Positions 1 to 64,000 of a DNA stretch of 64,000 nucleotides are shown here, in pieces. Within the stretch, counting starts at the first letter, position 1. Every line of letters begins with the position of its first letter. Origin of the DNA: Streptomyces sp. DT2A-34 (GTDB taxonomy: Bacteria > Actinomycetota > Actinomycetes > Streptomycetales > Streptomycetaceae); contig NZ_JASTWJ010000001.1 of the NCBI RefSeq assembly GCF_030499515.1, positions 2,646,001-2,710,000 on the forward strand, in the 5' to 3' direction. Under the pieces are notes generated by a model that was not told the origin of the DNA, did not search any database, and saw only the letters and a list, made by a program, of their open reading frames with translations. Both the position numbers and the translations under genes were made by a program.

Positions 1-979
1 CGTCGGCGCTGGCCAGCGCCCGGTAGTAGCCGAAGTCCGGCGCGTCCAGCGACCGCTCCACGAGGACGGCCAGCGGCAGCAGCAGGAGTACGACGATGAC
101 GGCCAGGACACCGGCCAGCAGCGCCCACTGCCCTGCCCCGCGCGGCCGCCGCGCGGTCACCGACGCGTCCACCAGGCGCAGGGCGCTCTCGCGGCGCCGT
201 ACCGTCCAGGCGTGCACGGCGAGGATCGCGCCGACGGCCAGGAACTGGATGATCGTCAGGACGGCGGCCGTGGACAGGTCGAAGATCTCGGACGTCTGCC
301 GGTAGATCTCCACTTCGAGCGTCGAGAAGGTCGGGCCGCCGAGGATCTGGACGACGCCGAAGGAGGTGAAGGTGAACAGGAAGACCATGAGCGCGGCGGC
401 GGCCACGGCGGGCGCGAGGGCCGGGAGGGTGACGGTCCGCCAGGCGGTGAAGCGGGACGCGCCGAGCATCCGCGCGGCCTCCTCCTGCCGCGGGTCCAGC
501 TGCGCCCAGAGCCCGCCGACCGTCCGTACGACGACGGCGTAGTTGAAGAAGACGTGCGCGAGCAGGATGGCCCACACGGTGGTGTCGAGGCGTACGCCCC
601 ACAGCTCGTCGAGGAGTCCGCCGCGGCCGACGAGCGCGAGGAACGCCGTACCGACGACGACCGTCGGCAGCACGAAGGGGACGGTCACCACGGCCCGCAG
701 GATCTGTTTGCCGGGGAAGTCGAAGCGGGCGAAGACGTAGGCGCCCGGCAGCGCGATCAGCAGGGTGAGCGCGGTGGAGGCGAGCGCCTGCCAGGTGGTG
801 AACCACAGGACGTGCCGGATGTCGGACTCCCCGAGCACGTCCGTGAGGCGCGCGAACTGCCAGACGCCGTCGGCCTTCAGCCCGCGCGCGACGATCGCGG
901 CGACGGGCCAGGCGAAGAAGGCCGCGAAGAACGCGACGGGCACGGCGACGAGGCCGAGCCGCACCGCCGCGCTCCGCAT
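1..979 (-). CDS. thiP: Thiamine/iron-type ABC transporter permease (3' part missing)
   Basis: Inner-membrane permease of a binding-protein-dependent ABC importer, probably for thiamine or its phosphate. The reading frame opens at an ATG at 979, 20 bases after the stop of the binding-protein gene, and runs off the window edge after 326 codons. The translation has several hydrophobic segments and a BPD-transporter inner-membrane loop (EEAARMLGASRFTAWRTVTLP), a form of the EAA motif that contacts the ATPase. A second set of membrane segments begins just before the edge, as in two-domain ThiP/FbpB permeases. It shares an operon with the lipoprotein gene upstream and hence the TPP riboswitch, which is the main argument for thiamine rather than iron. 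The ATPase gene presumably lies beyond the window. Confidence 0.85.
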   Translation of the reverse strand, partial: MRSAAVRLGLVAVPVAFFAAFFAWPVAAIVARGLKADGVWQFARLTDVLGESDIRHVLWFTTWQALASTALTLLIALPGAYVFARFDFPGKQILRAVVTVPFVLPTVVVGTAFLALVGRGGLLDELWGVRLDTTVWAILLAHVFFNYAVVVRTVGGLWAQLDPRQEEAARMLGASRFTAWRTVTLPALAPAVAAAALMVFLFTFTSFGVVQILGGPTFSTLEVEIYRQTSEIFDLSTAAVLTIIQFLAVGAILAVHAWTVRRRESALRLVDASVTARRPRGAGQWALLAGVLAVIVVLLLLPLAVLVERSLDAPDFGYYRALASAD

Positions 980-999
980 GACCCTCTTACGGGGTGCCT

Positions 1000-2097
1000 T
1001 TACTTCAGTACGAGCGAGGTCCACGACTTGACCCAGTCGTCACGGTTGTCGGCGATCTTCGCCGGGTCCATGGTCTCGGGGTTCTTGGCCTGGGGGCCGT
1101 ACTTCGTGAACTCCGGCGGCACCTGCGCGGCCTCCCGGACCGGGTAGACGAACATGTTGAGCGGCATGTCGTCCTGGAACGTCTTGGTGAGCATGAAGTC
1201 GAGGAGCGCCTTGCCGCCCGCGGCGTTCTCGGCGTTGCTCAGCAGGCCCGCGTACTCGACCTGGCGGAAGCAGGTGCCGGTCGCGACACCGGTGGGCGCG
1301 GTCGTCGGTTTCGGGTCGGCGTAGATCACCTCGGCGGGCGGCGAGGAGGCGTACGACACGACGAGCGGCCGGTCGGCCTTGGCCTTCTTGCCGCCGGCGG
1401 ACCCGGAGAACTCCTCGTTGTAGGCCTGCTCCCAGCCGTCGACGACCTTGACGCCGTTGGCCTTCAGCTTCTTCCAGTAGTCCTGCCAGCCGTCGTCGCC
1501 GTACTTCGCGGCGGTGCCGAGCAGGAAGCCGAGGCCGGGCGAGGAGGTGGAGGCGTTCTCGGTGACGAGGAGGTTCTTGTACTCGGGCTTGATCAGGTCG
1601 TCGTACGACGTCGGCGGGGTCAGCTTGTGCTCGCTGAAGTAGGCCTTGTCGTAGTTGACGCAGATGTCGCCGGTGTCGATGGGCGTGACCCGGTGCTGGT
1701 CCTGGTCGGCCCGGTACTCGGGCAGGATCAGGTCGGAGCCCTTCGGCTCGTACGACTGGAACAGCCCGTTGTCGAGCGCCCGCGACAGCAGGGTGTTGTC
1801 GACGCCGAAGAAGACGTCGCCCTGCGGGTTGTCCTTGGTGAGGATCGCCTTGTTGACGGCCTGCCCGGCGTCGCCGTCCTCCAGGACCTTGACCTTGTAG
1901 CCGGACTGCTTCTCGAAGGCGGCGAGGACGCTCTTGGAGACGGCCCACGAGTTGTGGCTGACGAGCGTGACGGTCTTGGAACCGCCCCCGCTACCGCTGT
2001 CGCCGTCGGTGTCGGACGACCCGCACGCGGCCAACGCGGGCAGCGCGACGAGACCGAACCCGACGGCGAGAACCGTGGCCTTCTTGGTGATGCTCAC
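1000..2097 (-). CDS. thiB: Thiamine ABC transporter substrate-binding lipoprotein
   Basis: Extracytoplasmic solute-binding protein of 365 residues that captures thiamine (or TPP) for the adjacent permease. The N-terminus is a lipoprotein signal peptide: positive residues (SITKK), a hydrophobic core and a lipobox LAAC at about residues 22-25, after which the protein would be lipid-anchored. The body has the periplasmic-binding-protein type 2 fold expected of ThiB/TbpA, for example the SHNSWAVSKSVLAAFEKQSGYKV start. The start is a GTG at 2097, preceded at 6 nt by a perfect AGGAGG. A TPP riboswitch lies about 95-180 bases upstream. An iron(III)-binding protein of the same superfamily is the main alternative, but the riboswitch makes thiamine far more likely. 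Confidence 0.92.
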   Translation of the reverse strand: MSITKKATVLAVGFGLVALPALAACGSSDTDGDSGSGGGSKTVTLVSHNSWAVSKSVLAAFEKQSGYKVKVLEDGDAGQAVNKAILTKDNPQGDVFFGVDNTLLSRALDNGLFQSYEPKGSDLILPEYRADQDQHRVTPIDTGDICVNYDKAYFSEHKLTPPTSYDDLIKPEYKNLLVTENASTSSPGLGFLLGTAAKYGDDGWQDYWKKLKANGVKVVDGWEQAYNEEFSGSAGGKKAKADRPLVVSYASSPPAEVIYADPKPTTAPTGVATGTCFRQVEYAGLLSNAENAAGGKALLDFMLTKTFQDDMPLNMFVYPVREAAQVPPEFTKYGPQAKNPETMDPAKIADNRDDWVKSWTSLVLK

Positions 2098-2132
2098 TGA
2101 ATTCCTCCTGGGGTGGACCAGGAAGAGACGCG

Positions 2133-2169
2133 GCCCTGCCCGGAACCTCCGAAAGGCTCCGGGCAGGGC
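2133..2169 (-). promoter_or_regulatory. Hairpin downstream of TPP aptamer (expression platform candidate)
   Basis: GCCCTGCCCGG and CCGGGCAGGGC form an 11-bp perfect stem, extended by GGA/TCC pairing, between the aptamer and the thiB ribosome binding site at 2104-2109. There is no clear U-run, so it may be a terminator of the actinobacterial type or a spacer helix. The sequence alone does not say which. Confidence 0.6.
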
Positions 2170-2190
2170 GCAACAGCTCGAGTGGTGACC

Positions 2191-2275
2191 GATCTCCCTA
2201 CCCAGAATGACCTGGGCCAGGTTCGGAGGGTCTGCGGCCGGTGCCGCACTCTCAGCGCTGTGGCGCTCCCCTGTC
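2191..2275 (-). promoter_or_regulatory. TPP riboswitch (THI element)
   Basis: On the minus strand the conserved thi-box blocks appear in order: GGGGAGC, then CTGAGAG, a P3 arm, GACCCTC, GAACCTG, CCAGGTCATTCTGG and GTAGGGAG. This is the full TPP aptamer (Rfam THI element). It lies in the leader of the thiB-thiP operon and should lower expression when TPP is abundant. The downstream hairpin at 2133-2169 is the candidate expression platform. Confidence 0.97.
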
Positions 2276-2317
2276 GGAATATGAAGATGTACTTACGGCG
2301 GTCTTACGGTGGTCAGA

Positions 2318-3424
2318 CTACCGCTCGGTCGCCGCGAGCTGCCCACACGCCCCGTCGATCTCCTGCCCACGGGTGTCCCGGATGGTCACCGGCACACCAT
2401 GGGCGGCGATGGCCTCGACGAACGCCTTCTCGTCCTCGGGCCGGGAAGCGGTCCACTTCGACCCGGGTGTCGGGTTCAGCGGGATCAGGTTCACATGCAC
2501 CGGCTTGCCCTTGAGCAGCCGCCCGAGCCGGTCACCACGCCAGGCCTGGTCGTTGATGTCCCGGATGAGGGCGTACTCGATGGACAGCCGACGGCCCGAC
2601 TTCTCGACGTACTCGAACCCGGCGTCGAGCACCTCGCGCACCTTCCACCGCGTATTGACCGGTACCAGGGTGTCGCGCAGCTCGTCGTCGGGCGCGTGCA
2701 GCGAGATCGCGAGCCGGCACTTGAAGCCCTCGTCGGCGAACCGGTGGATGGCCGGCACGAGCCCGACCGTCGAGACGGTGATCCCTCGCTGGGACAGCCC
2801 CAGCCCGTCGGGCTCGGGATCGGTGAGCCGCCGGATGGCGCCCACGACCCGGTTGTAGTTGGCGAGCGGCTCGCCCATCCCCATGAAGACGATGTTGGAA
2901 AGCCGCGCAGGTCCCCCCGGAACCTCTCCGTCCCTGAGCGCCCGCATCCCGTCCACGATCTGATGCACGATCTCGGCGGTGGACAGATTCCGGTCCAGCC
3001 CCGCCTGCCCGGTCGCACAGAACGGGCAGTTCATCCCGCACCCCGCCTGCGAACTGATGCACATGGTGACCCGGTCCGGGTACCGCATCAGCACCGACTC
3101 GACGAGCGTCCCGTCGAACAGCCGCCACAGCGTCTTGCGCGTGTCGCCCTGGTCGGTCGACAGATGCCGTACGACGGTCATCAGCTCGGGAAACAGCTCC
3201 TCCCGCAGCTTGGCGCGCGAACCGGCGGGGATGTCGGTCCACTGCTCCGGGTCGTGCGCGTACCGCGCGAAGTAGTGCTGCGAGAGCTGCTTGGCACGAA
3301 ACGGCTTCTCGCCGATAGCAGCGACGGCGTCCTTGCGCTCACCGGGCGTGAGGTCGGCAAGATGCCGCGGCGGCTTCTTGGCTCCGCGCGGGGCGACGAA
3401 AGTGAGTTCTCCGGGCTTAGGCAT
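2318..3424 (-). CDS. rlmN: 23S rRNA (A2503-C2)/tRNA (A37-C2) methyltransferase RlmN
   Basis: Radical-SAM enzyme that methylates C2 of A2503 in 23S rRNA and A37 in some tRNAs. The chosen ATG at 3424 gives 368 residues starting MPKPGELTF; in-frame codons upstream give an unconserved extension. The radical-SAM cluster motif CxxxCxxC is seen as CGMNCPFC inside [17 protein letters not shown]. The SAM-binding GGEP-like region is [13 protein letters not shown], and the second catalytic Cys lies near the C-terminus in [14 protein letters not shown]. It is transcribed toward the thi operon and is divergent from the NACHT gene. Confidence 0.96.
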
Positions 3425-3527
3425 GGCTGTACCAGTGTCGCAGATCAATTCCGGTGACCTGCGGTCGTACGGCCGCCCCCGACCGGCGCCAAGGGCATCT
3501 GCGCCGGTCATCGTCAGTGCACACCTG

Positions 3528-3656
3528 TCAGCGTTGGAATGCCCACACCGCGATGGCCACCATGGACGACCCGGCTGCGGCGGCTGCTCCGCGGACCGCT
3601 GCGAACAGCGCGGCTCGATACAGGCGCTTGATGGTGGGGCGTTTGTCGCGCCTCAT
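3528..3656 (-). CDS. Small membrane protein, 42 residues
   Basis: An ATG at 3656 follows a good ribosome binding site (GGGAGGAACC) and opens 42 codons: a basic N-terminus ([14 protein letters not shown]) then a hydrophobic Ala/Val-rich stretch (residues 15-40) that could span the membrane once. Positive residues at the start predict the N-terminus in the cytoplasm. The gene sits alone between rlmN and the NACHT gene, which is divergent from it. I do not recognise a function. The clean Shine-Dalgarno and amphipathic layout argue for a real gene, but the size keeps it provisional. Confidence 0.6.
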
Positions 3657-3830
3657 GGTTCCTCCCTGGTGGCGGCGTACGTTTCGCCTCCAGACGGTGC
3701 GCGCTGGTGGACCGAATCCTGGGGAAGTGCGGGCGGACCGGGCGGTCGCGCTCTTACCCTGCAGGTCAGGGGTTGCCCGGCGGTGCCCGCAGCGGGCAGC
3801 GGAAGGGTCGTCAAGGGGGGACGGGGGGAC

Positions 3831-6398
3831 GTGGAGTATCCGGACCACGCGCTCCACGAGTACCTGCGCGACCTGGAACGCAGGGCCAAGGCGAATCGGC
3901 TTCGGCACAGGATGCCGTACTCCCGTCGCGAGACCGCGAAGATCCTCAGCAAGGAGTTCCAGGTCGAGCTGGATGCTCGCCGGCTGAGTAACTGGCTGAC
4001 GGACGAGCCGCGAAGCCGCCAGGCACCCACCTTGAGCAATGAGCCGAAACTATGGGCCCTGGTACAGCTCTGGTCGCGCTGGGCCGGGGAGCAGCCCAGC
4101 CGTCGGTATCTCAACGAACTTCTCGAATCGGCCCAGCCCGTCCGGCATGCCGTCCGGGCTTCGTCGTCGCCGGTTCCCTCTTTCCTGCTCCCGCTGCTGA
4201 TGGAACAGAGGGAGCGAGGAGAGGCGTGGCCCTATGTCGTTCACAGTGGCACGGGCGCGCGACGACCGCTGTCGGCCGTACACGTTCAGCAACTGCTGGA
4301 CGAATCCCGCTCTGCCGATGAACCGGGGGCAGAACCGAAGCGAGGGCACATCGAGGACATCCTCGAGGATCCCGACGGCTGCCGTCTCCTCCTGGAGTCC
4401 GGTCCGGGCAGCGGGAAGTCGACCTTGCTCGCCCGACTTGCCGGGCGTCTGTCCGCCGAACTCCTCGACGCGACGCTCGCGCAGAACGCCTGTGTCCCGG
4501 TCTGGGCGACCGCCGAGCAACTGACCGCCGGCCCGGGCGGCGTGGACCGCGCGTTGTCCCGGCTCGTCTTCGCCGGGACTGAGCACGATGAGCGGCGATT
4601 CGATGACGCCACGGAAGCACTGGTCCCGGAGGACTACTCCTGGCTGCTCCTGGTGGACGGGTTCGACGAGATCCCCATGGAGGCACGTAACCGACTGGCG
4701 CTCCACCTCACCACCATCGCCAGAAGCGAGGCAGGCCGGGTCGGCCGTATCAGGATCATCGCATCGTGCCGTCCACTGCATCCGGTGGAACGGGACCGCT
4801 TCATCGAGAGCGGCTTCCTCGTCTTCACCATGGTCCCGTTCGATCGCTCACAGCTGGAGACGTTCGCCGAGCGCTGGTTCGGGACCCATGTTCCCGGGCG
4901 TCGTCAGGCCCGGGAGTTCCTTCAGCAGGTCGACACCCCGGAACTGCGCGACCTGGTGGCCGTCCCGTTGCTGGCGGCGGTGGCCGCCGCCGTGTTCGAA
5001 GCGTGGCCCGAACAGAGGCTGCCGAACAATCAGTACGCTCTCTTCGACCAGTACCGCACCTATCTGACGAATGCGAAGGCCACCCAGCGTGAAGGCGTCT
5101 TCAGCCAGCTGCGTACGCACGCGGGCAGTGCCTCATGGGCCCTGGAAGCCATCCGGTTTCTCCAGGAGAACCTCGACGATGTCTTGCGTCATGTCGCCAC
5201 TGAAGCGGTCCGGCACCTTTCAGAACCGGCGGGCCGCTCCGAGGAATCCGATCAGCGGGCCTCGTTCGACCTCTTGACGGTCGCGCTGGAGTGGCTGCGC
5301 CCGAAAGTCGGCCCCCGCGCACAGACGGGCATTCCCGGGTGGGGTGAATACGTCGCGACCCTGCTGATATCGAGTGGGCTCCTCGCGTCCGGCGAGGGAT
5401 CGATCCGGTTCCTGCATACGAGCTTCGCCGAATTCCTTGCGGCGGAGGCGCGCGCCATGGACCTTCCCGACAGTTTCGACGGAAGCTCCGTGGAATGGCA
5501 GGCGTTCACATTCGAGGCCGCACGCCTCACCGGACGCAAGGGCCGCGACCACCGCGCCGCACTCGTTCACTACGCCCAACGGCACCCCCTGGCAGCGGAG
5601 GCGTTGCTGACCTGGCTGCTGGAGGGCAGCGCAGGGCATCAACATGTCGCGGGTGTCCTCATGGCAGAGGGCAGCCCCTACACGCCCGCTCAGCTGGAGA
5701 CGTTCCTGTCCGTCCTGCCTCGGCTGCCCGCGGCGAGCCGGCGCACAGCCCGTCAGATACCGAATCCCCTGGCCCGCGCATACCTCGCGGAGCGATTTCC
5801 CGTCGCGCAATTCCTCGCCCGCACGGAGCCGGTCGCCCCCTACCCGGTCGCCGACGAGCCGCTGGACATCCGCGAGCAGCCGGTCATCCGGTCCCTGCTC
5901 AGTACGCTCGGCTGTAGCCGCCCACCGGATTCAGGTGATGACACCTACCTGTTCTGCTCGCTGGTATGCCACCTGGGACTCGAGTCCGTCGTGGACCGCA
6001 TGGCCCTCATCGACACCCTTCAGACCATGGCTCCTGAGTGGGCGGCTCACGCGACCCAGCACACGTTCGAGATCATGAATTCGCCGCACGCCGACGCTGG
6101 GACACGCATTCACGCGGCGGAGTCGCTACTGGACTTCGACAGCGAATATCTGTCTCACGTTGCTGAGGTTTTGCGGGAGCTGGTGACCGACAGAACAAAC
6201 CCGTTCGACGATCGGTACGCGGCAGCGGCAGCTCTCAGCGAACTCGGCGCCCCGTACCGCGATCAGGCGCGTGAACTCATGCAGGCCATGGCGGGTGAAC
6301 CTACTACGCGCCCGTGCCAGCGCGATGAATTGTCAGCGCATGTGCAGTTGCTGACCAGCGGCGGTGGTGCTCCGATTCGTCGTCGTCACGGCAGCTAG
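3831..6398 (+). CDS. NACHT-domain STAND NTPase (NLR-like), candidate defence protein
   Basis: Protein of 855 residues from a GTG at 3831, preceded by the purine-rich GGGGGGACGGGGGG. Residues about 25-60 look like a helix-turn-helix (SRRETAKILSKEFQVELDARRLSNWL). A Walker A GPGSGKST is at 191-198 and a NACHT-type Walker B LLLVDGFDEIP at 272-282, with two small-residue/acidic positions after the first Asp as in NACHT proteins. A sensor-like IIASCRP follows about 35 residues later. The middle region is winged-helix/helical. The last 90 residues carry HEAT-like helical pairs (RIHAAESLL..., RYAAAAALSEL...). Bacterial NACHT proteins are known phage-sensing defence proteins. No separate effector domain such as nuclease, TIR or protease was recognised, so the output is unknown. 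It is a lone plus-strand gene among minus-strand housekeeping genes. Confidence 0.85.
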   Translation: MEYPDHALHEYLRDLERRAKANRLRHRMPYSRRETAKILSKEFQVELDARRLSNWLTDEPRSRQAPTLSNEPKLWALVQLWSRWAGEQPSRRYLNELLESAQPVRHAVRASSSPVPSFLLPLLMEQRERGEAWPYVVHSGTGARRPLSAVHVQQLLDESRSADEPGAEPKRGHIEDILEDPDGCRLLLESGPGSGKSTLLARLAGRLSAELLDATLAQNACVPVWATAEQLTAGPGGVDRALSRLVFAGTEHDERRFDDATEALVPEDYSWLLLVDGFDEIPMEARNRLALHLTTIARSEAGRVGRIRIIASCRPLHPVERDRFIESGFLVFTMVPFDRSQLETFAERWFGTHVPGRRQAREFLQQVDTPELRDLVAVPLLAAVAAAVFEAWPEQRLPNNQYALFDQYRTYLTNAKATQREGVFSQLRTHAGSASWALEAIRFLQENLDDVLRHVATEAVRHLSEPAGRSEESDQRASFDLLTVALEWLRPKVGPRAQTGIPGWGEYVATLLISSGLLASGEGSIRFLHTSFAEFLAAEARAMDLPDSFDGSSVEWQAFTFEAARLTGRKGRDHRAALVHYAQRHPLAAEALLTWLLEGSAGHQHVAGVLMAEGSPYTPAQLETFLSVLPRLPAASRRTARQIPNPLARAYLAERFPVAQFLARTEPVAPYPVADEPLDIREQPVIRSLLSTLGCSRPPDSGDDTYLFCSLVCHLGLESVVDRMALIDTLQTMAPEWAAHATQHTFEIMNSPHADAGTRIHAAESLLDFDSEYLSHVAEVLRELVTDRTNPFDDRYAAAAALSELGAPYRDQARELMQAMAGEPTTRPCQRDELSAHVQLLTSGGGAPIRRRHGS

Positions 6399-6432
6399 GA
6401 CCTGTGGTCGAGTTCCAGCCACCGGAAACGCG

Positions 6433-6882
6433 TCAGTCGGTCGTGCGCTCCAGCCTGTCCTTCAGCAGTTGCTCGTCACGCGGCAGCTCCTTGCGGACCT
6501 GAGGGCGGACGACGAGGGGCACCAGGAGCTTGCCGAGGCCATGCCCTTCGAAGTCGATGTCGATCGTCACGCGGGAACGGCGGCCGTCGTCGAGCGGCTC
6601 GATCTCACCGTGAGCCCGTGGCCTGATGGGGCCCTCGATCCCGTGCAGATCCCAGCTGTGCGGTGGGTCGAGTTCGGTGAACTCCACGGTCATCGGGATC
6701 TCGCGACTGCCGATGCGCCGGGTGACCCGGACCCGGGAGCCGGGGTGCGTGGGCCCCTCGTCGAGCAGGTCCGCGGAGACGGCGCTCAACTGCCATTCCG
6801 GTAGGTGGGAGGGGTCCGTGACATACGCGTAGACCTCGTCCGGGGACCGGTCTATGTCGATGACTTCTCGGATGGCGGTCAT
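6433..6882 (-). CDS. SRPBCC (START-like) family protein
   Basis: Small soluble protein of 149 residues starting MTAIREVIDIDRSPDEVYAYV, the opening beta-strand and helix of polyketide cyclase/dehydrase-type SRPBCC proteins, which bind hydrophobic ligands in a deep pocket. The ATG at 6882 follows AAAGGGGG at a good distance. No catalytic residues can be assigned and the ligand is unknown. It stands between the convergent NACHT gene (35 bases from its stop) and the cdsA terminator, apparently as a single gene. Confidence 0.8.
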   Translation of the reverse strand: MTAIREVIDIDRSPDEVYAYVTDPSHLPEWQLSAVSADLLDEGPTHPGSRVRVTRRIGSREIPMTVEFTELDPPHSWDLHGIEGPIRPRAHGEIEPLDDGRRSRVTIDIDFEGHGLGKLLVPLVVRPQVRKELPRDEQLLKDRLERTTD

Positions 6883-6956
6883 GATGACCCCCTTTGGGTG
6901 CCTTCGATGACGTACACCGGAATCGTCCCACCTGCGGACCCACGGCACCATCGCAA

Positions 6957-6987
6957 GAAGCCCCCGCCCGAATAGAGCGAGGGCTTC
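6957..6987 (-). terminator. Hairpin terminator after cdsA
   Basis: GAAGCCC-C-CGC pairs with GCG-A-GGGCTTC around a 9-base loop, 15 bases beyond the cdsA stop. This fits the end of the rpsB-cdsA block transcript. Confidence 0.7.
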
Positions 6988-7001
6988 CGGTCACGGCTTC
7001 G

Positions 7002-8159
7002 TCAGCCCGACCCCACGAAGAGCACCAGCAGCAACCACACCACCGGCGCCGTAGGCAGCAACGAGTCCAGCCGGTCCATGATCCCGCCATGCCCCGGCAG
7101 CAGCGTGCCCATGTCCTTGATGCCCAGGTCCCGCTTGATCATCGACTCGCCGAGGTCACCGAGCGTGGCGCTGGCCGCGACCGCGAGGCCCAGCAGCAGG
7201 CCCTGCCACCAGGATCCGTCGTCGATCAGGAACTCCATGCACAGTGCGCCCGCCACCATCGCGAAGCTCACCGCGCCGAGCAGGCCCTCGCGGGTCTTGC
7301 CGGGGCTGATGCGCGGGGCGAGCTTGTGCTTGCCGAAGCGCCAGCCGACGGCGTACGCCCCGGTGTCGCTGACGACCGTCAGGAGCAGGAACGTCAGGAC
7401 GCGGAACGCCCCGTCCTCGGCGGTCAGCATCATCGCGACGAACGTCGCCAGGAACGGCACGTAGAACGCGGCGAAGACGCCCGCGGTGACGTCCTTGAGG
7501 TAACCCTCCGGTGGCTCCGTCATCCGCCAGACCAGCACGGCCAACGCGGTCAGCGCCATCGACACCCAGGCACCCTCGGCGCCCCGGACGTACCCGGCGA
7601 CGACCATGGCCGCACCGCCGAGTGCGAGCGGAACGAGCGGCGCCTTGATGCCCTTGCGCTCGTCGAGCCGCTTGGTCAGCTCCCACAGGCCTACGACGAC
7701 GGCGACCGCGACGACGCCGACGAACAGGGCCTTGACGACGAACAGCGACGCGATGATCACCGTACCGAGCCCGATACCGACCCCTATGGCCGCACCCAGG
7801 TCGCGCCCCGCGTTCTTCTTCTGCGGCTGGGGCGCCGGCTGCGAGGCGTCGGGCATGGGCTCCGGATTCTGCGGCGCCGCCTCGGAGGGCCGCGCCTGCG
7901 GCGTGTCGTAAGGCCGCGTCTGCGGCGGCCGGTCGCGGAACAAGGGGCCGCTCAGCCGAGCGGCCCCCCGGTCGTCATCCTGGTCTCCGCCATACGCGGG
8001 TACGTCGGGCACGATGGGCATGGGGCGAGTCTGCTGCGCCTCAGGCGCATCGTACGCGGGACCCGCCGGGGCAGCCCCCTGGACAGGTCCACGCTCGGCG
8101 GCACCCCAGTACCCGGCTTGCCGGGCTTGTGGCGGCGCCCCCCAGGAAGAGTCGTTCAT
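7002..8159 (-). CDS. cdsA: Phosphatidate cytidylyltransferase CdsA
   Basis: Integral membrane enzyme making CDP-diacylglycerol from phosphatidate and CTP, the branch point for phospholipid synthesis. 385 residues from an ATG at 8159 that overlaps the frr stop in TGATG, indicating translational coupling. About 115 N-terminal residues are Pro/Gln/Ala-rich and probably disordered, an extension not present in E. coli CdsA. Then come about eight membrane segments and the CdsA signature near the C-terminus (GDLGESMIKRDLGIKDMG followed by LPGHGGIMDRLDS), which holds the metal-binding acidic residues. Confidence 0.95.
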   Translation of the reverse strand: MNDSSWGAPPQARQAGYWGAAERGPVQGAAPAGPAYDAPEAQQTRPMPIVPDVPAYGGDQDDDRGAARLSGPLFRDRPPQTRPYDTPQARPSEAAPQNPEPMPDASQPAPQPQKKNAGRDLGAAIGVGIGLGTVIIASLFVVKALFVGVVAVAVVVGLWELTKRLDERKGIKAPLVPLALGGAAMVVAGYVRGAEGAWVSMALTALAVLVWRMTEPPEGYLKDVTAGVFAAFYVPFLATFVAMMLTAEDGAFRVLTFLLLTVVSDTGAYAVGWRFGKHKLAPRISPGKTREGLLGAVSFAMVAGALCMEFLIDDGSWWQGLLLGLAVAASATLGDLGESMIKRDLGIKDMGTLLPGHGGIMDRLDSLLPTAPVVWLLLVLFVGSG

Positions 8160-8716
8160 CAGACCTCGAGCAGCTCCGCTTCCTTGTGCTTGAGGAGCTC
8201 GTCCACCTGAGCGACGTACTTGTGCGTGGTGTCGTCGAGCTCCTTCTCCGCACGGCGGCCCTCGTCCTCGCCGATCTCGCCGTCCTTGATCAGCTTGTCG
8301 ATGGCGTCCTTGGCCTTGCGGCGGACTGAGCGGATGGACACACGAGCGTCCTCGGCCTTGCCCTTGGCGACCTTGATGTAGTCGCGGCGGCGCTCCTCGG
8401 TGAGCTCGGGGAACACCACTCGGATGATGTTGCCGTCGTTGCTCGGGTTGACGCCCAGGTCGGAGTCCCGGATCGCCTGCTCGATGTTGCGCAGCGCGGT
8501 CTTGTCGAACGGGGTCACGACCGCCATGCGCGGCTCCGGCACGGAGAACGAAGCCAGCTGGTTGATCGGCGTCGGCGCGCCGTAGTAGTCGGCCACGATC
8601 TTGTTGAACATCGCCGGGTGCGCACGGCCGGTGCGGATCGCGGCGAAGTCCTCCTTGGCGACCACGACGGCCTTCTCCATCTTCTCCTCGGCCTCGAGGA
8701 GGGTCTCTTCGATCAC
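8159..8716 (-). CDS. frr: Ribosome recycling factor
   Basis: Splits post-termination ribosomes together with EF-G. Two GTG codons in tandem (8719 and 8716) can start it. The second gives the 185-residue length and [15 protein letters not shown] start usual for streptomycetes, with AGGAG 8 bases upstream. The sequence is typical throughout ([13 protein letters not shown], the conserved PEPRMAVV and the charged C-terminal helix). It lies between pyrH and cdsA and its stop overlaps the cdsA start. Confidence 0.97.
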
Positions 8717-8885
8717 CACTTGCTCCTGCGTGTCTTGAGTAAAGGCCCGGCTGCGGTTCCTGCGTGGGGGCGGCGGCCGGCTGCGTCGCGTCTTCTTCCT
8801 GCACGGTTCCCGACCGGCAGGACATTGTCCATCCCCCGGTCAGGGTCCGTCCCGTCCGTCGCCCGGACGGGTTTGCTCTCGGGCG

Positions 8886-9644
8886 TCAGCCCTGGCTGCC
8901 CTGCTCACCCACAAGCGTGCCGATCTTCTCACCCTTGACGGCGCGGGCGATATTGCCCTCCGCCAGGAGCTCGAAGACGAGGATCGGGAGCTTGTTGTCC
9001 CGGCACAGCGTGATCGCGGTCATGTCGGCGACCTTGAGGTCGCGGGTGATGACCTCGCCGTAGCCGAGAGAGTCGAACTTGACGGCGTCCGGGTTGGCCT
9101 TCGGGTCGGAGTCGTAGACCCCGTCCACGCCGTTCTTGCCCATCAGCAGCGCCTCGGCGTCGATCTCCAGGGCGCGCTGGGCGGCGGTGGTGTCGGTGGA
9201 GAAGTACGGCATGCCCATACCGGCGCCGAAGATGACCACGCGGCCCTTCTCCAGGTGCCGTACGGCGCGCAGCGGGATGTACGGCTCGGCGACCTGGCCC
9301 ATGGTGATGGCGGTCTGGACCCGGCTGTCGATGCCCTCCTTCTCCAGGAAGTCCTGGAGGGCGAGGCAGTTCATCACGGTGCCGAGCATGCCCATGTAGT
9401 CGGAGCGGGCCCGGTCCATGCCGCGCTGCTGGAGTTCGGCGCCGCGGAAGAAGTTGCCGCCGCCGATGACGACCGCGATCTGCGCCCCGTCGCGGACGAC
9501 GGCGGCGATCTCGCGGGCGATCTTGTGCACCACGTCGGGGTCGACGCCGAGGCCCCCGCCGCCGGAGAAGGCCTCTCCGGACAGCTTCAGCAGATACCGG
9601 CCGCGTACTTTGCCGTCGTCGCTCTTCTGGGCCTTGGTGGTCAT
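8886..9644 (-). CDS. pyrH: UMP kinase
   Basis: Converts UMP to UDP with ATP in pyrimidine nucleotide synthesis; bacterial UMP kinase of the amino-acid-kinase fold. 252 residues from ATG 9644. Motifs: [14 protein letters not shown] (phosphate binding), [11 protein letters not shown], the [11 protein letters not shown] helix and a nucleotide-binding [17 protein letters not shown]. About 170 bases separate it from frr and about 190 from tsf. The latter gap holds a hairpin that could uncouple it from the ribosomal genes. Confidence 0.97.
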
Positions 9645-9682
9645 CGAGATCCCGCCTTTGTTACGTGGTGCACATACGAAGA

Positions 9683-9733
9683 AGGCCATTGCCGGTTGGG
9701 GTGTGTTTCGCATCCCATGCGCGGCAATGGCCT
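9683..9733 (-). terminator. Hairpin between tsf and pyrH
   Basis: AGGCCATTGCCG and CGGCAATGGCCT form a perfect 12-bp stem with a 27-base loop, followed on the minus strand by TTCTTCG. It lies 104 bases after the tsf stop and 39 bases before pyrH, so it probably terminates or attenuates rpsB-tsf transcription. Confidence 0.7.
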
Positions 9734-9836
9734 CCTCGTCAGATCTGCTGTCGTCCGTCACGCGCGCGCGGTGACGGCGTCCGCGGACGACTTGCCCTCG
9801 ACCCTATCGGGGTCGGGCGTCGATCGCGGTACGGAC

Positions 9837-10673
9837 TCAGATGCCGACCTTGATGCGCGAGAAGCGCTTCAGGGTGACACCGGCCTCGTCCAGAACCTTC
9901 TGGACGGACTTCTTGTTGTCGAGCGCGTACGGCTGGCCGAGCAGCGTGGCGTCCTTGAAGAAGCCGTTGAGGCGACCCTCGACGATCTTCGGCAGGGCGG
10001 CCTCGGGCTTGCCCTCGGCGCGGGTGGTCTCCTCGGCGACGCGGCGCTCGGACTCGACGACCTCGGCCGGCACGTCCTCCTTGGAGAGGTACTTCGGCGC
10101 GAAGGCGGCGATGTGCTGGGCGACGCCCTTGGCGACCTCGGCGTTCGGCTTGTCCAGCTCGACGAGGACACCGATCTGCGGGGGCAGGTCGGGCATCGTG
10201 CGGTGCATGTACGCGATCACGAAGCCGTCGGCGAACTGCGCGAAGCGGTCCAGGACGATCTTCTCGCCGAGGTTGGCGTTGGCCTCGTCCACGAACGCCT
10301 GGACGGTCTTGCCGGCCTCGATCTCGGAGGCGAGCAGGGCCTCAATGTCGGCCGGGGAGCTCTTGGCGACGTGCTCGGCGATGGCGTTGGCCACGGCCTG
10401 GAACTTCTCGCCCTTGGCGACGAAGTCCGTCTCGCACTTCAGCTCGACGAGGACACCGGAGGAGTTGTCGTCAGCGATGATCGAGACCACAGCGCCGTTC
10501 TCGGCGGAGCGGCCCTCGCGCTTGGCGACGCCCTTCTGGCCCTTGATCCGGAGCGCCTCGACGGCCTTCTCGACGTTGCCCTCGGCCTCGTCCAGCGCCT
10601 TCTTGCAGTCCATCATGCCGGCGCCGGTGAGCTCACGGAGCTTCTTGACGTCAGCGGCGGTGTAGTTCGCCAT
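9837..10673 (-). CDS. tsf: Elongation factor Ts
   Basis: Guanine nucleotide exchange factor for EF-Tu. 278 residues from ATG 10673 ([21 protein letters not shown]), the usual length and start for Streptomyces. The EF-Ts signatures [16 protein letters not shown] and [15 protein letters not shown] are present. It follows rpsB after a hairpin and precedes pyrH, the common bacterial order. Confidence 0.98.
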
Positions 10674-10776
10674 GAGTCTGTGAATCTTTCTCGAAGTCTG
10701 GAAGATCGAAGGATCTACGGGGTCTACGGCCCCCATGAAGGCGGGAGCCGCTGACCTTCCGTCGACCTACGGGTGA

Positions 10777-10813
10777 ACGGCGGGAGCGGACTTTATGTCA
10801 CCGCTCCCGCCGT
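10777..10813 (-). terminator. Attenuator/terminator hairpin between rpsB and tsf
   Basis: ACGGCGGGAGCGG and CCGCTCCCGCCGT form a perfect 13-bp GC-rich stem around an 11-base loop, 15 bases after the rpsB stop. It lacks a U-tract, so it may be a partial terminator that lowers tsf relative to rpsB, or an RNA-processing/stability element. Confidence 0.7.
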
Positions 10814-10827
10814 CAACGCTGACGGTG

Positions 10828-11766
10828 TCAGGCCTGCTCGCCCTCGGCGGCCGGCGCCTCGGCGGCCGGAGCCTCGTCGGCGGGGGCCTCGGCAGCCGGA
10901 GCCTCAGCGGCCGGAGCCTCAGCGGCGGGGGCCTCAGCGGCCGGAGCCTCGGCAGCCGGGGTCTCAGCGGCGGCCGGAGCCTCGTCGGCCTTCTTCTCGC
11001 CCTCGAGCAGGTCGCGCTCCCACTCGGCGAGCGGCTCGCCCGCGGCCTTCTCACCCTTGTCGCCGGTGGCGACGCCGGAACGGGCGATGAGGCCCTCGGC
11101 GACGGCGTCGGCGATCACACGGGTGAGCAGGGTGACGGAGCGGATCGCGTCGTCGTTGCCCGGGATCTTGTAGTCGACCTCGTCGGGGTCGCAGTTGGTG
11201 TCGAGGATGGCGACGACCGGGATGTTGAGCTTCCGGGCCTCGCCGACCGCGATGTGCTCCTTCTTGGTGTCCACGATCCAGACGGCGCTGGGCACCTTGG
11301 ACATCTCGCGGATACCACCGAGGGTCTTCTCCAGCTTGGCCTTCTCGCGCGAGAGCACGAGAAGTTCCTTCTTGGTCAGACCGGAAGCGGCGACGTCCTC
11401 GAAGTCGATCTGCTCGAGCTCCTTGAGGCGCTGCAGACGCTTGTAGACGGTCGAGAAGTTGGTGAGCATGCCGCCCAGCCAGCGCTGGTTGACGTAAGGC
11501 ATGCCGACGCGGGTGGCCTGCTCGGCGATGGCCTCCTGCGCCTGCTTCTTCGTGCCGACGAACATGACCGTGCCGCCGTGGGCGACGGTCTCCTTGACGA
11601 ACTCGTAGGCGCGGTCGATGTACGACAGCGACTGGAGCAGGTCGATGATGTAGATGCCGTTGCGCTCCGTGAAGATGAAGCGCTTCATCTTCGGGTTCCA
11701 ACGACGGGTCTGGTGACCGAAGTGGACGCCGCTTTCCAGCAGCTCCCGCATCGTGACGACGGCCAT
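10828..11766 (-). CDS. rpsB: 30S ribosomal protein uS2
   Basis: Ribosomal protein S2, 312 residues from ATG 11766 ([19 protein letters not shown]). The core ([32 protein letters not shown]) is standard. After about residue 250 the protein has an actinobacterial extension made of near-exact APAAE repeats (around ten), probably a disordered acidic tail. A hairpin follows the stop. The upstream 254 bases hold the promoter region and the divergent M23 gene. Confidence 0.98.
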
Positions 11767-12020
11767 GGCCGCACTCCTTGAATGTTCTCGGTTGTGCCGC
11801 GGATGCCGGACGGCTTCCGCGCCTGACGCCCACATGCGCCGTGCCACGAAGGACCGAGAGGCGCTGATACGGACCGTTTCCGGTGGTCGTATCGGGGCGT
11901 GCGAAGTCGACCCGGTGACCCGGATCGCCAGAAGAAGTGTACGGGACCCGCGGGGCCCCGGGTGACGCCGCTGTCCACAACCGGGGAGTTGTCCACAGAT
12001 CCCGGCGATGATCGGCGGGG

Positions 12021-12650
12021 ATGCGGGACGGTTTCGGCATGCGAGAGATGCGATACGCGAGGACGGCGAGGACATGCGGGCGGCTGGTGTTGCTGCTGAT
12101 CCTGACGGCAACCGTCCTGCTGGCACCGGCCCCACGACTGACCCCGACCGCCACGAGCGCGCCCGCCGCACCGACCCCGGACCCGTTGGTGCCCACGGTC
12201 GGCCGAGCGTGGCCCGTGGGGTTACGCCCCCCGGTCCTCCGCGGCTGGGAACCCCCGGCGACACGGTACGGGCGCGGCCACCGGGGCGTGGACCTGGCGG
12301 CCCCGGCCGGGGCGCCGGTACGGGCTGTGGCAGCCGGGCGGGTGTCCTTCGCGGGCCGGGTGGCGGGGAAGGGAGTCGTGTCGGTGGAACTGGCGGGGAC
12401 GGGGGATCCACCGTTGCGGGTGACGTATGAGCCGGTACGGGCGGCGGTGCGGAAGGGCGCCGAGGTGGAGGCGGGGGAGGTGGTGGGGACGGTGGAGGCT
12501 CATGGGTCGCACTGCACGGCTGCGTGCGTGCACTGGGGCCTGCGGAGAGATGACACCTATCTGGACCCCCTGTCGCTACTCCCGCCCTGGCTGCTGCACA
12601 AGGGCCCGTCGCGGTTGCTGCCGGTGCTGGGGGTGCCGTTGCCGTCTTAG
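12021..12650 (+). CDS. Secreted M23-type (LytM) peptidase, probably degenerate
   Basis: Up to 209 residues (ATG 12021; a second ATG at 12039 is possible). An N-terminal hydrophobic segment ([17 protein letters not shown]) looks like a signal peptide or anchor. The M23 lysostaphin-like fold is shown by [23 protein letters not shown], with His and Asp of the first zinc motif (HRGVD). In the second motif, where active enzymes have HxH, this protein has CVH in ACVHWGLR, so one zinc ligand is Cys instead of His. It may bind zinc differently or act as a non-catalytic LytM factor at the cell wall. It is divergent from rpsB. Confidence 0.85.
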
Positions 12651-12946
12651 CCGAGGTGGCTGTCTACAGGCGGCGCTCACAGACCGCGGCCACCGGAACG
12701 CTCCGCATCACTGACCCAGCTACGGGCAGTCGTGCCACAGGAACAGCGCCGAACAGCGCCCACCCAGGCAGACAGCTCCGCACCGCTCACACGACACAGC
12801 TGCGGGCAGTCGTGCCGCTGGGGCGGTACGGGTGGGCGCACACCCCGTCAGCGCCGGGCTGCGCGACGCCCCGCCCGCAGTCTCAACGCCGGGTGCCCGT
12901 CAAGTCCGGACCCTGCGGCCCACCCGCCGCCCAGCCCTCGCCGACG
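12651..12946. repeat. Gene-free stretch with repeated palindromic element
   Basis: No gene is visible between the convergent M23 and TetR genes. A 20-base unit CAGCT(A/G)CGGGCAGTCGTGCC occurs twice (12717-12736 and 12797-12816), 80 bases apart with one mismatch. The second copy continues into a GTGCCGC...GCGGTAC hairpin and GGGTGGGCGC. It resembles an interspersed intergenic element I associate with Streptomyces; family membership was not checked. Confidence 0.5.
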
Positions 12947-13537
12947 TCAGCCCCGAACCCCCCGCAACGCCATGGCCACAGCCGCATCCGTGATCGCCGC
13001 AGGCTCCTCCGCCGCCCCCAGCTCGATCCGCCGCACCGCCGCATCCACGACGCCCTGCAGCAGCATCGCCGCCAGCCGAGGCTCCCCGTGTCCCATCTCC
13101 CGCAGCGCCTCGACGATCATCGCGACCAGCCCGCCGTGCGCCGCCCGGATGTTCTCCCGAGCCCCCGCGTCCAGCTCACTCGCGGAGATCGCCACCACGG
13201 CCCGATGCCGCCGGTCCCCGACCAGCGCGAGCTGCCGGCGCACATACGCCTCGACCTTGCCCTCGGCCGTCGACTCCCGCTCCATGGCCGCCGAGACCTC
13301 CGCGGCCCACACAGGGAAGTCGACCTCGCACAGCTCCTCGACCACGGCTGCCCGCGACCGGAAGTACTCGTACACGGACGACCGCGCGAGCCCCGTCCGC
13401 TCGGCGAGAGCCGGGAAGGTCAGCGCCTCCGTCCCGCCCTCGGACAACAGGGAACGAGCCGCGTCCAGCAGGGCGGCTCGCTGCATCGACCGGTGCTCGG
13501 CCACGGAGGCCGCTCGAATCCTTGGCACGTCAGCCAC
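12947..13537 (-). CDS. TetR family transcriptional regulator
   Basis: DNA-binding repressor of 196 residues from GTG 13537 (another GTG at 13528 is possible; neither has a strong ribosome binding site). The N-terminal helix-turn-helix is clear: ARSLLSEGGTEALTFPALAERTGLARSSVYEYFRSRAAVVEEL. The C-terminal ligand/dimer domain is not diagnostic. It lies next to whiG in the same direction, 62 bases beyond the whiG stop, so it may be partly co-transcribed. Ligand and targets are unknown. Confidence 0.92.
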   Translation of the reverse strand: MADVPRIRAASVAEHRSMQRAALLDAARSLLSEGGTEALTFPALAERTGLARSSVYEYFRSRAAVVEELCEVDFPVWAAEVSAAMERESTAEGKVEAYVRRQLALVGDRRHRAVVAISASELDAGARENIRAAHGGLVAMIVEALREMGHGEPRLAAMLLQGVVDAAVRRIELGAAEEPAAITDAAVAMALRGVRG

Positions 13538-13599
13538 TTTACGGACGCGCCACCGCCGACGGGAGTGTCTCCGCCGAACCCCACCCCCATCACGCCAGG

Positions 13600-14442
13600 T
13601 CAACGCCCGAAGCCGGCCAGTTTCGCCCGCAGCTGCAGCACCGACTTGGTGTGGATCTGGCTCACCCGGCTCTCGGTCACCCCCAGCACGTTCCCGATCT
13701 CGGCGAGCGTGAGCCCCTCGTAGTAGTAGAGCGTGACCACGGTCTTCTCCCGCTCGGGCAACGTGTTGATCGCCCGCGCCAGAAACCGCCGCAGCTCCCG
13801 GTCCTCGGCCACCTCCACCGGATTGTCCGCGGCGGTGTCCTCCAGCGTGTCCATGACGCTCAGCCCGTCGCCGCCCTCGCCGCCGCCGTGCAGCAACTCC
13901 TCCAGGGCCACCACGTTCGCCAGCGACAACTGACTGAAGACCGCGTGGAGTTCGTCCACCGCGATCCCCATCTCGACGGCCACCTCCGCCTCCGTCGGCG
14001 TCCGCCGCAGCCGCGCCTCCAGCGTCGCGTACGCCCGTTCCACGTTCCGCGCCTTCTGCCGCACCGACCGCGGAATCCAGTCCAGCGCCCTGAGCTCGTC
14101 GATCATCGCGCCGCGGATCCGGGTGATCGCGTACGTCTCGAACTTGATCTCCCGATCGATGTCGAACTTCTCGATCGCGTCGATGAGTCCGAACACCCCC
14201 GACGACACGAAGTCCGCCTGCTCGACGTTGGGCGGCAGACCGACGCTCACCCGGCCCGCCACGTACTTGACGAGCGGTGAGTAGTGCAGGATCAGCTGCT
14301 CGCGCAACCGCTCGTCCCCCGTCGCCTTGTACGACCGCCACAGCTCGTCGAGCGTCGAGGGAGCGGGCGGTCGCACGCTGCCACCGTCACGGGCGGCTGG
14401 GGGGATCGCCGCCCGGTCGGACCCGGAGGTGTGCTGGGGCAT
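13600..14442 (-). CDS. whiG: RNA polymerase sigma factor WhiG
   Basis: FliA-type sigma factor that commits Streptomyces aerial hyphae to sporulation; it directs whiH and whiI in S. coelicolor and is controlled by the anti-sigma factor RsiG with c-di-GMP. 280 residues from ATG 14442, the S. coelicolor length. Region 2 is [42 protein letters not shown]. Region 4 has the helix-turn-helix [29 protein letters not shown]. It is monocistronic or joined to the TetR gene downstream. Confidence 0.97.
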
Positions 14443-14747
14443 TCGTTGCCTTGTGCCGTTCTGCCGTGAAGTGGGGGTGGTTTGGGGGAGCTGTCGGTCT
14501 GTAATCGCGCTGGCGCCGTTCTGGGTATCTTCCGGTGTCGAGGGGCCGGTCTGCGCCGGAATCCTCGTGAGCGTAGCGTGACTACAGTGTCGCGGTGCGC
14601 GAAGGGCGAAGCACAAGCCGTACGCAGATACGTTCCGCTGGACGCCCCGCCAGGTCATATCGTTCGCTCTACGTGATCACCCGAACACCCCAACTGGGGG
14701 AATTCTCAAGGGCATCCGTGTTCCCCCGTACGGCCGAACACGCTCGG
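14443..14747 (-). promoter_or_regulatory. whiG upstream region
   Basis: About 305 bases without a gene between the dprA stop and the whiG start. It should hold the whiG promoter. An imperfect inverted repeat GTGAGCGTAGCGTGAC at 14566-14581 resembles a BldD-type site; BldD is known to bind the S. coelicolor whiG promoter, but the match is weak. No promoter hexamers were assigned. Confidence 0.35.
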
Positions 14748-15908
14748 TCAACAGCGACTCCGACCGGCGCGAACAGAGATCATCGCCTGGCGTGTCAACT
14801 TCCAGCCGTCGCCGTGTCGTTCGACGTAACCAAGTGAGCGGAGTTCGTACAGTCTCGCGATCGCGTCGTCCTCGGTGGTCTGCGCACCGCGTGCGACCTC
14901 GTCCGCCCGCGCAGCGCGAGCGCCGGGGAGCGCGGCCAGGACTCTGCGCGCCCCCGGCTCCAGCAGATCGCGCGGCAGGACGGGCCCACGCCGCTCGGGC
15001 GCCAGCTCTCCCATGTCGCCCACGAGCTCGACGACCTCGGCGGCATCGGTGACCAGCACGGCGTCCCCGCGCAGGAGCTCGTGCACGCCCGCGGAGAGCC
15101 CGCTGGTGGCCGGGCCGGGCACACCCATCGTGTGACGCCCCAGCCGCTGTGCCGCCCGGGCGGTGACCAGCGACCCGCTGCGGTGTGCGGCCTCCACGAC
15201 GACCGTGCCCCGTGTCAGCGCCGCGATCACCCGGTTCCGCACGATGAACCTGCTGGGCGTCGGATGGTCCCCCGGCGGCAGCTCCCCGACGACGAGCCCC
15301 TGTTCCGCGATCCTGTTGATCAGCTGCGTGTGCCCGCGTGGATAGGGCCGGTCAACTCCGCAGGCGAGCACGGCGACGGTGGCCCCGCCGGCGCCGAGGG
15401 CGCCCCGGTGAGCGGCGCCGTCGACCCCATAGGCACCTCCGGACACGACCACCCACCCCCGCTCGGCAAGCCCGCCGGCGAGGGTGGCCGCCATGTGCGC
15501 GCCGTACTCGGTACAGGCCCGCGCCCCGACGAGGGCCACGGACCGCAACGCCCACATCCGCAGACTGGCCCGCCCCCGCACCCACAGCCCGATGGGCCGC
15601 GCGTCGCCGAGATCATCGAGTTGCCCCGGCCACTCGACTTCTCCCGGACACAGGAACCGCACTCCGGCTTCCCGGGCGACGGCAAGGTCCCGGCCGGGGT
15701 CGGCCCGCACCGCCCGGGCCCGTAACCCGTCCCACCGCTTGTAACTCACCCCCGGCAAGGCCTCCGCCCCCTCCCGCAGCCGCCGCACCACTTCCCCGAC
15801 GCCGTACTCCCGCACCCACCGCCCGGCCACCTCGTCACCGGGCTCGACGACCCGACTGAGAAACACCCGGCCGAGCAGTTCGTCGTCCGGCTCCTCGCTT
15901 CCGTTCAC
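14748..15908 (-). CDS. dprA: DNA-processing protein DprA
   Basis: Single-strand DNA-binding protein that loads RecA in natural transformation; in non-competent bacteria its role is unclear. 386 residues from GTG 15908, which overlaps the comM stop by 4 bases (GTGA). The Rossmann-fold core shows VALVGAR (124-130), SGGAYGVDGAAH (156-167), the RNRVIAALTRGTVVVEA block and ARAAQRLGR. A C-terminal winged-helix (DDAIARLYELRSLGYVERHGDGWKL) is present. It sits in a comM-dprA pair typical of actinobacteria. Confidence 0.95.
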   Translation of the reverse strand: MNGSEEPDDELLGRVFLSRVVEPGDEVAGRWVREYGVGEVVRRLREGAEALPGVSYKRWDGLRARAVRADPGRDLAVAREAGVRFLCPGEVEWPGQLDDLGDARPIGLWVRGRASLRMWALRSVALVGARACTEYGAHMAATLAGGLAERGWVVVSGGAYGVDGAAHRGALGAGGATVAVLACGVDRPYPRGHTQLINRIAEQGLVVGELPPGDHPTPSRFIVRNRVIAALTRGTVVVEAAHRSGSLVTARAAQRLGRHTMGVPGPATSGLSAGVHELLRGDAVLVTDAAEVVELVGDMGELAPERRGPVLPRDLLEPGARRVLAALPGARAARADEVARGAQTTEDDAIARLYELRSLGYVERHGDGWKLTRQAMISVRAGRSRC

Positions 15909-17530
15909 GTCAGTGCCCCGATGGCCATGGGCACGCCCCGCGGCACACCGGTGCGCAGTTGCAGTGCCAGGGCGACGTCCGTCGCGTCGGGCCGGTCGTG
16001 ACCGACGAGGTCGGCGACGGTCCAGGCGACGCGCAGGACGCGGTCGAGCCCGCGAGCGGTCAGTACGCCGCGCTCCAGGTTCCGTTCCGCCTCGTCCATG
16101 GCACCGATCGAGGCGTACCAACGGCTGCGCAGCTCACGTCCGGGGACCTCGCTGTTGGTCCGCCACGGCGTACCGGAGAGCCGGGCCGAGGTCCGCTCAC
16201 GCGCCGCGCGTACCCGGTCGGCGACCGTGGCGGTGGATTCACCCCGAGCCCCGCGCTCGGTCAGCTGGGCGCGGGTGACACGGTCCACCTCGACCCGGAG
16301 GTCGACCCGGTCGAGCAGCGGCCCGGACAGCCGCGCCTGATACCGACGGATCACCGAGGGCGGGCACTCGCACATGTCGTCCGTCTGGGAGAAGCGGCCA
16401 CAGGGGCAGGGGTTGGCCGCCAGCACCATCAGGAACTTCGCCGGGAAGCGCACCACGCCCGCGCTGCGCGCGATGACGACGTGCCCGGCTTCCAGGGGCT
16501 GCCGCAGGGCGTCGAGGGCCTGACTGCTGAACTCCGGCGTCTCGTCCAGGAACAGGACACCCCGGTGGGACAGCGACACCGCGCCGGGCCGCGCGATGCC
16601 CTGGCCCCCGCCGACGAGCGCCTGCATCGTCGCCGAATGATGCGGGGCGCAGTAGGGGGCCACGTCGATCATGGGCTTGCCCGGCGGCAGCAGGCCCGCC
16701 ACCGAGTGCACGGCCGTGACTTCCAGCGACTCCTCCCTGCCGAGCCGGGGCAGGATGGCCGGCAGCCGCTCCGCGAGCATCGTCTTGCCGGCGCCGGGTG
16801 GCCCCTCCAGGAACAGGTGATGCCCGCCCGCCGCGGCGACCTCCACGGCCGTACGCGCCGACATCTGGCCCACCACATCGGCGAGGTCGTGCCCATGGTC
16901 GGCCTGGTCGGCTCCCATGCTGTGGATGCCCGTGGCCGCGCCCGTCCCCGGCACGCGCAGTCCCGCGAGCAGCGGATCCGGTCGGCCCAGGTCGTCGGGT
17001 TCCTCGTCGGGTACGGGTTCGTCCGCGAGGACGGCGATCAGCTGGCGCAGGCTGCGCACTCCCAGCACGGAGACACCCGGCACCAGCGAGGCCTCGGCCG
17101 CGGCGCACTCCGGGACGACCACCTGCTCATAGCCGGCGTCCGCCGCGGCCAGCACCGCGGGCAGGATGCCCCGCACGGGCCGCACACGTCCGTCCAGGCC
17201 CAGCTCACCGATCATCACGATGTCGGCGAGAACCCGCGGATCGATCCGCTCGGAGGCACCGAGGACGGCGCACGCGACGGCCAGATCGAAACCGCTGCCC
17301 GCCTTGGGCACCGATGCCGGGCTGAGCCCGACGGTGAGCTTCTTCTGCGGCCACTCGCCGCCCGAGTTCACGACGGCCGCCCGAACCCGGTCCCGGCTCT
17401 CCGAGAGACTCTTGTCCGGCAGCCCCACCAAGGTGAACGCCGCCACCCCCGGTTCCAGGTCCGCCTGAACCTCGACCACCACACCCTCGACGCCCACGAG
17501 GGCCACCGAGCAGGTTCGCGCGAATCCCAT
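15905..17530 (-). CDS. comM: YifB/ComM family Mg-chelatase-like AAA+ ATPase
   Basis: 541 residues. ComM is a hexameric helicase for branch migration in transformation. N-terminal Lon-S16-like domain (residues 1-165), then the AAA+ domain with Walker A GPPGAGKT at 243-250 and Walker B GVLFLDETPEF near 325, and a C-terminal Mg-chelatase domain. A Cys cluster (CPCGRFSQTDDMCECPP) in the ATPase domain could bind zinc, as in other YifB proteins. It starts one base after the YraN gene stop and overlaps dprA, so the three are one operon. Confidence 0.95.
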   Translation of the reverse strand: MGFARTCSVALVGVEGVVVEVQADLEPGVAAFTLVGLPDKSLSESRDRVRAAVVNSGGEWPQKKLTVGLSPASVPKAGSGFDLAVACAVLGASERIDPRVLADIVMIGELGLDGRVRPVRGILPAVLAAADAGYEQVVVPECAAAEASLVPGVSVLGVRSLRQLIAVLADEPVPDEEPDDLGRPDPLLAGLRVPGTGAATGIHSMGADQADHGHDLADVVGQMSARTAVEVAAAGGHHLFLEGPPGAGKTMLAERLPAILPRLGREESLEVTAVHSVAGLLPPGKPMIDVAPYCAPHHSATMQALVGGGQGIARPGAVSLSHRGVLFLDETPEFSSQALDALRQPLEAGHVVIARSAGVVRFPAKFLMVLAANPCPCGRFSQTDDMCECPPSVIRRYQARLSGPLLDRVDLRVEVDRVTRAQLTERGARGESTATVADRVRAARERTSARLSGTPWRTNSEVPGRELRSRWYASIGAMDEAERNLERGVLTARGLDRVLRVAWTVADLVGHDRPDATDVALALQLRTGVPRGVPMAIGALT

Positions 17531-17531
17531 G

Positions 17532-17894
17532 TCAGGCCACCCCCCGCGCGTGCTCGACGACGGGCGCGCCGCGGTCGGGCAGAACGATGCCGACCAGGTC
17601 GATACGGACGCCTCCGGGTGGAGCCCCTCCGTGAGCGTGGATCCAGCGTTCGGCGAGGCCTCGCAGACGCTGTGCCTTCTCGGGTGTGACCGCGGCCATC
17701 GGATGCTCGTAGCCGCTGGTCCTGCGGGTCTTCACCTCACAGACGACCACCACGTCGCCGTCCCTGGCGACAATGTCGATCTCTCCGGTCCTGCCACAGC
17801 GCCAGTTGCGCTCCAGAACCGTCATCCCGGCCTCGACCAGCCGCCGCGCGGCCAGGTCCTCGCCGTACCTGCCGAGTGCACTGCGTGCGTTCAT
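17532..17894 (-). CDS. YraN family (UPF0102) nuclease-like protein
   Basis: 120 residues, [23 protein letters not shown]. The restriction-endonuclease-like core of the UPF0102 family is visible: [33 protein letters not shown] with the E-ID-EVK catalytic pattern. Biological role is not established; in other bacteria YraN proteins are linked to DNA processing. It precedes comM by one base, in an operon with comM and dprA. Confidence 0.93.
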
Positions 17895-18055
17895 GTCGGC
17901 ACCACCTCCGGCGCCAACGATGAGACAGGCTCAGCGAGCTATGGGATCTTGGTGGACAAGTCCGCGACTGTGGATAACTTGCTCACCCCTGCGGGTGAAC
18001 ACCACCGAAAGTCACCGCACCGACCGCCACGGAACGCCACCGAACGTCACGCACC

Positions 18056-18364
18056 TCACCCACCCGGAAGCTCAAGATCGCTCTTGTTCAGCTCCTCGAT
18101 GTTCACGTCCTTGAACGTGAGCACGCGGACCTGCTTCACGAACCGCGCCGGCCGGTACATGTCCCACACCCAGGCATCCGCCATGGACACCTCGAAGAAC
18201 ACCTCGCCCTGGACGGAGTGCACCTGCATCTCGTAGTCGTTCGTCAGATAGAAGCGCCGCTCGGTCTCGATCACATACTTGAACAGACCGACGACATCGC
18301 GGTACTCCCGATAGAGCTTGAGCTCCATCTCGGTCTCGTACTTCTCGAGGTCCTCGGCGCTCAT
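18056..18364 (-). CDS. DUF2469 domain-containing protein
   Basis: 102 residues beginning MSAEDLEKYETEMELKLYREYRDVVGLFKYVIETERRFYL. This is a short, strongly conserved actinobacterial protein (DUF2469) of unknown function, almost always near yraN and rnhB or the signal peptidases. It is acidic and soluble, with no catalytic motif I can name. It lies 56 bases after the NUDIX gene and 161 bases before yraN. Confidence 0.9.
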   Translation of the reverse strand: MSAEDLEKYETEMELKLYREYRDVVGLFKYVIETERRFYLTNDYEMQVHSVQGEVFFEVSMADAWVWDMYRPARFVKQVRVLTFKDVNIEELNKSDLELPGG

Positions 18365-18420
18365 GGCATGTTCCCCTTCAGCCGTGCGATCCCACCATTG
18401 TGCGCCAGTCCCGTCAGCAC

Positions 18421-18957
18421 CTAGACGATTTCGGGGTCAAGGGTCACGGGCCCGGCGGGGGGACCTTCGTCGACCAGTGTGCGCAGCAGCTCGGCGAGTC
18501 TGGTCGGATACACCGTCTCATGTGCCCGGGCAAGTTCCCGACACGTCCACCAGCGCGCTCCGGCGACGCTGCGTCGCTCCAGCTCGGTCAGCCCCACGGG
18601 TCGGGTCGCCGTCTGGCTCGTACGGGCCAGGTAGTACCACTCGTCCTGGTCCCAGCGGCGTCCCGCGAACGGGAAGGAGCACATCCGCCGCCACAGCACG
18701 GGACCGAGTTCGACGTCCGTCATGCCGGTCTCCTCGGCGAGTTCCCGCAACGCGGCTTCCGCACGGCTCTCCTCACCCTCGACGCCGCCGCCCGGGGTGA
18801 ACCACCAGTCGTCGGCCGGATCCTCCGGCTCGTGGCCGTGCAGCAGCAGGATGCGGTCCCGAGGGTCGAGCAGCACGACCCGGGCGACCTTGCGCAGCCC
18901 GCCGTCGTAGGAGTCCCCGTACGGGCTCTCCCCCACACCCGGCGCCTCAGCGGGCAC
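18421..18957 (-). CDS. NUDIX hydrolase
   Basis: 178 residues from GTG 18957, which lies inside the end of the last signal peptidase gene (11-base overlap), so translation is probably coupled. The Nudix box GX5EX7REUXEEXGU is read as GGVEGEESRAEAALRELAEETGM at about residues 57-79. Substrate is not predictable: a nucleoside diphosphate derivative or related compound. Neighbouring DUF2469 and signal peptidases do not indicate the substrate. Confidence 0.93.
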   Translation of the reverse strand: MPAEAPGVGESPYGDSYDGGLRKVARVVLLDPRDRILLLHGHEPEDPADDWWFTPGGGVEGEESRAEAALRELAEETGMTDVELGPVLWRRMCSFPFAGRRWDQDEWYYLARTSQTATRPVGLTELERRSVAGARWWTCRELARAHETVYPTRLAELLRTLVDEGPPAGPVTLDPEIV

Positions 18958-19723
18958 CGGCGGGCTCCGGCCGGGGCCTGGCGCGCTTGCCCAACCTGTT
19001 CGCGATCGGCCCGTACGCCCCGCCGCCCAGGACCAGCACGCCGCCCACGACGATCAGCGCGACGACCGTCCGCAGCGGCCCCGGCGACGACAGCGAGCCG
19101 AGTTGTTCGAAGCCCGTGGGGCGCTCCGGCATGCCGTTCATGGGCCATACGACGGCGTCCACCCGGGCCGAGACGGCACTGCGCGCGACGGTGCCGCTGG
19201 CGGCGTCCGTGAGGTGGGCGGTGGAGTCCAGGGAGCCGCTGCGCTCGTCACCGAGCAGGAAGAGCCTGCCCTTCGGGACCGTCACGGTCGGGAAGTTCTG
19301 GATCTCGGCCAGGCTGTCCTTGGCCAGATAGGGTTCGTCGATCTGCTTGCCGTTGACGGTCAGCTTGCCGTCGGTGCAGCAGGCGACCGTGTCCCCGCCG
19401 ACGGCGACCACACGCTTGACGACGGGCGCGTTGGACACCCACGTCTTGTCGGTGAAGACGACGACGTCACCGCGGCGTACCTCACCGCCGTCGACGCGCT
19501 GGGCCAGCACCCGGTCGCCCGCGCCGATCGTCGGCGCCATCGAACTGGTGGGCACGGTGTACGGCCGGTAGAGGACCGCTCCCCAGGCGAACCCGCCGAG
19601 GAACAGCAACAGGCCCAGCGCCACGGCCAGCCCGGACAACCGCTGTCCGGTCCGGCCGCCCGCCGGGCCACTGCTCGCGCCACTCTCGCGCGGCGCCGTA
19701 CGTGTCGTGCTCTCGCCACCCAT
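18947..19723 (-). CDS. sipZ: Type I signal peptidase (fourth of four, SipZ-like)
   Basis: Membrane serine protease that removes signal peptides from exported proteins. 258 residues. One N-terminal membrane segment (LAVALGLLLFLGGFAWGAVLY) precedes the Ser box VPTSSMAPTI; the general-base Lys is in VVKRVVAVGGDTV; the GDERSGSLDS box follows. A second hydrophobic segment near the C-terminus (VVALIVVGGVLVLGGGAYG) is followed by basic residues. By position and order it corresponds to SipZ of S. lividans/S. coelicolor. It is the most diverged member of the cluster. Confidence 0.93.
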   Translation of the reverse strand: MGGESTTRTAPRESGASSGPAGGRTGQRLSGLAVALGLLLFLGGFAWGAVLYRPYTVPTSSMAPTIGAGDRVLAQRVDGGEVRRGDVVVFTDKTWVSNAPVVKRVVAVGGDTVACCTDGKLTVNGKQIDEPYLAKDSLAEIQNFPTVTVPKGRLFLLGDERSGSLDSTAHLTDAASGTVARSAVSARVDAVVWPMNGMPERPTGFEQLGSLSSPGPLRTVVALIVVGGVLVLGGGAYGPIANRLGKRARPRPEPAGAR

Positions 19724-19810
19724 GGGTCCGCACCCTACCCGGCGGTACCGACACCGGGCAGCCCTCCTGAGCGCCCGAGGTCACACGCTCGGCAAAGCTT
19801 TCCCAAGCGG

Positions 19811-20782
19811 TCAGCGCGTCTCGGCCGCCTTGATCCGCTGCCGGCGCCACAGCACCAGCGGCACCGCACCGGCCAGGGCGAGCCCCTGCGGCGCGACCGT
19901 CAGAGCGGCGGACCGGGCGTCCAGGTTCTGCTCGAAAGTGTCCGGGACCGGCAGGTTGTCCCAGCGGGTGATCGGCCAGGCGATCACGATGGCGCGGCCG
20001 ACGACCTCGTCGACGGGGACCATGCCGTGGTTCTTGTCGGACTGGTTGTAGCGCGAGTCGCGGGAGTTCTGCCGGTGGTCGCCCATGACCCAGATGGAGC
20101 CCTTGGGGACCTTCACCTTGAACTGGCCGCCCTGGTCGTCCTGGCTGCACGGGGTGTTGCCGGGGTAGACATAGGACGTCTCGCTCAGCGCCTTGCCGTT
20201 GACCTTCAGCGGGCCGGTGCCTTCGCACTCGATCGTGTCGCCGCCGACGCCGACGACGCGCTTGATGAGGTCCTTCTCCTCCGCGGACGGCATCAGGCCG
20301 ATCCAGCTGAGGAAGGTCTGCAGCGCGTTGGGGTCGAGGGTGGGCTCGCCCGCCAGCCAGTTGTCGGGGTCGTGGAAGACGACGACCTCGCCGCGCTCGG
20401 GCTCGGAGCCGAACCAGGGGGTGAGCTTGTCGACCAGGACGCGGTCACCCTGCTGGAGGGTGTTCTGCATCGAATCGGAGGGGATCGAGAACGCCTGCAC
20501 CAGGAACGTCTTGATCAGCAGCGCGAGGACGAGCGCGATGCCGATCAGGATGGGCAGCTCCTTCCAGAAGGAGCGCTGCTTCTTCGACTTGGGGGAAGCC
20601 CCGCCCGACCCCTGCTCGTCGGTCGGGGGCTGTCCGCCCGACCCTTCGCCGTCGCCGGCCGCTCCGGGGTCATTCCCGGAGGTCACAGCGCCGTCCGCGG
20701 CCGGGTCGGCTGCTCCCACGGGGTGTCCGCGGTGCTCCTCGCCGTCGTGCCCGGATCGTGCGCCAACCGCCACATCCCCCAC
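19811..20782 (-). CDS. sipY: Type I signal peptidase (third of four, SipY-like)
   Basis: 323 residues. The GTG at 20782 is supported by AAGGAG five bases upstream, which places the start 113 bases inside the end of the preceding sip gene in another frame. An acidic Gly/Asp-rich N-terminus of about 70 residues is followed by the membrane segment (LPILIGIALVLALLIKTFLVQAF), the catalytic Ser in IPSDSMQNT, the Lys in LIKRVVGVGGD and MGDHRQNSRDSR. A C-terminal hydrophobic segment (LALAGAVPLVLW) is short. SipY is the major signal peptidase in S. lividans. Confidence 0.93.
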   Translation of the reverse strand: MGDVAVGARSGHDGEEHRGHPVGAADPAADGAVTSGNDPGAAGDGEGSGGQPPTDEQGSGGASPKSKKQRSFWKELPILIGIALVLALLIKTFLVQAFSIPSDSMQNTLQQGDRVLVDKLTPWFGSEPERGEVVVFHDPDNWLAGEPTLDPNALQTFLSWIGLMPSAEEKDLIKRVVGVGGDTIECEGTGPLKVNGKALSETSYVYPGNTPCSQDDQGGQFKVKVPKGSIWVMGDHRQNSRDSRYNQSDKNHGMVPVDEVVGRAIVIAWPITRWDNLPVPDTFEQNLDARSAALTVAPQGLALAGAVPLVLWRRQRIKAAETR

Positions 20783-21761
20783 GCCAACTCCTTACTCTGT
20801 GCCGCCGCCTGCCCCATGCGCGGCGCAGGCCCACCACTCCCATAACGAGCGGGAGTTCCGCAGGGCTCGGGAGCTGGATCGTTCCGTTCGAATCGTCGTA
20901 AGCAACCCTATGCGACAGCTGGACGGACGCGGTCGACCCGGTCGCCGAGTCGGACACGGAAGCGTAGGTTTTCGGTTCTTCCAGGGAGGTCCAGTGACCG
21001 AGGGGCCAGGCGATGACCATGGCTCGCCCCACCACCTCGCCCTCGGAGACCGTGCCGCCGTAGTTCCTGTCCTGGTGCGAGCGGGAGTCCGCGGAGTTGG
21101 CCCGGTGGTCGCCCATCACCCACAGCCGGCCCTGCGGGACGGTGATGTCGAACTCCGTCTTCGAGGGGACGTTGCCGGGATACAGATAGTCCTCGTTCAG
21201 GGGAACGCCGTTGACGGTGACCCGCCCTTGCGTGTCACAGCACGTGACGCGGTCGCCGCCGACGCCGACGACGCGCTTGATGAGGTCCTTCTCGTTGTCG
21301 GACGGCAGCAGACCGATGAAGGTGAGCGCCTCCTTGACCTGCTTGACGACGACGGGGTCCTCCGTCTGCACCGTCGTCTGCTCGTCCTGGAGCCAGCCGC
21401 CGGGGTCCTTGAAGACGACGACGTCCCCGCGCTGCGGCTTGGAGCCGAACCAGGGCGTGAGCTTGTCGACCAGGACACGGTCGCCGATCTGGATCGTCTG
21501 CTCCATGGAGCCGGAGGGGATCACGAAGGCCTGGACGAGGAAGGTCTTCAGGACGAGCGCTATGAGGACGGCAACGCCGACGAGGAGGGGTATCTCCTTC
21601 ATCGCGGAGCGCCTGCGGCGCCGCTTGACCTTGCGCTGGAGCTTGCGCCGCTCCGCACGCGTGCGACCGCCGGCGGGGCTGGCGGCGCGCCGGGCACCGG
21701 TGGGCAGCAGATTGTCGGCGGCGCTGGTGGGCGCTCCACGCGGCTTGCCACGGTTACCCAT
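20670..21761 (-). CDS. sipX: Type I signal peptidase (second of four, SipX-like)
   Basis: 363 residues from ATG 21761, which overlaps the preceding sip stop by 8 bases. A very basic N-terminal region (RAERRKLQRKVKRRRRR) precedes the membrane segment, then the Ser box IPSGSMEQT, Lys in LIKRVVGVGGD and MGDHRANSADSR. The last 50 or so residues (after GVVGLRRAWG) are Arg/Gly-rich and overlap the start region of sipY in another frame, so this tail is under double coding constraint and longer than the catalytic domain needs. Confidence 0.9.
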   Translation of the reverse strand: MGNRGKPRGAPTSAADNLLPTGARRAASPAGGRTRAERRKLQRKVKRRRRRSAMKEIPLLVGVAVLIALVLKTFLVQAFVIPSGSMEQTIQIGDRVLVDKLTPWFGSKPQRGDVVVFKDPGGWLQDEQTTVQTEDPVVVKQVKEALTFIGLLPSDNEKDLIKRVVGVGGDRVTCCDTQGRVTVNGVPLNEDYLYPGNVPSKTEFDITVPQGRLWVMGDHRANSADSRSHQDRNYGGTVSEGEVVGRAMVIAWPLGHWTSLEEPKTYASVSDSATGSTASVQLSHRVAYDDSNGTIQLPSPAELPLVMGVVGLRRAWGRRRHRVRSWRGGCGGWRTIRARRRGAPRTPRGSSRPGRGRRCDLRE

Positions 21762-22521
21762 GCGCGCCCGCCCCATTCGAGGCCTCCGCCTCCGGGGCGC
21801 TCCAGCCGGGGTCGGCTTCGGCAGCTGCGGGCACGCGCGCGTAGGCGTCCGGTCGGTGCAGGTGGGTCCAATGGGCGGTCGGCCATACGATCCAGTCGGC
21901 ACGGCCGATGACGTCGCCGACCGGGACCATGCCGCCGCCGGGCGAGCCCAGATGGTCGCGGGAGTCGCTGGATTCGCTGCGGTGGTCGCCAAGGACGAAC
22001 AGGGTGCCGTCGGGCACGACGACGTCGAACGGCACCGTGGACGGGCTGTCGCCGGGGTACAGGAATGTCGACTCGTCGACCGACCGGCCGTTCACCCGGA
22101 CCCTCCCCTCCCTGTCGCAGCAGACCACGTGGTCTCCCCCCACACCCACAACGCGTTTGATGTAGTCGGCATCCCCGAAATACCCAGTTCCATCGAACAC
22201 GACAACATCACCGCGCCGCGGCTCGGCACCGAAACGGTACGCCAACTTATTTACGAGAACGCGGTCGCCGATCCTCAAGCCGGACTCCATGGATCCGCTG
22301 GGAATCTCGAACGGCCGCAGCACGAACGTGTTGAGCACCAGCAGAAACACCAGGAAAACCAGCAGGGTCAGGCTGATCCGCCCACCCGGGAGCCACTGGG
22401 TGATCCGCGACACCAACGCGAAGCGCGACCGTCCCTCCTGACCCTCTGTGTCCGAGATCTCCTCGGAATCGGAAGGGCGGGAGGAGCGGTCGCGCTCCGT
22501 CGGCTGTGCTTCGGTGTCCAT
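21754..22521 (-). CDS. sipW: Type I signal peptidase (first of four, SipW-like)
   Basis: 255 residues from ATG 22521. An acidic N-terminus, one membrane segment (ISLTLLVFLVFLLVLNTFVL), Ser in IPSGSMESG, Lys in YIKRVVGVGGD and LGDHRSESSDSRDH. The C-terminus has no strong second membrane segment. It is the first gene of four consecutive type I signal peptidase genes and follows rplS by 60 bases, so it may be driven in part from the rpsP-rplS transcript. Four paralogues in one operon are a known Streptomyces feature linked to heavy secretion. Confidence 0.93.
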   Translation of the reverse strand: MDTEAQPTERDRSSRPSDSEEISDTEGQEGRSRFALVSRITQWLPGGRISLTLLVFLVFLLVLNTFVLRPFEIPSGSMESGLRIGDRVLVNKLAYRFGAEPRRGDVVVFDGTGYFGDADYIKRVVGVGGDHVVCCDREGRVRVNGRSVDESTFLYPGDSPSTVPFDVVVPDGTLFVLGDHRSESSDSRDHLGSPGGGMVPVGDVIGRADWIVWPTAHWTHLHRPDAYARVPAAAEADPGWSAPEAEASNGAGAHG

Positions 22522-22581
22522 CGGGGCCAGATGTTATCCGGCCCCGCTTTGGACCCCGCGGGGGCGAGCCCCCTGAAGCGC

Positions 22582-22932
22582 TCAGTTCTCGCGCTTCTCC
22601 TTGATCTTCGCCGCCTTGCCGCGCAGCTCGCGCAGGTAGTACAGCTTGGCGCGACGCACGTCACCCTTGGTGACCAGCTCGATCTTCTCGACGATCGGGG
22701 TGTGCACCGGGAAGGTGCGCTCGACGCCGACGGAGAAGGAGACCTTGCGGACCGTGAAGGTCTCGCGCACGCCGGCGCCCTGGCGGCGGATCACAACGCC
22801 CTTGAACTGCTGCACACGGGAGCGGTTGCCCTCGATGACGCGGACGTGGACGTTGACGGTGTCGCCCGGGCGGAACGCCGGGACGTCGCTGCGCAGCGAC
22901 GCGGAGTCGACGGAGTCGAGCAGGTGAGACAT
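22582..22932 (-). CDS. rplS: 50S ribosomal protein bL19
   Basis: 116 residues from ATG 22932 ([20 protein letters not shown]), standard for Streptomyces. The L19 core [26 protein letters not shown] and basic C-terminus [20 protein letters not shown] are intact. It is the last ribosomal gene of the rpsP-khpA-rimM-trmD-rplS set, with a 134-base gap after trmD. Confidence 0.98.
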
Positions 22933-23066
22933 TTCGTCTGCTTTCTTCGCCCATGCCACAGGTCATAGGCGGGAGCTAGGTGTTTCGTGAGGATGCTGTC
23001 CGTGTCGGGGCGGGCGTCGTGTCCCCCTGTGGCAGGGGCGCACGCCGGACGACGCACAACAGCGAG

Positions 23067-23900
23067 CTATTCTTCCACGCCGTCTGTCCTGCGCCAAAAT
23101 CGACCGAACCGCTCGCCCTCCGGGTCGGGCATCCAGCCCAGGATGGAGAGCATCTCGCGGTCCTTCTTGTCGAAGGCCTTGGGGTCGCAGCGCTCTATCA
23201 GGTCCGGCCGGTTGACCGTCGTACGCCTGAGCGCCTCGTCGCGGCGCCAGCGGGCGATCTTGCCGTGGTGGCCGCTGAGCAGCACCTCGGGGATGTCACG
23301 GCCGCGCCACTCGGGTGGCTTGGTGTAGACGGGTCCCTCCAGGAGGTTGGCCATGGCGCCGGGCGCGAAGGAGTCGTCCCGGTGGGACTCCGCGTTCCCC
23401 AGGACGCCGGGCAGCAGGCGGGCCACGGCCTCCGTGATGACGAGTACGGCTGCCTCGCCGCCGGCGAGGACGTAGTCGCCGATGGACACCTCATGGACGG
23501 GCATCCGGGTCGCGTACTCGTCGATGACGCGGCGGTCGATGCCCTCGTAGCGAGCCGGCGTGAAGATCAGCCAGGGCCGCTCGGACAGCTCGACGGCGAG
23601 TTCCTGGGTGAAGGGGCGGCCACTGGGGGTGGGGACGATCAGGGTGGGCGCGCCGGAGCCGGTCTCGTAGCCGTCGGCCAGCACGGAGTCCAGCGCGTCC
23701 CCCCAGGGCTCGGTCTTCATGACCATGCCGGGGCCACCGCCGTACGGCGTGTCGTCGACCGTGTTGTGGCGGTCGTACGTCCAGGTGCGGAGGTCGTGCA
23801 CATGGACGTTCAGCTGTCCACGCGCGCGTGCCTTGCCGACCAGGGAGACGTTCAGGGGCTCCAGGTACTCGGGGAAGATCGTGACGACGTCGAGCCTCAT
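23067..23900 (-). CDS. trmD: tRNA (guanine37-N1)-methyltransferase TrmD
   Basis: Makes m1G37 in tRNA to prevent frameshifting. 277 residues. The SPOUT trefoil-knot motif [21 protein letters not shown] and the N-terminal [13 protein letters not shown] are clear, as is the [14 protein letters not shown] loop. The start overlaps the rimM stop in ATGA, indicating coupling. C-terminal residues [16 protein letters not shown] are a little longer than in E. coli. Confidence 0.97.
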
Positions 23901-24442
23901 GCGCTGTCGTCCCGGGTGGAGTCGATCTCCGCCTGGTCGTCGATCAGGCCCGGCGGTGGCGTGATGACGGCCCTCTGCTCCTCCAGGTCGATCTCGGTGA
24001 CGATCTCCTCGACGAACGGGATCATGACCTCGCTGCCGTCGGGACGCTCCACGATGAACAGGTCCTGCGAGGGCAGGTGCGAGATCTCGGTGATACGGCC
24101 GACCTCCACGCCATCAGCGGTGACCACGTCCAGGTCCATCAGCTGGTGGTCGTAGTACTCGTCCTCATCCTCGGGCAGCTCGTCCGGGTCGACCTCGGCG
24201 ATCAGGAGGGTGTTGCGCAGCGCCTCGGCGGCGGTGCGGTCCTTGACCCCTTCGAAGCGCAGCAGCAGCCGGCTGCTGTGCACCCTGCCGGTCTCGATGG
24301 TGAGCGGGCCTACCGAGGCGGGATCGGTGAGGAGTACCGCGCCGGGCGCGAGCCGCAGTTCCGGCTCGTCGGTGCGGACCTCCACGGTGACCTCGCCCTT
24401 GATGCCGTGAGCGCGGCCGATCCGTGCGACTACGAGCTGCAC
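23897..24442 (-). CDS. rimM: Ribosome maturation factor RimM
   Basis: Assists 30S head assembly near uS19. 181 residues from GTG 24442, with AGGAGA upstream. The N-terminal beta-barrel begins [30 protein letters not shown], and the PRC-barrel domain has [15 protein letters not shown] and [21 protein letters not shown]. It lies in the conserved rpsP-khpA-rimM-trmD order and overlaps trmD by 4 bases. Confidence 0.97.
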
Positions 24443-24550
24443 TTTCGAAGATCTCCTGTCGGAACGACTACGAGCCGCGAGGCTCATACGACTACGGGCC
24501 GGGGACGGCCCAGTGGCCCTCCCCGGCCCGAGCCGGTGCTGCGTTCGGCG

Positions 24551-24790
24551 TCAGCGGACGTGGTCCACGTCGACGAGGTCGACGCGGACACCGCGGCCGC
24601 CGATGGCACCCACGACGGTGCGCAGAGCGCGTGCGGTGCGGCCGTTGCGGCCGATCACCTTGCCGAGGTCGTCGGGGTGCACCCGGACCTCCAGCACACG
24701 CCCGCGACGCAGGTTGCGCGAGGCGACCTGCACATCGTCAGGGTTGTCGACGATGCCCTTCACGAGGTGCTCGAGAGCCTCCTCGAGCAT
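24551..24790 (-). CDS. khpA: KH-domain RNA-binding protein KhpA (YlqC)
   Basis: 79 residues forming a single KH domain with the GxxG loop in GKVIGRNGRTARALR. KhpA proteins bind RNA, often with KhpB, and affect cell division and growth in Firmicutes. It begins 2 bases after the rpsP stop, so it is in the same transcript. Confidence 0.95.
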   Translation of the reverse strand: MLEEALEHLVKGIVDNPDDVQVASRNLRRGRVLEVRVHPDDLGKVIGRNGRTARALRTVVGAIGGRGVRVDLVDVDHVR

Positions 24791-24792
24791 GC

Positions 24793-25212
24793 TCAGGCCT
24801 CGGCCGACTCGGACTCGGCGGCAGCCTCGTCCTTCTTCTCCGCCTTCTTCTTCTGGGTGATCGCCTCACCCTTGCCCTCGTCGTCGCCACCAAGGGCCTC
24901 GAACGACGGGCGCGCCTTCTTCGGCTCGGCCACGAGCAGCGGAGCCGGGGCGGGCTCGCCCTTGAACTTCTGCCAGTCGCCGGTCTTCTTCAGGATGGCG
25001 AGCACGGGCTCGGTCGGCTGCGCGCCGACACCCAGCCAGTACGCGACACGGTCCGCGTCGACCTCGATGACCGACGGGTTGTACGTCGGGTGGTACTTGC
25101 CGATCTCCTCGATCGCACGACCGTCACGACGGGTACGGGAGTCGGCGACGACGATGCGGTAGTGAGGCGAACGGATCTTGCCCAGACGCTTCAGCTTGAT
25201 CTTGACTGCCAC
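24793..25212 (-). CDS. rpsP: 30S ribosomal protein bS16
   Basis: 139 residues, starting [32 protein letters not shown], the standard S16 opening. The core ends near residue 85. The rest is an actinobacterial Lys/Glu/Ala-rich tail ([23 protein letters not shown]). It is the first gene of the khpA-rimM-trmD-rplS operon. Confidence 0.97.
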
Positions 25213-25589
25213 GGGAGTGGGTTCTCCTGGATTTGACGTGGTTGGGCACGGCGAGAATGCCGCGTGGGGTTGCGGTACCCGAGTGCCCGATGGACGCGTC
25301 AGCCGGAGGCGAGAGGGTTCCTGTGCGGCTGTCGAGTACAGCTAGCCATTGTGCCACACCCTGCGGGTCCCTTCCGGCCGAGGGGGGGCGGCCGTGTGCT
25401 CGGGCACGCCTGAGAGGCACCCGGCGTGAAGGTGCCGTTGAGGTCGGTCGCGCAATCCGGCGCCGACGGGGGTGCCGCGGGCCCACTACAACGGCACCCC
25501 CACGCCACGCGTGTCCGCGCGCCGTACGTCCCGACGCACCATGCCTTCCGACCGGCAGCCACGAGATGCCGGTGCTCGGCAGGGCGCCG
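25213..25589. promoter_or_regulatory. Gene-free region: rpsP promoter and terminator of the SprT-like gene
   Basis: Genes on both sides run on the minus strand. The part next to rpsP should hold the ribosomal operon promoter and leader. The part next to the SprT-like gene holds the terminator hairpin at 25468-25501. No small gene with a ribosome binding site was found. Confidence 0.5.
25468..25501 (-). terminator. Hairpin terminator after the SprT-like gene
   Basis: GGGGGTGCCG and CGGCACCCCC form a perfect 10-bp stem with a 14-base loop, about 90 bases past the stop of the SprT-like gene. Confidence 0.7.
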
Positions 25590-26186
25590 TCACGCCGCGC
25601 CGGCCACCTCCGGGATCCGGAACGGCTTCCCGCACCCGCCGCAGACGATCGGCGCCTGCGCCAGCACCGACGGAACGACCCGGACGTTGCGGCCGCAGTC
25701 GCAGACCGCCTTGACGCGGACGCCGCCCCCGGAGGAGCCGTGGCGGGCCGCCGGGCCGCGGAAGGTCCGGCTGGTGTCGGCGGAGGTCGCCGCGGTGTGG
25801 GCCTTCAGGGCGCGCTGGAGGCGTTCGATGGTCGGGCGGTAGCGGCGCTTGGCCTCGGGGTTGAGCGTGACCAGGGAGAAGCCGCTGCTCGGGTGCGGCT
25901 CCTCGGGGTGGTCCAGGCCCAACTCCTCGGCGATGGAGAGGAATCTGCGGTTGTGGTAACGGCCGGCCCGGGAGGTGTCGCGGACGCCGCGCGCGGCGGC
26001 GATGCCATGGACTGCCTCGTGAAGCAGTCGCTCGAAGGAGAGCTCGTGACCGCACGCGGACGACGACTCCCCAATCAGGGACTCTGGCGCGGCAAGATCC
26101 GGCAGCTCGGGGTGGTACCGCTGAATGTCGGCCCACGCCTGTGCCAGTTCTGCGGCGAGAACAGGTGGTGTCTGTGTCGTGCTCAC
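25590..26186 (-). CDS. SprT-like zinc metalloprotease-like protein
   Basis: 198 residues from GTG 26186 (a GTG at 26249 would add 21 residues; neither has a clear ribosome binding site). A zinc-protease motif HEAVH (about 56-60) sits in FERLLHEAVHGIAAARG, followed by a conserved YHNRRF. The C-terminus has a four-Cys zinc ribbon: CDCG...CGGCG. This layout (HExxH plus C-terminal ribbon) resembles SprT-like proteins and their actinobacterial relatives. Substrate is unknown. Confidence 0.7.
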   Translation of the reverse strand: MSTTQTPPVLAAELAQAWADIQRYHPELPDLAAPESLIGESSSACGHELSFERLLHEAVHGIAAARGVRDTSRAGRYHNRRFLSIAEELGLDHPEEPHPSSGFSLVTLNPEAKRRYRPTIERLQRALKAHTAATSADTSRTFRGPAARHGSSGGGVRVKAVCDCGRNVRVVPSVLAQAPIVCGGCGKPFRIPEVAGAA

Positions 26187-26249
26187 GTAATGACAACGAG
26201 CCGGAGTGCCGCTGTGTTCCGATTCCGGGGCATCCCAAATAATTTGCAC

Positions 26250-26922
26250 GTACCCGTCAGTTGCGAATGATGCGCCCTGACGAGGGCGGGTGCGCCGATC
26301 TGCGGAGAAGCCTCACAGCTCGTCACAAGCTGGTGCGTAGTCTGACGTACGCGCCGGCGCGTACGCCCCGTCCACGCGCCGGTGCGGCTGTGGTTCACGG
26401 ATGCGCAAGAGGCGATTCGGCCGCTGTCGTTCCACACGGGCGTCATATCAGTAAGCGCGCGCCACGACCGCGACGTTACCGGGCCCGTCGTCGGCGTCCG
26501 GCACCGCCCCGCCCTCGGCGACCAGACACCGTACGGTCACCGCGCGCTCGGCCGGCCTGGCCTCGCCTTCTTCGCCGAGCAGCAGCGGCGCCCGGTCCTC
26601 TTCGAAGATCGCGGGGAGCCCGCCCCCAGCGCGCGTGTCGGCCGGCTCGGCCCTGTTGATCAGCTCCTGGTACCCGCGCGGGAATTCCTCCGCCCGCGGC
26701 GTCGGAACGGGTGCCTCGACCACGGCGAGATCGCATGGGCCCACATTGCCGGAATGTGAATTCTCGCCACGGACACAGGGAAGCCACAAGCAGGGCTCCG
26801 CGACCTCTGGACGCGGCGACGGGCGCGGAGTTTCCTGGCATACGGGGGGGAGCGCGAGCGCATGCCACGGGGGCGACGGAATCGGACGCAGCGGTAACTC
26901 TCGGCGGATTGGGGCGCTTTAC
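26250..26922. other. Regulatory stretch with 20-bp palindrome and one doubtful small gene
   Basis: Between the SprT-like gene and the methyltransferase. It holds a perfect 20-bp palindrome at 26346-26365 (CGTACGCGCCGGCGCGTACG), a candidate operator, and a doubtful minus-strand small gene (26448-26744) listed separately. The methyltransferase promoter should be in the last 180 bases. Confidence 0.5.
26448..26744 (-). CDS. Hypothetical protein, 98 residues
   Basis: A minus-strand frame with G/C-rich third positions reads VGPCDLAVVEAPVPTPRAEEF and ends NVAVVARAY. It has a natural amino-acid mix, unlike the Arg/Pro-rich translations of antisense frames. The start is uncertain: GTG 26744 is a guess and no good ribosome binding site is seen. 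No domain is recognised. Confidence 0.4.
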   Translation of the reverse strand: MGPCDLAVVEAPVPTPRAEEFPRGYQELINRAEPADTRAGGGLPAIFEEDRAPLLLGEEGEARPAERAVTVRCLVAEGGAVPDADDGPGNVAVVARAY

Positions 26923-27801
26923 ATGACACCTACGCTCGTGCGACAGCACCTGCCTCACGCGGGGTCGGCACCTCGCGTGGACCTGTGTGCACGCGCGCGT
27001 GACTGGTCCGAGATCCAGGAGCGGATGCTGGTTCCGCTCTACGAAGCCGTCTACGAACGACTGGAAGCGGGCCCCGGCACCCGGCTGCTGGGCCTCGGCT
27101 GCGGCAGCGGGCTCGCCCTGGTGATGGCGGCGTCCAGAGGCGCGGCCGTCACCGGTGTCGAGTCCTCCTCCTCCGAACGACTGGCACTCGCACGGCAGCG
27201 GTTGCTGCCCGAGGCGTGGGGCACGCGCGCGCGTGCCGACACCCGGCTGGTCGACGGCTCGCCCGACGACCTGGCAGCGGCGGCCGACGCCGGGACGCGC
27301 GCGGAGACGGCCGCGTACACGCTGGTGACCGCCTTCGAGCCCATCGGGTGCCTCGCGGGCGACGCGGAGGGGCTCGGTGAGATGCTCGCGGCCGCGACGC
27401 CGCTCGCCGAGCGGGGGGCACCGGTGGTGCTCGCCGGCTGGGGTCCGCCGGAGCGCTGTGCCACGTCGTCCGTGCTGCGCGTCGCCACCAAGTTGGCCGA
27501 CCCCTTGCGCAGTACGGGCAGTTGGCGCCCCGCCCTGCGCGACGACCTGGAGGAGGTCGCCCAGCGCGCGGGCCTCAAGCCCGACGGTTCCGGGCGGGTG
27601 GCCTGCCCCTTCGGGTACGCGGACGTCGACAGTGCCGTACGCGGGCTGCTGTCGACCGGGCTGTTCGACTCGGCCATCGCGGCGACCGATCAGGTGCAGG
27701 TGGACAAGGAGTTGACGGAAGCGCTGCATCCGTATCTGCGGCCGGACGGGACGGTGTGGATGCCGAATGTCTTCCGGTACCTGATCGCGCGCGTGCCATG
27801 A
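26923..27801 (+). CDS. SAM-dependent methyltransferase
   Basis: 292 residues from ATG 26923. The class I methyltransferase motif I is LLGLGCGSGLALVMAASRG, which lies in the usual Rossmann position, followed by an acidic residue after beta-2 (VTGVESSSSERL). Motif IV/VI are less clear. The C-terminal half has no recognisable second domain. Substrate is unknown. It is a plus-strand single gene that converges on ftsH, with 27 bases between the stops. Confidence 0.85.
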   Translation: MTPTLVRQHLPHAGSAPRVDLCARARDWSEIQERMLVPLYEAVYERLEAGPGTRLLGLGCGSGLALVMAASRGAAVTGVESSSSERLALARQRLLPEAWGTRARADTRLVDGSPDDLAAAADAGTRAETAAYTLVTAFEPIGCLAGDAEGLGEMLAAATPLAERGAPVVLAGWGPPERCATSSVLRVATKLADPLRSTGSWRPALRDDLEEVAQRAGLKPDGSGRVACPFGYADVDSAVRGLLSTGLFDSAIAATDQVQVDKELTEALHPYLRPDGTVWMPNVFRYLIARVP

Positions 27802-27828
27802 AAGCGCATACGGGACTGAGCGGGCCCG

Positions 27829-29766
27829 CTACGCGTCCGCCTCCTTGGTCAGCCGGGTGATGCCCGCGATCCGGTAGGCGTCCGCCTCCTCCAGCGTCTC
27901 GTTCTCCAGCAGGGCCTCCGCCAGCGCCTCCAACTGCCTGTAGTGGTCGCGGAGTTTGCGGCAGGCCTCCTCGTAGCACTCGTCCACGATCCGGCGCATC
28001 TCCGCGTCGATCACGTCGAGGGTCTGCGGGGCGGCCGCGAGGCCGTACGCCTGCTGGGTGTCGCTCGGCAGGGCGGACAGCCGGCCGACCCGTGCGCTCA
28101 TGCCCCAGCGGGCGACCATGCCGCGCGCGATGTTGGTGACCTGTTCCAGGTCGTTCTCCGCACCCGTGGTGACGACCCCGTAGACCACCTGTTCGGCCGC
28201 CATGCCGCCCAGTGCGCCGATGATGCGGCCGCGCAGGTACTCCTCGGAGTGCGCGTACCGCTCCACCTCGGGCGTCGACATCGTCACCCCGAGCGCCCGG
28301 CCGCGCGGCACGATGGTGATCTTGCGGACCGGGTCGGCGCCCGGCTGCAGCATGCCGAGGAGGGCGTGCCCACTCTCGTGGTAGGCCGTGCGGCGGCGGT
28401 CCTCCTCGGGCATCACGAGGGTGCGCTCGGCGCCCAGTTGCACCTTCTCCAGGGCCTCGGAGAGGTCCGAGGCGGTCACCTGCTCCTGCTTCCGCTTGAC
28501 CGCGAGCAGGGCCGCCTCGTTGGCGAGATTGGCCAGATCCGCACCTGTCATGCCGGGGGTGGTGCGGGCCAGCCGGGTCAGGTCCACGTCCTCGGCGAGC
28601 GGGATCTCGCGGGTGTGGATCCGCAGGATCGCCTCGCGCCCGCCGCGGTCCGGCGGGGAGACGTTGACCACCCGGTCGAAGCGGCCGGGCCGGGTCAGCG
28701 CCGGGTCCAGGATGTCGGCGCGGTTGGTCGCCGCGATGACGATCACGCCCTCCGAGCCGGAGAAGCCGTCCATCTCCGTGAGGATCTGGTTCAGCGTCTG
28801 CTCACGCTCGTCGTGGCCGCTCACCGACGCGCCGCCGCTGCGCACGCGTCCGATGGTGTCGATCTCGTCGATGAAGATGATCGACGGCGCGACCTTGCGT
28901 GCCTCGGCGAACAGCTCCCGGACGCGGGACGCGCCGACACCGACGATCATCTCGATGAACTCGGACGCGGACGCGGAGAAGAACGGCACGCCCGCCTCGC
29001 CCGCCACCGCACGCGCCAGCAGGGTCTTGCCGGTGCCGGGCGAGCCGGCGAGCAGCACGCCGCGCGGCAGCTTCGCGCCCATCCTGCGATAGGCGTCGGG
29101 GTGCTCCAGGAAGTCGACGACATCGTCCAGCTCGCCCTTGACCTCGTCGATGCCGGCCACGTCGGCGAACGTCGTGCGCTGGGTCCCCGGCCGCAGCTCG
29201 ACCGGCTTGGGCGGCGCCTTGCGCCCGAACATGCCGCCCGCGCCGCCCCGGCCCGTGCCGAGCCGCCGGACAACGAAGATCCACACCGCGACGATGATCA
29301 CGATCGGCGCCAGTGAGATCAGCAGGTTGGAGAGGAGACCGCGCTCCTTCACGACCGGCTGCGCGGTCACGGTGACGTCGCGGCTGCTCAGTTCCTGCCA
29401 GAGGTCGTCGTCCGCGAAGGCGGGGCGCTGCGTCTTGAACTTGGTGTAGTCGCCGTCGCCCTCGGGGTTGTCCCGGGCGTTCTTGAGCTCGCCCTGGATC
29501 GCGTCGCCCTTGGAGTAGATCTTGTCGACGTTGCCGGCATCGACCTGTCGGCTGAACTCCGTGTAGGAGATCGTCGGCTCATTGCCCCGGTCGAGGTACG
29601 TCAGTCCGGTATAGGCGAGCAGGAACACGATCACCGCGGTGAGGAGCAGGCTCCACCAGCGGCCGCGCATCCGTCGCCCACCGGGCCGCCCGGACGGCTC
29701 GTCCGGCGTGCCCTCGGTGCGCCACGGCTGGTCAGGGGCCTTGCGCGGCGGCGCGGCATTGCTCAT
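27829..29766 (-). CDS. ftsH: ATP-dependent zinc metalloprotease FtsH (second paralogue type)
   Basis: Membrane-anchored AAA+ protease, 645 residues. Two membrane segments (about 37-57 and 147-166) flank the extracytoplasmic domain. Walker A GSPGTGKT at 241-248, Walker B IIFIDEID at 296-303, SRH with RPGRFDR at 359-365, and the zinc motif HESGH at 463-467. The pore loop normally reads MFVGVGA; here it is MIVGVGA, with Ile 274 in place of the aromatic residue used to grip substrates. This and the GRVRSGG variant mark a diverged FtsH, probably not the only one in the cell. Confidence 0.95.
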   Translation of the reverse strand: MSNAAPPRKAPDQPWRTEGTPDEPSGRPGGRRMRGRWWSLLLTAVIVFLLAYTGLTYLDRGNEPTISYTEFSRQVDAGNVDKIYSKGDAIQGELKNARDNPEGDGDYTKFKTQRPAFADDDLWQELSSRDVTVTAQPVVKERGLLSNLLISLAPIVIIVAVWIFVVRRLGTGRGGAGGMFGRKAPPKPVELRPGTQRTTFADVAGIDEVKGELDDVVDFLEHPDAYRRMGAKLPRGVLLAGSPGTGKTLLARAVAGEAGVPFFSASASEFIEMIVGVGASRVRELFAEARKVAPSIIFIDEIDTIGRVRSGGASVSGHDEREQTLNQILTEMDGFSGSEGVIVIAATNRADILDPALTRPGRFDRVVNVSPPDRGGREAILRIHTREIPLAEDVDLTRLARTTPGMTGADLANLANEAALLAVKRKQEQVTASDLSEALEKVQLGAERTLVMPEEDRRRTAYHESGHALLGMLQPGADPVRKITIVPRGRALGVTMSTPEVERYAHSEEYLRGRIIGALGGMAAEQVVYGVVTTGAENDLEQVTNIARGMVARWGMSARVGRLSALPSDTQQAYGLAAAPQTLDVIDAEMRRIVDECYEEACRKLRDHYRQLEALAEALLENETLEEADAYRIAGITRLTKEADA

Positions 29767-29803
29767 ATCTGGACGTTACGGCAGATACCCGGCCGTGGCA
29801 TGC

Positions 29804-29840
29804 GCTGGGGGCGCCCCCCGTGGAGAGGGGCGCCCCCAGC
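29804..29840 (-). terminator. Hairpin terminator after ffh
   Basis: GCTGGGGGCGCCCC and GGGGCGCCCCCAGC form a perfect 14-bp stem with a 9-base loop, between the ffh stop (29923) and the ftsH start (29766). It should end ffh transcripts before ftsH. Confidence 0.8.
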
Positions 29841-29922
29841 GACGTACGCGACGAGACGGTCGCCCGAAACGAGACGAGCAGGCCGTACGGAGCGAGACGA
29901 GAAGGTCGTACGAGACGAACCG
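29841..29922 (-). repeat. Short tandem-like repeat in the ffh 3' untranslated region
   Basis: On the minus strand the run between the ffh stop and its terminator contains CTCGTCTCG or close variants about every 25-30 bases, alternating with GTACG steps. Low-complexity; function unknown. Confidence 0.5.
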
Positions 29923-31476
29923 TCAGCCCATGAACTTCTTGAACTCGTCCGGCAGCTCGAAGTCCTGCGGAGCCTGCTGGCCCGGCACGCCGAAGGCGCC
30001 TCCGGCCTGAGCGGCGGCGGCCCTGCGTGCGGCCTCCTCCTGCTCCTGCTGCTTGCGCTTCATCGGGTTGCCGGAACGCTGCTTGCCCTTGGCCTTCTTC
30101 GGCTGCTTCTTCGTACGACCGGGACCGCCACCCATGCCCGGCATCCCCGGCATACCAGGCATGCCGCCGCCCTGAGCCATGCGGGACATCATCTTGCGGG
30201 CCTCGAAGAACCGCTCGACCAGGTTCTTGACCGCGCCGACCTCGACACCGGAACCGCGCGCGATACGGGCGCGCCGCGAGCCGTTGATGATCGTCGGCTC
30301 CTGGCGCTCGGCCGGGGTCATCGACTTGATGATCGCGGCCGTGCGGTCGACGTCCCGCTCGTCGAGGTTGTTGATCTGGTCCTTGATCTGGCCCATGCCG
30401 GGGAGCATGCCGAGCAGCTTGGAGATGGAGCCCATCTTCCTGACCTGCTCCATCTGGGCCAGGAAGTCGTCGAGGGTGAAGTCCTGGCCCTTCTTGGAGG
30501 CCAGCTTCTCGGCCATCTTCTGGGCTTCGGCCTGGTCGAAGGTCTTCTCCGCCTGCTCGATCAGGGTGAGCAGGTCACCCATGTCGAGGATGCGGGAGGC
30601 CATCCGGTCCGGGTGGAAGGCGTCGAAGTCGTCGAGCTTCTCGCCGTTCGACGCGAACATGATCGGCTTGCCGGTGATCTGCCGGATCGACAGGGCCGCA
30701 CCACCGCGGGCGTCACCGTCGAGCTTGGAGAGCACCACGCCGTCGAAGCCGACGCCGTCGCGGAAGGCCTCGGCGGTGTTGACCGCGTCCTGACCGATCA
30801 TGGCGTCGACGACGAACAGGATTTCGTCGGGGCTGACGGCGTCGCGGATGTCCGCGGCCTGCTGCATCATCTCCTGGTCGATACCCAGGCGGCCGGCGGT
30901 GTCGACGATGACAATGTCGTGGACCCTGGACTTCGCGAAGTCGATGGAGTCCTTGGCGACCTTGACCGGGTCACCGACGCCGTTGCCCGGCTCGGGCGCG
31001 TAGACCGCGACAGCGGCCCGCTCGGCGACGACGCTCAGCTGGTTGACGGCGTTCGGGCGCTGGAGGTCGGCGGCGACCAGCAGCGGCGAGTGGCCCTGCT
31101 CCTTCAGCCAGCGGCCGAGCTTGCCCGCGAGGGTGGTCTTACCGGCACCCTGCAGACCCGCGAGCATGATCACGGTCGGCGGCTGCTTGGCGAAGCGCAG
31201 GCGACGGGTCTCGCCGCCGAGGATCGTGACGAGCTCGTCGTTGACGATCTTCAGGACCTGCTGAGCCGGGTTCAGCGCCTTGGAGACGTCTACGCCGAGG
31301 GCGCGCTCCTTGACGTTCTTGATGAACGTCCGGACGACCGGCAACGCCACGTCCGCTTCGAGGAGCGCGATGCGGATCTCGCGTGCGGTGGCGTCGATGT
31401 CCGCCTCGGAGAGCCGTCCCTTGCCGCGCAGGTTCTTGAAAGTCGCTGAGAGGCGATCGGAGAGAGTATCGAACAC
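29923..31476 (-). CDS. ffh: Signal recognition particle GTPase Ffh
   Basis: SRP protein that binds 4.5S RNA and signal sequences and targets ribosomes to FtsY. 517 residues from GTG 31476 (VFDTLSDRLSATFKNLRGKG). G-domain motifs: GLQGAGKTT, DTAGRLGIDQEMM, SKLDGDARGG. The methionine-rich M domain follows, ending in a run of GMPGMPGM repeats and a basic tail, usual for Streptomyces. It starts 107 bases after glnD ends. Confidence 0.97.
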   Translation of the reverse strand: MFDTLSDRLSATFKNLRGKGRLSEADIDATAREIRIALLEADVALPVVRTFIKNVKERALGVDVSKALNPAQQVLKIVNDELVTILGGETRRLRFAKQPPTVIMLAGLQGAGKTTLAGKLGRWLKEQGHSPLLVAADLQRPNAVNQLSVVAERAAVAVYAPEPGNGVGDPVKVAKDSIDFAKSRVHDIVIVDTAGRLGIDQEMMQQAADIRDAVSPDEILFVVDAMIGQDAVNTAEAFRDGVGFDGVVLSKLDGDARGGAALSIRQITGKPIMFASNGEKLDDFDAFHPDRMASRILDMGDLLTLIEQAEKTFDQAEAQKMAEKLASKKGQDFTLDDFLAQMEQVRKMGSISKLLGMLPGMGQIKDQINNLDERDVDRTAAIIKSMTPAERQEPTIINGSRRARIARGSGVEVGAVKNLVERFFEARKMMSRMAQGGGMPGMPGMPGMGGGPGRTKKQPKKAKGKQRSGNPMKRKQQEQEEAARRAAAAQAGGAFGVPGQQAPQDFELPDEFKKFMG

Positions 31477-31582
31477 GGCGCTCGCGGTCCTCGGGGTCGG
31501 TGGCAGCTGGGAATCGCCCTCCAGGGTATCCCGGCGGCGCAGGTTGCCGGGATCCCTGGGTGCAGAGCCTTTGAACAGGGTC

Positions 31583-34030
31583 TCAGCCCCGCAACGTCTC
31601 CTCCAGCTTGCGCGCCACGGAGGCCGCTTCCTCGCTGGGCAGCGGCGCCCCTTCGGGGCCTGTGACATAGAACGCGTCCACGGCGTTCGCACCCAGGGTG
31701 CTCACATGCGCACTGCGCACCCGCACGCTCGCGTCCTCCAGCGCCCGCCCGATCCGGAACAGCAGCCCCGGCGCGTCCTGTGCGCGCACCTCGATCACCG
31801 TGGCCAGCCGGGAGGCGGCCGGGTGGACCGACACCCTCGCCGCCGGCGGCACCACGCCCCGCCGGCGCGGATAGGCGGCGTCCCGCTCGGCGAGGCGGCC
31901 CGCGATGTCCAGGGAGCCGTCCAGGGCCCGTACCAGGTCGGCACGGAGCCGGGCGGCCTGCGGCAGGGAGCCGTACTCGGCGGCGACCCGCCAGTCCAGC
32001 AGCAGGACGGAGCCCTCGACGCCGTCCGGCAGATCCAGGGCGCGCAGTTCGGCGGTGCGCACGGTCAGGCGGTGCATCGCCAGGACGCCGGCCACCGCGG
32101 GCAGCACGCCCGACTGGTCCGGTACGGCGATGAGGAGCTCCACGCCGAGCGGCTCCGGGTCGCCCGAGGGCTGCTCCTCGGTCGGCGGCTCGGTCTGCGC
32201 GCGCAGCGACAGCACCGGGCTGCCCGTCGCGACCGCCTCGATGGCGAGCCGCTCCTGCTCGGCGGTGGGCGCGGCGGCCTCGGGCTCGTCGAGGTCGTCC
32301 CCGGCCAGCACGGCCGCGACCCGTTTCACCAGGTCGGCGACGAGCGAACCCCGCCACGACGACCAGGCCGCCGGGCCGGTGGCCAGGGCGTCCGCCTCGG
32401 TCAGGGCGTGCAGCAGCTCCAGGGTGCCCTGGGAGCCGACCGCCTCGGCGACCGCGCGCACGGTGGCCGGGTCCTCCAGGTCACGCCGGGTGGCCGTCTC
32501 GACGAGCAGCAGGTGATGGCGTACCAGGGTGGAGAGCACCGTCACGTCGTCGCGGTCGAAGCCGATGCGGGCGGCCACGTCCTTGGCAATGATCTCGCCG
32601 GCCACCGAGTGGTCACCGGGCCAGCCCTTGCCGATGTCGTGCAGCAGCGCGGCGACCAGGAGGAGGTCGGGGCGGTGCACGCGGCGAGTGAACTCGGAGG
32701 CGCGGACGGCCGTCTCGATGAGGTGCCGGTCGACGGTCCAGATGTGCACGGCGTTGCGCTGCGGGCGGCAGCGCACCCGCTCCCAGTCGGGGAGGAAGCG
32801 AGTGATCAGCCCTTCGGCCTCCAGGGCCTCCCAGACCTCGACCGTGGGCCGCCCGGAGCCCAGCAGGGTCACGAGCTGCTCACGTGCCTCGGCGGGCCAG
32901 GGCGTGGGCAGCGGGCGCACGGAGCCAGCCATGCGCCGTACGGCGTGCAGGGAGAGCGGGAGTCCGGCCTGCGCGGCGGCGGCCGCTGCACGCAGCGGGA
33001 GCACAGGGTCGCGTTCGGGGCGCGCGGCGCGGGCGAGCACCACCTCGCCGTCCTGCTCCACCACGCCCTCGGCGAGTGGGGACCTTTCAGCAGTGGGCTT
33101 GCCGCCGCCCAGCATGGCGCGCAGACGCGGCCGCACAGCGCGCGAGCGCAGCACACGCCCCACTTCGCGCCACGTGACATCGCTCGCATACGAGATGACC
33201 CGCGCCGCCTCGTACACCTGCCGCAGCAGCGTGTCCGCGTCTAGCAGGCCCAGCTCGGCCGCGACCTGGTCCTGCTCCTGAAGCGCGAGCCGGTCCGTCG
33301 CCCGCCCGGTCGTCAGATGCAGGGCGTCACGCGCGTCGAGCAGCCGGCGCCGGGCGTCGGCGAGACCCTCGCGCGGGGCGTCGGCCAGCCAGGAGGCGGC
33401 GACGGCGCGCAGGATGGTGGCGTCCCGCAGGCCGCCGCGCGCTTCCTTCAGGTCGGGTTCCAGGAGGTACTGCAGCTCGCCCTGGCGCTCGGCGCGCTCG
33501 GCGGACAGCTCCTGGAGTTCGGGCAGGCGCTTGGGCGCCTGGTTGCGCCAGTCGGCGAGGACCGCCGTCCGCAGTCCGGCGGTGAGGCCGAGGTCGCCCG
33601 CGATGTGCCGGGCGTCCAGCAGGCCCAGCTGGACCTTGAGGTCCTCACCCGCGGTCTTGCGGGCCTCGGCCGGTGTGCGCACGGAGTGGTCGAGGGCGAG
33701 ACCGAGGTCCCAGACGGGGTACCAGATGCGGTCGGCCAGGGCGGCCACCGCGTCCGAGTCGCTGCCGTCGTGCAGCAGGAGCAGGTCCAGGTCGCTGCGC
33801 GGGGACAGCTCGCCGCGGCCGTATCCGCCGACGGCGACCAGGGAGACGCCGCGCAGCCCCTCGGCGCCGGCGGCGAACAGGCCGGTCAGCCAGTCGTCGG
33901 TCAGCTCCGCGAGCGCCGAACGGCGCGGCGGCCCGGACTGCGCCCCCTCGGTGAGGAGGTGCAGCCGGGCCGCCGCGTAGCCGCTGGGTCCCGAGTCCTC
34001 TGCATCCTTACGAACGTCCGTACTCGACAC
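31583..34030 (-). CDS. glnD: Protein-PII nucleotidyltransferase GlnD
   Basis: Modifies PII in response to nitrogen. In S. coelicolor it adenylylates GlnK at Tyr51 instead of uridylylating it. 815 residues from GTG 34030 with AGGAG upstream. Nucleotidyltransferase motif GGYGRGELSPRSDLDLL (68-84), the HD hydrolase domain LLLVAALLHDIGKG near residue 460, and two C-terminal ACT domains (LLIAVPDQSGVLPAVAGVL; VIEVRAQDAPGLLFRIGRAL). It is the third gene of amtB-glnK-glnD, 68 bases after glnK. Confidence 0.95.
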   Translation of the reverse strand: MSSTDVRKDAEDSGPSGYAAARLHLLTEGAQSGPPRRSALAELTDDWLTGLFAAGAEGLRGVSLVAVGGYGRGELSPRSDLDLLLLHDGSDSDAVAALADRIWYPVWDLGLALDHSVRTPAEARKTAGEDLKVQLGLLDARHIAGDLGLTAGLRTAVLADWRNQAPKRLPELQELSAERAERQGELQYLLEPDLKEARGGLRDATILRAVAASWLADAPREGLADARRRLLDARDALHLTTGRATDRLALQEQDQVAAELGLLDADTLLRQVYEAARVISYASDVTWREVGRVLRSRAVRPRLRAMLGGGKPTAERSPLAEGVVEQDGEVVLARAARPERDPVLPLRAAAAAAQAGLPLSLHAVRRMAGSVRPLPTPWPAEAREQLVTLLGSGRPTVEVWEALEAEGLITRFLPDWERVRCRPQRNAVHIWTVDRHLIETAVRASEFTRRVHRPDLLLVAALLHDIGKGWPGDHSVAGEIIAKDVAARIGFDRDDVTVLSTLVRHHLLLVETATRRDLEDPATVRAVAEAVGSQGTLELLHALTEADALATGPAAWSSWRGSLVADLVKRVAAVLAGDDLDEPEAAAPTAEQERLAIEAVATGSPVLSLRAQTEPPTEEQPSGDPEPLGVELLIAVPDQSGVLPAVAGVLAMHRLTVRTAELRALDLPDGVEGSVLLLDWRVAAEYGSLPQAARLRADLVRALDGSLDIAGRLAERDAAYPRRRGVVPPAARVSVHPAASRLATVIEVRAQDAPGLLFRIGRALEDASVRVRSAHVSTLGANAVDAFYVTGPEGAPLPSEEAASVARKLEETLRG

Positions 34031-34098
34031 CCAGCGACTCCTGTCCTTCTTCTTCTCTCAGAGCGCGTTCTCTTGGAGTTCTTCCCTGAGTTCTTCCC

Positions 34099-35786
<1,688 letters not shown>

Positions 35787-36123
35787 CGGCGTCTCCTCGT
35801 CGTTTGGTACGGCCCCGTGCGGGCGGAAGCCTGAGCGGATTGAGGGGTGGGCCGGTTATGCGCCAAGAGATTGACGCAGCGGAGTTTCGATGGAAGCCCC
35901 TCGTTGTTTCGCCGCCGTGACGAAGGCGCCCTGCGTGTTACGCGTTGATGAACTGCGAGATGCTCGGCTGCACGATCGTTATCGTGGCGCAACCTTCACT
36001 GGAGGTAAGAGAACCGGCCGCGGTCGGCCTTCCGATGACCTGGCATGGGGGAGCCGAGTCGGGCGGTTCGAGAGGGCCGGCCGCGGCCGGGGTTCTGGGG
36101 ATTCCCGGGGAATCCTCTGGAGC
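35787..36123 (-). promoter_or_regulatory. amtB upstream region and nsdA 3' region
   Basis: Gene-free. It contains the GlnR-type operator at 35884-35921 and, closer to nsdA, the palindromes CCGGCCGCGGCCGG and GGATTCCC-G-GGGAATCC near 36080-36116, which may end nsdA transcripts. Confidence 0.55.
35884..35921 (-). promoter_or_regulatory. GlnR-type operator upstream of amtB
   Basis: Read on the minus strand: GTCAC-n6-GAAAC-n6-GGGCT-n6-GAAAC. The first box is a perfect match to the published GlnR consensus gTnAc-n6-GaAAc, and the second pair has the expected 6-base spacing with one degenerate half (GGGCT). It lies 98-135 bases before the amtB start, where GlnR activates amtB-glnK-glnD in S. coelicolor under nitrogen limitation. 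Confidence 0.85.
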
Positions 36124-37617
36124 TCAGACCGCCTCCGCGGTCTCCGGCAACTCCACGGCGAGCTTGTCGGTGAGGTCCACGACCTCGGCGAGATCCCCGA
36201 AGTCGCGTACAGCCGTGTCGACCGTCTTTCGAATACGAGTGGTGACGCGCTCCGAGCGCACCTTCTTGGCGACCCGCATGGCCTGTTCGGCGTAGACCGC
36301 GCTCTGCTCGGGCTCGCGCCGCAGCAGATGGACCGTGGCCATGCCGATGAGGTTCAGCGCATACGACCGCTGGTGCTCGACGTCCTTCGCGAACAGGTCC
36401 ACGGCCTGCTGCATCACGGGTTCGGCCAGTGAGGCGTACGTCGGGCTGCGGCCGGCGACGTAGGCGAGGTCACGGTAGGAGTGGGAGTTCTCGCCGTACA
36501 GCTCGGCCTCGGAGAAGAAGCGGATCCAGTCGGGGTCCGGCTCGTCCCACTCGTCGGCCTCGGCGAAGGTGTCCTCGGCCATCCGGACCGCCCGCTTGCA
36601 CTTGCCGGGCTGGCCCATGTTGGCGTAGGCGCGGGCCTCCATCGCATACAGCATCGACTGGGTGCGCGGGCTCGCGCAGTCCCGGCTGCCGTACTGCGCG
36701 AGGTGGATCAGCTCCAGGGCGTCGTCGGGCCGGCCGAGGTGGATCATCTGGCGGCTCATGCTGGAGAGGATGTACGAGCCGAGCGGCCGGTCGCCCGCCT
36801 CCTTGGCGGCGTGCAGCGCGAGGACGAAGTACTTCTGCGCGGTGGGCTGGAGCCCCACGTCGTACGACATCCAGCCGGCCAGCTCCGCCAGCTCGGCGGC
36901 GACCTTGAACAGCTTCCTGGTGGTGGCCTCCGGATGGGGCTCCTGGAGCAGGTCGGTCACCTCGTGCAACTGGCCGACGACCGCCTTGCGGCGCAGACCG
37001 CCGCCGCACTGGGCGTCCCACTGCCGGAACATCACGGTGGTGGACTCCAGCAGGTCCAGCTCGGGCCTGGACAGGCGGCCACGCGCGCGTGAGGACGGGA
37101 TGGGCCGGGGCTCCTGGTACGGCGCCGGGGGCGCGGGGACCAGCCAGCGCTGCATCGGTTCGATGAGGGCCGGGCCCGCGGACAGGGCCAGCGAGCTCCC
37201 GAGGAAGCCGCGCCGCGCCAGCATCAGGTCGCTGCGCGAGAACTCACTGAGCAGGGCCACCGTCTGCGGGCCCGTCCAGGGCAGGTCGACGCCGGACACG
37301 GAGGGTGACTGGCGGGCGGCGCGCAGGCCGAGGTCCTCGACGGAGACGACGCAGCCGAAGCGCTCGGAGAACAGCTCGGACAGGATCCGCGGGATCGGCT
37401 CGCGGGGGTTCTCGCCGTCCAGCCAGCGGCGTACGCGCGAGGTGTCGGTGGAGATGTGGTTGGCGCCCAACTGGCGGGCGCGGCGGTTCACTTGGCGGGC
37501 GAGCTCGCCCTTCGACCAGCCGCTCCGCACGAACCAGGACGTGAGCAGCTCGTTCGGGCGCTTGTCAGCGTGCGATGCGCTACCGGCACTCGTACCGCTT
37601 CCGCTGTTGCCGCTCAC
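36124..37617 (-). CDS. nsdA: NsdA, negative regulator of differentiation and antibiotic production
   Basis: About 497 residues from GTG 37617; a TTG 45 bases upstream is less likely. An N-terminal helical region (RPNELLTSWFVRSGWSKGELARQVNRRARQLG...VRRWLDGENPREPIPRILSELF) resembles an XRE-like helix-turn-helix. The rest is a TPR-like helical array (about residues 200-490). It is located immediately upstream of amtB in the same direction, as in S. coelicolor, where disruption of nsdA increases sporulation and actinorhodin. How it acts is not known. Confidence 0.9.
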   Translation of the reverse strand: MSGNSGSGTSAGSASHADKRPNELLTSWFVRSGWSKGELARQVNRRARQLGANHISTDTSRVRRWLDGENPREPIPRILSELFSERFGCVVSVEDLGLRAARQSPSVSGVDLPWTGPQTVALLSEFSRSDLMLARRGFLGSSLALSAGPALIEPMQRWLVPAPPAPYQEPRPIPSSRARGRLSRPELDLLESTTVMFRQWDAQCGGGLRRKAVVGQLHEVTDLLQEPHPEATTRKLFKVAAELAELAGWMSYDVGLQPTAQKYFVLALHAAKEAGDRPLGSYILSSMSRQMIHLGRPDDALELIHLAQYGSRDCASPRTQSMLYAMEARAYANMGQPGKCKRAVRMAEDTFAEADEWDEPDPDWIRFFSEAELYGENSHSYRDLAYVAGRSPTYASLAEPVMQQAVDLFAKDVEHQRSYALNLIGMATVHLLRREPEQSAVYAEQAMRVAKKVRSERVTTRIRKTVDTAVRDFGDLAEVVDLTDKLAVELPETAEAV

Positions 37618-38075
37618 TGGAACGCCCCCATCCCTTGGACCACTTGTCACCGAGTGCGCCAAGCCCTATCAGAATGCCGGTAAATACGGTCGCTCGTCCG
37701 GCGGTTGTCACCCTTCGAACGGAAAGCCGACTTGCCTCCGGCATACCCACCCGTGCATGTGCCCCGAGGGGCCGTGCACTCACAGTAATCCTACGATCAC
37801 GCCCCCAGCCATGGCGATCCCGGAATCGCCACCATTCGCCACCCCTTCGAATGAACTAACGGTGGCCTCTACGCGATTCACTTGACATAGGACGGCCGGA
37901 AGTGGGCAGAGCGAAGCACTCAGGGGCGCGTGTCGCCGGGCCCACAACCCTGAGTACTTCCAGGCGCCGCGTTGATCGAGCAGGGACAGCGGGTAACCGG
38001 CGATCCAGGGACACACAGGGTCACGATCCGAATCCGCGCCGTAACCACCGGCGCGCTGGACCCGTTGGAGGGGGC
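37618..38075. promoter_or_regulatory. Divergent promoter region between nsdA and the Prim-Pol gene
   Basis: About 458 bases with somewhat lower GC than the genes. A TTGACA hexamer is at 37882-37887 on the plus strand, but no convincing -10 lies 17-18 bases downstream. No gene with a ribosome binding site is seen. Confidence 0.35.
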
Positions 38076-38732
38076 ATGGGCTTCACGATCGGCGGCATCC
38101 GGGAGATCCGCTCCGGCTCGCGACGACGCGGCCGCTCCTCGGAGTGCACCACCGTCGCCGAGTTCACCGGACTGTGGGGCTGGGACGTCGTGCCCGGCGC
38201 GCGAGCCGCGGCGGGCGCCTGCTCGTGCGGCCGCTCCGACTGCCACGCCCCCGGCGCACACCCCCTCGACTTCGCACCCGAGGTCCCGGCCGGGGCCACA
38301 CTCGACCAGGTCGGCAAGGCCTGGGCGGAGGTCCCGGGCGCCGCGGTGATGCTGCCGGTCGGGCGGGCCTTCGACGTGATCGAGGTGGCCGAGCCCGCCG
38401 GACGCCGCGCGCTGACCCGGCTCGAACGCATGGGCCTCCCCCTCGGCCCGGTCACCGCCACCCCGGAGGGCCGCGCCCACTTCTTCGTCGCCCCCGGCGC
38501 CGCCGCCGAGCTCCCCGAGCTCCTCTACCGCATGGGCTGGGACGACCCGACCCACCTCGACCTGCGCGGCCTCGGCCCGGGTACGCACATCACGGCACCG
38601 CCGTCCGACCGGGGCGGCCTGGGGCCGGTGCGGTGGCTGCGGCCGCCCGAGCTGGATTCGGCTACGAAGCCGCCGACGGCGCGGTTGGTGCTGGGGACGC
38701 TGGCTTACGTGGCGCATCGGTCGCGAGCGTAA
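38076..38732 (+). CDS. Bifunctional DNA primase/polymerase-domain protein
   Basis: 218 residues from ATG 38076, with GGAGG just upstream. It resembles the N-terminal Prim-Pol (AEP-like) domain common in actinobacteria: GWDVVPGA, a CSCGRSDCHAPGAHP Cys/His cluster that could bind zinc, and DLRGLGPGTHITAPPSDR, which matches the R-G-x-G-xx-xx-P-P pattern of the family. There is no helicase or other domain attached. Its role on the chromosome is unknown. A terminator follows. Confidence 0.8.
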   Translation: MGFTIGGIREIRSGSRRRGRSSECTTVAEFTGLWGWDVVPGARAAAGACSCGRSDCHAPGAHPLDFAPEVPAGATLDQVGKAWAEVPGAAVMLPVGRAFDVIEVAEPAGRRALTRLERMGLPLGPVTATPEGRAHFFVAPGAAAELPELLYRMGWDDPTHLDLRGLGPGTHITAPPSDRGGLGPVRWLRPPELDSATKPPTARLVLGTLAYVAHRSRA

Positions 38733-38773
38733 CGGCGGTAGCGCAGGGCACACCCGTCACAGTCGTACACAGC

Positions 38774-38816
38774 GAAGCGCCCGTCCCCCAACTGCACCTT
38801 GGGAGGCGGGCGCTTC
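38774..38816. terminator. Bidirectional terminator between the Prim-Pol gene and ftsY
   Basis: GAAGCGCCCG and CGGGCGCTTC form a 10-bp stem, with further C/G pairing inside, in the 124-base gap between convergent genes. On the plus strand it is followed by TTCGG. Confidence 0.8.
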
Positions 38817-38856
38817 TTCGGCCGAGCACATACGAAAGTTCGTAGGTGAGGTGGGG

Positions 38857-40065
38857 TCACTCCCCGATAAGGGCGTCAACGAACGCCTCCGGCTCGAACG
38901 GCGCCAGGTCGTCGGCCCCCTCGCCCAGGCCGACCAGCTTCACCGGCACGCCCAGCTCACGCTGGACCGCGATGACGATGCCGCCCTTGGCCGTGCCGTC
39001 CAGCTTGGTGAGCACGATGCCGGTGATGTCGACGACCTCGGCGAAGACGCGGGCCTGGACCAGGCCGTTCTGCCCGGTCGTCGCGTCCAGCACGAGCAGG
39101 ATCTCGTCCAGCGGCGCGTGCTTCTCGACGACCCGCTTGACCTTGCCGAGCTCGTCCATGAGACCGGTCTTGGTGTGCAGGCGGCCGGCGGTGTCGATGA
39201 GGACGACGTCCGACCCCATCTCCTTGCCCTCCTTCACCGCGTCGAAGGCCACGGAGGCGGGGTCGCCGCCCTCCGGCCCGCGCACGGTGTAGGCGCCGAC
39301 GCGCTCGCCCCAGGTCTGGAGCTGGTCGGCGGCGGCGGCACGGAAGGTGTCGGCGGCGCCCAGGACCACGCTGCGACCGTCGGCCACGAGGACGCGGGCG
39401 AGCTTGCCGGTGGTGGTGGTCTTGCCGGTGCCGTTGACGCCGACGACCATCACGATGCCGGGCTTGCTGGTCTCCGGCTCGGTCTTGACCGTGCGGTCGA
39501 AGTCGGTGCCGACCAGCTTGAGCAGCTCCTCGCGCAGCAGGCCGCGCAGCTCCTCGGGGGTGCGGGTGCCGAGGACCTTCACGCGCTCACGCAGCCCGTC
39601 GACGAGCTCCTGGGTGGGCAGCACGCCGACGTCGGCGGTGAGCAGCGTGTCCTCGATCTCCTCCCAGGTGTCCTCGTCGAGGTGCTCGCGCGACAGGAGC
39701 GTGAGCAGCCCCTTGCCGAGGGCGTTCTGCGAGCGGGAGAGCCGGGCGCGCAAGCGGATCAGGCGGCCGGCGGTGGGCTCCGGGACCTCGATCTCGACAG
39801 GCGGGAGCTCTTCGACGACGGGGGGTTCCTCGACGGCGGTCGGGGCGCCGCCGGGAAGGTCCACCTCCTCTATGGTCCGGCGCGGTTCGTCGCGCGGTGT
39901 CTCGGCCTCGTCGCCGACGTGCGGCTCGGCCGGAGGGGCGGTGATGTCGGGGGCGGCTGGGGGCGGCGGGGGCAGCTGCTTCTTGCGTCGGCTGCCGACG
40001 ATGAGCCCGCCGAGCGCGCCGAGCACGACCACGGCGATGACTACAGCAAGGATGAGGATGTCCAT
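38857..40065 (-). CDS. ftsY: Signal recognition particle receptor FtsY
   Basis: SRP receptor GTPase, 402 residues from ATG 40065. One N-terminal membrane anchor (DILILAVVIAVVVLGALGGLIVG), an acidic Pro-rich linker, then the NG domain: GVNGTGKTTTTGKLA, DTAGRLHTKTGLMDEL, TKLDGTAKGG. Actinobacterial FtsY proteins often have such a membrane segment. It is convergent with the Prim-Pol gene and divergent from the oxidoreductase. Confidence 0.97.
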   Translation of the reverse strand: MDILILAVVIAVVVLGALGGLIVGSRRKKQLPPPPPAAPDITAPPAEPHVGDEAETPRDEPRRTIEEVDLPGGAPTAVEEPPVVEELPPVEIEVPEPTAGRLIRLRARLSRSQNALGKGLLTLLSREHLDEDTWEEIEDTLLTADVGVLPTQELVDGLRERVKVLGTRTPEELRGLLREELLKLVGTDFDRTVKTEPETSKPGIVMVVGVNGTGKTTTTGKLARVLVADGRSVVLGAADTFRAAAADQLQTWGERVGAYTVRGPEGGDPASVAFDAVKEGKEMGSDVVLIDTAGRLHTKTGLMDELGKVKRVVEKHAPLDEILLVLDATTGQNGLVQARVFAEVVDITGIVLTKLDGTAKGGIVIAVQRELGVPVKLVGLGEGADDLAPFEPEAFVDALIGE

Positions 40066-40171
40066 AACGCGTCCAGTATCGGCCATGGAATATGGGTTAC
40101 GCCGACCTGGATGTCTGACACACCGTCAGCTAACGTCCTCCCCCACACCCGCCCGGTGAAGGGGGACCCCC

Positions 40172-41143
40172 ATGCCCGTCACGGTCGTACGCTTCAACCT
40201 CGTCGAGCCCGACGCGACCCCCGCCTCGCTCGCCGCCCGCTATCGGGCGGCCCTGGAGATGGCCGCGTACGCCGACGAGCACGGCATCAGCACTGTGCAG
40301 ACCGAGGAGCACCACGGCGCCGACAACAACTGGCTCCCCTCCCCCTTCTCCTTCGCGGCCGCGGTCTTCGGCGCGACGCGCCGGATCGCGGTCACCGTCT
40401 CGGCGATCATCGGCCCGCTGCACGACCCGCTGCGGCTGGCCGAGGAGATCGCCGTACTGGACCTGCTGAGCGGCGGGCGGCTGGTGACGGTCGCCGGGAT
40501 CGGATACCGGCCCGAGGAGTACGCCCTGTTCGACGTTGACTGGAAGCGGCGCGGCAAGCTCCAGGACGAGCTCCTCGACACCCTGCTCAAGGCCTGGACC
40601 GGCGAGCCCTTCGAGTACCGGGGCCGTACGGTACGGGTCACTCCGCGCCCGTACACCGATCCGCACCCGCTGCTGCTGGTCGGCGGCTCCTCGAAGGCCG
40701 CCGCCCGCCGGGCCGCCCGGCTCGGCCTGCCGTTCTTCCCCAGCGCGCATCTGCCGGAGCTGGAGTCGTACTACAAGGAGCGGCTCGTCGAGTACGGCAC
40801 CGAGGGCTGGACGATGATGCCGGCCGCAGAGACGCCTCTGCTGCACGTGGCCGAGGATCCCGACCGGGCCTGGGCCGAGTACGGCGGGCACTTCCTGCAC
40901 GAGGCGCGGACGTACGCCTCCTGGCAGTCCGGGGACGTACGGTCCGCCGTGAAGTCGGCGGCCACGACGGTGGAGGAGCTGCGCGCCGAGGGCGTGTACC
41001 GGATCGTGACGCCGGAGGAGTGTGTGGCGCTGGGGCACGCCAACTACGTCTTGCACCCGCTGTCGGGTGGGATGCCGGTGGAGGAGGGGTGGCGGAGCCT
41101 GCGGTTGTTCGCGGCGGAGGTGCTTCCGGCGCTGGAGGGCTGA
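40172..41143 (+). CDS. LLM class flavin-dependent oxidoreductase
   Basis: 323 residues from ATG 40172 (AAGGGGG upstream). Luciferase-like monooxygenase fold: VQTEEHHGADNNWLPSPFSFAAAVFGAT, VSAIIGPLHDPLRLAEEIAVLDLLSGGRLVTVAGIGYRPEEY and LLLVGGSSKAAARRAARLG. It probably uses FMN or F420. Substrate cannot be predicted. Divergent from ftsY and followed at 53 bases by a hypothetical gene. Confidence 0.9.
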   Translation: MPVTVVRFNLVEPDATPASLAARYRAALEMAAYADEHGISTVQTEEHHGADNNWLPSPFSFAAAVFGATRRIAVTVSAIIGPLHDPLRLAEEIAVLDLLSGGRLVTVAGIGYRPEEYALFDVDWKRRGKLQDELLDTLLKAWTGEPFEYRGRTVRVTPRPYTDPHPLLLVGGSSKAAARRAARLGLPFFPSAHLPELESYYKERLVEYGTEGWTMMPAAETPLLHVAEDPDRAWAEYGGHFLHEARTYASWQSGDVRSAVKSAATTVEELRAEGVYRIVTPEECVALGHANYVLHPLSGGMPVEEGWRSLRLFAAEVLPALEG

Positions 41144-41196
41144 CCTGCGCCGATATCCGGTGGTCCCGCTGTGTCCTGGGCTGGTCCACTGGGCCC

Positions 41197-41574
41197 ATGA
41201 GTCTGTGCGTGGATGTGTTCGTGCGGGACACGAACGGCGAGTGGCAGGTCCTCGACGTCCCGGAGGGATGCAACGACTCGGCCGGGTTCGAGTCCTGGCG
41301 CGAAACGGTGTGGGGCTCGGAGACGGTGCGCTCGCTGGGTGCCCGGTTCATGCCCGTGCTGGCCGTGAGCAACTTGTTCGTCGAGGCGGACACAGTCGCC
41401 GAATTCCTGGACGAGGTCGCGCTGCTGCGCGCGAACATCGAGCTGATCGCCACCACCACGCGCCGCCCGCGAGAACTCGCCGAACACCGGAGCGGGATCG
41501 AGAGGCGGCTGGACAACATCGAAGCGACCGCCCTGCGCGCCCGGGAGATCGGGGCCGGCGTCCTCGTCTGGTGA
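41197..41574 (+). CDS. Hypothetical protein, 125 residues
   Basis: From ATG 41197 (MSLCVDVFVRDTNGEWQVLDVPEGCNDSAGFESWRETVWGSETV). Small, soluble and acidic in the first half, with a helical C-terminal half (LRANIELIATTTRRPRELAEHRSGIERRLDNIEATALRAREIG) that could form a coiled coil. No family recognised. Same strand as the oxidoreductase gene, so possibly co-transcribed. Confidence 0.7.
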   Translation: MSLCVDVFVRDTNGEWQVLDVPEGCNDSAGFESWRETVWGSETVRSLGARFMPVLAVSNLFVEADTVAEFLDEVALLRANIELIATTTRRPRELAEHRSGIERRLDNIEATALRAREIGAGVLVW

Positions 41575-41601
41575 GGCACGAGATCGGGTGACGTACGAGA
41601 A

Positions 41602-41642
41602 CCGCCGCCCCGGCTCGGGCAGTGGCCGAGCCGGGACGGCGG
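41602..41642. terminator. Bidirectional terminator before glcP end
   Basis: CCGCCG-C-CCCGGCTCGG pairs with CCGAGCCGGG-A-CGGCGG around a 7-base loop, between convergent genes: 27 bases after the 125-residue gene and about 60 bases past the glcP stop. Confidence 0.85.
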
Positions 41643-41701
41643 CGGGTTACGGGGAGAGGGGCAGCGGGGACTTGGCCCTTCTCCCCGAGTTCGGGGGCCG
41701 G

Positions 41702-43117
41702 TCAGCCCATCTCCTCCAGCTTCTTGCCCTTGGTCTCGGGCACGAACTTGAGGATGAACGGGATGGAGAGGAAGGCGAACACCGCGTACATCACGTACGT
41801 CAGCGACAGGTTCCAGTCCGACAGGTCCGGGAAGGTGATCGTGATGACCCAGTTGGCGATCCACTGGGCCGAGGCGGCCACGCCCAGGGCGGCGGCGCGG
41901 ATCTTGTTCGGGAAGACCTCACCGAGCATGACCCAGACGACCACGCCCCAGGACAGGGCGAAGAAGAGGACGAAGGCGTTGGCGGCGATCAGCGCCACAT
42001 AGCCCTGTGCGGTCGGCAGCGGGTCGTTGCCGTTCTGGAAGGAGAACGACCAGGCGGCCGCCGCGAGCGAGATGCCCATGCCTACGGAGCCGATGAGGGC
42101 GAGCGGCTTGCGGCCGATGCGGTCGACGAAGATCATCGCGATCACGGTGCCGATGATGTTGATGATCGAGGTCTCGAACGAGTAGAAGAACGAGCTCGAC
42201 GGGTCGACGCCGACGGACTGCCACAGCAGGTTCGAGTAGTAGAAGATGACGTTGATGCCGACCAGCTGCTGGAAGACGGAGAGGCCGATACCGATCCACA
42301 CGATCGGCAGCAGACCGAACCGCCCGCCCAGCAGGTCCTTGAACGTGGACTTGTGGTCGCTGCGCATGGCCTGGTCGATCTCGGCGACCCGGGCGTCCAG
42401 GTCCACGCCGCCCTCGACGTCGGCGAGGACCTTCTTCGCGTCGTCGACGCGGCCGACGCTGATCAGGTAGCGCGGGGACTCGGGGATGGCGAAGGACAGC
42501 AGACCGTAGATCACGGCGGGGACCAGCATCACGCCTAGCATCCACTGCCAGGCCTCCAGGCCCGCGACCGTCCCGCGCTCCTCGCCGTCGGCCATGTTGA
42601 GGATGGCCCAGTTGACGAGCTGGGAGACGGCGATGCCGATGACGATGGCGGCCTGCTGGAACGAGGCGAGCCTGCCGCGGTACGCGGGCGGGGCGACCTC
42701 GGCGATGTAGGCCGGGCCGATGACCGAGGCCATGCCGATGGCGATGCCGCCGAGGACACGCCAGGCGGCGAGGTCCCACGCGGCGAACGGAAGGCCTGAG
42801 CCGACGGCGCTCACGGCGAACAGCACCGCCGCGATCTGCATGACGCGGATGCGTCCGATGCGGTCGGCTATGCGGCCGGCGATAGCGGCACCGAGGGCGC
42901 TGCCGAGCAGGGCGCTGGCGGCGACGGTCCCGGTGACGCCGGAGCTGAGGTCGAACCGGGCCTGGATACCACCGTTGGCTCCGTTGATGACCGAGCTGTC
43001 GTAGCCGAAGAGGAAGCCGCCCATGGCGGCCGCCGCGGTGATGAAGACGACGTGCCCGAGGTGCTCGGGGTGAGCCGTCCTGGCTCCTGACGTCGGTGCC
43101 TGCGCTGTGCTGGTCAC
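41702..43117 (-). CDS. glcP: Glucose permease, MFS sugar porter
   Basis: Proton-coupled sugar transporter of 471 residues from GTG 43117, with AGGAG 5 bases upstream. Twelve membrane segments in two halves. Sugar-porter signatures: GFLFGYDSSVINGA (start), RIADRIGRIRVM, PAYIAEVAPPAYRGRL, PESPRYLI at the central loop, VDRIGRKPL and FVPETKGKKLEE at the end. It lies next to smc in the same place as glcP1 of S. coelicolor, the major glucose uptake system. Two palindromes upstream suggest specific control. Confidence 0.9.
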   Translation of the reverse strand: MTSTAQAPTSGARTAHPEHLGHVVFITAAAAMGGFLFGYDSSVINGANGGIQARFDLSSGVTGTVAASALLGSALGAAIAGRIADRIGRIRVMQIAAVLFAVSAVGSGLPFAAWDLAAWRVLGGIAIGMASVIGPAYIAEVAPPAYRGRLASFQQAAIVIGIAVSQLVNWAILNMADGEERGTVAGLEAWQWMLGVMLVPAVIYGLLSFAIPESPRYLISVGRVDDAKKVLADVEGGVDLDARVAEIDQAMRSDHKSTFKDLLGGRFGLLPIVWIGIGLSVFQQLVGINVIFYYSNLLWQSVGVDPSSSFFYSFETSIINIIGTVIAMIFVDRIGRKPLALIGSVGMGISLAAAAWSFSFQNGNDPLPTAQGYVALIAANAFVLFFALSWGVVVWVMLGEVFPNKIRAAALGVAASAQWIANWVITITFPDLSDWNLSLTYVMYAVFAFLSIPFILKFVPETKGKKLEEMG

Positions 43118-43206
43118 GTGTACTCCTCGGGCCACCGGCAACGCTGCCGGGTGGGGGTCAGCCGCTCCAAGTAGTGATACCTGAAGGTAAAAGGAACGTT
43201 GCAGAG

Positions 43207-43236
43207 ACTATTCCTTCAAGTTCCGAAGTCAATAGT
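43207..43236 (-). promoter_or_regulatory. Inverted repeat upstream of glcP
   Basis: ACTATT-n1-CTTC-n7-GAAG-n2-AATAGT: nested inverted repeats in an AT-richer stretch 90-120 bases before the glcP start. Candidate operator or leader hairpin. Confidence 0.55.
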
Positions 43237-43278
43237 CGAGCTGCTGTGACTTTCGAGACGTGACTAGGTGAAATGTGT

Positions 43279-43294
43279 TCACTTCTTGAAGTGA
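43279..43294 (-). promoter_or_regulatory. Palindrome TCACTTC-TT-GAAGTGA upstream of glcP
   Basis: 7-bp arms with a 2-base spacer, plus a further TTGAAGTG direct copy at 43300-43307. It sits between smc and glcP and could be a regulator-binding site for glcP. Confidence 0.55.
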
Positions 43295-43333
43295 TGGGTT
43301 TGAAGTGCTCGCGATCGGGAACGACCGGCGGCG

Positions 43334-46300
43334 TCAGCGAAGCCGCTGGCTGATGACCTTGGACACACCGTCGCCCTGCATGGAGACGCCGTACAGCGCG
43401 TCGGCGACCTCCATCGTGCGCTTCTGGTGGGTGATCACGATCAGCTGCGAGGCTTCCTGCAGCTCCTGCATGATGCGGATCAGCCGCTGCAGGTTGGTGT
43501 CGTCGAGGGCTGCCTCGACCTCGTCCATGACGTAGAACGGGCTCGGCCGTGCCTTGAAGATCGACACGAGCAGGGCGACCGCGGTGAGTGAGCGCTCACC
43601 GCCCGAGAGCAGGGACAGCCGCTTGACCTTCTTGCCGGGGGGACGGGCCTCGACGTCGACGCCCGTGGTGAGCATGTTGTCGGGATCGGTCAGAATCAGC
43701 CGTCCATCGCCACCGGGGAACAGCCGGCTGAAGACGCCCTCGAACTCCCGGGCCGTGTCCCGGTAGGCCTCGGTGAAGACCTGCTCGACGCGCTCGTCGA
43801 CCTCCTTGACGACCTGGAGCAGGTCGGCGCGGGTCTTCTTCAGGTCCTCAAGCTGCTCACTGAGGAACTTGTGCCGTTCCTCCAGCGCGGAGAACTCCTC
43901 CAGGGCGAGCGGGTTGACCTTGCCGAGCTGCTGGTAGGCGCGCTCGGCGGCCTTGAGCCGCTTCTCCTGTTCGGCCCGGACGAAGGGCTTGGGCTGGTTG
44001 CGGGGGTGCTCGGGGTCCTCGGGGAGCTGCTCGCCCTCGGCGGCCAGGGAGGGCGGTACGAGCTGGTGGGGGCCGTACTCGGAGACGAGCCCCGCCGGTT
44101 CGACGCCCAGTTCCTCCAGCGCCTTGGTCTCCAGCTGCTCGATCCGCATCCGCTTCTCGGCGCCGAGGACTTCGCCACGGTGGACGGAGTCGGTCAGCTT
44201 GTCGAGTTCGGCCTTGAGGTCGCGGCCTTCGTTCCGGGCGGCGGCCAGCTCCTGCTCACGCCGTGCCTTGGCGGCCTCGGCCGCGGTGCGCTCCTCGTCG
44301 GCGCGGGCGAGGGAGACCTCGACGTGCGCGAGGAGTTGGCGCGCACCGGAGGCGACGGCCTCGGCGACGGCCGCCTCGTTGCGCAGCCGGGCCCGCCGCT
44401 GCTCGGCACGCGCGCGTGCCTCGCGTTCGGCGCGGGCGGCCCGGTCGAGGGAGTCGGCACGTCCGGCGAGCCCCTTGACCCGTTCCTCGTGCGTACGGAC
44501 CTGGAGCCGCGCTTCCATCTCGGTCTGCCGGGCGTTGGCGCCATCAGCGGCGAGACGGTCCCGTACCGACGTGTCGGGTTCCTCCTCGACCGGCATCTCC
44601 TCGGCGACGGCGAGCCGTTCGGCCAGCTCCTCGACGTCCTGGAGGGCCTTGTCGAGCGCCTCCTGCGCCCGCGCGGCGGCGGCGACGGAGCGCTCCGCTT
44701 CGCCCGCCGCGCCCCTTGCCTGGCCTGCGAGCCGGCCGAGCTGCTGAGCCACGGCGGACTTCTCCCGGTCGGCCGCCCGGCGCCGCTCCCCCAACTCCTC
44801 GACGGACGCCGCGGATGCCTTGCGGCGCTCGGCCGCCGCCTGCTGGGCCTCGGCGAGCTCTTCGCAGCGGACGGCCAGCTCTTCCAGTTCTGCGGCGGCC
44901 TCGTCCACGGAGGCCTGTACTTCGAGAAGGCTGGGGGCGCCCGCGGAGCCGCCGTGCGCGAAGTGGGCGCCGAGGAGGTCGCCTTCGGCGGTTACGGCGG
45001 TGAGGTCGGGGTGGGCGTAGACGAGGTCCTCGGCGTCTTCGAGGGTGGGGACGACGACGATGCCGTGGAGGAGACGGCGTACGGCGGGCATGAGCTCGGA
45101 AGGGCCGCGGACGAAATCTGCCGCGAAACGCTCCGCGGGTTGTGCCGCGACAGGAAGTGCCACGTCATGTCGTCGGGCGTCTGCGGGTTCGTCGTGGCTG
45201 GGCGCGCCCCGCGGCGGAGCCGCAGATTGATGCAGCCCCGCGCCCCTGCGGGGCGCCTCCGGCGTACCCGCCAGCAGCAGCGATGCCCGGCCCCCGTCCT
45301 GCTTCCGCAGCAGCCTGATTGCATCGGCCGCCGCCGAAGCTGACGTCACCGCGATCGCGTCCGCCGCCGCCCCGAAAGCCGCCGCCAGCGGGACCTCGTA
45401 CCCCGGCGTCACCGTCAGCAGTTCCGCAGCCGGGCCCAGCAACCCCGTGAGGCGGTCCTTCGCGCCGAGCAGCGCGCCCGTGCCGTCCTTGCGGCGCAGG
45501 CCGAGCGCCAGCGCCTCGTGGCGGGCCTGGGTCGCGGCGCGCGCCCGTTCCGCCGCGGTGGCCGCCTCGCGGGCTGCGGTGAGCGCGGCCTCCGCCTCCG
45601 CGAGTTGCTGCTTCGCCGCCTCGTGCTGCTCGCCCAGTTCCGCGTCGCCGGCGTCCAGGCCGTCGACCTCGGCCTTCAGCGCCTCGTACTCCTCCTGAGC
45701 GGCGAAGGCCCGCTCCTGCGCCTCGTCCCGGGCGGCGGCCAGGCGGTCGATCTCGGCCTGGGCGGAGGCCGCACGTGAACGGGCCGCGTTGACCTGCCCG
45801 TTCAGCCGGGCCAGTCCCTCGCGGCGATCCGCGATGGCGCGGGCGACGTCCTTCAGGCGCCGTTCTTCCTGCGTGAGCTCCCGTTCCAGTTCGGCACGGT
45901 GAGCGACCGTGTCCTCCAGGGCCCGCTCGGCCGCCTCCAGGGCCGCTTCCAGCTCGGCCTCCTGCTCGCGGATGCGGGCGGCCTCGCGCTCCATGTCCTC
46001 GGGGTCACGGCCCCGGCGTTCCTCCGGCGGCGCGGACGTCGCGCTCTTCACGCGCGCGTCGGCCAGCGAGATCGTGCCGCGGACCCGCTCGGCGAGCTGG
46101 GACAGCTCGTACCAGGTCTGCTGGGCCCGCTGGAGGCGCGGCGTGAGCTGCCGTACCGCGTCCTCCAGGAGCGCCTCGCGCTGGAGCGCCTTCTTCAGCT
46201 GCTGCTCGGCGGCCTCCTTGCGCTCCTTCAGCGCGGCCTCGTCGGCGACCTCGGCCTGGAGCGCCTCACGGAGCCGCACGAGATCGTCGGCGAGGAGGCG

Positions 46301-46981
46301 GAGGCGGGCGTCGCGCAGATCCGCCTGGATGACAGCGGCCCGGCGCGCCACCGCCGCCTGGCGGCCCAGCGGCTTCAACTGCCGGCGCAGCTCGTCCGTC
46401 AGGTCCTGCACGCGCGCGAGGTTGGCCTGCATCGCGTCCAGCTTCCTGAGGGCCTTCTCCTTGCGCTTGCGGTGTTTGAGGACGCCCGCGGCCTCCTCGA
46501 TGAAGGCGCGGCGGCCCATGGGGTCGGCGTGCAGGACGGAGTCGAGCTGGCCCTGGCCGACGATGACGTGCATCTCACGGCCGATGCCGGAGTCGGACAG
46601 CAGCTCCTGGATGTCGAGCAACCGGCAGGTGTCGCCGTTGATCTGGTACTCGCTGCCGCCGTTGCGGAACATGATCCGCGTGATGGTGACCTCGGAGTAC
46701 TCGATGGGCAGCGCCCCGTCGGAGTTGTCGATGGTCAGCGACACCTCGGCGCGCCCCAGCGGCGGGCGGCCGGTGGTGCCGGCGAAGATGACGTCCTCCA
46801 TCTTGCCGCCGCGCAGCGACTTGGCGCCCTGCTCACCCATGACCCAGCTGAGCGCGTCCACCACATTGGACTTGCCCGAGCCGTTCGGACCCACGACGCA
46901 CGTGATTCCCGGCTCGAACCGGAGCGTGGTCGCCGAGGCGAACGACTTGAACCCGCGGAGGGTCAGGGCCTTGAGGTGCAC
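43334..46981 (-). CDS. smc: Chromosome segregation protein SMC with insertion in the hinge
   Basis: Condensin-like ATPase that organises and segregates chromosomes. 1,215 residues from GTG 46981, about 30 more than I recall for S. coelicolor SMC. Walker A GPNGSGKSN at 31-39, long coiled coils, a hinge at about 500-660, the signature LSGGERSLTAVALL and Walker B FYVMDEVEAALDD near the end. At residues about 574-596 the hinge carries PRRGAGLHQSAAPPRG and neighbours. This stretch is the in-frame translation of an interspersed repeat (45194-45260). It is not part of the SMC fold and probably forms a surface loop. Confidence 0.95.
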   Translation of the reverse strand: MHLKALTLRGFKSFASATTLRFEPGITCVVGPNGSGKSNVVDALSWVMGEQGAKSLRGGKMEDVIFAGTTGRPPLGRAEVSLTIDNSDGALPIEYSEVTITRIMFRNGGSEYQINGDTCRLLDIQELLSDSGIGREMHVIVGQGQLDSVLHADPMGRRAFIEEAAGVLKHRKRKEKALRKLDAMQANLARVQDLTDELRRQLKPLGRQAAVARRAAVIQADLRDARLRLLADDLVRLREALQAEVADEAALKERKEAAEQQLKKALQREALLEDAVRQLTPRLQRAQQTWYELSQLAERVRGTISLADARVKSATSAPPEERRGRDPEDMEREAARIREQEAELEAALEAAERALEDTVAHRAELERELTQEERRLKDVARAIADRREGLARLNGQVNAARSRAASAQAEIDRLAAARDEAQERAFAAQEEYEALKAEVDGLDAGDAELGEQHEAAKQQLAEAEAALTAAREAATAAERARAATQARHEALALGLRRKDGTGALLGAKDRLTGLLGPAAELLTVTPGYEVPLAAAFGAAADAIAVTSASAAADAIRLLRKQDGGRASLLLAGTPEAPRRGAGLHQSAAPPRGAPSHDEPADARRHDVALPVAAQPAERFAADFVRGPSELMPAVRRLLHGIVVVPTLEDAEDLVYAHPDLTAVTAEGDLLGAHFAHGGSAGAPSLLEVQASVDEAAAELEELAVRCEELAEAQQAAAERRKASAASVEELGERRRAADREKSAVAQQLGRLAGQARGAAGEAERSVAAAARAQEALDKALQDVEELAERLAVAEEMPVEEEPDTSVRDRLAADGANARQTEMEARLQVRTHEERVKGLAGRADSLDRAARAEREARARAEQRRARLRNEAAVAEAVASGARQLLAHVEVSLARADEERTAAEAAKARREQELAAARNEGRDLKAELDKLTDSVHRGEVLGAEKRMRIEQLETKALEELGVEPAGLVSEYGPHQLVPPSLAAEGEQLPEDPEHPRNQPKPFVRAEQEKRLKAAERAYQQLGKVNPLALEEFSALEERHKFLSEQLEDLKKTRADLLQVVKEVDERVEQVFTEAYRDTAREFEGVFSRLFPGGDGRLILTDPDNMLTTGVDVEARPPGKKVKRLSLLSGGERSLTAVALLVSIFKARPSPFYVMDEVEAALDDTNLQRLIRIMQELQEASQLIVITHQKRTMEVADALYGVSMQGDGVSKVISQRLR
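45194..45260. repeat. Streptomyces interspersed repeat inserted in smc (copy 1)
   Basis: About 67 bases matching a copy at 55016-55085: GTGGCTGG(G/T)CGCGCCC, CGCGGCGG, AGCCGCA, then CAGCCCCGCGCCCCT. The element is normally seen in Streptomyces intergenic DNA. Here it lies inside the smc hinge coding sequence, without a frameshift or stop. Confidence 0.85.
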
Positions 46982-47110
46982 GCCGCTGGACTCTACCTTC
47001 CGCCCGGATGTCACTCCATGAACCAACGGTTTCACCGATGAACGTGCAGGGCACACCAGACGTTAAAGAGGGTGAAAGGATGCGCGGGCAGTAAAGCCGG
47101 GGGCAAGAAG

Positions 47111-47132
47111 AAGGGACGCCGAAGCGTCCCTT
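47111..47132 (-). terminator. Intrinsic terminator upstream of smc
   Basis: AAGGGACGC and GCGTCCCTT form a perfect 9-bp stem with a 4-base loop. On the minus strand it is followed by CTTCTTCTTG. It ends the transcript of the 67-residue gene, 130 bases before smc. Confidence 0.85.
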
Positions 47133-47233
47133 GCAACTTCTGACGGCTGGCGGGCCAGTCGCCTGACAACTACTTAGCGGTTGGATACGGGCCGCCCAAC
47201 CACTGCTTGTGCTGTTGTGGAGCGGTGCAGTGA

Positions 47234-47437
47234 TCAGGTGAGCGCAGGCTCCGCCTGGTGTGCGTCGATGCTCTCCATGATCCTGTCGTGAGAAGCGGCA
47301 GCCTGCAGAGCGTCGTTCTCCGCCTGGATTCGTCCGAGTTCGGATTCCAGATCCTGGACACGCTGCTGGAGCCGTCGCATCTCGGCGAGGAGTCGAGGGT
47401 CGGAGCCGCCGACGTAACCGAGAAGCGCCTTTGCCAT
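47234..47437 (-). CDS. Small coiled-coil protein, 67 residues
   Basis: MAKALLGYVGGSDPRLLAEMRRLQQRVQDLESELGRIQAEND. The middle 30 residues have a clear heptad pattern, so it should form a coiled coil. A good ribosome binding site (GTGGAGGACC) precedes the ATG at 47437. It lies just upstream of smc but is separated from it by a terminator. Conserved in Streptomyces to my memory. Function unknown. Confidence 0.8.
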   Translation of the reverse strand: MAKALLGYVGGSDPRLLAEMRRLQQRVQDLESELGRIQAENDALQAAASHDRIMESIDAHQAEPALT

Positions 47438-47820
47438 GATGGATGGTCCTCCACACTGAGTGACCGACCGATGCGGTGTGGGTCGTGAGGGATTCGCACC
47501 CGCGGTTGCTTGGCAGGCCTGGAGTTGTGCTGCCGTTCAGCCACGCCAAACAGCTCAGGTGCGCGGGGCTTTCAGCGTCTCACCAAAAAGTTTGACGGTC
47601 AACACGATCACGCCCCGTATTGGGGGGCAAACCCGGGGGCACACGGCCGAATGGCGGCTGCGCGGCGACTCCTGCGGGCCCCTGGGGGCGTGGCGATCAT
47701 CCTTACGTCCGGAGCCTGCCACTGCAAGCGGTTCTTGGCAACCACCTGCTTCTTTCCACTCGGGGCAGTTGCCGGGGGCACGTCCTTCCGCTTGCACCAG
47801 GGCCGTTTTACAGATCCGGC
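47438..47820. other. Gene-free stretch with tRNA-like sequence
   Basis: Between acyP and the 67-residue gene (both minus strand). Bases 47476-47548 contain a degenerate tRNA-like sequence (listed separately); the rest (47550-47820) shows no gene or clear hairpin. Confidence 0.5.
47476..47548 (-). other. Degenerate tRNA-like element (possible pseudo-tRNA)
   Basis: On the minus strand: a D-arm-like GGCTGAACGGCAGCAC, then CTGCCAA, which could be an anticodon loop (GCC), and a T-arm-like GGGTGCGAATCCC. However, the anticodon stem does not pair, the T-stem is mismatched and the acceptor stem pairs only imperfectly. It is therefore at best a decayed tRNA. It lies about 40 bases upstream of the 67-residue gene. 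Confidence 0.35.
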
Positions 47821-48102
47821 TCAGCGGATGGCGAAGCCGTCGTAACCCCCGCGAGGTGTGTCCCAGATCTCGGTGACACCGTCCACACGTCCGGGCGTGT
47901 CGTCACCCTGAAGCCAGTCCAGGAGTCCCTCACAGCCTTCCTGGGCTCCCTCCGCGACGACCTGGACCCGTCCGTCGTCCAAATTGAGAGCAAAACCACT
48001 CAGGCCGCCGATCTCGAGCGCCTTGGCCCGCGTGAACCAGCGAAAACCCACACCTTGGACGCGTCCACGCACCCAGGCGACCAGCCGTACATCCTCGCTC
48101 AT
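47821..48102 (-). CDS. acyP: Acylphosphatase
   Basis: Hydrolyses acyl phosphates. 93 residues. The catalytic Arg and Asn are in [13 protein letters not shown] and [17 protein letters not shown], the two acylphosphatase signatures. The minus-strand start ATG at 48102 lacks a strong ribosome binding site. Located in the smc region as in other Streptomyces. Confidence 0.95.
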
Positions 48103-48254
48103 GAGTGCAACCTAACGGGCCAATACCTCTCCGGGCACTTCCTCCCCTGGCGCCATGGGGTACCGTCCCCACCCAATGAATCTCATATGAAACTCACTCG
48201 ATCGTGTGAGTTCTGTGAGGACGTTGAGACCGCACGGACGAGGAAGGCCAGGAC

Positions 48255-49427
48255 ATGGGACGCCACCGACGCTCCGCCGCCGGCCGCGCCGCCACGGGCC
48301 GCGCCACGGGGGTCACACATACGGACGGCTCTTATACGGAGGGCCACCCCCCACGGGACTCGCACACGAGCGACCACCCTCCGAAGATGGGCATCGCGCC
48401 CTACCTGAACCCGGAGGCGTACGCCGAGGCCTACGCGAAGAGCGACGCCTACCTGTTCGCCACAGACGACGACTTCGACCTGGTGACCGGCCCCACGACC
48501 TTCCCGAGCGACGCCGCATCCGCCGGCGGCTCGGCCCCGGGCGCGACCACCGCGGTCCTTCGCAGTGACGGCTTCACGCCCGCCGGCGACTCCCGGCGAC
48601 CCGGGGGCGGCTCGCACCGCCGCCGCAAGAAGAGGGCCGTGGCCCCGGTGAAGACCGGGCTGCTCGGCGTCTCCGCGGCGGTCGCGCTGGGCACCGTCGC
48701 GGTCGCCACCGGCGTGGTGCCCGGCATCGACAACTACCAGCTCGGCGGTTCGAGCGGCGCGGACAAGGTGCAGGCCGCCGACACCCCGACCAACTCCCCG
48801 AGCGAACAGGGCGGCACCTCCAACAACGCCGAGAGCCAGGACGACGGCGGCTCGACGAGCCGCGACGCCCAGCGGCCCGCCTCGCCGTCCCCGTCGACCT
48901 CGTCGGCCGCACCGACGAAGACCCCGTCGAAGAAGCCCTCGGCCACGCCCAGCCAGAAGCCGAAGGAGACCCCTTCGCGTACGGCCACGAAGGCGCCCGA
49001 GAAGGCACCGGAGAAGGAGAAGACCAGCGCCCCGGTGACGGTGTCCGCGGAGGCCGCCGCCGCGGCCGAGGTGCTGAGGCTCGTGAACGACGAGCGCGCA
49101 CAGGTGGGCTGCAGCGCCGTCGCCGCCAACAGCTCGCTTGCCGATCTGGCCCAGGACTTCAGCGAGGACATGGCCGCGCGGGGCTTCTTCGACCACACCG
49201 ACCCCAGCGGCGCCTCCCCGTGGGACCGGGCCGCGAAGGCGGGCATAACCGACCTCGGCGGCGAGAACATAGCCCGCGGCCAGGCCGACGCGGCCGCGGT
49301 GATGGACGCCTGGATGAACAGCCCCGGCCACAAGGCCAACATCCTGAACTGCGACTTCAAGACGCTCGGGGTCGGTGTGCACTTCGGCTCCGGCGGGCCC
49401 TGGTGGACGCAGGACTTCGGGTACTAG
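48255..49427 (+). CDS. CAP/SCP-domain extracellular protein
   Basis: 390 residues. A long charged N-terminal part (1-125, with a RRRKKR stop) precedes one membrane segment (about 131-152: VKTGLLGVSAAVALGTVAVAT), so the N-terminus is cytoplasmic. A Ser/Thr/Pro/Lys-rich linker (190-260) leads to the C-terminal CAP domain (265-390): LRLVNDERAQVGCSAV, AARGFFDHTDPSGASPWDRA, GENIARGQ, VMDAWMNSPGHKANILN. His and Glu residues typical of CAP are present. Target unknown; cell wall exposed. Confidence 0.9.
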   Translation: MGRHRRSAAGRAATGRATGVTHTDGSYTEGHPPRDSHTSDHPPKMGIAPYLNPEAYAEAYAKSDAYLFATDDDFDLVTGPTTFPSDAASAGGSAPGATTAVLRSDGFTPAGDSRRPGGGSHRRRKKRAVAPVKTGLLGVSAAVALGTVAVATGVVPGIDNYQLGGSSGADKVQAADTPTNSPSEQGGTSNNAESQDDGGSTSRDAQRPASPSPSTSSAAPTKTPSKKPSATPSQKPKETPSRTATKAPEKAPEKEKTSAPVTVSAEAAAAAEVLRLVNDERAQVGCSAVAANSSLADLAQDFSEDMAARGFFDHTDPSGASPWDRAAKAGITDLGGENIARGQADAAAVMDAWMNSPGHKANILNCDFKTLGVGVHFGSGGPWWTQDFGY

Positions 49428-49446
49428 GAGCAGCACGTACAACGCC

Positions 49447-49484
49447 AGGGCTCCCATCCGGTGAGGTGACCGGCTGGGAGCCCT
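49447..49484 (+). terminator. Terminator after the CAP-domain gene
   Basis: AGGGCTCCCA pairs with TGGGAGCCCT; an inner CCGGT/ACCGG stem extends the hairpin; TCG follows. 20 bases past the stop of the CAP gene. Confidence 0.85.
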
Positions 49485-49531
49485 TCGTGCGTCAGCGTCT
49501 ACGCGGCGATCGCGGCGCACCTCCCGAAAGA

Positions 49532-49566
49532 CTAACGATAAGTTAGCGCAAACTCTGCGTTAGCGC
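49532..49566 (+). promoter_or_regulatory. Repeats upstream of the HxlR regulator
   Basis: CTAAC-GATAA-GTTAG inverted repeat at 49532-49546, and GTTAGCGC occurring twice (49542-49549 and 49559-49566). This AT-richer block ends 23 bases before the start of the regulator and is probably its own operator. Confidence 0.6.
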
Positions 49567-49588
49567 TGCATGCGAGTACGCTTGAGCT

Positions 49589-49990
49589 ATGGACACCACG
49601 CAGGAGCGCACGGAGGTGCAGGACCTCCCGTACAACGTGTTCGCCAAGCTCTGCCCCTCGCGCGGCACGCTGGGACACGTCACGGGCCGCTGGGGCGGAC
49701 TCACCCTGGGCGCCCTGTACGAGGGCTCGCTGCGCTTCAACGAGCTGCGCCGCCGGGTCGACGGCGTCAGCGAGAAGATGCTGTCCCAGACGCTGCACGC
49801 CCTGGAGCGCGACGGCCTGGTGCACCGCGAGGCCCAGCCGACCAATCCGCCCCGGGTCGACTACGAGCTGACGCCGCTGGGCCGCGGGGTCGCCGAGCGG
49901 CTGCTGGCCCTCATCCACTTCGTGGAGGGACAGATGGACGACGTACTCGAAGCACGCCGGCGTTACGACGAGACGCGCGGCGCCCTCTGA
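49589..49990 (+). CDS. HxlR family transcriptional regulator
   Basis: 133 residues from ATG 49589. HxlR winged helix: [77 protein letters not shown]. The Cys near residue 22 is the redox or ligand-sensing Cys in some members. Its 3' end overlaps the convergent mutM gene by 28 bases. It probably regulates itself; no divergent reductase gene is present. Confidence 0.92.
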
Positions 49991-50823
49991 CACTTCGGGC
50001 AGAAGTAGCTGGACCGGTTCATCCAGGGCCGCCGGCGCATCGGCGTACCGCACCGCTTGCACGGCAGCCCTTCACGGCCGTACGCGTCCAGCGACCGGTC
50101 GAAGTAGCCCGACTCGCCGTTGACGTTGACGTACAGGCTGTCGAAGCTCGTGCCGCCCACCGCGAGGGCGGCGTTCATGACGTCCCTTATGTGGCCCAGG
50201 AGTTCGAGGCTGCGCGGGCGGGTGAAGGTCGCGGTCGGGCGGTCGTAGTGGAGGCGGGTGCGCCAAAGAGCCTCGTCCGCGTAGATGTTGCCGACTCCGC
50301 TGATCAACGACTGGTCGAGCAGGGCCCGTTTGATCGTGGTGCGCTTGCGGCGCAGGGCCTGGTGGAAGGCCTCGTCGTCGAAGAGCGGGTCGAGTGGGTC
50401 GCGGGCGATGTGGGCGATGACGTCGGGCAGGCCGCCCTGGGTGTTGTCGTGCAACGACAGGCCGCCGAAGGTGCGTTGGTCGACGAAGCGCAGTTCGGTG
50501 CCGAGGGCGTCCGCGAACCGCACGCGGATCCTGAGGTGCTTCTCGTCGGGCGCGCTCTGCGGCTGCACCAGCAGCTGGCCGCTCATCCCGAGGTGCGCCA
50601 GGATCGACTGGTGCGTGTCCTCCAGGGGCAGCCACAGGTACTTGCCGCGACGGCTCGGCATGCCGATCCGGTGGCCCTTGAGGCGGTGCGCGAAGTCGTC
50701 CGCACCGGCGATGTGCCGACGTACGGCACGCGGGTGCAGCACCTCGGCGTCGGCGACGGTGCGATGGGCGACCCACCGCTCCAGACCGCGCCGTACTACC
50801 TCGACCTCGGGCAACTCGGGCAT
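49963..50823 (-). CDS. mutM: Formamidopyrimidine-DNA glycosylase MutM
   Basis: Removes 8-oxoguanine and formamidopyrimidines from DNA. 286 residues. The N-terminal catalytic Pro/Glu (MPELPEVE), the Lys/Arg of the H2TH region ([22 protein letters not shown]) and the C-terminal C4 zinc finger (CKRCGTPM...CPKCQ) are all present. Lies downstream of rnc, as in S. coelicolor, and overlaps the end of the convergent HxlR gene. Confidence 0.97.
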
Positions 50824-50881
50824 GGTTCCCCCGTACTCCCCCGTGTTTCTACGACCGTGTTTCTACGACTGAGGATATGAG

Positions 50882-50917
50882 CCGAGCGCCCGGCCCACGG
50901 CGGGCACGGGCGCTCGG
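50882..50917 (-). terminator. Terminator after rnc
   Basis: CCGAGCGCCCG and CGGGCGCTCGG form a perfect 11-bp stem, 15 bases after the rnc stop and about 60 before mutM. Confidence 0.8.
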
Positions 50918-50931
50918 ATCGCGCTGTTCGG

Positions 50932-51768
50932 TCAGGCGGAGGCCGATGACGCGTCGGCGTCGGGCTCGAGCTCAGGCTCGGGCTCGAGCTCAGGCTCGGG
51001 CTCAGGCTCGACGGCATCTGCTGCCGCCTTCGCCTTCTCGGCACGCTCGTCCGCCGCGGCCTTGATGGACCGCCACGCGGATTCCGCGGCCTGCTGCTCC
51101 GCCTCCTTCTTGCTGCGGCCGGTGCCGGTGCCGTACGAGACGCCTCCGACGCGGGCGGCAGCAGTGAAGGTCTTCTCGTGGTCGGGGCCGGTCTCCGTGA
51201 CCAGGTACTCGGGGACTCCGAGGCCTTCGATCGCGGTGAGCTCCTGGAGACTGGTCTTCCAGTCCAGGCCGGCTCCGAGGTTCGAGGACTTCTCGATCAG
51301 GGGGTCGAACAGGCGGTGCACCAGCTCCGCCGCCGAGTCCAGGCCCTGGTCGAGATAGACCGCGCCGATCACCGCTTCCAGGGTGTCGGCGAGGATGGAC
51401 GCCTTGTCCCGGCCGCCCGTGCCCTCTTCACCGCGGCCGAGCCGGATGAAGGAGCCAAGGTCAAGGCCGCGACCGACCTCCGCCAGCGCACGCGAGTTGA
51501 CCACCGCGGCCCGCAGTTTGGCCAGCTGGCCTTCGGGCAGGTCGGGGTGGGTGCGGTACAGCGTGTCCGTGACCACGAGGCCGAGGACGGAGTCCCCGAG
51601 GAACTCCAGGCGCTCGTTGGTGGGCAGACCGCCGTTCTCGTATGCGTAGGAGCGGTGGGTCAGCGCACGCACCAGAAGGGCGGACTCGAGCTTGTACCCG
51701 AGCCGCCCTTCCAACAGCGTGTGGGACGAGGCCGTGTTGTCCGCTGCGTTCTTCTTCGGCGTGGACAC
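50932..51768 (-). CDS. rnc: Ribonuclease III (AbsB)
   Basis: Double-strand RNA endonuclease, known as AbsB, a global regulator of antibiotic synthesis in S. coelicolor. 278 residues from GTG 51768 (AGAGG upstream). The catalytic motif [16 protein letters not shown] and the dsRNA-binding domain ([33 protein letters not shown]...[16 protein letters not shown]) are intact. A C-terminal EPEPEL repeat gives an acidic tail. It follows rpmF in the yceD-rpmF-rnc operon. Confidence 0.97.
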
Positions 51769-51787
51769 AGTGCCTCTCACCAGCCGC

Positions 51788-51961
51788 TCAGACCTCGAGG
51801 ACCTGGCGCTTGTTGTAGGTGCCGCAAGACGGGCACGCGATGTGCTGCTGCTTGGGCTCGTGGCAGCGCTCGCACGCAACCAGGGTGGGGACCGCAGCCT
51901 TCCACTGCGACCGGCGGTGGCGCGTGTTGCTGCGCGACATCTTCCGCTTCGGAACAGCCAC
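51788..51961 (-). CDS. rpmF: 50S ribosomal protein bL32
   Basis: 57 residues from GTG 51961. Starts [21 protein letters not shown]. Zinc-binding form, with CERC...CPSC, i.e. the C+ paralogue used when zinc is plentiful. Two bases after yceD and 19 before rnc. Confidence 0.97.
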
Positions 51962-51963
51962 GG

Positions 51964-52608
51964 CTACTTCTCCTGCTTCTCGTCGACGCCCGGTTCGGCG
52001 CCGCTCATCTCGTCCTTCTCGCCGTCTTCGAGTGAACCGGCGAGTCCCTGCAGTGCCGCCCAACGGATGTCGACGGCGTCATGGTGGTGGTCCGGGTCGT
52101 CCGCGAGGCGTGCGCCGCACTCGGCGCACAGTCCCGGGCAGTCTTCCTGGCACACCGGCTGCATCGGCAGTGCGAGCACCACCGCATCGCGCAGCACGGA
52201 TTCGAGGTCGAACAGGCCGTCCTCGAGAAAGAGTCTGTCCTCGTCGTCCTCGGCGTCGTCGCCGGGTTCCGCACCGTGGTGGTGGCGGCCCCGATCATCG
52301 GCGTCAGGGTACGAGAACATCTCCTGGAAGTCCGCTTCGACGTCGAGCTGAAGCGGCTCCAGACACCTTACGCACTCCCCCTCGGCCTGTGCACGGCCGG
52401 TGCCTGTGACAAGCACACCTTCCATGACCGACTCGAGTCGGAGTTCGAGCTCCACCGGGGCGCCTTCCGGCACCCCGACGACTCCCTGGATACCGAAGTC
52501 CTTGGGAGCGTCGACCGTGCGGGTCAGGCGCTGCAGCGCACCGGGCCGCCGGCCCAGCTCGTGCGTGTCGAACACGAGAGGGTTGCGGTGGTCGAGGCGG
52601 GCTGTCAC
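51964..52608 (-). CDS. yceD: DUF177 (YceD-like) protein
   Basis: 214 residues from GTG 52608. YceD-type proteins are linked with 23S rRNA and bL32 and share an operon with rpmF. The Cys motifs CVRCLEPL and [13 protein letters not shown] are present, probably a zinc site. An acidic/His segment ([25 protein letters not shown]) is lineage-specific. Confidence 0.93.
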
Positions 52609-52746
52609 GCCATTCCTGCTTTCGATCTGCTGAGCTCAGAGGGTTGCTGCCCTGTGGTGTTCCCGGGCAGCGGTGATCGCGGACGTACGCGCGACCGAAG
52701 AGCCAGGATACTGGACCTTTCCCTCACGGCCCAATCCGGTGGCCCC

Positions 52747-53826
52747 TTACTGGCCGCGCCCCTGCTCGTAGGCCCGCAGCTGCTCCGCGCTGATCATGCT
52801 GGTGTCGAAGAGGCTGGTCTCGTCGAGGGCGTAGCCGTCGTTGCCCTGCGAGGTCTGCTGCGCGGGCTGCTGCTGGGCCTGGTTCGGGTCGTAGGCGGCC
52901 TGTTGGGGGGCGTAGCCCTGGTAGGCGTAGGGGTCGGCCTGCTGGTAGCCGTACGGGTCCTGCTGGCCGCCGTAGCCCTGCTGGTAGCCGCCGTACGGAT
53001 CCGCGTTCTGCTGCTGGTAGCCGTACGCCGGCTGCACGGCCGCCTGCTGGTCGTACTGCTGCTGTTGCCGTGCGGGCTGCTCGGCGGCGGCTGCCGGGGC
53101 GTCCTGCTCCGCGAGGGCGACGAGGTCGGCGAGGTAGTCGGCGTCGCTGGAGTGCTGGACGGTGCTGGTGTCATCGGCGAGGGCGCCGAGGTCGTCGGTG
53201 GCGATACGGCCGTGCAGCTTCTGGCGGCCGCGGCCGACGGCCTCCAGGGTCTTGGCCAGGACCGCCTCGAAGGCGCCGAGCTTGACGTCGACGTACTCGT
53301 CGGCGGTGCGGCGCAGAGTCTCCGGGTCGTGGCTGCGCTCGGGGGCGTCCTCGTCCTCGTAGCCCTGTTCGTCGATGCCGGGGCCGGTGCCGAGGAGCTT
53401 CTCGCGGCCGCGCCCGACGGAGCCGAGGGTCTTGGTGAGGACGACCTCGAAATTGGCGAGCTTGGAGTCGACGTAGTCGTCGGCCTCGGCGCGGATGTCC
53501 TCGGCCTCCTTGCGGGCCTCGGCGAGAATGCGGTCGGCCTCGGCCTGGGAGCGGCGGGCGACCTCGGTGTCGGAGATCAGCGAGCCGCGCTCGGCGTGCG
53601 CGGAGTGGATGATCCGCTCGGCCTCCTGACGGGCCTGCTCGACCATCTGCTCGCGGTCGCCGATCAGCTCCTGGGCCTGGGCGAGGGAGCCGGGCAGGGC
53701 CTCGCGGACCTCTTCGAGCATCGAGAGCAGTTCGGCTCGGTTGACCACGCACGAGGCCGACATGGGCATCGACCGGGCACCCGAGACGGCCGCGACGATC
53801 TCGTCGAGCTTCTTCTGTACGTCCAC
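52747..53826 (-). CDS. Coiled-coil protein, DivIVA/AtpF-like, with Gln/Tyr-rich tail
   Basis: 359 residues from GTG 53826. Residues 1-190 form long charged coiled coils (QMVEQARQEAERIIHSAHAERG, ADRILAEARKEAEDIRAEAD). A unit YVD(S/V)KL(A/G)(N/A)FE(V/A)VL(T/A)KTL(G/E)(S/A)VGRGR(E/Q)KL occurs twice (about 117-144 and 180-207), an internal duplication. The last 120 residues are low complexity, rich in Gln, Tyr, Gly and Pro (QQQNADPYGGYQQGYGGQQ), and likely disordered. It lies between yceD and coaD. Often called cell-division initiation protein. Function not established. Confidence 0.85.
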   Translation of the reverse strand: MDVQKKLDEIVAAVSGARSMPMSASCVVNRAELLSMLEEVREALPGSLAQAQELIGDREQMVEQARQEAERIIHSAHAERGSLISDTEVARRSQAEADRILAEARKEAEDIRAEADDYVDSKLANFEVVLTKTLGSVGRGREKLLGTGPGIDEQGYEDEDAPERSHDPETLRRTADEYVDVKLGAFEAVLAKTLEAVGRGRQKLHGRIATDDLGALADDTSTVQHSSDADYLADLVALAEQDAPAAAAEQPARQQQQYDQQAAVQPAYGYQQQNADPYGGYQQGYGGQQDPYGYQQADPYAYQGYAPQQAAYDPNQAQQQPAQQTSQGNDGYALDETSLFDTSMISAEQLRAYEQGRGQ

Positions 53827-53884
53827 CGTGTGCTCGCCACTCTCTACAGCTGTGATGGAGACGGACGGGACGACTGTAGCCCCA

Positions 53885-54394
53885 TCAGTCCCTGCGCAGG
53901 CGCTTGTTCAGGGCTTCGAGGACCACCGGGGGCACCAGGTGGGAGACGTCTCCGCCCCAGGTGGCGACTTCCTTGACGAGTGAGGAGGAGAGGAAGCTGT
54001 AGGTGGGGTTGGTCGGCACGAACAGCGTCTCGACGCCGGACAGGCCGTTGTTCATCTGGGCCATCTGCAGCTCGTAGTCGAAGTCGCTGACCGCGCGCAG
54101 GCCCTTGACGATGGCGGGGATGTCGCGCTGCTTGCAGAAGTCGACGAGGAGGCCGTGGAAGGCCTCGATCCGGACGTTGCCGTACTCGGCCGTGACCTGG
54201 CGGATCAGGTCGAGCCGTTCGTCGACCTCGAACAGGCCCTTCTTGGCCTTGTTGATCATGACTGCGACGTAGACCTCGTCGTACAGCCTGGAGGCGCGGG
54301 AAATGATGTCGAGGTGTCCGTTGGTGATGGGGTCGAACGACCCGGGACAGACGGCGCGGCGCACTTGTGATCCCTCGCTCTCCGGTCCGGTCAT
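53885..54394 (-). CDS. coaD: Phosphopantetheine adenylyltransferase
   Basis: Fourth step of CoA synthesis. 169 residues from ATG 54394, overlapping the rsmD stop in ATGA. Nucleotidyltransferase motif AVCPGSFDPITNGHLDII, substrate loop IVKGLRAVSDFDYELQMAQMN, and YSFLSSSLVKEVATWGGDV. Downstream of rsmD, the standard arrangement. Confidence 0.97.
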   Translation of the reverse strand: MTGPESEGSQVRRAVCPGSFDPITNGHLDIISRASRLYDEVYVAVMINKAKKGLFEVDERLDLIRQVTAEYGNVRIEAFHGLLVDFCKQRDIPAIVKGLRAVSDFDYELQMAQMNNGLSGVETLFVPTNPTYSFLSSSLVKEVATWGGDVSHLVPPVVLEALNKRLRRD

Positions 54395-54978
54395 CGTGCG
54401 TCTTCGCACGTAGAGGCGGCGCGACCGTACCAAAACGTTCCCTCGCCGTAGCGACGGGCCCGGAGCGCTTCGAAGCCGTCCGGCCATCTGAATTCGCCGC
54501 CTCTGGTGCTGCGCTCCACGGTGACGAGAGCGTCCGGGGTGAGCCAGCCCCCCGAGCGGAGTGTGAGGAGAATCTCGCGAAGATCGTGATCTGTGACTCT
54601 GTACGGCGGGTCCAGGAAGACGAGGTCGTACGGCTCGGTCGGCGCCGGGGTCTGGATGATCTGCTCGGCTTTGCCCGACCTCACCTCGGCGCCGGGGAGG
54701 CCGAGATTCCTGACGTTCTCGCGGATGACGCGTGCGGCTCGGGCGTCGGCCTCGACGAGGAGGGTGTGGCTCGCGCCGCGGGACAGGGCTTCGAGGCCGA
54801 CCGCGCCCGAGCCCGCGTAGAGGTCGAGGACTCGTTCGCCCTCCAGAGGGCCGCCGAGGAGGGACTGCCAGGTGGAGAAGAGGCCCTCGCGTGCGCGGTC
54901 GGAGGTGGGGCGTGTTCCCGTGCCGGGGGGCACGGCCAGACGACGTCCGCCGGCTGCGCCGGCGATCACGCGGGTCAT
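54391..54978 (-). CDS. rsmD: 16S rRNA (guanine966-N2)-methyltransferase RsmD
   Basis: 195 residues from ATG 54978 (AAGGA upstream). Starts MTRVIAGAAGGRRLAVPPGTGTRPTSDRAREGLFSTW. SAM motif DLYAGSGAVGLEALSRGA and catalytic DPPY in YDLVFLDPPYRV. It overlaps coaD and is separated from recG by a repeat element. Confidence 0.96.
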   Translation of the reverse strand: MTRVIAGAAGGRRLAVPPGTGTRPTSDRAREGLFSTWQSLLGGPLEGERVLDLYAGSGAVGLEALSRGASHTLLVEADARAARVIRENVRNLGLPGAEVRSGKAEQIIQTPAPTEPYDLVFLDPPYRVTDHDLREILLTLRSGGWLTPDALVTVERSTRGGEFRWPDGFEALRARRYGEGTFWYGRAASTCEDAR

Positions 54979-55015
54979 CTTTGGTCCTTGGTTGTGGACG
55001 GCTTTAGGTCTCAGT

Positions 55016-55085
55016 GTGGCTGGTCGCGCCCGCGCGGCGGTAGCCGCATATGGATTACAGCCCCGCGCCCCTATAAGGGCGCTCC
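55016..55085. repeat. Streptomyces interspersed repeat (copy 2) between rsmD and recG
   Basis: About 70 bases aligned to copy 1 at 45194-45260: same start GTGGCTGG, CGCGCCC, GCGGCGG, AGCCGCA and CAGCCCCGCGCCCCT. In intergenic DNA, where this family usually lies. It abuts the recG stop at 55089. Confidence 0.85.
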
Positions 55086-55088
55086 AGC

Positions 55089-58000
55089 TCACCCCTTCTC
55101 CAAGTACTGCTCCCTCTCCTCGTCCAAGAGAGCCTCCAGGGCCGTCCGTAGGCCGGGAAGTCCCGTCAGCTCCGGATCGGCGGCCACCAGCGCCGCCGCC
55201 TCCTCCCGTGCCTCCGCGATGATCTCCTCGTCCTCGATGACCGCCAGGACCCTCAGACTGGACCGCGCTCCCGACTGAGCCTGGCCCAGGACGTCGCCCT
55301 CGCGGCGTTGTTCCAGGTCGATGCGGGAGAGTTCGAAGCCGTCGAGGGTGGACGCGACGGCGTTGAGGCGCTGGCGGGCCGCGCTGGCCTCCGGCATCTC
55401 GGTGACCAGGAGGCAGAGGCCGGGGGCGGAGCCTCGGCCCACTCGGCCGCGCAGCTGGTGGAGCTGGGAGACGCCGAAGCGGTCGGCGTCCATGATCACC
55501 ATCGCCGTGGCGTTGGGGACGTTCACGCCGACCTCGATGACCGTCGTGGCGACCAGGACGTCCGTCTCGCCGGCGGCGAAGCGGCGCATGACGGCGTCCT
55601 TGTCGTCGGGGTGCATCCTGCCGTGCAGGACCTCGACCTTGAGGCCTTGGAGAGGCCCCTTGGAGAGCTGGTCCGCCACGTCGAGGACCGCGAGCGGCGG
55701 GCGCTTCTCCGCCTCGTCCTCGGGGGACTTCTTCTTGCCGGCCTTCTTCGGGTCGTCCTCCTCGTCGCCGATGCGGGGGCAGACGACGTACGCCTGGTGG
55801 CCGTTCTCCACCTCCTCCCGCACCCGCTCCCAGGCGCGGGCCAGGAAGTGGGGCTTGTCGGCGGCCGGGACGGCATGGCTGGCGATCGGGGAGCGGCCGG
55901 CCGGGAGCTGGTCGAGGACCGAGGTCTCCAGGTCGCCGAAGACGGTCATGGCGACGGTGCGTGGGATGGGGGTCGCGGTCATGACGAGCAGATGCGGGGG
56001 CTGCTTTCCCTTGCCGCGCAGGGCGTCGCGCTGCTCGACGCCGAAGCGGTGCTGTTCGTCGACCACGACCAGGCCGAGGTCGTGGAACTGCACCTTGTCC
56101 TCGATCAGCGCGTGTGTGCCGATCACGATCCCGGCCTCCGCGGTGACCAGGTCGAGCAGGGCCTGGCGGCGGGCGGCCGCGCCCATGGACCCGGTCAGCA
56201 GGACCACCTTCGTGGCCTGCTCGGCCCCGCCCAGCATCCCGCCCTCGGCCAGCTCGCCCATCATCTCGACGATGGAGCGGTGGTGCTGCTGGGCGAGCAC
56301 TTCTGTGGGCGCGAGCATCGCGGCCTGGCCGCCGGCGTCGACGACGGCGAGCATGGCTCGGAGGGCCACCATGGTGTTGTGGGTCACCGTGAAGTTGTCG
56401 GTGATGTATGCGTGGCTCGGGTGAGCCACGCTGATGCACTGGGCCGGCTTTCGCCCCACGTACTCGACCGCGCGGATTCCCCGCCGGAAGGTGTCGTCCT
56501 TCGGCCGGGGCCGGACGCGTTCGACCTTGCGGGGCAGTCGGAACGGCACGTACTCGTCGGGCAAGGCAACCGACACGTTGAACGCATCTCGTTTCGGCAG
56601 GACGCGCGCACGGCCGCCCAGCGAGCGCACGAGCCAGGCGACATCGTCCGCAAGCCTGCGCGAGGCCGTGCAGAGCGACAGGCTCATACCGTCCGCATGG
56701 ATCGTGCCGTCGGTGTCCAGGAGCCCTTGCAACAGAGCGAGACGGTTCTTGGCCGACGTGTTCTTGAAAGCGTCGGGAACGAATTTGCCAGGCGACGTCT
56801 CGCCGCACAGGTTCAGGTCCCGCAGAGTCCGGATCACGGGGTTGCGGACACTGCCGGCAGGCTGGGAAAGCTGGATCGTGTAGTCGCAGCGGGAACCCTT
56901 TACAGGCACCAGACGGCATTCCGGCGCCACGGCGGCCGCCACGGCATCGCGAATCTCGTCGTCGATCGTGGACAGACGGAGATCGTGACGCAATGAGCCG
57001 CTCCCGAGGAGAAGGCCGAACAGGTAGGGGTCCAGCGGCAGCCCCGAGTCGCCGCCGAGATCGACCGGTGCTGCCGCTGGGAGGTACCACTTCGAGGACC
57101 CGTCTGCCTTCAACGTGTCGAGACGGATCTCCCGCGTCGTCATGATCTTGGGAGCCTGGCCCCGCTGCCACCCACCACTCGTGCCGACGATCCAGAGGTG
57201 TTCGTCGTCGCACTCCACGGAACTTCCGTCGGAGAGGACCAAACGCCACACATCGCGTTCTCCTTGTGGGAAGACGCCGTCGATCAGCGCGAGCTCCCCA
57301 TTCGGCACGACGACTTCGTCACCCACACTCATGTCACCCATCCGACGGAAACCGGAGGGTGTGAGCACGAGCGAGTCGAGGGGTTGCGCCTTGCCCGATC
57401 CGACCTCGCCCTGGAGCAGCCGGTGCATCGGGTGTTCGGTGGCGAGGTCGTCGAAGATCTCTTTGGAGACCTTCTTCTGGCCCTCGGTGAGGGTGAAGGG
57501 GAGGCGGTCGTCGAAGGCCGCCAGGAGGCCGTCCGGCTTGGGTTTGCGGGCCACCGCCGGGAGTTGGGCGTCGGCGTGACGGCGGCGGGCCAGGGCGACC
57601 TGGAGGACGAAGGCCTCGTCCCACTTGAGGCGGGAGCGGGCGTCCTCGATGTCCGCCTTGGTGTGCGGGCGGTGGATCTTCAGGAGAGCCTCGGGGAGGG
57701 AGACCAGGCCGCGGCCCTCGCGGAGGGAGTCCGGGAGGGGGTCTACGGCCTCCTGGGCGCTGGGCAGGACCGTCTGGATCGCCTTGCCGATCTTCCAGGA
57801 CTCCAGTTTGGCGGTGGCTGGGTAGATGGGGATCAGGGCGCCGGCCCAGGTCTCGACCGTCTCCGCTGCCTCGTCGTCGGCGCCGCGCAGCAACTCGTAT
57901 GCCGGATGCGCCAGTTGGAGGCGGCGGTTGAAGACGGAGACCTTGCCCGCGAACATCGCGCGTGTGCCCGGCAGGAGCTCCTTGTGGGGCTTGTGAACGC

Positions 58001-58319
58001 CGTTGCCGAAGAAGACCAGTTGGAGGCGGCCGCTGCCGTCCGTGATCGTGACTTCGAGGCGCTGGCCCTTGCCGCGGGGGGCCCTGCTGGAGGCGAAGGT
58101 GTGCAGGCGGGCGTCGGCGACCATCGCGACCACCGTGACGTGCTCGTCCATGGGGAGGTCGGCGAGGTGGGTGAGCTGGCCGCGCTCCTCGTATCTGCGG
58201 GGGTAGTGGTGCAGGAGGTCGCCGACGGTGTGCAGGCCGAGATGCTCGGCCATCACCTTCGCGGTGGGAGGGCCGAGCACTTTCTTCAGTGGTTCTTCCA
58301 GTGCGGGCACGAGATCCAT
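55089..58319 (-). CDS. recG: ATP-dependent DNA helicase RecG, intein-containing precursor
   Basis: Replication-fork remodelling helicase. Precursor of 1,076 residues from ATG 58319. Residues 1-310 hold the wedge domain and the start of the helicase up to the P-loop GEVGSGK. An intein of 338 residues (311-648) follows, then TMVALRAMLAVV and the rest of RecG: LAPTEVLAQQH, DEQHRFGVEQR (motif II), TATPIPRTVAM (III), VATTVIEVGVNVPNA (V), QLHQLRGRVGRG (VI). Extein length is 738 residues, right for RecG. Splicing is needed for an intact Walker A (GSGK-T), so RecG activity depends on the intein. Confidence 0.96.
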   Translation of the reverse strand: MDLVPALEEPLKKVLGPPTAKVMAEHLGLHTVGDLLHHYPRRYEERGQLTHLADLPMDEHVTVVAMVADARLHTFASSRAPRGKGQRLEVTITDGSGRLQLVFFGNGVHKPHKELLPGTRAMFAGKVSVFNRRLQLAHPAYELLRGADDEAAETVETWAGALIPIYPATAKLESWKIGKAIQTVLPSAQEAVDPLPDSLREGRGLVSLPEALLKIHRPHTKADIEDARSRLKWDEAFVLQVALARRRHADAQLPAVARKPKPDGLLAAFDDRLPFTLTEGQKKVSKEIFDDLATEHPMHRLLQGEVGSGKAQPLDSLVLTPSGFRRMGDMSVGDEVVVPNGELALIDGVFPQGERDVWRLVLSDGSSVECDDEHLWIVGTSGGWQRGQAPKIMTTREIRLDTLKADGSSKWYLPAAAPVDLGGDSGLPLDPYLFGLLLGSGSLRHDLRLSTIDDEIRDAVAAAVAPECRLVPVKGSRCDYTIQLSQPAGSVRNPVIRTLRDLNLCGETSPGKFVPDAFKNTSAKNRLALLQGLLDTDGTIHADGMSLSLCTASRRLADDVAWLVRSLGGRARVLPKRDAFNVSVALPDEYVPFRLPRKVERVRPRPKDDTFRRGIRAVEYVGRKPAQCISVAHPSHAYITDNFTVTHNTMVALRAMLAVVDAGGQAAMLAPTEVLAQQHHRSIVEMMGELAEGGMLGGAEQATKVVLLTGSMGAAARRQALLDLVTAEAGIVIGTHALIEDKVQFHDLGLVVVDEQHRFGVEQRDALRGKGKQPPHLLVMTATPIPRTVAMTVFGDLETSVLDQLPAGRSPIASHAVPAADKPHFLARAWERVREEVENGHQAYVVCPRIGDEEDDPKKAGKKKSPEDEAEKRPPLAVLDVADQLSKGPLQGLKVEVLHGRMHPDDKDAVMRRFAAGETDVLVATTVIEVGVNVPNATAMVIMDADRFGVSQLHQLRGRVGRGSAPGLCLLVTEMPEASAARQRLNAVASTLDGFELSRIDLEQRREGDVLGQAQSGARSSLRVLAVIEDEEIIAEAREEAAALVAADPELTGLPGLRTALEALLDEEREQYLEKG
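56376..57389 (-). mobile_element. Class 3-type intein with LAGLIDADG endonuclease domain in RecG P-loop
   Basis: 338 residues between GSGK and TMVAL. Starts AQPLDSLVL: Ala at position 1 instead of Cys/Ser. Block B reads DDEHLWIV with His 64 and Trp 66 (B:12); block F is AQCISVAHPSHAY with Cys 318 (F:4); the end is VTHN, followed by Thr +1. Trp-Cys-Thr together define class 3 inteins, which use the block F Cys as first nucleophile. Homing-endonuclease motifs: LFGLLLGSGSL (block C, about 123-133), where Ser replaces the catalytic Asp of LGDG, and LLQGLLDTDGTI (block E, about 219-230), intact. The nuclease is probably impaired. Confidence 0.93.
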
Positions 58320-58504
58320 TCCACACCACGGCACTGACAATGCCGTAGCGGTCGTGGCGGCCGTGTTGGTAAACGTCCCGGAAACCCCTGGTCAGGCGGC
58401 TCGTTCCGGCTCTAGGATGGCGCGCTCCGGCCATCCTTTCCGCGGTCACCGCCTCACCGGGACCGCCCGACCCCGCGCCGTCGCCAAGTCCCCCCAACGG
58501 CGCC

Positions 58505-60349
58505 GTGACGATGGACTCCCAGACCTCACAGTCATCCCAGGCCCCTCAACCGCCCCAGTCACCTCATACGTTCCAGGTCGACCTGCGCGGTCTGGTGGAC
58601 CTGCTCTCCCATCACCTCTACTCCAGTCCCAAGGTCTACCTGCGCGAGCTGCTGCAGAACGCGGTCGACGCCATCACCGCCAGACGCGCCGAGGAGCCGG
58701 GCGCGCCCGCCGTGGTCCGGCTGTACGCCGAGTCGGGCGCCCTGCGGGTCGAGGACTCCGGGGTCGGGCTCACCGAGGCGGACGTGCACAGCCTCCTCGC
58801 GACCATCGGACGCAGCTCCAAGCGTGCCGAAGGGCTGCAGGAGGCCCGGTCCGAGTTCCTGGGGCAGTTCGGCATCGGTCTGCTGGCCTGTTTCGTGGTC
58901 GCCGAGCGGATCCGCGTCGTCAGCCGCAGCGCCCGTACGCCGGACGCGGCGCCCGTGGAGTGGACGGCCACGGACGACGGGTCGTACACCGTGCGGACGC
59001 TGCCTGACGACGCCCGCGCCGAACCGGGGACCACCGTGCACCTGGTGGCGCGCGCCGGAGCCGCCGAGTGGCTGGCCGAGGACCGGGTGCTGGCGCTGGC
59101 GCGGGACTTCGGCTCGCTGCTGCCGTACGACGTCCGGGTCGGCGGCGAGGCGGTCACCGATCTGCCCGCGCCCTGGGACCGGCCGTACCCCTCCCCCGCC
59201 AACCGCAGGGTTGCCCTGGCCCGGCACTGTCACGACCTGTTCGGCTTCACGCCGCTGGACTCGATCGACCTGGACGTGCCGCTCGCGGGGATGCGTGGCG
59301 TGGCTTACGTCCTTCCCTCGGCGGTCAGCCCCGCCCAGCGGGCCGGCCATCGCGTCCACCTCAAGGGCATGCTGCTGACCGAGCGGGCCGAACAGCTGCT
59401 GCCGGACTGGGCGTTCTTCGTGCGGTGCGTGCTCGACACGGACAGTCTGCGGCCCACGGCCTCGCGGGAGTCGCTGTACGAGGACGAGACGCTGGCGGCC
59501 GTACGGGAGGCGCTCGGCGAAAGGATTCGGTCCTGGCTGACCGGCCTTGCGGCCGGTGATCCGGAACGGCTGGCGGCCTTCCTGGCCGTGCACCACCTGG
59601 GCGTGAAGTCCCTCGCGCGGCACGACAAGGAGATGCTGCGCACGATGCTGCCGTGGCTGCCCTTCGAGACGACCGACGGGCGGCTGTCCCTGGAGGAGTT
59701 CGCGCAGCGGCACCCGGTGGTGCACTTCACGCGGACCGTCGAGGAGTACCGGCAGGTCGCGCCGATCGCGTCCGCGCAGGGCGTCGGGGTGATCAATGGC
59801 GGTTACACGTACGACAGCGAGCTGGTCGAGGCGCTGCCGTCGGTGCGGCCGGGGACGGTCGTCGCCGAGCTGGACGCGGACACCGTGACCGCCCATCTGG
59901 ACTCGGTCGACCCGGCCGAGGAGCTGGCCCTGGCGGGCTTCCTGGCCGCCGCGCGGGCCAAGCTCGACCCCCTGGGCTGTGACGTCGTCCTGCGCGCCTT
60001 CCATCCGCTGTCCGTGCCCGCGCTGCACCTCGACGACCGGGAAGCCCGGCACGAGCAGGCGCGCGCGGAGGCGGAGGAGCAGGCCGACGACCTGTGGGCG
60101 GGCATCCTCGGCTCGCTGCGCGGCAGCACGCCACGCGCGCGTCTCGTGCTCAACCACCTCAACCCGCTCATCCGGAAGATCAGTTCCCTGGGCGATCCGG
60201 AGCTGATCGGCACCGCCACCGAGTCCCTCTACGGGCAGGCGCTGCTGATGGCGCAGCGACCGCTCAGGCCCGCGGACTCGGCGCTGCTGAACCGGGCCTT
60301 CATCGGCCTGCTGGAATGGGCCACGAACGGCGAGGAGGGCCGCCGATGA
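58505..60349 (+). CDS. Hsp90-like (HtpG-family) GHKL ATPase
   Basis: 614 residues from GTG 58505 (ATG 58511 also possible). A short Gln/Pro-rich N-terminus then the Hsp90 ATPase fold: LRELLQNAVDAI (Glu 48, Asn 52), VEDSGVGLT (Asp 84) and GQFGIGLLACFVV (120-132). The middle-domain Arg that contacts ATP is in PTASRESLYED. The C-terminal part is shorter and diverged from E. coli HtpG. It overlaps the TPR gene in ATGA. Plus strand between minus-strand recG and the DAK2 gene. Confidence 0.9.
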   Translation: MTMDSQTSQSSQAPQPPQSPHTFQVDLRGLVDLLSHHLYSSPKVYLRELLQNAVDAITARRAEEPGAPAVVRLYAESGALRVEDSGVGLTEADVHSLLATIGRSSKRAEGLQEARSEFLGQFGIGLLACFVVAERIRVVSRSARTPDAAPVEWTATDDGSYTVRTLPDDARAEPGTTVHLVARAGAAEWLAEDRVLALARDFGSLLPYDVRVGGEAVTDLPAPWDRPYPSPANRRVALARHCHDLFGFTPLDSIDLDVPLAGMRGVAYVLPSAVSPAQRAGHRVHLKGMLLTERAEQLLPDWAFFVRCVLDTDSLRPTASRESLYEDETLAAVREALGERIRSWLTGLAAGDPERLAAFLAVHHLGVKSLARHDKEMLRTMLPWLPFETTDGRLSLEEFAQRHPVVHFTRTVEEYRQVAPIASAQGVGVINGGYTYDSELVEALPSVRPGTVVAELDADTVTAHLDSVDPAEELALAGFLAAARAKLDPLGCDVVLRAFHPLSVPALHLDDREARHEQARAEAEEQADDLWAGILGSLRGSTPRARLVLNHLNPLIRKISSLGDPELIGTATESLYGQALLMAQRPLRPADSALLNRAFIGLLEWATNGEEGRR

Positions 60350-63309
60350 GCGGGATCACGGACTTCGACTCACTGCGCCGGGCGATGGCGGAGAACGGCG
60401 AGGAGCCGGAGGGTCCCGCCCGCAACGCGCGCGCGGAGCAGCTGCTCGCCGAGGCCGAGAAGCTGAACGTCCCGCTCGCCGTGATCGAGGCGCTCGGACA
60501 CCAGCTGAAGGTCTACAACTACAGCTCCGAGAAGGACAAGATGTTCGTCCCCTTCGCGCGTCTGCTGCGCATGTGGGACGAGCGGCCCGAGGACTTCGAC
60601 GCGTACGAGACGCACTCACTGCACTGGGTCTTCAAGTGGATGTCGTCCGGCATGCTCGACCAGCCGCACATCCCGCTCGCCTCGATCGAGAAGTGGCTCG
60701 GCGAGATGGAGCACCGCTACCGGCTCGCCGGGCACTCCGAACGGGCCGTGCGCAGCGCCGAGTTCAGCGTGGCCGCGCATGTCGGGGACGTGGCGCGGGC
60801 CGAGCGGGCGTACGCCGCCTGGCTGGCCGCCGACCGGGACAGCATGGCCGACTGCCACGCGTGCGAGCTGCACGGGCAGGGGTGGTGGCAGGCGGAACGG
60901 GGCCGGCACGCGGAGGGGCTGCAGCTGTGGGGGCCGGTCCTGGAGGGCGAGTTCACCTGCGCCCATGAGCCGCACACGGTCCTCGCGTCCTCCCTGGCGC
61001 CGCTGCTGCGCCTGGGACGCGTCGACGAGGCCCGCGCCAACCATCTGCGGGGCTTCAGGCTCGTACGGGCCATGGAGAGCATGCGTGGGGCCTACGCGGA
61101 CCACGTGGAGTTCTGTGCGCTGACCGGCAACGAGGCGCGCGGCCTGGAGCTGCTCGCCGAGCGGCCCGCGTACTTCACCGACGACGGGCATCCGCGCAGC
61201 AAGCTGGAGTTCATGGCGGTGGTGGCCCTGCTCATGGACCGCCTGACCGAACTCGGGCTCGGTGATCAGCGGGTGCCCGGTCCGGCGGGCCGTACCTGGA
61301 CCGCCCGCGAACTCGCCACCCACGCGCGCGGGGAGGCCCTCGCGCTGGCGGCCCGCTTCGACGAGCGCAACGGCACGGCGCACATCAGCGAGCGGGCACG
61401 CGCGCGTATGGGCCAGCGGCCACTGGTGGAGCGGCTGCCGTTGGGGGTGCGTACGCCGGCTCGGCCTACGGCGGTGGCGTTGCCCGGCCCGGCCGCGGCG
61501 AACGCGCCGGGGAACCCGGACACGCAGCCCGACCTGATCGCGCTGCTCGCCGAGGCACGGCGCCTGTCGGACACCCTGCAGCCGAACGCCGTCGAGGCCT
61601 GGGCGGCCGTCGCGCGGGCCGCCGAGGGCGTCGAGCTGGCCGCCCGCGACCGCGCGGAGATCGCCGATCACCAGGCGATGGACCTGGGCCCCGAGGGCAT
61701 CGCCCTGTTCGAGGAGGCCGCCGGGCTGTACGCGGAGGCGGGCGACCCCGGGGAGGCCCTGGCGGCACGCGCGCGTGGAGCGTACGTACGCGCTCTCTCG
61801 GGCGAGGTGCCGCAGGCCCTCACCACGATCGCCGGCCTGTACGACCGGATTCTCGCCCTGTACGCCGAGGACGGCACGGAGGTACGTCAGACGGCGGCCG
61901 TACTGATGAGCCGGGCGCGGATTCTGATGCGGCAGGTGCACGAGGCGGAGGACGCGGTGCAGGGTGCCGTCCTGGCCGACGCCGAGACCGCCGCGCGGGA
62001 GGTGCTCGCGCTCGTCGACGGGCGGGCCGGGGACGACGTACGCCTCGTCTCGCGGGCCGCGGAGGCGCAGGCGATGCTCGCGGAGCTGGCGGCGCTCACC
62101 GGGGACGTGGAAGGGGCCGCGGAGCTGTTCGCGCGGGCCTCGGAGGCGTTCGTCGGGGCGGGGCTGCCGTGGTTCGCGGTGGAGTACGAGGCCCGGCTGG
62201 CCGGTCTCGCGCACCATCTCGGCGATACGGCGGAAGCCGAGCGGGCGCTGCGGGCGGCCCTGGAGCACGGCGGGCCGCACCTCGAGGCGACCGGGCGGGC
62301 CCAGCTGAACCTCCAGCTGGCCGAGGTGCTCGGCGGGCGTGGGATGACGGAGGAGGCCGCCGAACGCGCCCTGGAGGCGGCGCACTGGGCCGACGAGGCG
62401 GGCGAGAGCCGCACGCTGGGCGCCTGGGCGCGGCAACAGCTCGGCGGGTTCCTGCTGCGGCAGGGACGGTGGGCCGAGGCCGCCGAGGTGCTGGAGTCGG
62501 CGCTGCCCGACCTGACCGCCGAGACGCACGGCGACGGCGCGGTCGTCCAGACGCAGTGGTGGCTCGGCGACTGCCTGAGCGAACTCGGCGAACACCGCGC
62601 GGCGGCCGAACGCCGGTTGCAGGCCGCCGAGATCGCCCGGCACTGGCCCGAGCAGCACGACCACGCCACGCTCGCCCACCTCGCCGCCGAATCCCTCGGC
62701 CACGCGGGCCTGCACGCCGAGGCGGACGAGGCGTACGCACGCGCGGGCGCGCTGTGGCGCTCCCTCGGCAACGTGCACGGCCTCGTCCGCTCCCTGCGCG
62801 CCCGCGCGTGGCTGGCGCTGCGGGTGGGGGACGTGGCGGGCGAAGACGCGGCCGGCGGGGTCGGCACGGCGTCCGAGTTGATGGCGAGCGCGGTCGGCGA
62901 GTGCGTGGCGGCGCTGGACGCCGCGGACGACGCGGAGGCGCGGCAGCGGCTCACCGCCGAACTCGGCCACACCCATCGGCAGTTCGGCGACCTGCTCGCC
63001 CGTTCCGCCACGGAGGACGCCGAGGACGAGTCGATCCGGGCCGCGCTGGAGGAGGCCCTGTCCCAGGTGACGCGGGCCGCCGCGGTGTTCGCCTCCCTCG
63101 GCGATGACGCCCTGCACAGCCGCACCGGCGCCGAACTCGCCGCGGGCTGGCTGGAGGCCGACCTGAGCCGCCCGGCCCGGGCCGCCGCACGCGCGCGTGC
63201 GGTGCTGACGGCGTACGCGGGCTCCGACGAGGGCGACGAGGCGGCACAGGAGCGACGGGCCGAGGCCCAGCAGATGCTGCAGGTAGTGGAGGAGCAGGGC
63301 ACGGAGTAG
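60346..63309 (+). CDS. Large TPR/helical-repeat protein coupled to Hsp90-like gene
   Basis: 987 residues from ATG 60346 inside the Hsp90-like stop (ATGA). Almost entirely helical repeats of the TPR type, for example AERALRAALEHGGPHLEATGRAQLNLQLAEVLGGRGMTEEAAERALEAAHWADEAGE and RLQAAEIARHWPEQHDHATLAHLAAESLGHAGLHAEADEAYARAGALWRSLG. The first 330 residues form a less regular domain. No catalytic motif, signal peptide or membrane segment. The operon with an Hsp90 homologue suggests a co-chaperone or scaffold, as TPR proteins serve eukaryotic Hsp90. Confidence 0.85.
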   Translation: MSGITDFDSLRRAMAENGEEPEGPARNARAEQLLAEAEKLNVPLAVIEALGHQLKVYNYSSEKDKMFVPFARLLRMWDERPEDFDAYETHSLHWVFKWMSSGMLDQPHIPLASIEKWLGEMEHRYRLAGHSERAVRSAEFSVAAHVGDVARAERAYAAWLAADRDSMADCHACELHGQGWWQAERGRHAEGLQLWGPVLEGEFTCAHEPHTVLASSLAPLLRLGRVDEARANHLRGFRLVRAMESMRGAYADHVEFCALTGNEARGLELLAERPAYFTDDGHPRSKLEFMAVVALLMDRLTELGLGDQRVPGPAGRTWTARELATHARGEALALAARFDERNGTAHISERARARMGQRPLVERLPLGVRTPARPTAVALPGPAAANAPGNPDTQPDLIALLAEARRLSDTLQPNAVEAWAAVARAAEGVELAARDRAEIADHQAMDLGPEGIALFEEAAGLYAEAGDPGEALAARARGAYVRALSGEVPQALTTIAGLYDRILALYAEDGTEVRQTAAVLMSRARILMRQVHEAEDAVQGAVLADAETAAREVLALVDGRAGDDVRLVSRAAEAQAMLAELAALTGDVEGAAELFARASEAFVGAGLPWFAVEYEARLAGLAHHLGDTAEAERALRAALEHGGPHLEATGRAQLNLQLAEVLGGRGMTEEAAERALEAAHWADEAGESRTLGAWARQQLGGFLLRQGRWAEAAEVLESALPDLTAETHGDGAVVQTQWWLGDCLSELGEHRAAAERRLQAAEIARHWPEQHDHATLAHLAAESLGHAGLHAEADEAYARAGALWRSLGNVHGLVRSLRARAWLALRVGDVAGEDAAGGVGTASELMASAVGECVAALDAADDAEARQRLTAELGHTHRQFGDLLARSATEDAEDESIRAALEEALSQVTRAAAVFASLGDDALHSRTGAELAAGWLEADLSRPARAAARARAVLTAYAGSDEGDEAAQERRAEAQQMLQVVEEQGTE

Positions 63310-63363
63310 CGGCGCGGGGAGGGGCCGGTTCCGGGCTCTCGCGCGACAGGGCTCCGGGGAGCG

Positions 63364-64000
63364 CTATTCCACGCCGATGAGCAGCAGCGCCCCTTGCCGT
63401 CCGCCCCGGTACACCACCGTGTCGACGGCGAGATACGACTCACGCACGCGTGCTTCGAGGTGCTCGGCGATCGCCTCCGGCGCCTCGTCGCCGAGGACGA
63501 TCGTGACGAGTTCGCCGCCGGCCGCGATCATGCGGTCGAGGACGGTCTCCGCGGTGGCCGTCACGTCCGAGCCGATCACGGCCACGTCGCCGTCGATGAG
63601 GCCGAGGACGTCGCCGGCCTGGCAGATGCCGGCCATGGTCCAGGACTGGCGCTCCGCGACGACGACCTCGCCGTACCGGGTCGCGCCGGCCGCCGAGGTC
63701 ATCGACACGACGTCCTCGTCGAAGCGGCGCTCCGGCTCGTGCACGGCGAGCGCCGCGATGCCCTGGACCGCGGAGCGGGTCGGGATCAGCGCCACGCGGA
63801 TGCCCTCCGCGCGGGCCTGCTCGGCCGCGGCGGCCGCGGTGTGGCGCAGCTCGGGGTCGTTGGGCAGCAGCACGACCTCGCGCGCGTGGGCCCGCCGAAC
63901 GGCGTCGACGAGCTCTCCGCTGGCGGGCGGCTCCCCGGGGCGCGCGAGCACGGCGGTCGCGCCGGCCTCGGTGTACAGCCCGGCCAGTCCCTCGCCCGGC
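63364..64000 (-). CDS. DAK2/FakA (YloV)-family protein, C-terminal part
   Basis: The minus-strand frame enters from the right edge and ends at 63364, so only the C-terminal 211 residues are seen. They match the C-terminal part of YloV/FakA-like proteins (EVVLLPNDPELRHTAAAAAEQ, VALIPTRSAVQGIAALAVHEPE, GEVVVAERQSWTMAGICQAGDVLGLIDGDVAVIG). FakA is a fatty-acid kinase subunit; the N-terminal kinase (DAK2) domain would be outside the window. In Streptomyces this gene sits beside recG; here the Hsp90-TPR pair lies between them. Confidence 0.88.
   Translation of the reverse strand, partial: PGEGLAGLYTEAGATAVLARPGEPPASGELVDAVRRAHAREVVLLPNDPELRHTAAAAAEQARAEGIRVALIPTRSAVQGIAALAVHEPERRFDEDVVSMTSAAGATRYGEVVVAERQSWTMAGICQAGDVLGLIDGDVAVIGSDVTATAETVLDRMIAAGGELVTIVLGDEAPEAIAEHLEARVRESYLAVDTVVYRGGRQGALLLIGVE

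Follow-up and report, generated by a model that had tools for sequence, protein, structure and literature searches.

The recG gene of Streptomyces sp. DT2A-34 carries an in-frame insert that divides the ATP-binding loop of the encoded helicase, which raises the questions of what kind of element this is, whether it still moves and what it means for RecG. We analysed the locus within a stretch of 64,000 nucleotides (positions 2,646,001 to 2,710,000 of contig NZ_JASTWJ010000001.1; hereafter the window, in whose numbering all positions are given), starting from a sequence-only reading that had proposed a class 3-type intein with a possibly dead homing nuclease. The features of the locus are collected in table 1.

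The insert in RecG and its splicing residues

Read from its likely start at 58319, the frame encodes a precursor of 1076 amino acids. Without the insert, 745 codons are left when counted from the TTG, or 738 residues from the Met at codon 8, and this computed length (745 minus 7) agrees with the 738-residue RecG that had been predicted. The insert splits the GSGKT of the P-loop between Lys and Thr and ends in VTHN, directly followed by Thr +1. With 1133.2 bits for the exteins on NF008167, the RecG equivalog model of NCBIfam (cut-off 995), the host protein belongs to the RecG family, and apart from the insert this RecG is complete. The claim that 338 residues lie exactly between GSGK and T is confirmed. 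Within the insert, the LAGLIDADG_3 model (PF14528) matches at 24.4 bits (cut-off 22.5). The GC content at third codon positions is 0.81 in the insert and 0.93 in the exteins, and the AlphaFold2 model is a confident one, with a pLDDT of 89.9 and a pTM of 0.89. At an E-value of 1e-3 the intein matches only itself in the 10.3-Mb genome. A search of the genome with the C-extein (E 1e-10) showed recG to be single copy; one other match, in two pieces of 37 and 39% identity, sits in a 1233-residue frame that is presumably Mfd. The divergent neighbour of recG (58505-60349, forward strand) has the look, by eye, of an HSP90-type ATPase of the HtpG family.

Table 1. Positions of the recG gene, the intein and its functional residues in the window.
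Feature	Position	Strand	Remarks
recG open reading frame with in-frame intein	55089..58340	-	open over 1083 codons; likely start 58319 (codon 8)
N-extein	57390..58319	-	ends ...GEVGSGK; Walker A Lys is the -1 residue, at 57390-57392
Class 3 intein with LAGLIDADG endonuclease domain	56376..57389	-	338 residues, codons 318-655
Ala1	57387..57389	-	no N-terminal nucleophile; Ala in 116/116
Block B, DxxHxW	57192..57209	-	D61 (B:7), H64 (B:10), W66 (B:12); each 116/116; aligns with D62, H65, W67 of 6bs8
LAGLIDADG homing endonuclease region	56490..57059	-	about intein residues 111-300; borders approximate
Ser130, motif 1	57000..57002	-	LGSG, residues 128-131; column of the PI-SceI motif-1 Asp (alignment to 1ef0)
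Asp227, motif 2	56709..56711	-	LLDTDG; second motif Asp kept; PI-SceI motif-2 column
Cys318, block F:4	56436..56438	-	predicted nucleophile; 116/116; aligns with C118 of the Msm DnaB intein 6bs8
Block G	56376..56384	-	T336 (G:5), H337 (G:6), N338 (G:7); each 116/116
Thr +1	56373-56375	-	P-loop Thr and predicted second splicing nucleophile; Thr in 116/116
C-extein, including stop codon	55089..56375	-	begins TMVALR (TMVALRAML...)

Class 3 inteins are defined by the WCT set of Trp at B:12, Cys at F:4 and Thr at G:5 (PMC3196547), and the same positions (12, 4 and 5 of blocks B, F and G) are given elsewhere (PMC5050341). In the RecG intein these columns hold W66, C318 and T336. The Ala start, the block B Trp and the block F Cys (A1, W66 and C318) had all been read correctly from the sequence, the latter two being in register with 6bs8. 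The earlier choice of the +1 Thr as the third defining residue did not hold, because in the Mycobacterium smegmatis intein DnaBi1 the WCT set (Trp67, Cys118 and Thr137) is paired with Ser at +1 (PMC6195587). The defining Thr is T336 at G:5; since T336 and Thr +1 are both present, the class assignment stands regardless.

Ten positions (K-1, A1, D61, H64, W66, C318, T336, H337, N338 and T+1) are each identical throughout the 116 distinct RecG-intein loci of Streptomyces, a set drawn from 149 parsed loci, the other 33 being sequence repeats; the RecG inteins L169 and L170, which have TMVAT after the site, lie outside it. Because all of these loci carry the conserved insert at one and the same site, a chance pattern is excluded. 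In a broader alignment of 42 sequences, which extends to PhoH inteins and further relatives with as little as 31% identity, the columns of H64, W66, C318 and H337 are invariant, while T336, N338 and the +1 residue are conserved at 90% or more. A profile of this alignment found the class 3 DnaB inteins 6bs8 (3.7e-23) and 6rix (6.7e-23) as its top matches in the PDB, with the HxW of block B, the block F Cys and the THN in register with both. The next matches were gp41-1 entries, namely 6riz (5e-22), whose block B reads EHLW and which is probably the gp41-1 variant with a grafted WCT set from PMC7664689, and 6qaz (1.2e-17), given in that paper as the structure of the class 1 gp41-1 intein. At the level of sequence, these alignments support the assignment of the RecG insert to class 3. 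Class 2 inteins, of the KlbA type, have a KlbA host, Cys at +1 and Ser at G:6 (PMC4031507), and this class was ruled out by the RecG host, Thr +1 and the His at G:6.

The closest known counterparts, the class 3 mini-inteins of mycobacterial DnaB (Msm DnaBi1, 6bs8; Mch DnaB1, 6rix/6riy), share Ala1, DxxHxW, the Cys at F:4 and the THN end, and likewise sit in a P-loop before a hydroxyl residue. They differ in their DnaB host, in the lack of an endonuclease, in Ser at +1 and in having Cys48 where the RecG inteins have Val47. The site itself, between Lys and Thr of the P-loop, has been called classic, in a passage in which RecG is unnamed (PMC5050341). The host too is already in print: RecG appears among bacterial intein hosts in the table of a 2018 review, an entry that matches the window intein in its host and, in that passage, gives no class, site or species (PMC5874633). 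The sequence-only reading, which knew of no described RecG intein of this class, was supported only in part. Searches of the open-licence literature brought up no description of a class 3 RecG intein, and an earlier listing in Tori and Perler 2011, a likely catalogue of class 3 inteins, is possible. The kind of intein is known, and the RecG copy adds to it.

Probable decay of the homing endonuclease

In an active LAGLIDADG homing endonuclease, each of the two LAGLIDADG motifs ends in an acidic residue. In the profile alignment, both motifs of the RecG intein align on those of PI-SceI (1ef0, 1dfa and 1vde; E 1.1e-17), which is likewise a two-motif LAGLIDADG endonuclease within an intein. PI-SceI, a yeast intein that we take to be class 1, has Asp in both motifs, whereas here the first motif has Ser; its two motif Asp residues, which we assume to be catalytic, occupy the columns of S130 and D227. 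The window copy thus has an acidic residue in the second motif and S130 in the first, where LGSG in place of LGDG had been noticed from the letters. Across the Streptomyces RecG inteins, the motif-1 column holds Asp in 82 of 116 copies, and Ser is found solely in the DT2A-34 copy. Shortened inteins of 247-316 residues account for 26 of the 116. On the intein tree, the states 'full length with both Asp' and 'other' change 21 times (shuffled mean 36.8), so the endonuclease has been lost many times. The Streptomyces RecG inteins L168 and L171-L182, of 247-273 residues, have lost part of the endonuclease (approximately residues 130-200) and kept the splicing residues.

Among close pairs, which are not independent of one another, the median dN/dS of the endonuclease is 0.165 when both nucleases are scored as intact (66 pairs), 0.245 when one is (48 pairs) and 0.54 when none is (8 pairs); for the splicing domain, the same three groups give 0.131, 0.115 and 0.208. 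Compared with its nearest relatives, L002 and L005, the window copy has a dN/dS of 0.66 in the endonuclease and 0.17 in the splicing part with L002, which is scored as keeping both motif Asp, and of 0.71 and 0.30 with L005, which has Asn at position 130. At sites constant in five relatives, all seven changes private to the window copy fall in residues 133-286.

That the nuclease of this copy is still active and the intein still homing is quite improbable. The frame is open, Asp227 is intact, both Asp residues are present in 69 of the 90 full-length copies (at least 330 residues), and the farther relatives L007 and L034, in which both motif residues are kept, give low endonuclease dN/dS values of 0.13 and 0.12, respectively. 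Against this, Ser occupies the column of the motif-1 Asp of PI-SceI, dN/dS is high relative to L002 and L005, and the seven private changes lie in the nuclease region. The same substitution and the same two comparisons support the earlier suspicion of a dead homing nuclease: the endonuclease of the window copy is probably inactive, to judge from one residue and drift, with nicking or residual activity possible. Because one motif Asp is replaced by Ser and the nuclease region has accumulated private changes, this intein is most likely a passenger that is kept by splicing only.

Distribution, exchange and relatives of the RecG intein

We searched 392 sampled Streptomyces genomes for the filled junction (THN/TMVAL) and the empty one (GSGKTMVAL), finding the former in 68 and the latter in 198, with no genome in both lists when these were compared by eye. 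The junction pattern missed three carriers (L019 of G254, L169 of G233 and L170 of G389), so the intein is present in at least 71 genomes; 123 were assigned to neither state. Intein-free alleles, which the sequence-only reading had proposed to look for in close relatives, are hence common, and two of them (L137 and L130) have more than 92% extein identity to the recG of the window. On a FastTree phylogeny of recG exteins, taken from 116 alleles with the intein and 30 without it, presence changes state 22 times (shuffled mean 27.65), and only 1 of 200 shuffles was as low. This clustering is slight and points to little, but not zero, signal of inheritance. Since the tree comes from the same gene, part of the patchiness could reflect recombination of recG itself.

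Comparison of the intein with its flanks indicates how alleles have moved. DNA identities of intein and extein are correlated (r = 0.79 over 6670 pairs), and in no more than 29 pairs is the intein closer than the extein. Much of the history is thus vertical or shared, and the majority of pairs can be explained by common descent together with faster evolution of the intein. Selected pairs depart from this pattern. L087 and L099 have flanks of 95-98% identity around inteins of 70-73%. For L014 and L027, the flanks within recG are 95-99.7% identical, apart from 88% in the 100 bases that directly precede the site, and the inteins 77-83%. The reverse is seen for L004 and L033, whose inteins are 96-99% identical, with 97% in the 100 bases on either side and 82-92% beyond. 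The window copy is 93-94% identical to L002 and L005 in both intein and extein, while its extein matches that of L018 at 94.0% and its intein at 80.6%. Such identity steps at the borders are evidence of horizontal replacement in some pairs; at least there, species have exchanged intein alleles. Single pairs such as L004 and L033 resemble co-conversion, but a general test of the flanks for it showed no consistent signal, with partial correlations that ranged from -0.13 to 0.19. The family has spread among the recG alleles of Streptomyces, and LAGLIDADG homing is the most likely route. The suggestion that the intein is fixed consequently fails for the Streptomyces RecG-intein family, in which presence is patchy and some alleles have been swapped.

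Outside Streptomyces, RecG inteins come from Actinomadura (P0001 and P0002), a member of the Actinomycetota (P0004) and Thermoleophilaceae (P0060). These share the host with the window copy, use the K/T site where both junctions are present and are 48-50% identical over the aligned part; they differ in their divergent endonucleases and are partial records. In a quick tree of 36 sequences, which held no class 1 set, the Streptomyces RecG inteins fall into a single clade with those of three other records (SH-aLRT 96), while inteins from PhoH and further hosts lie outside it; this implies movement mainly from recG to recG. A further RecG-like record, P0003, has an intein that ends in THK rather than THN before Thr and so is missing the terminal Asn.

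Among 394 genomes of the same taxonomic class, 39 match the intein at 1e-20. Among matches with flanks read, the RecG type is confined to Streptomyces, and other genera have PhoH or other hosts. The PhoH inteins of actinobacteria resemble the RecG intein in being class-3-type, with approximately 34-44% identity and AQ...THN/T ends, and are common in Streptomyces; they differ in host, in site (YMRGR/T) and in forming a separate clade. Insertion between R and T of this motif was seen in the Streptomyces loci L184, L188, L201 and L204. Other combinations were observed as well. L186 and L189 are inteins in the P-loop (GVGK or GTGK, then T) of a Clp-like AAA+ protein, the host being named by eye; they start with Leu or Phe, then Cys, and have HLW, a SSCIYV F block and THN, making them class-3-type without Ala1. 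The intein of L190 has Cys1 along with HLW, a block F Cys (VQCIRV) and THN, a class 1 start and the WCT set together. In phages, 572 of 50,697 records match, all below 60% identity, and the first match listed is from Mycobacterium phage Phrappuccino at 36.2%; a single viral contig also matched, with 39% identity. In this search for a direct phage donor, no recent source of the intein turned up among the phage and viral records.

Splicing and RecG function

The class 3 pathway, including its block F branched intermediate (PMC4031507), would apply to this site as follows. Cys318 would attack the bond between Lys and Ala1, which would give the block F branched intermediate, with the N-extein held in a thioester bond to Cys318; the N-extein would then pass to Thr +1, cyclization of Asn338 would release the intein, and an acyl shift would seal the native GSGKT loop between GSGK and T. 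As the precursor has the Walker A Lys and Thr separated by a 338-residue domain, ATP hydrolysis should be absent until splicing, and RecG activity should need it.

A decayed, non-splicing insert in a recG pseudogene has a precedent, the class 3 intein pseudogene of Arthrobacter FB24, which lost the His at B:10 and the Cys at F:4 (PMC3196547). The window copy has kept every splicing residue, including those two, its splicing domain is under purifying selection, the RecG exteins score over the curated cut-off and recG has no second copy, so that we rejected this explanation as very improbable. Harder to dismiss, though still unlikely, is that splicing is conditional and retained as a switch, for example a redox gate based on Cys318 as in the M. 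smegmatis DnaB intein. That intein, of the same class and likewise at a P-loop site, is redox-sensitive, and its non-catalytic Cys48 has been tied to redox sensing (PMC6195587). The splicing residues of the RecG inteins are invariant even in the shortened copies, and 114 of the 116 have a Cys at position 60, four residues ahead of H64. However, when we looked for the redox pair of DnaBi1, the Cys48 column was found to hold Val47, which is kept in at least 98% of the 116 loci. Invariant splicing residues would be expected in any case, since RecG should be inactive when splicing fails, and the many relatives without the intein suggest that a switch is not needed at the level of the genus.

We favour, with a probability of roughly 0.92, a class 3 intein at the 'classic' K/T site of Walker A that has spread among Streptomyces recG alleles and is most likely a splicing-only passenger in DT2A-34. 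A bolder and unlikely extension is that the homing cycle is ongoing in Streptomyces recG, with intact, point-dead, deleted and empty states coexisting and swapped between species, and that in endonuclease-dead copies such as this one splicing may have turned into a brake on RecG-driven fork regression that responds to stress.

The locus matters because the P-loop of RecG, a chromosomal repair helicase, should become functional through splicing. In Streptomyces, several stages of the homing cycle are represented at one site by natural alleles of a single class 3 intein, and the empty alleles L137 and L130 can serve as controls. With these alleles it could be tested how often the endonuclease dies while splicing is kept, and whether the splicing of a repair helicase ever acts as a signal.
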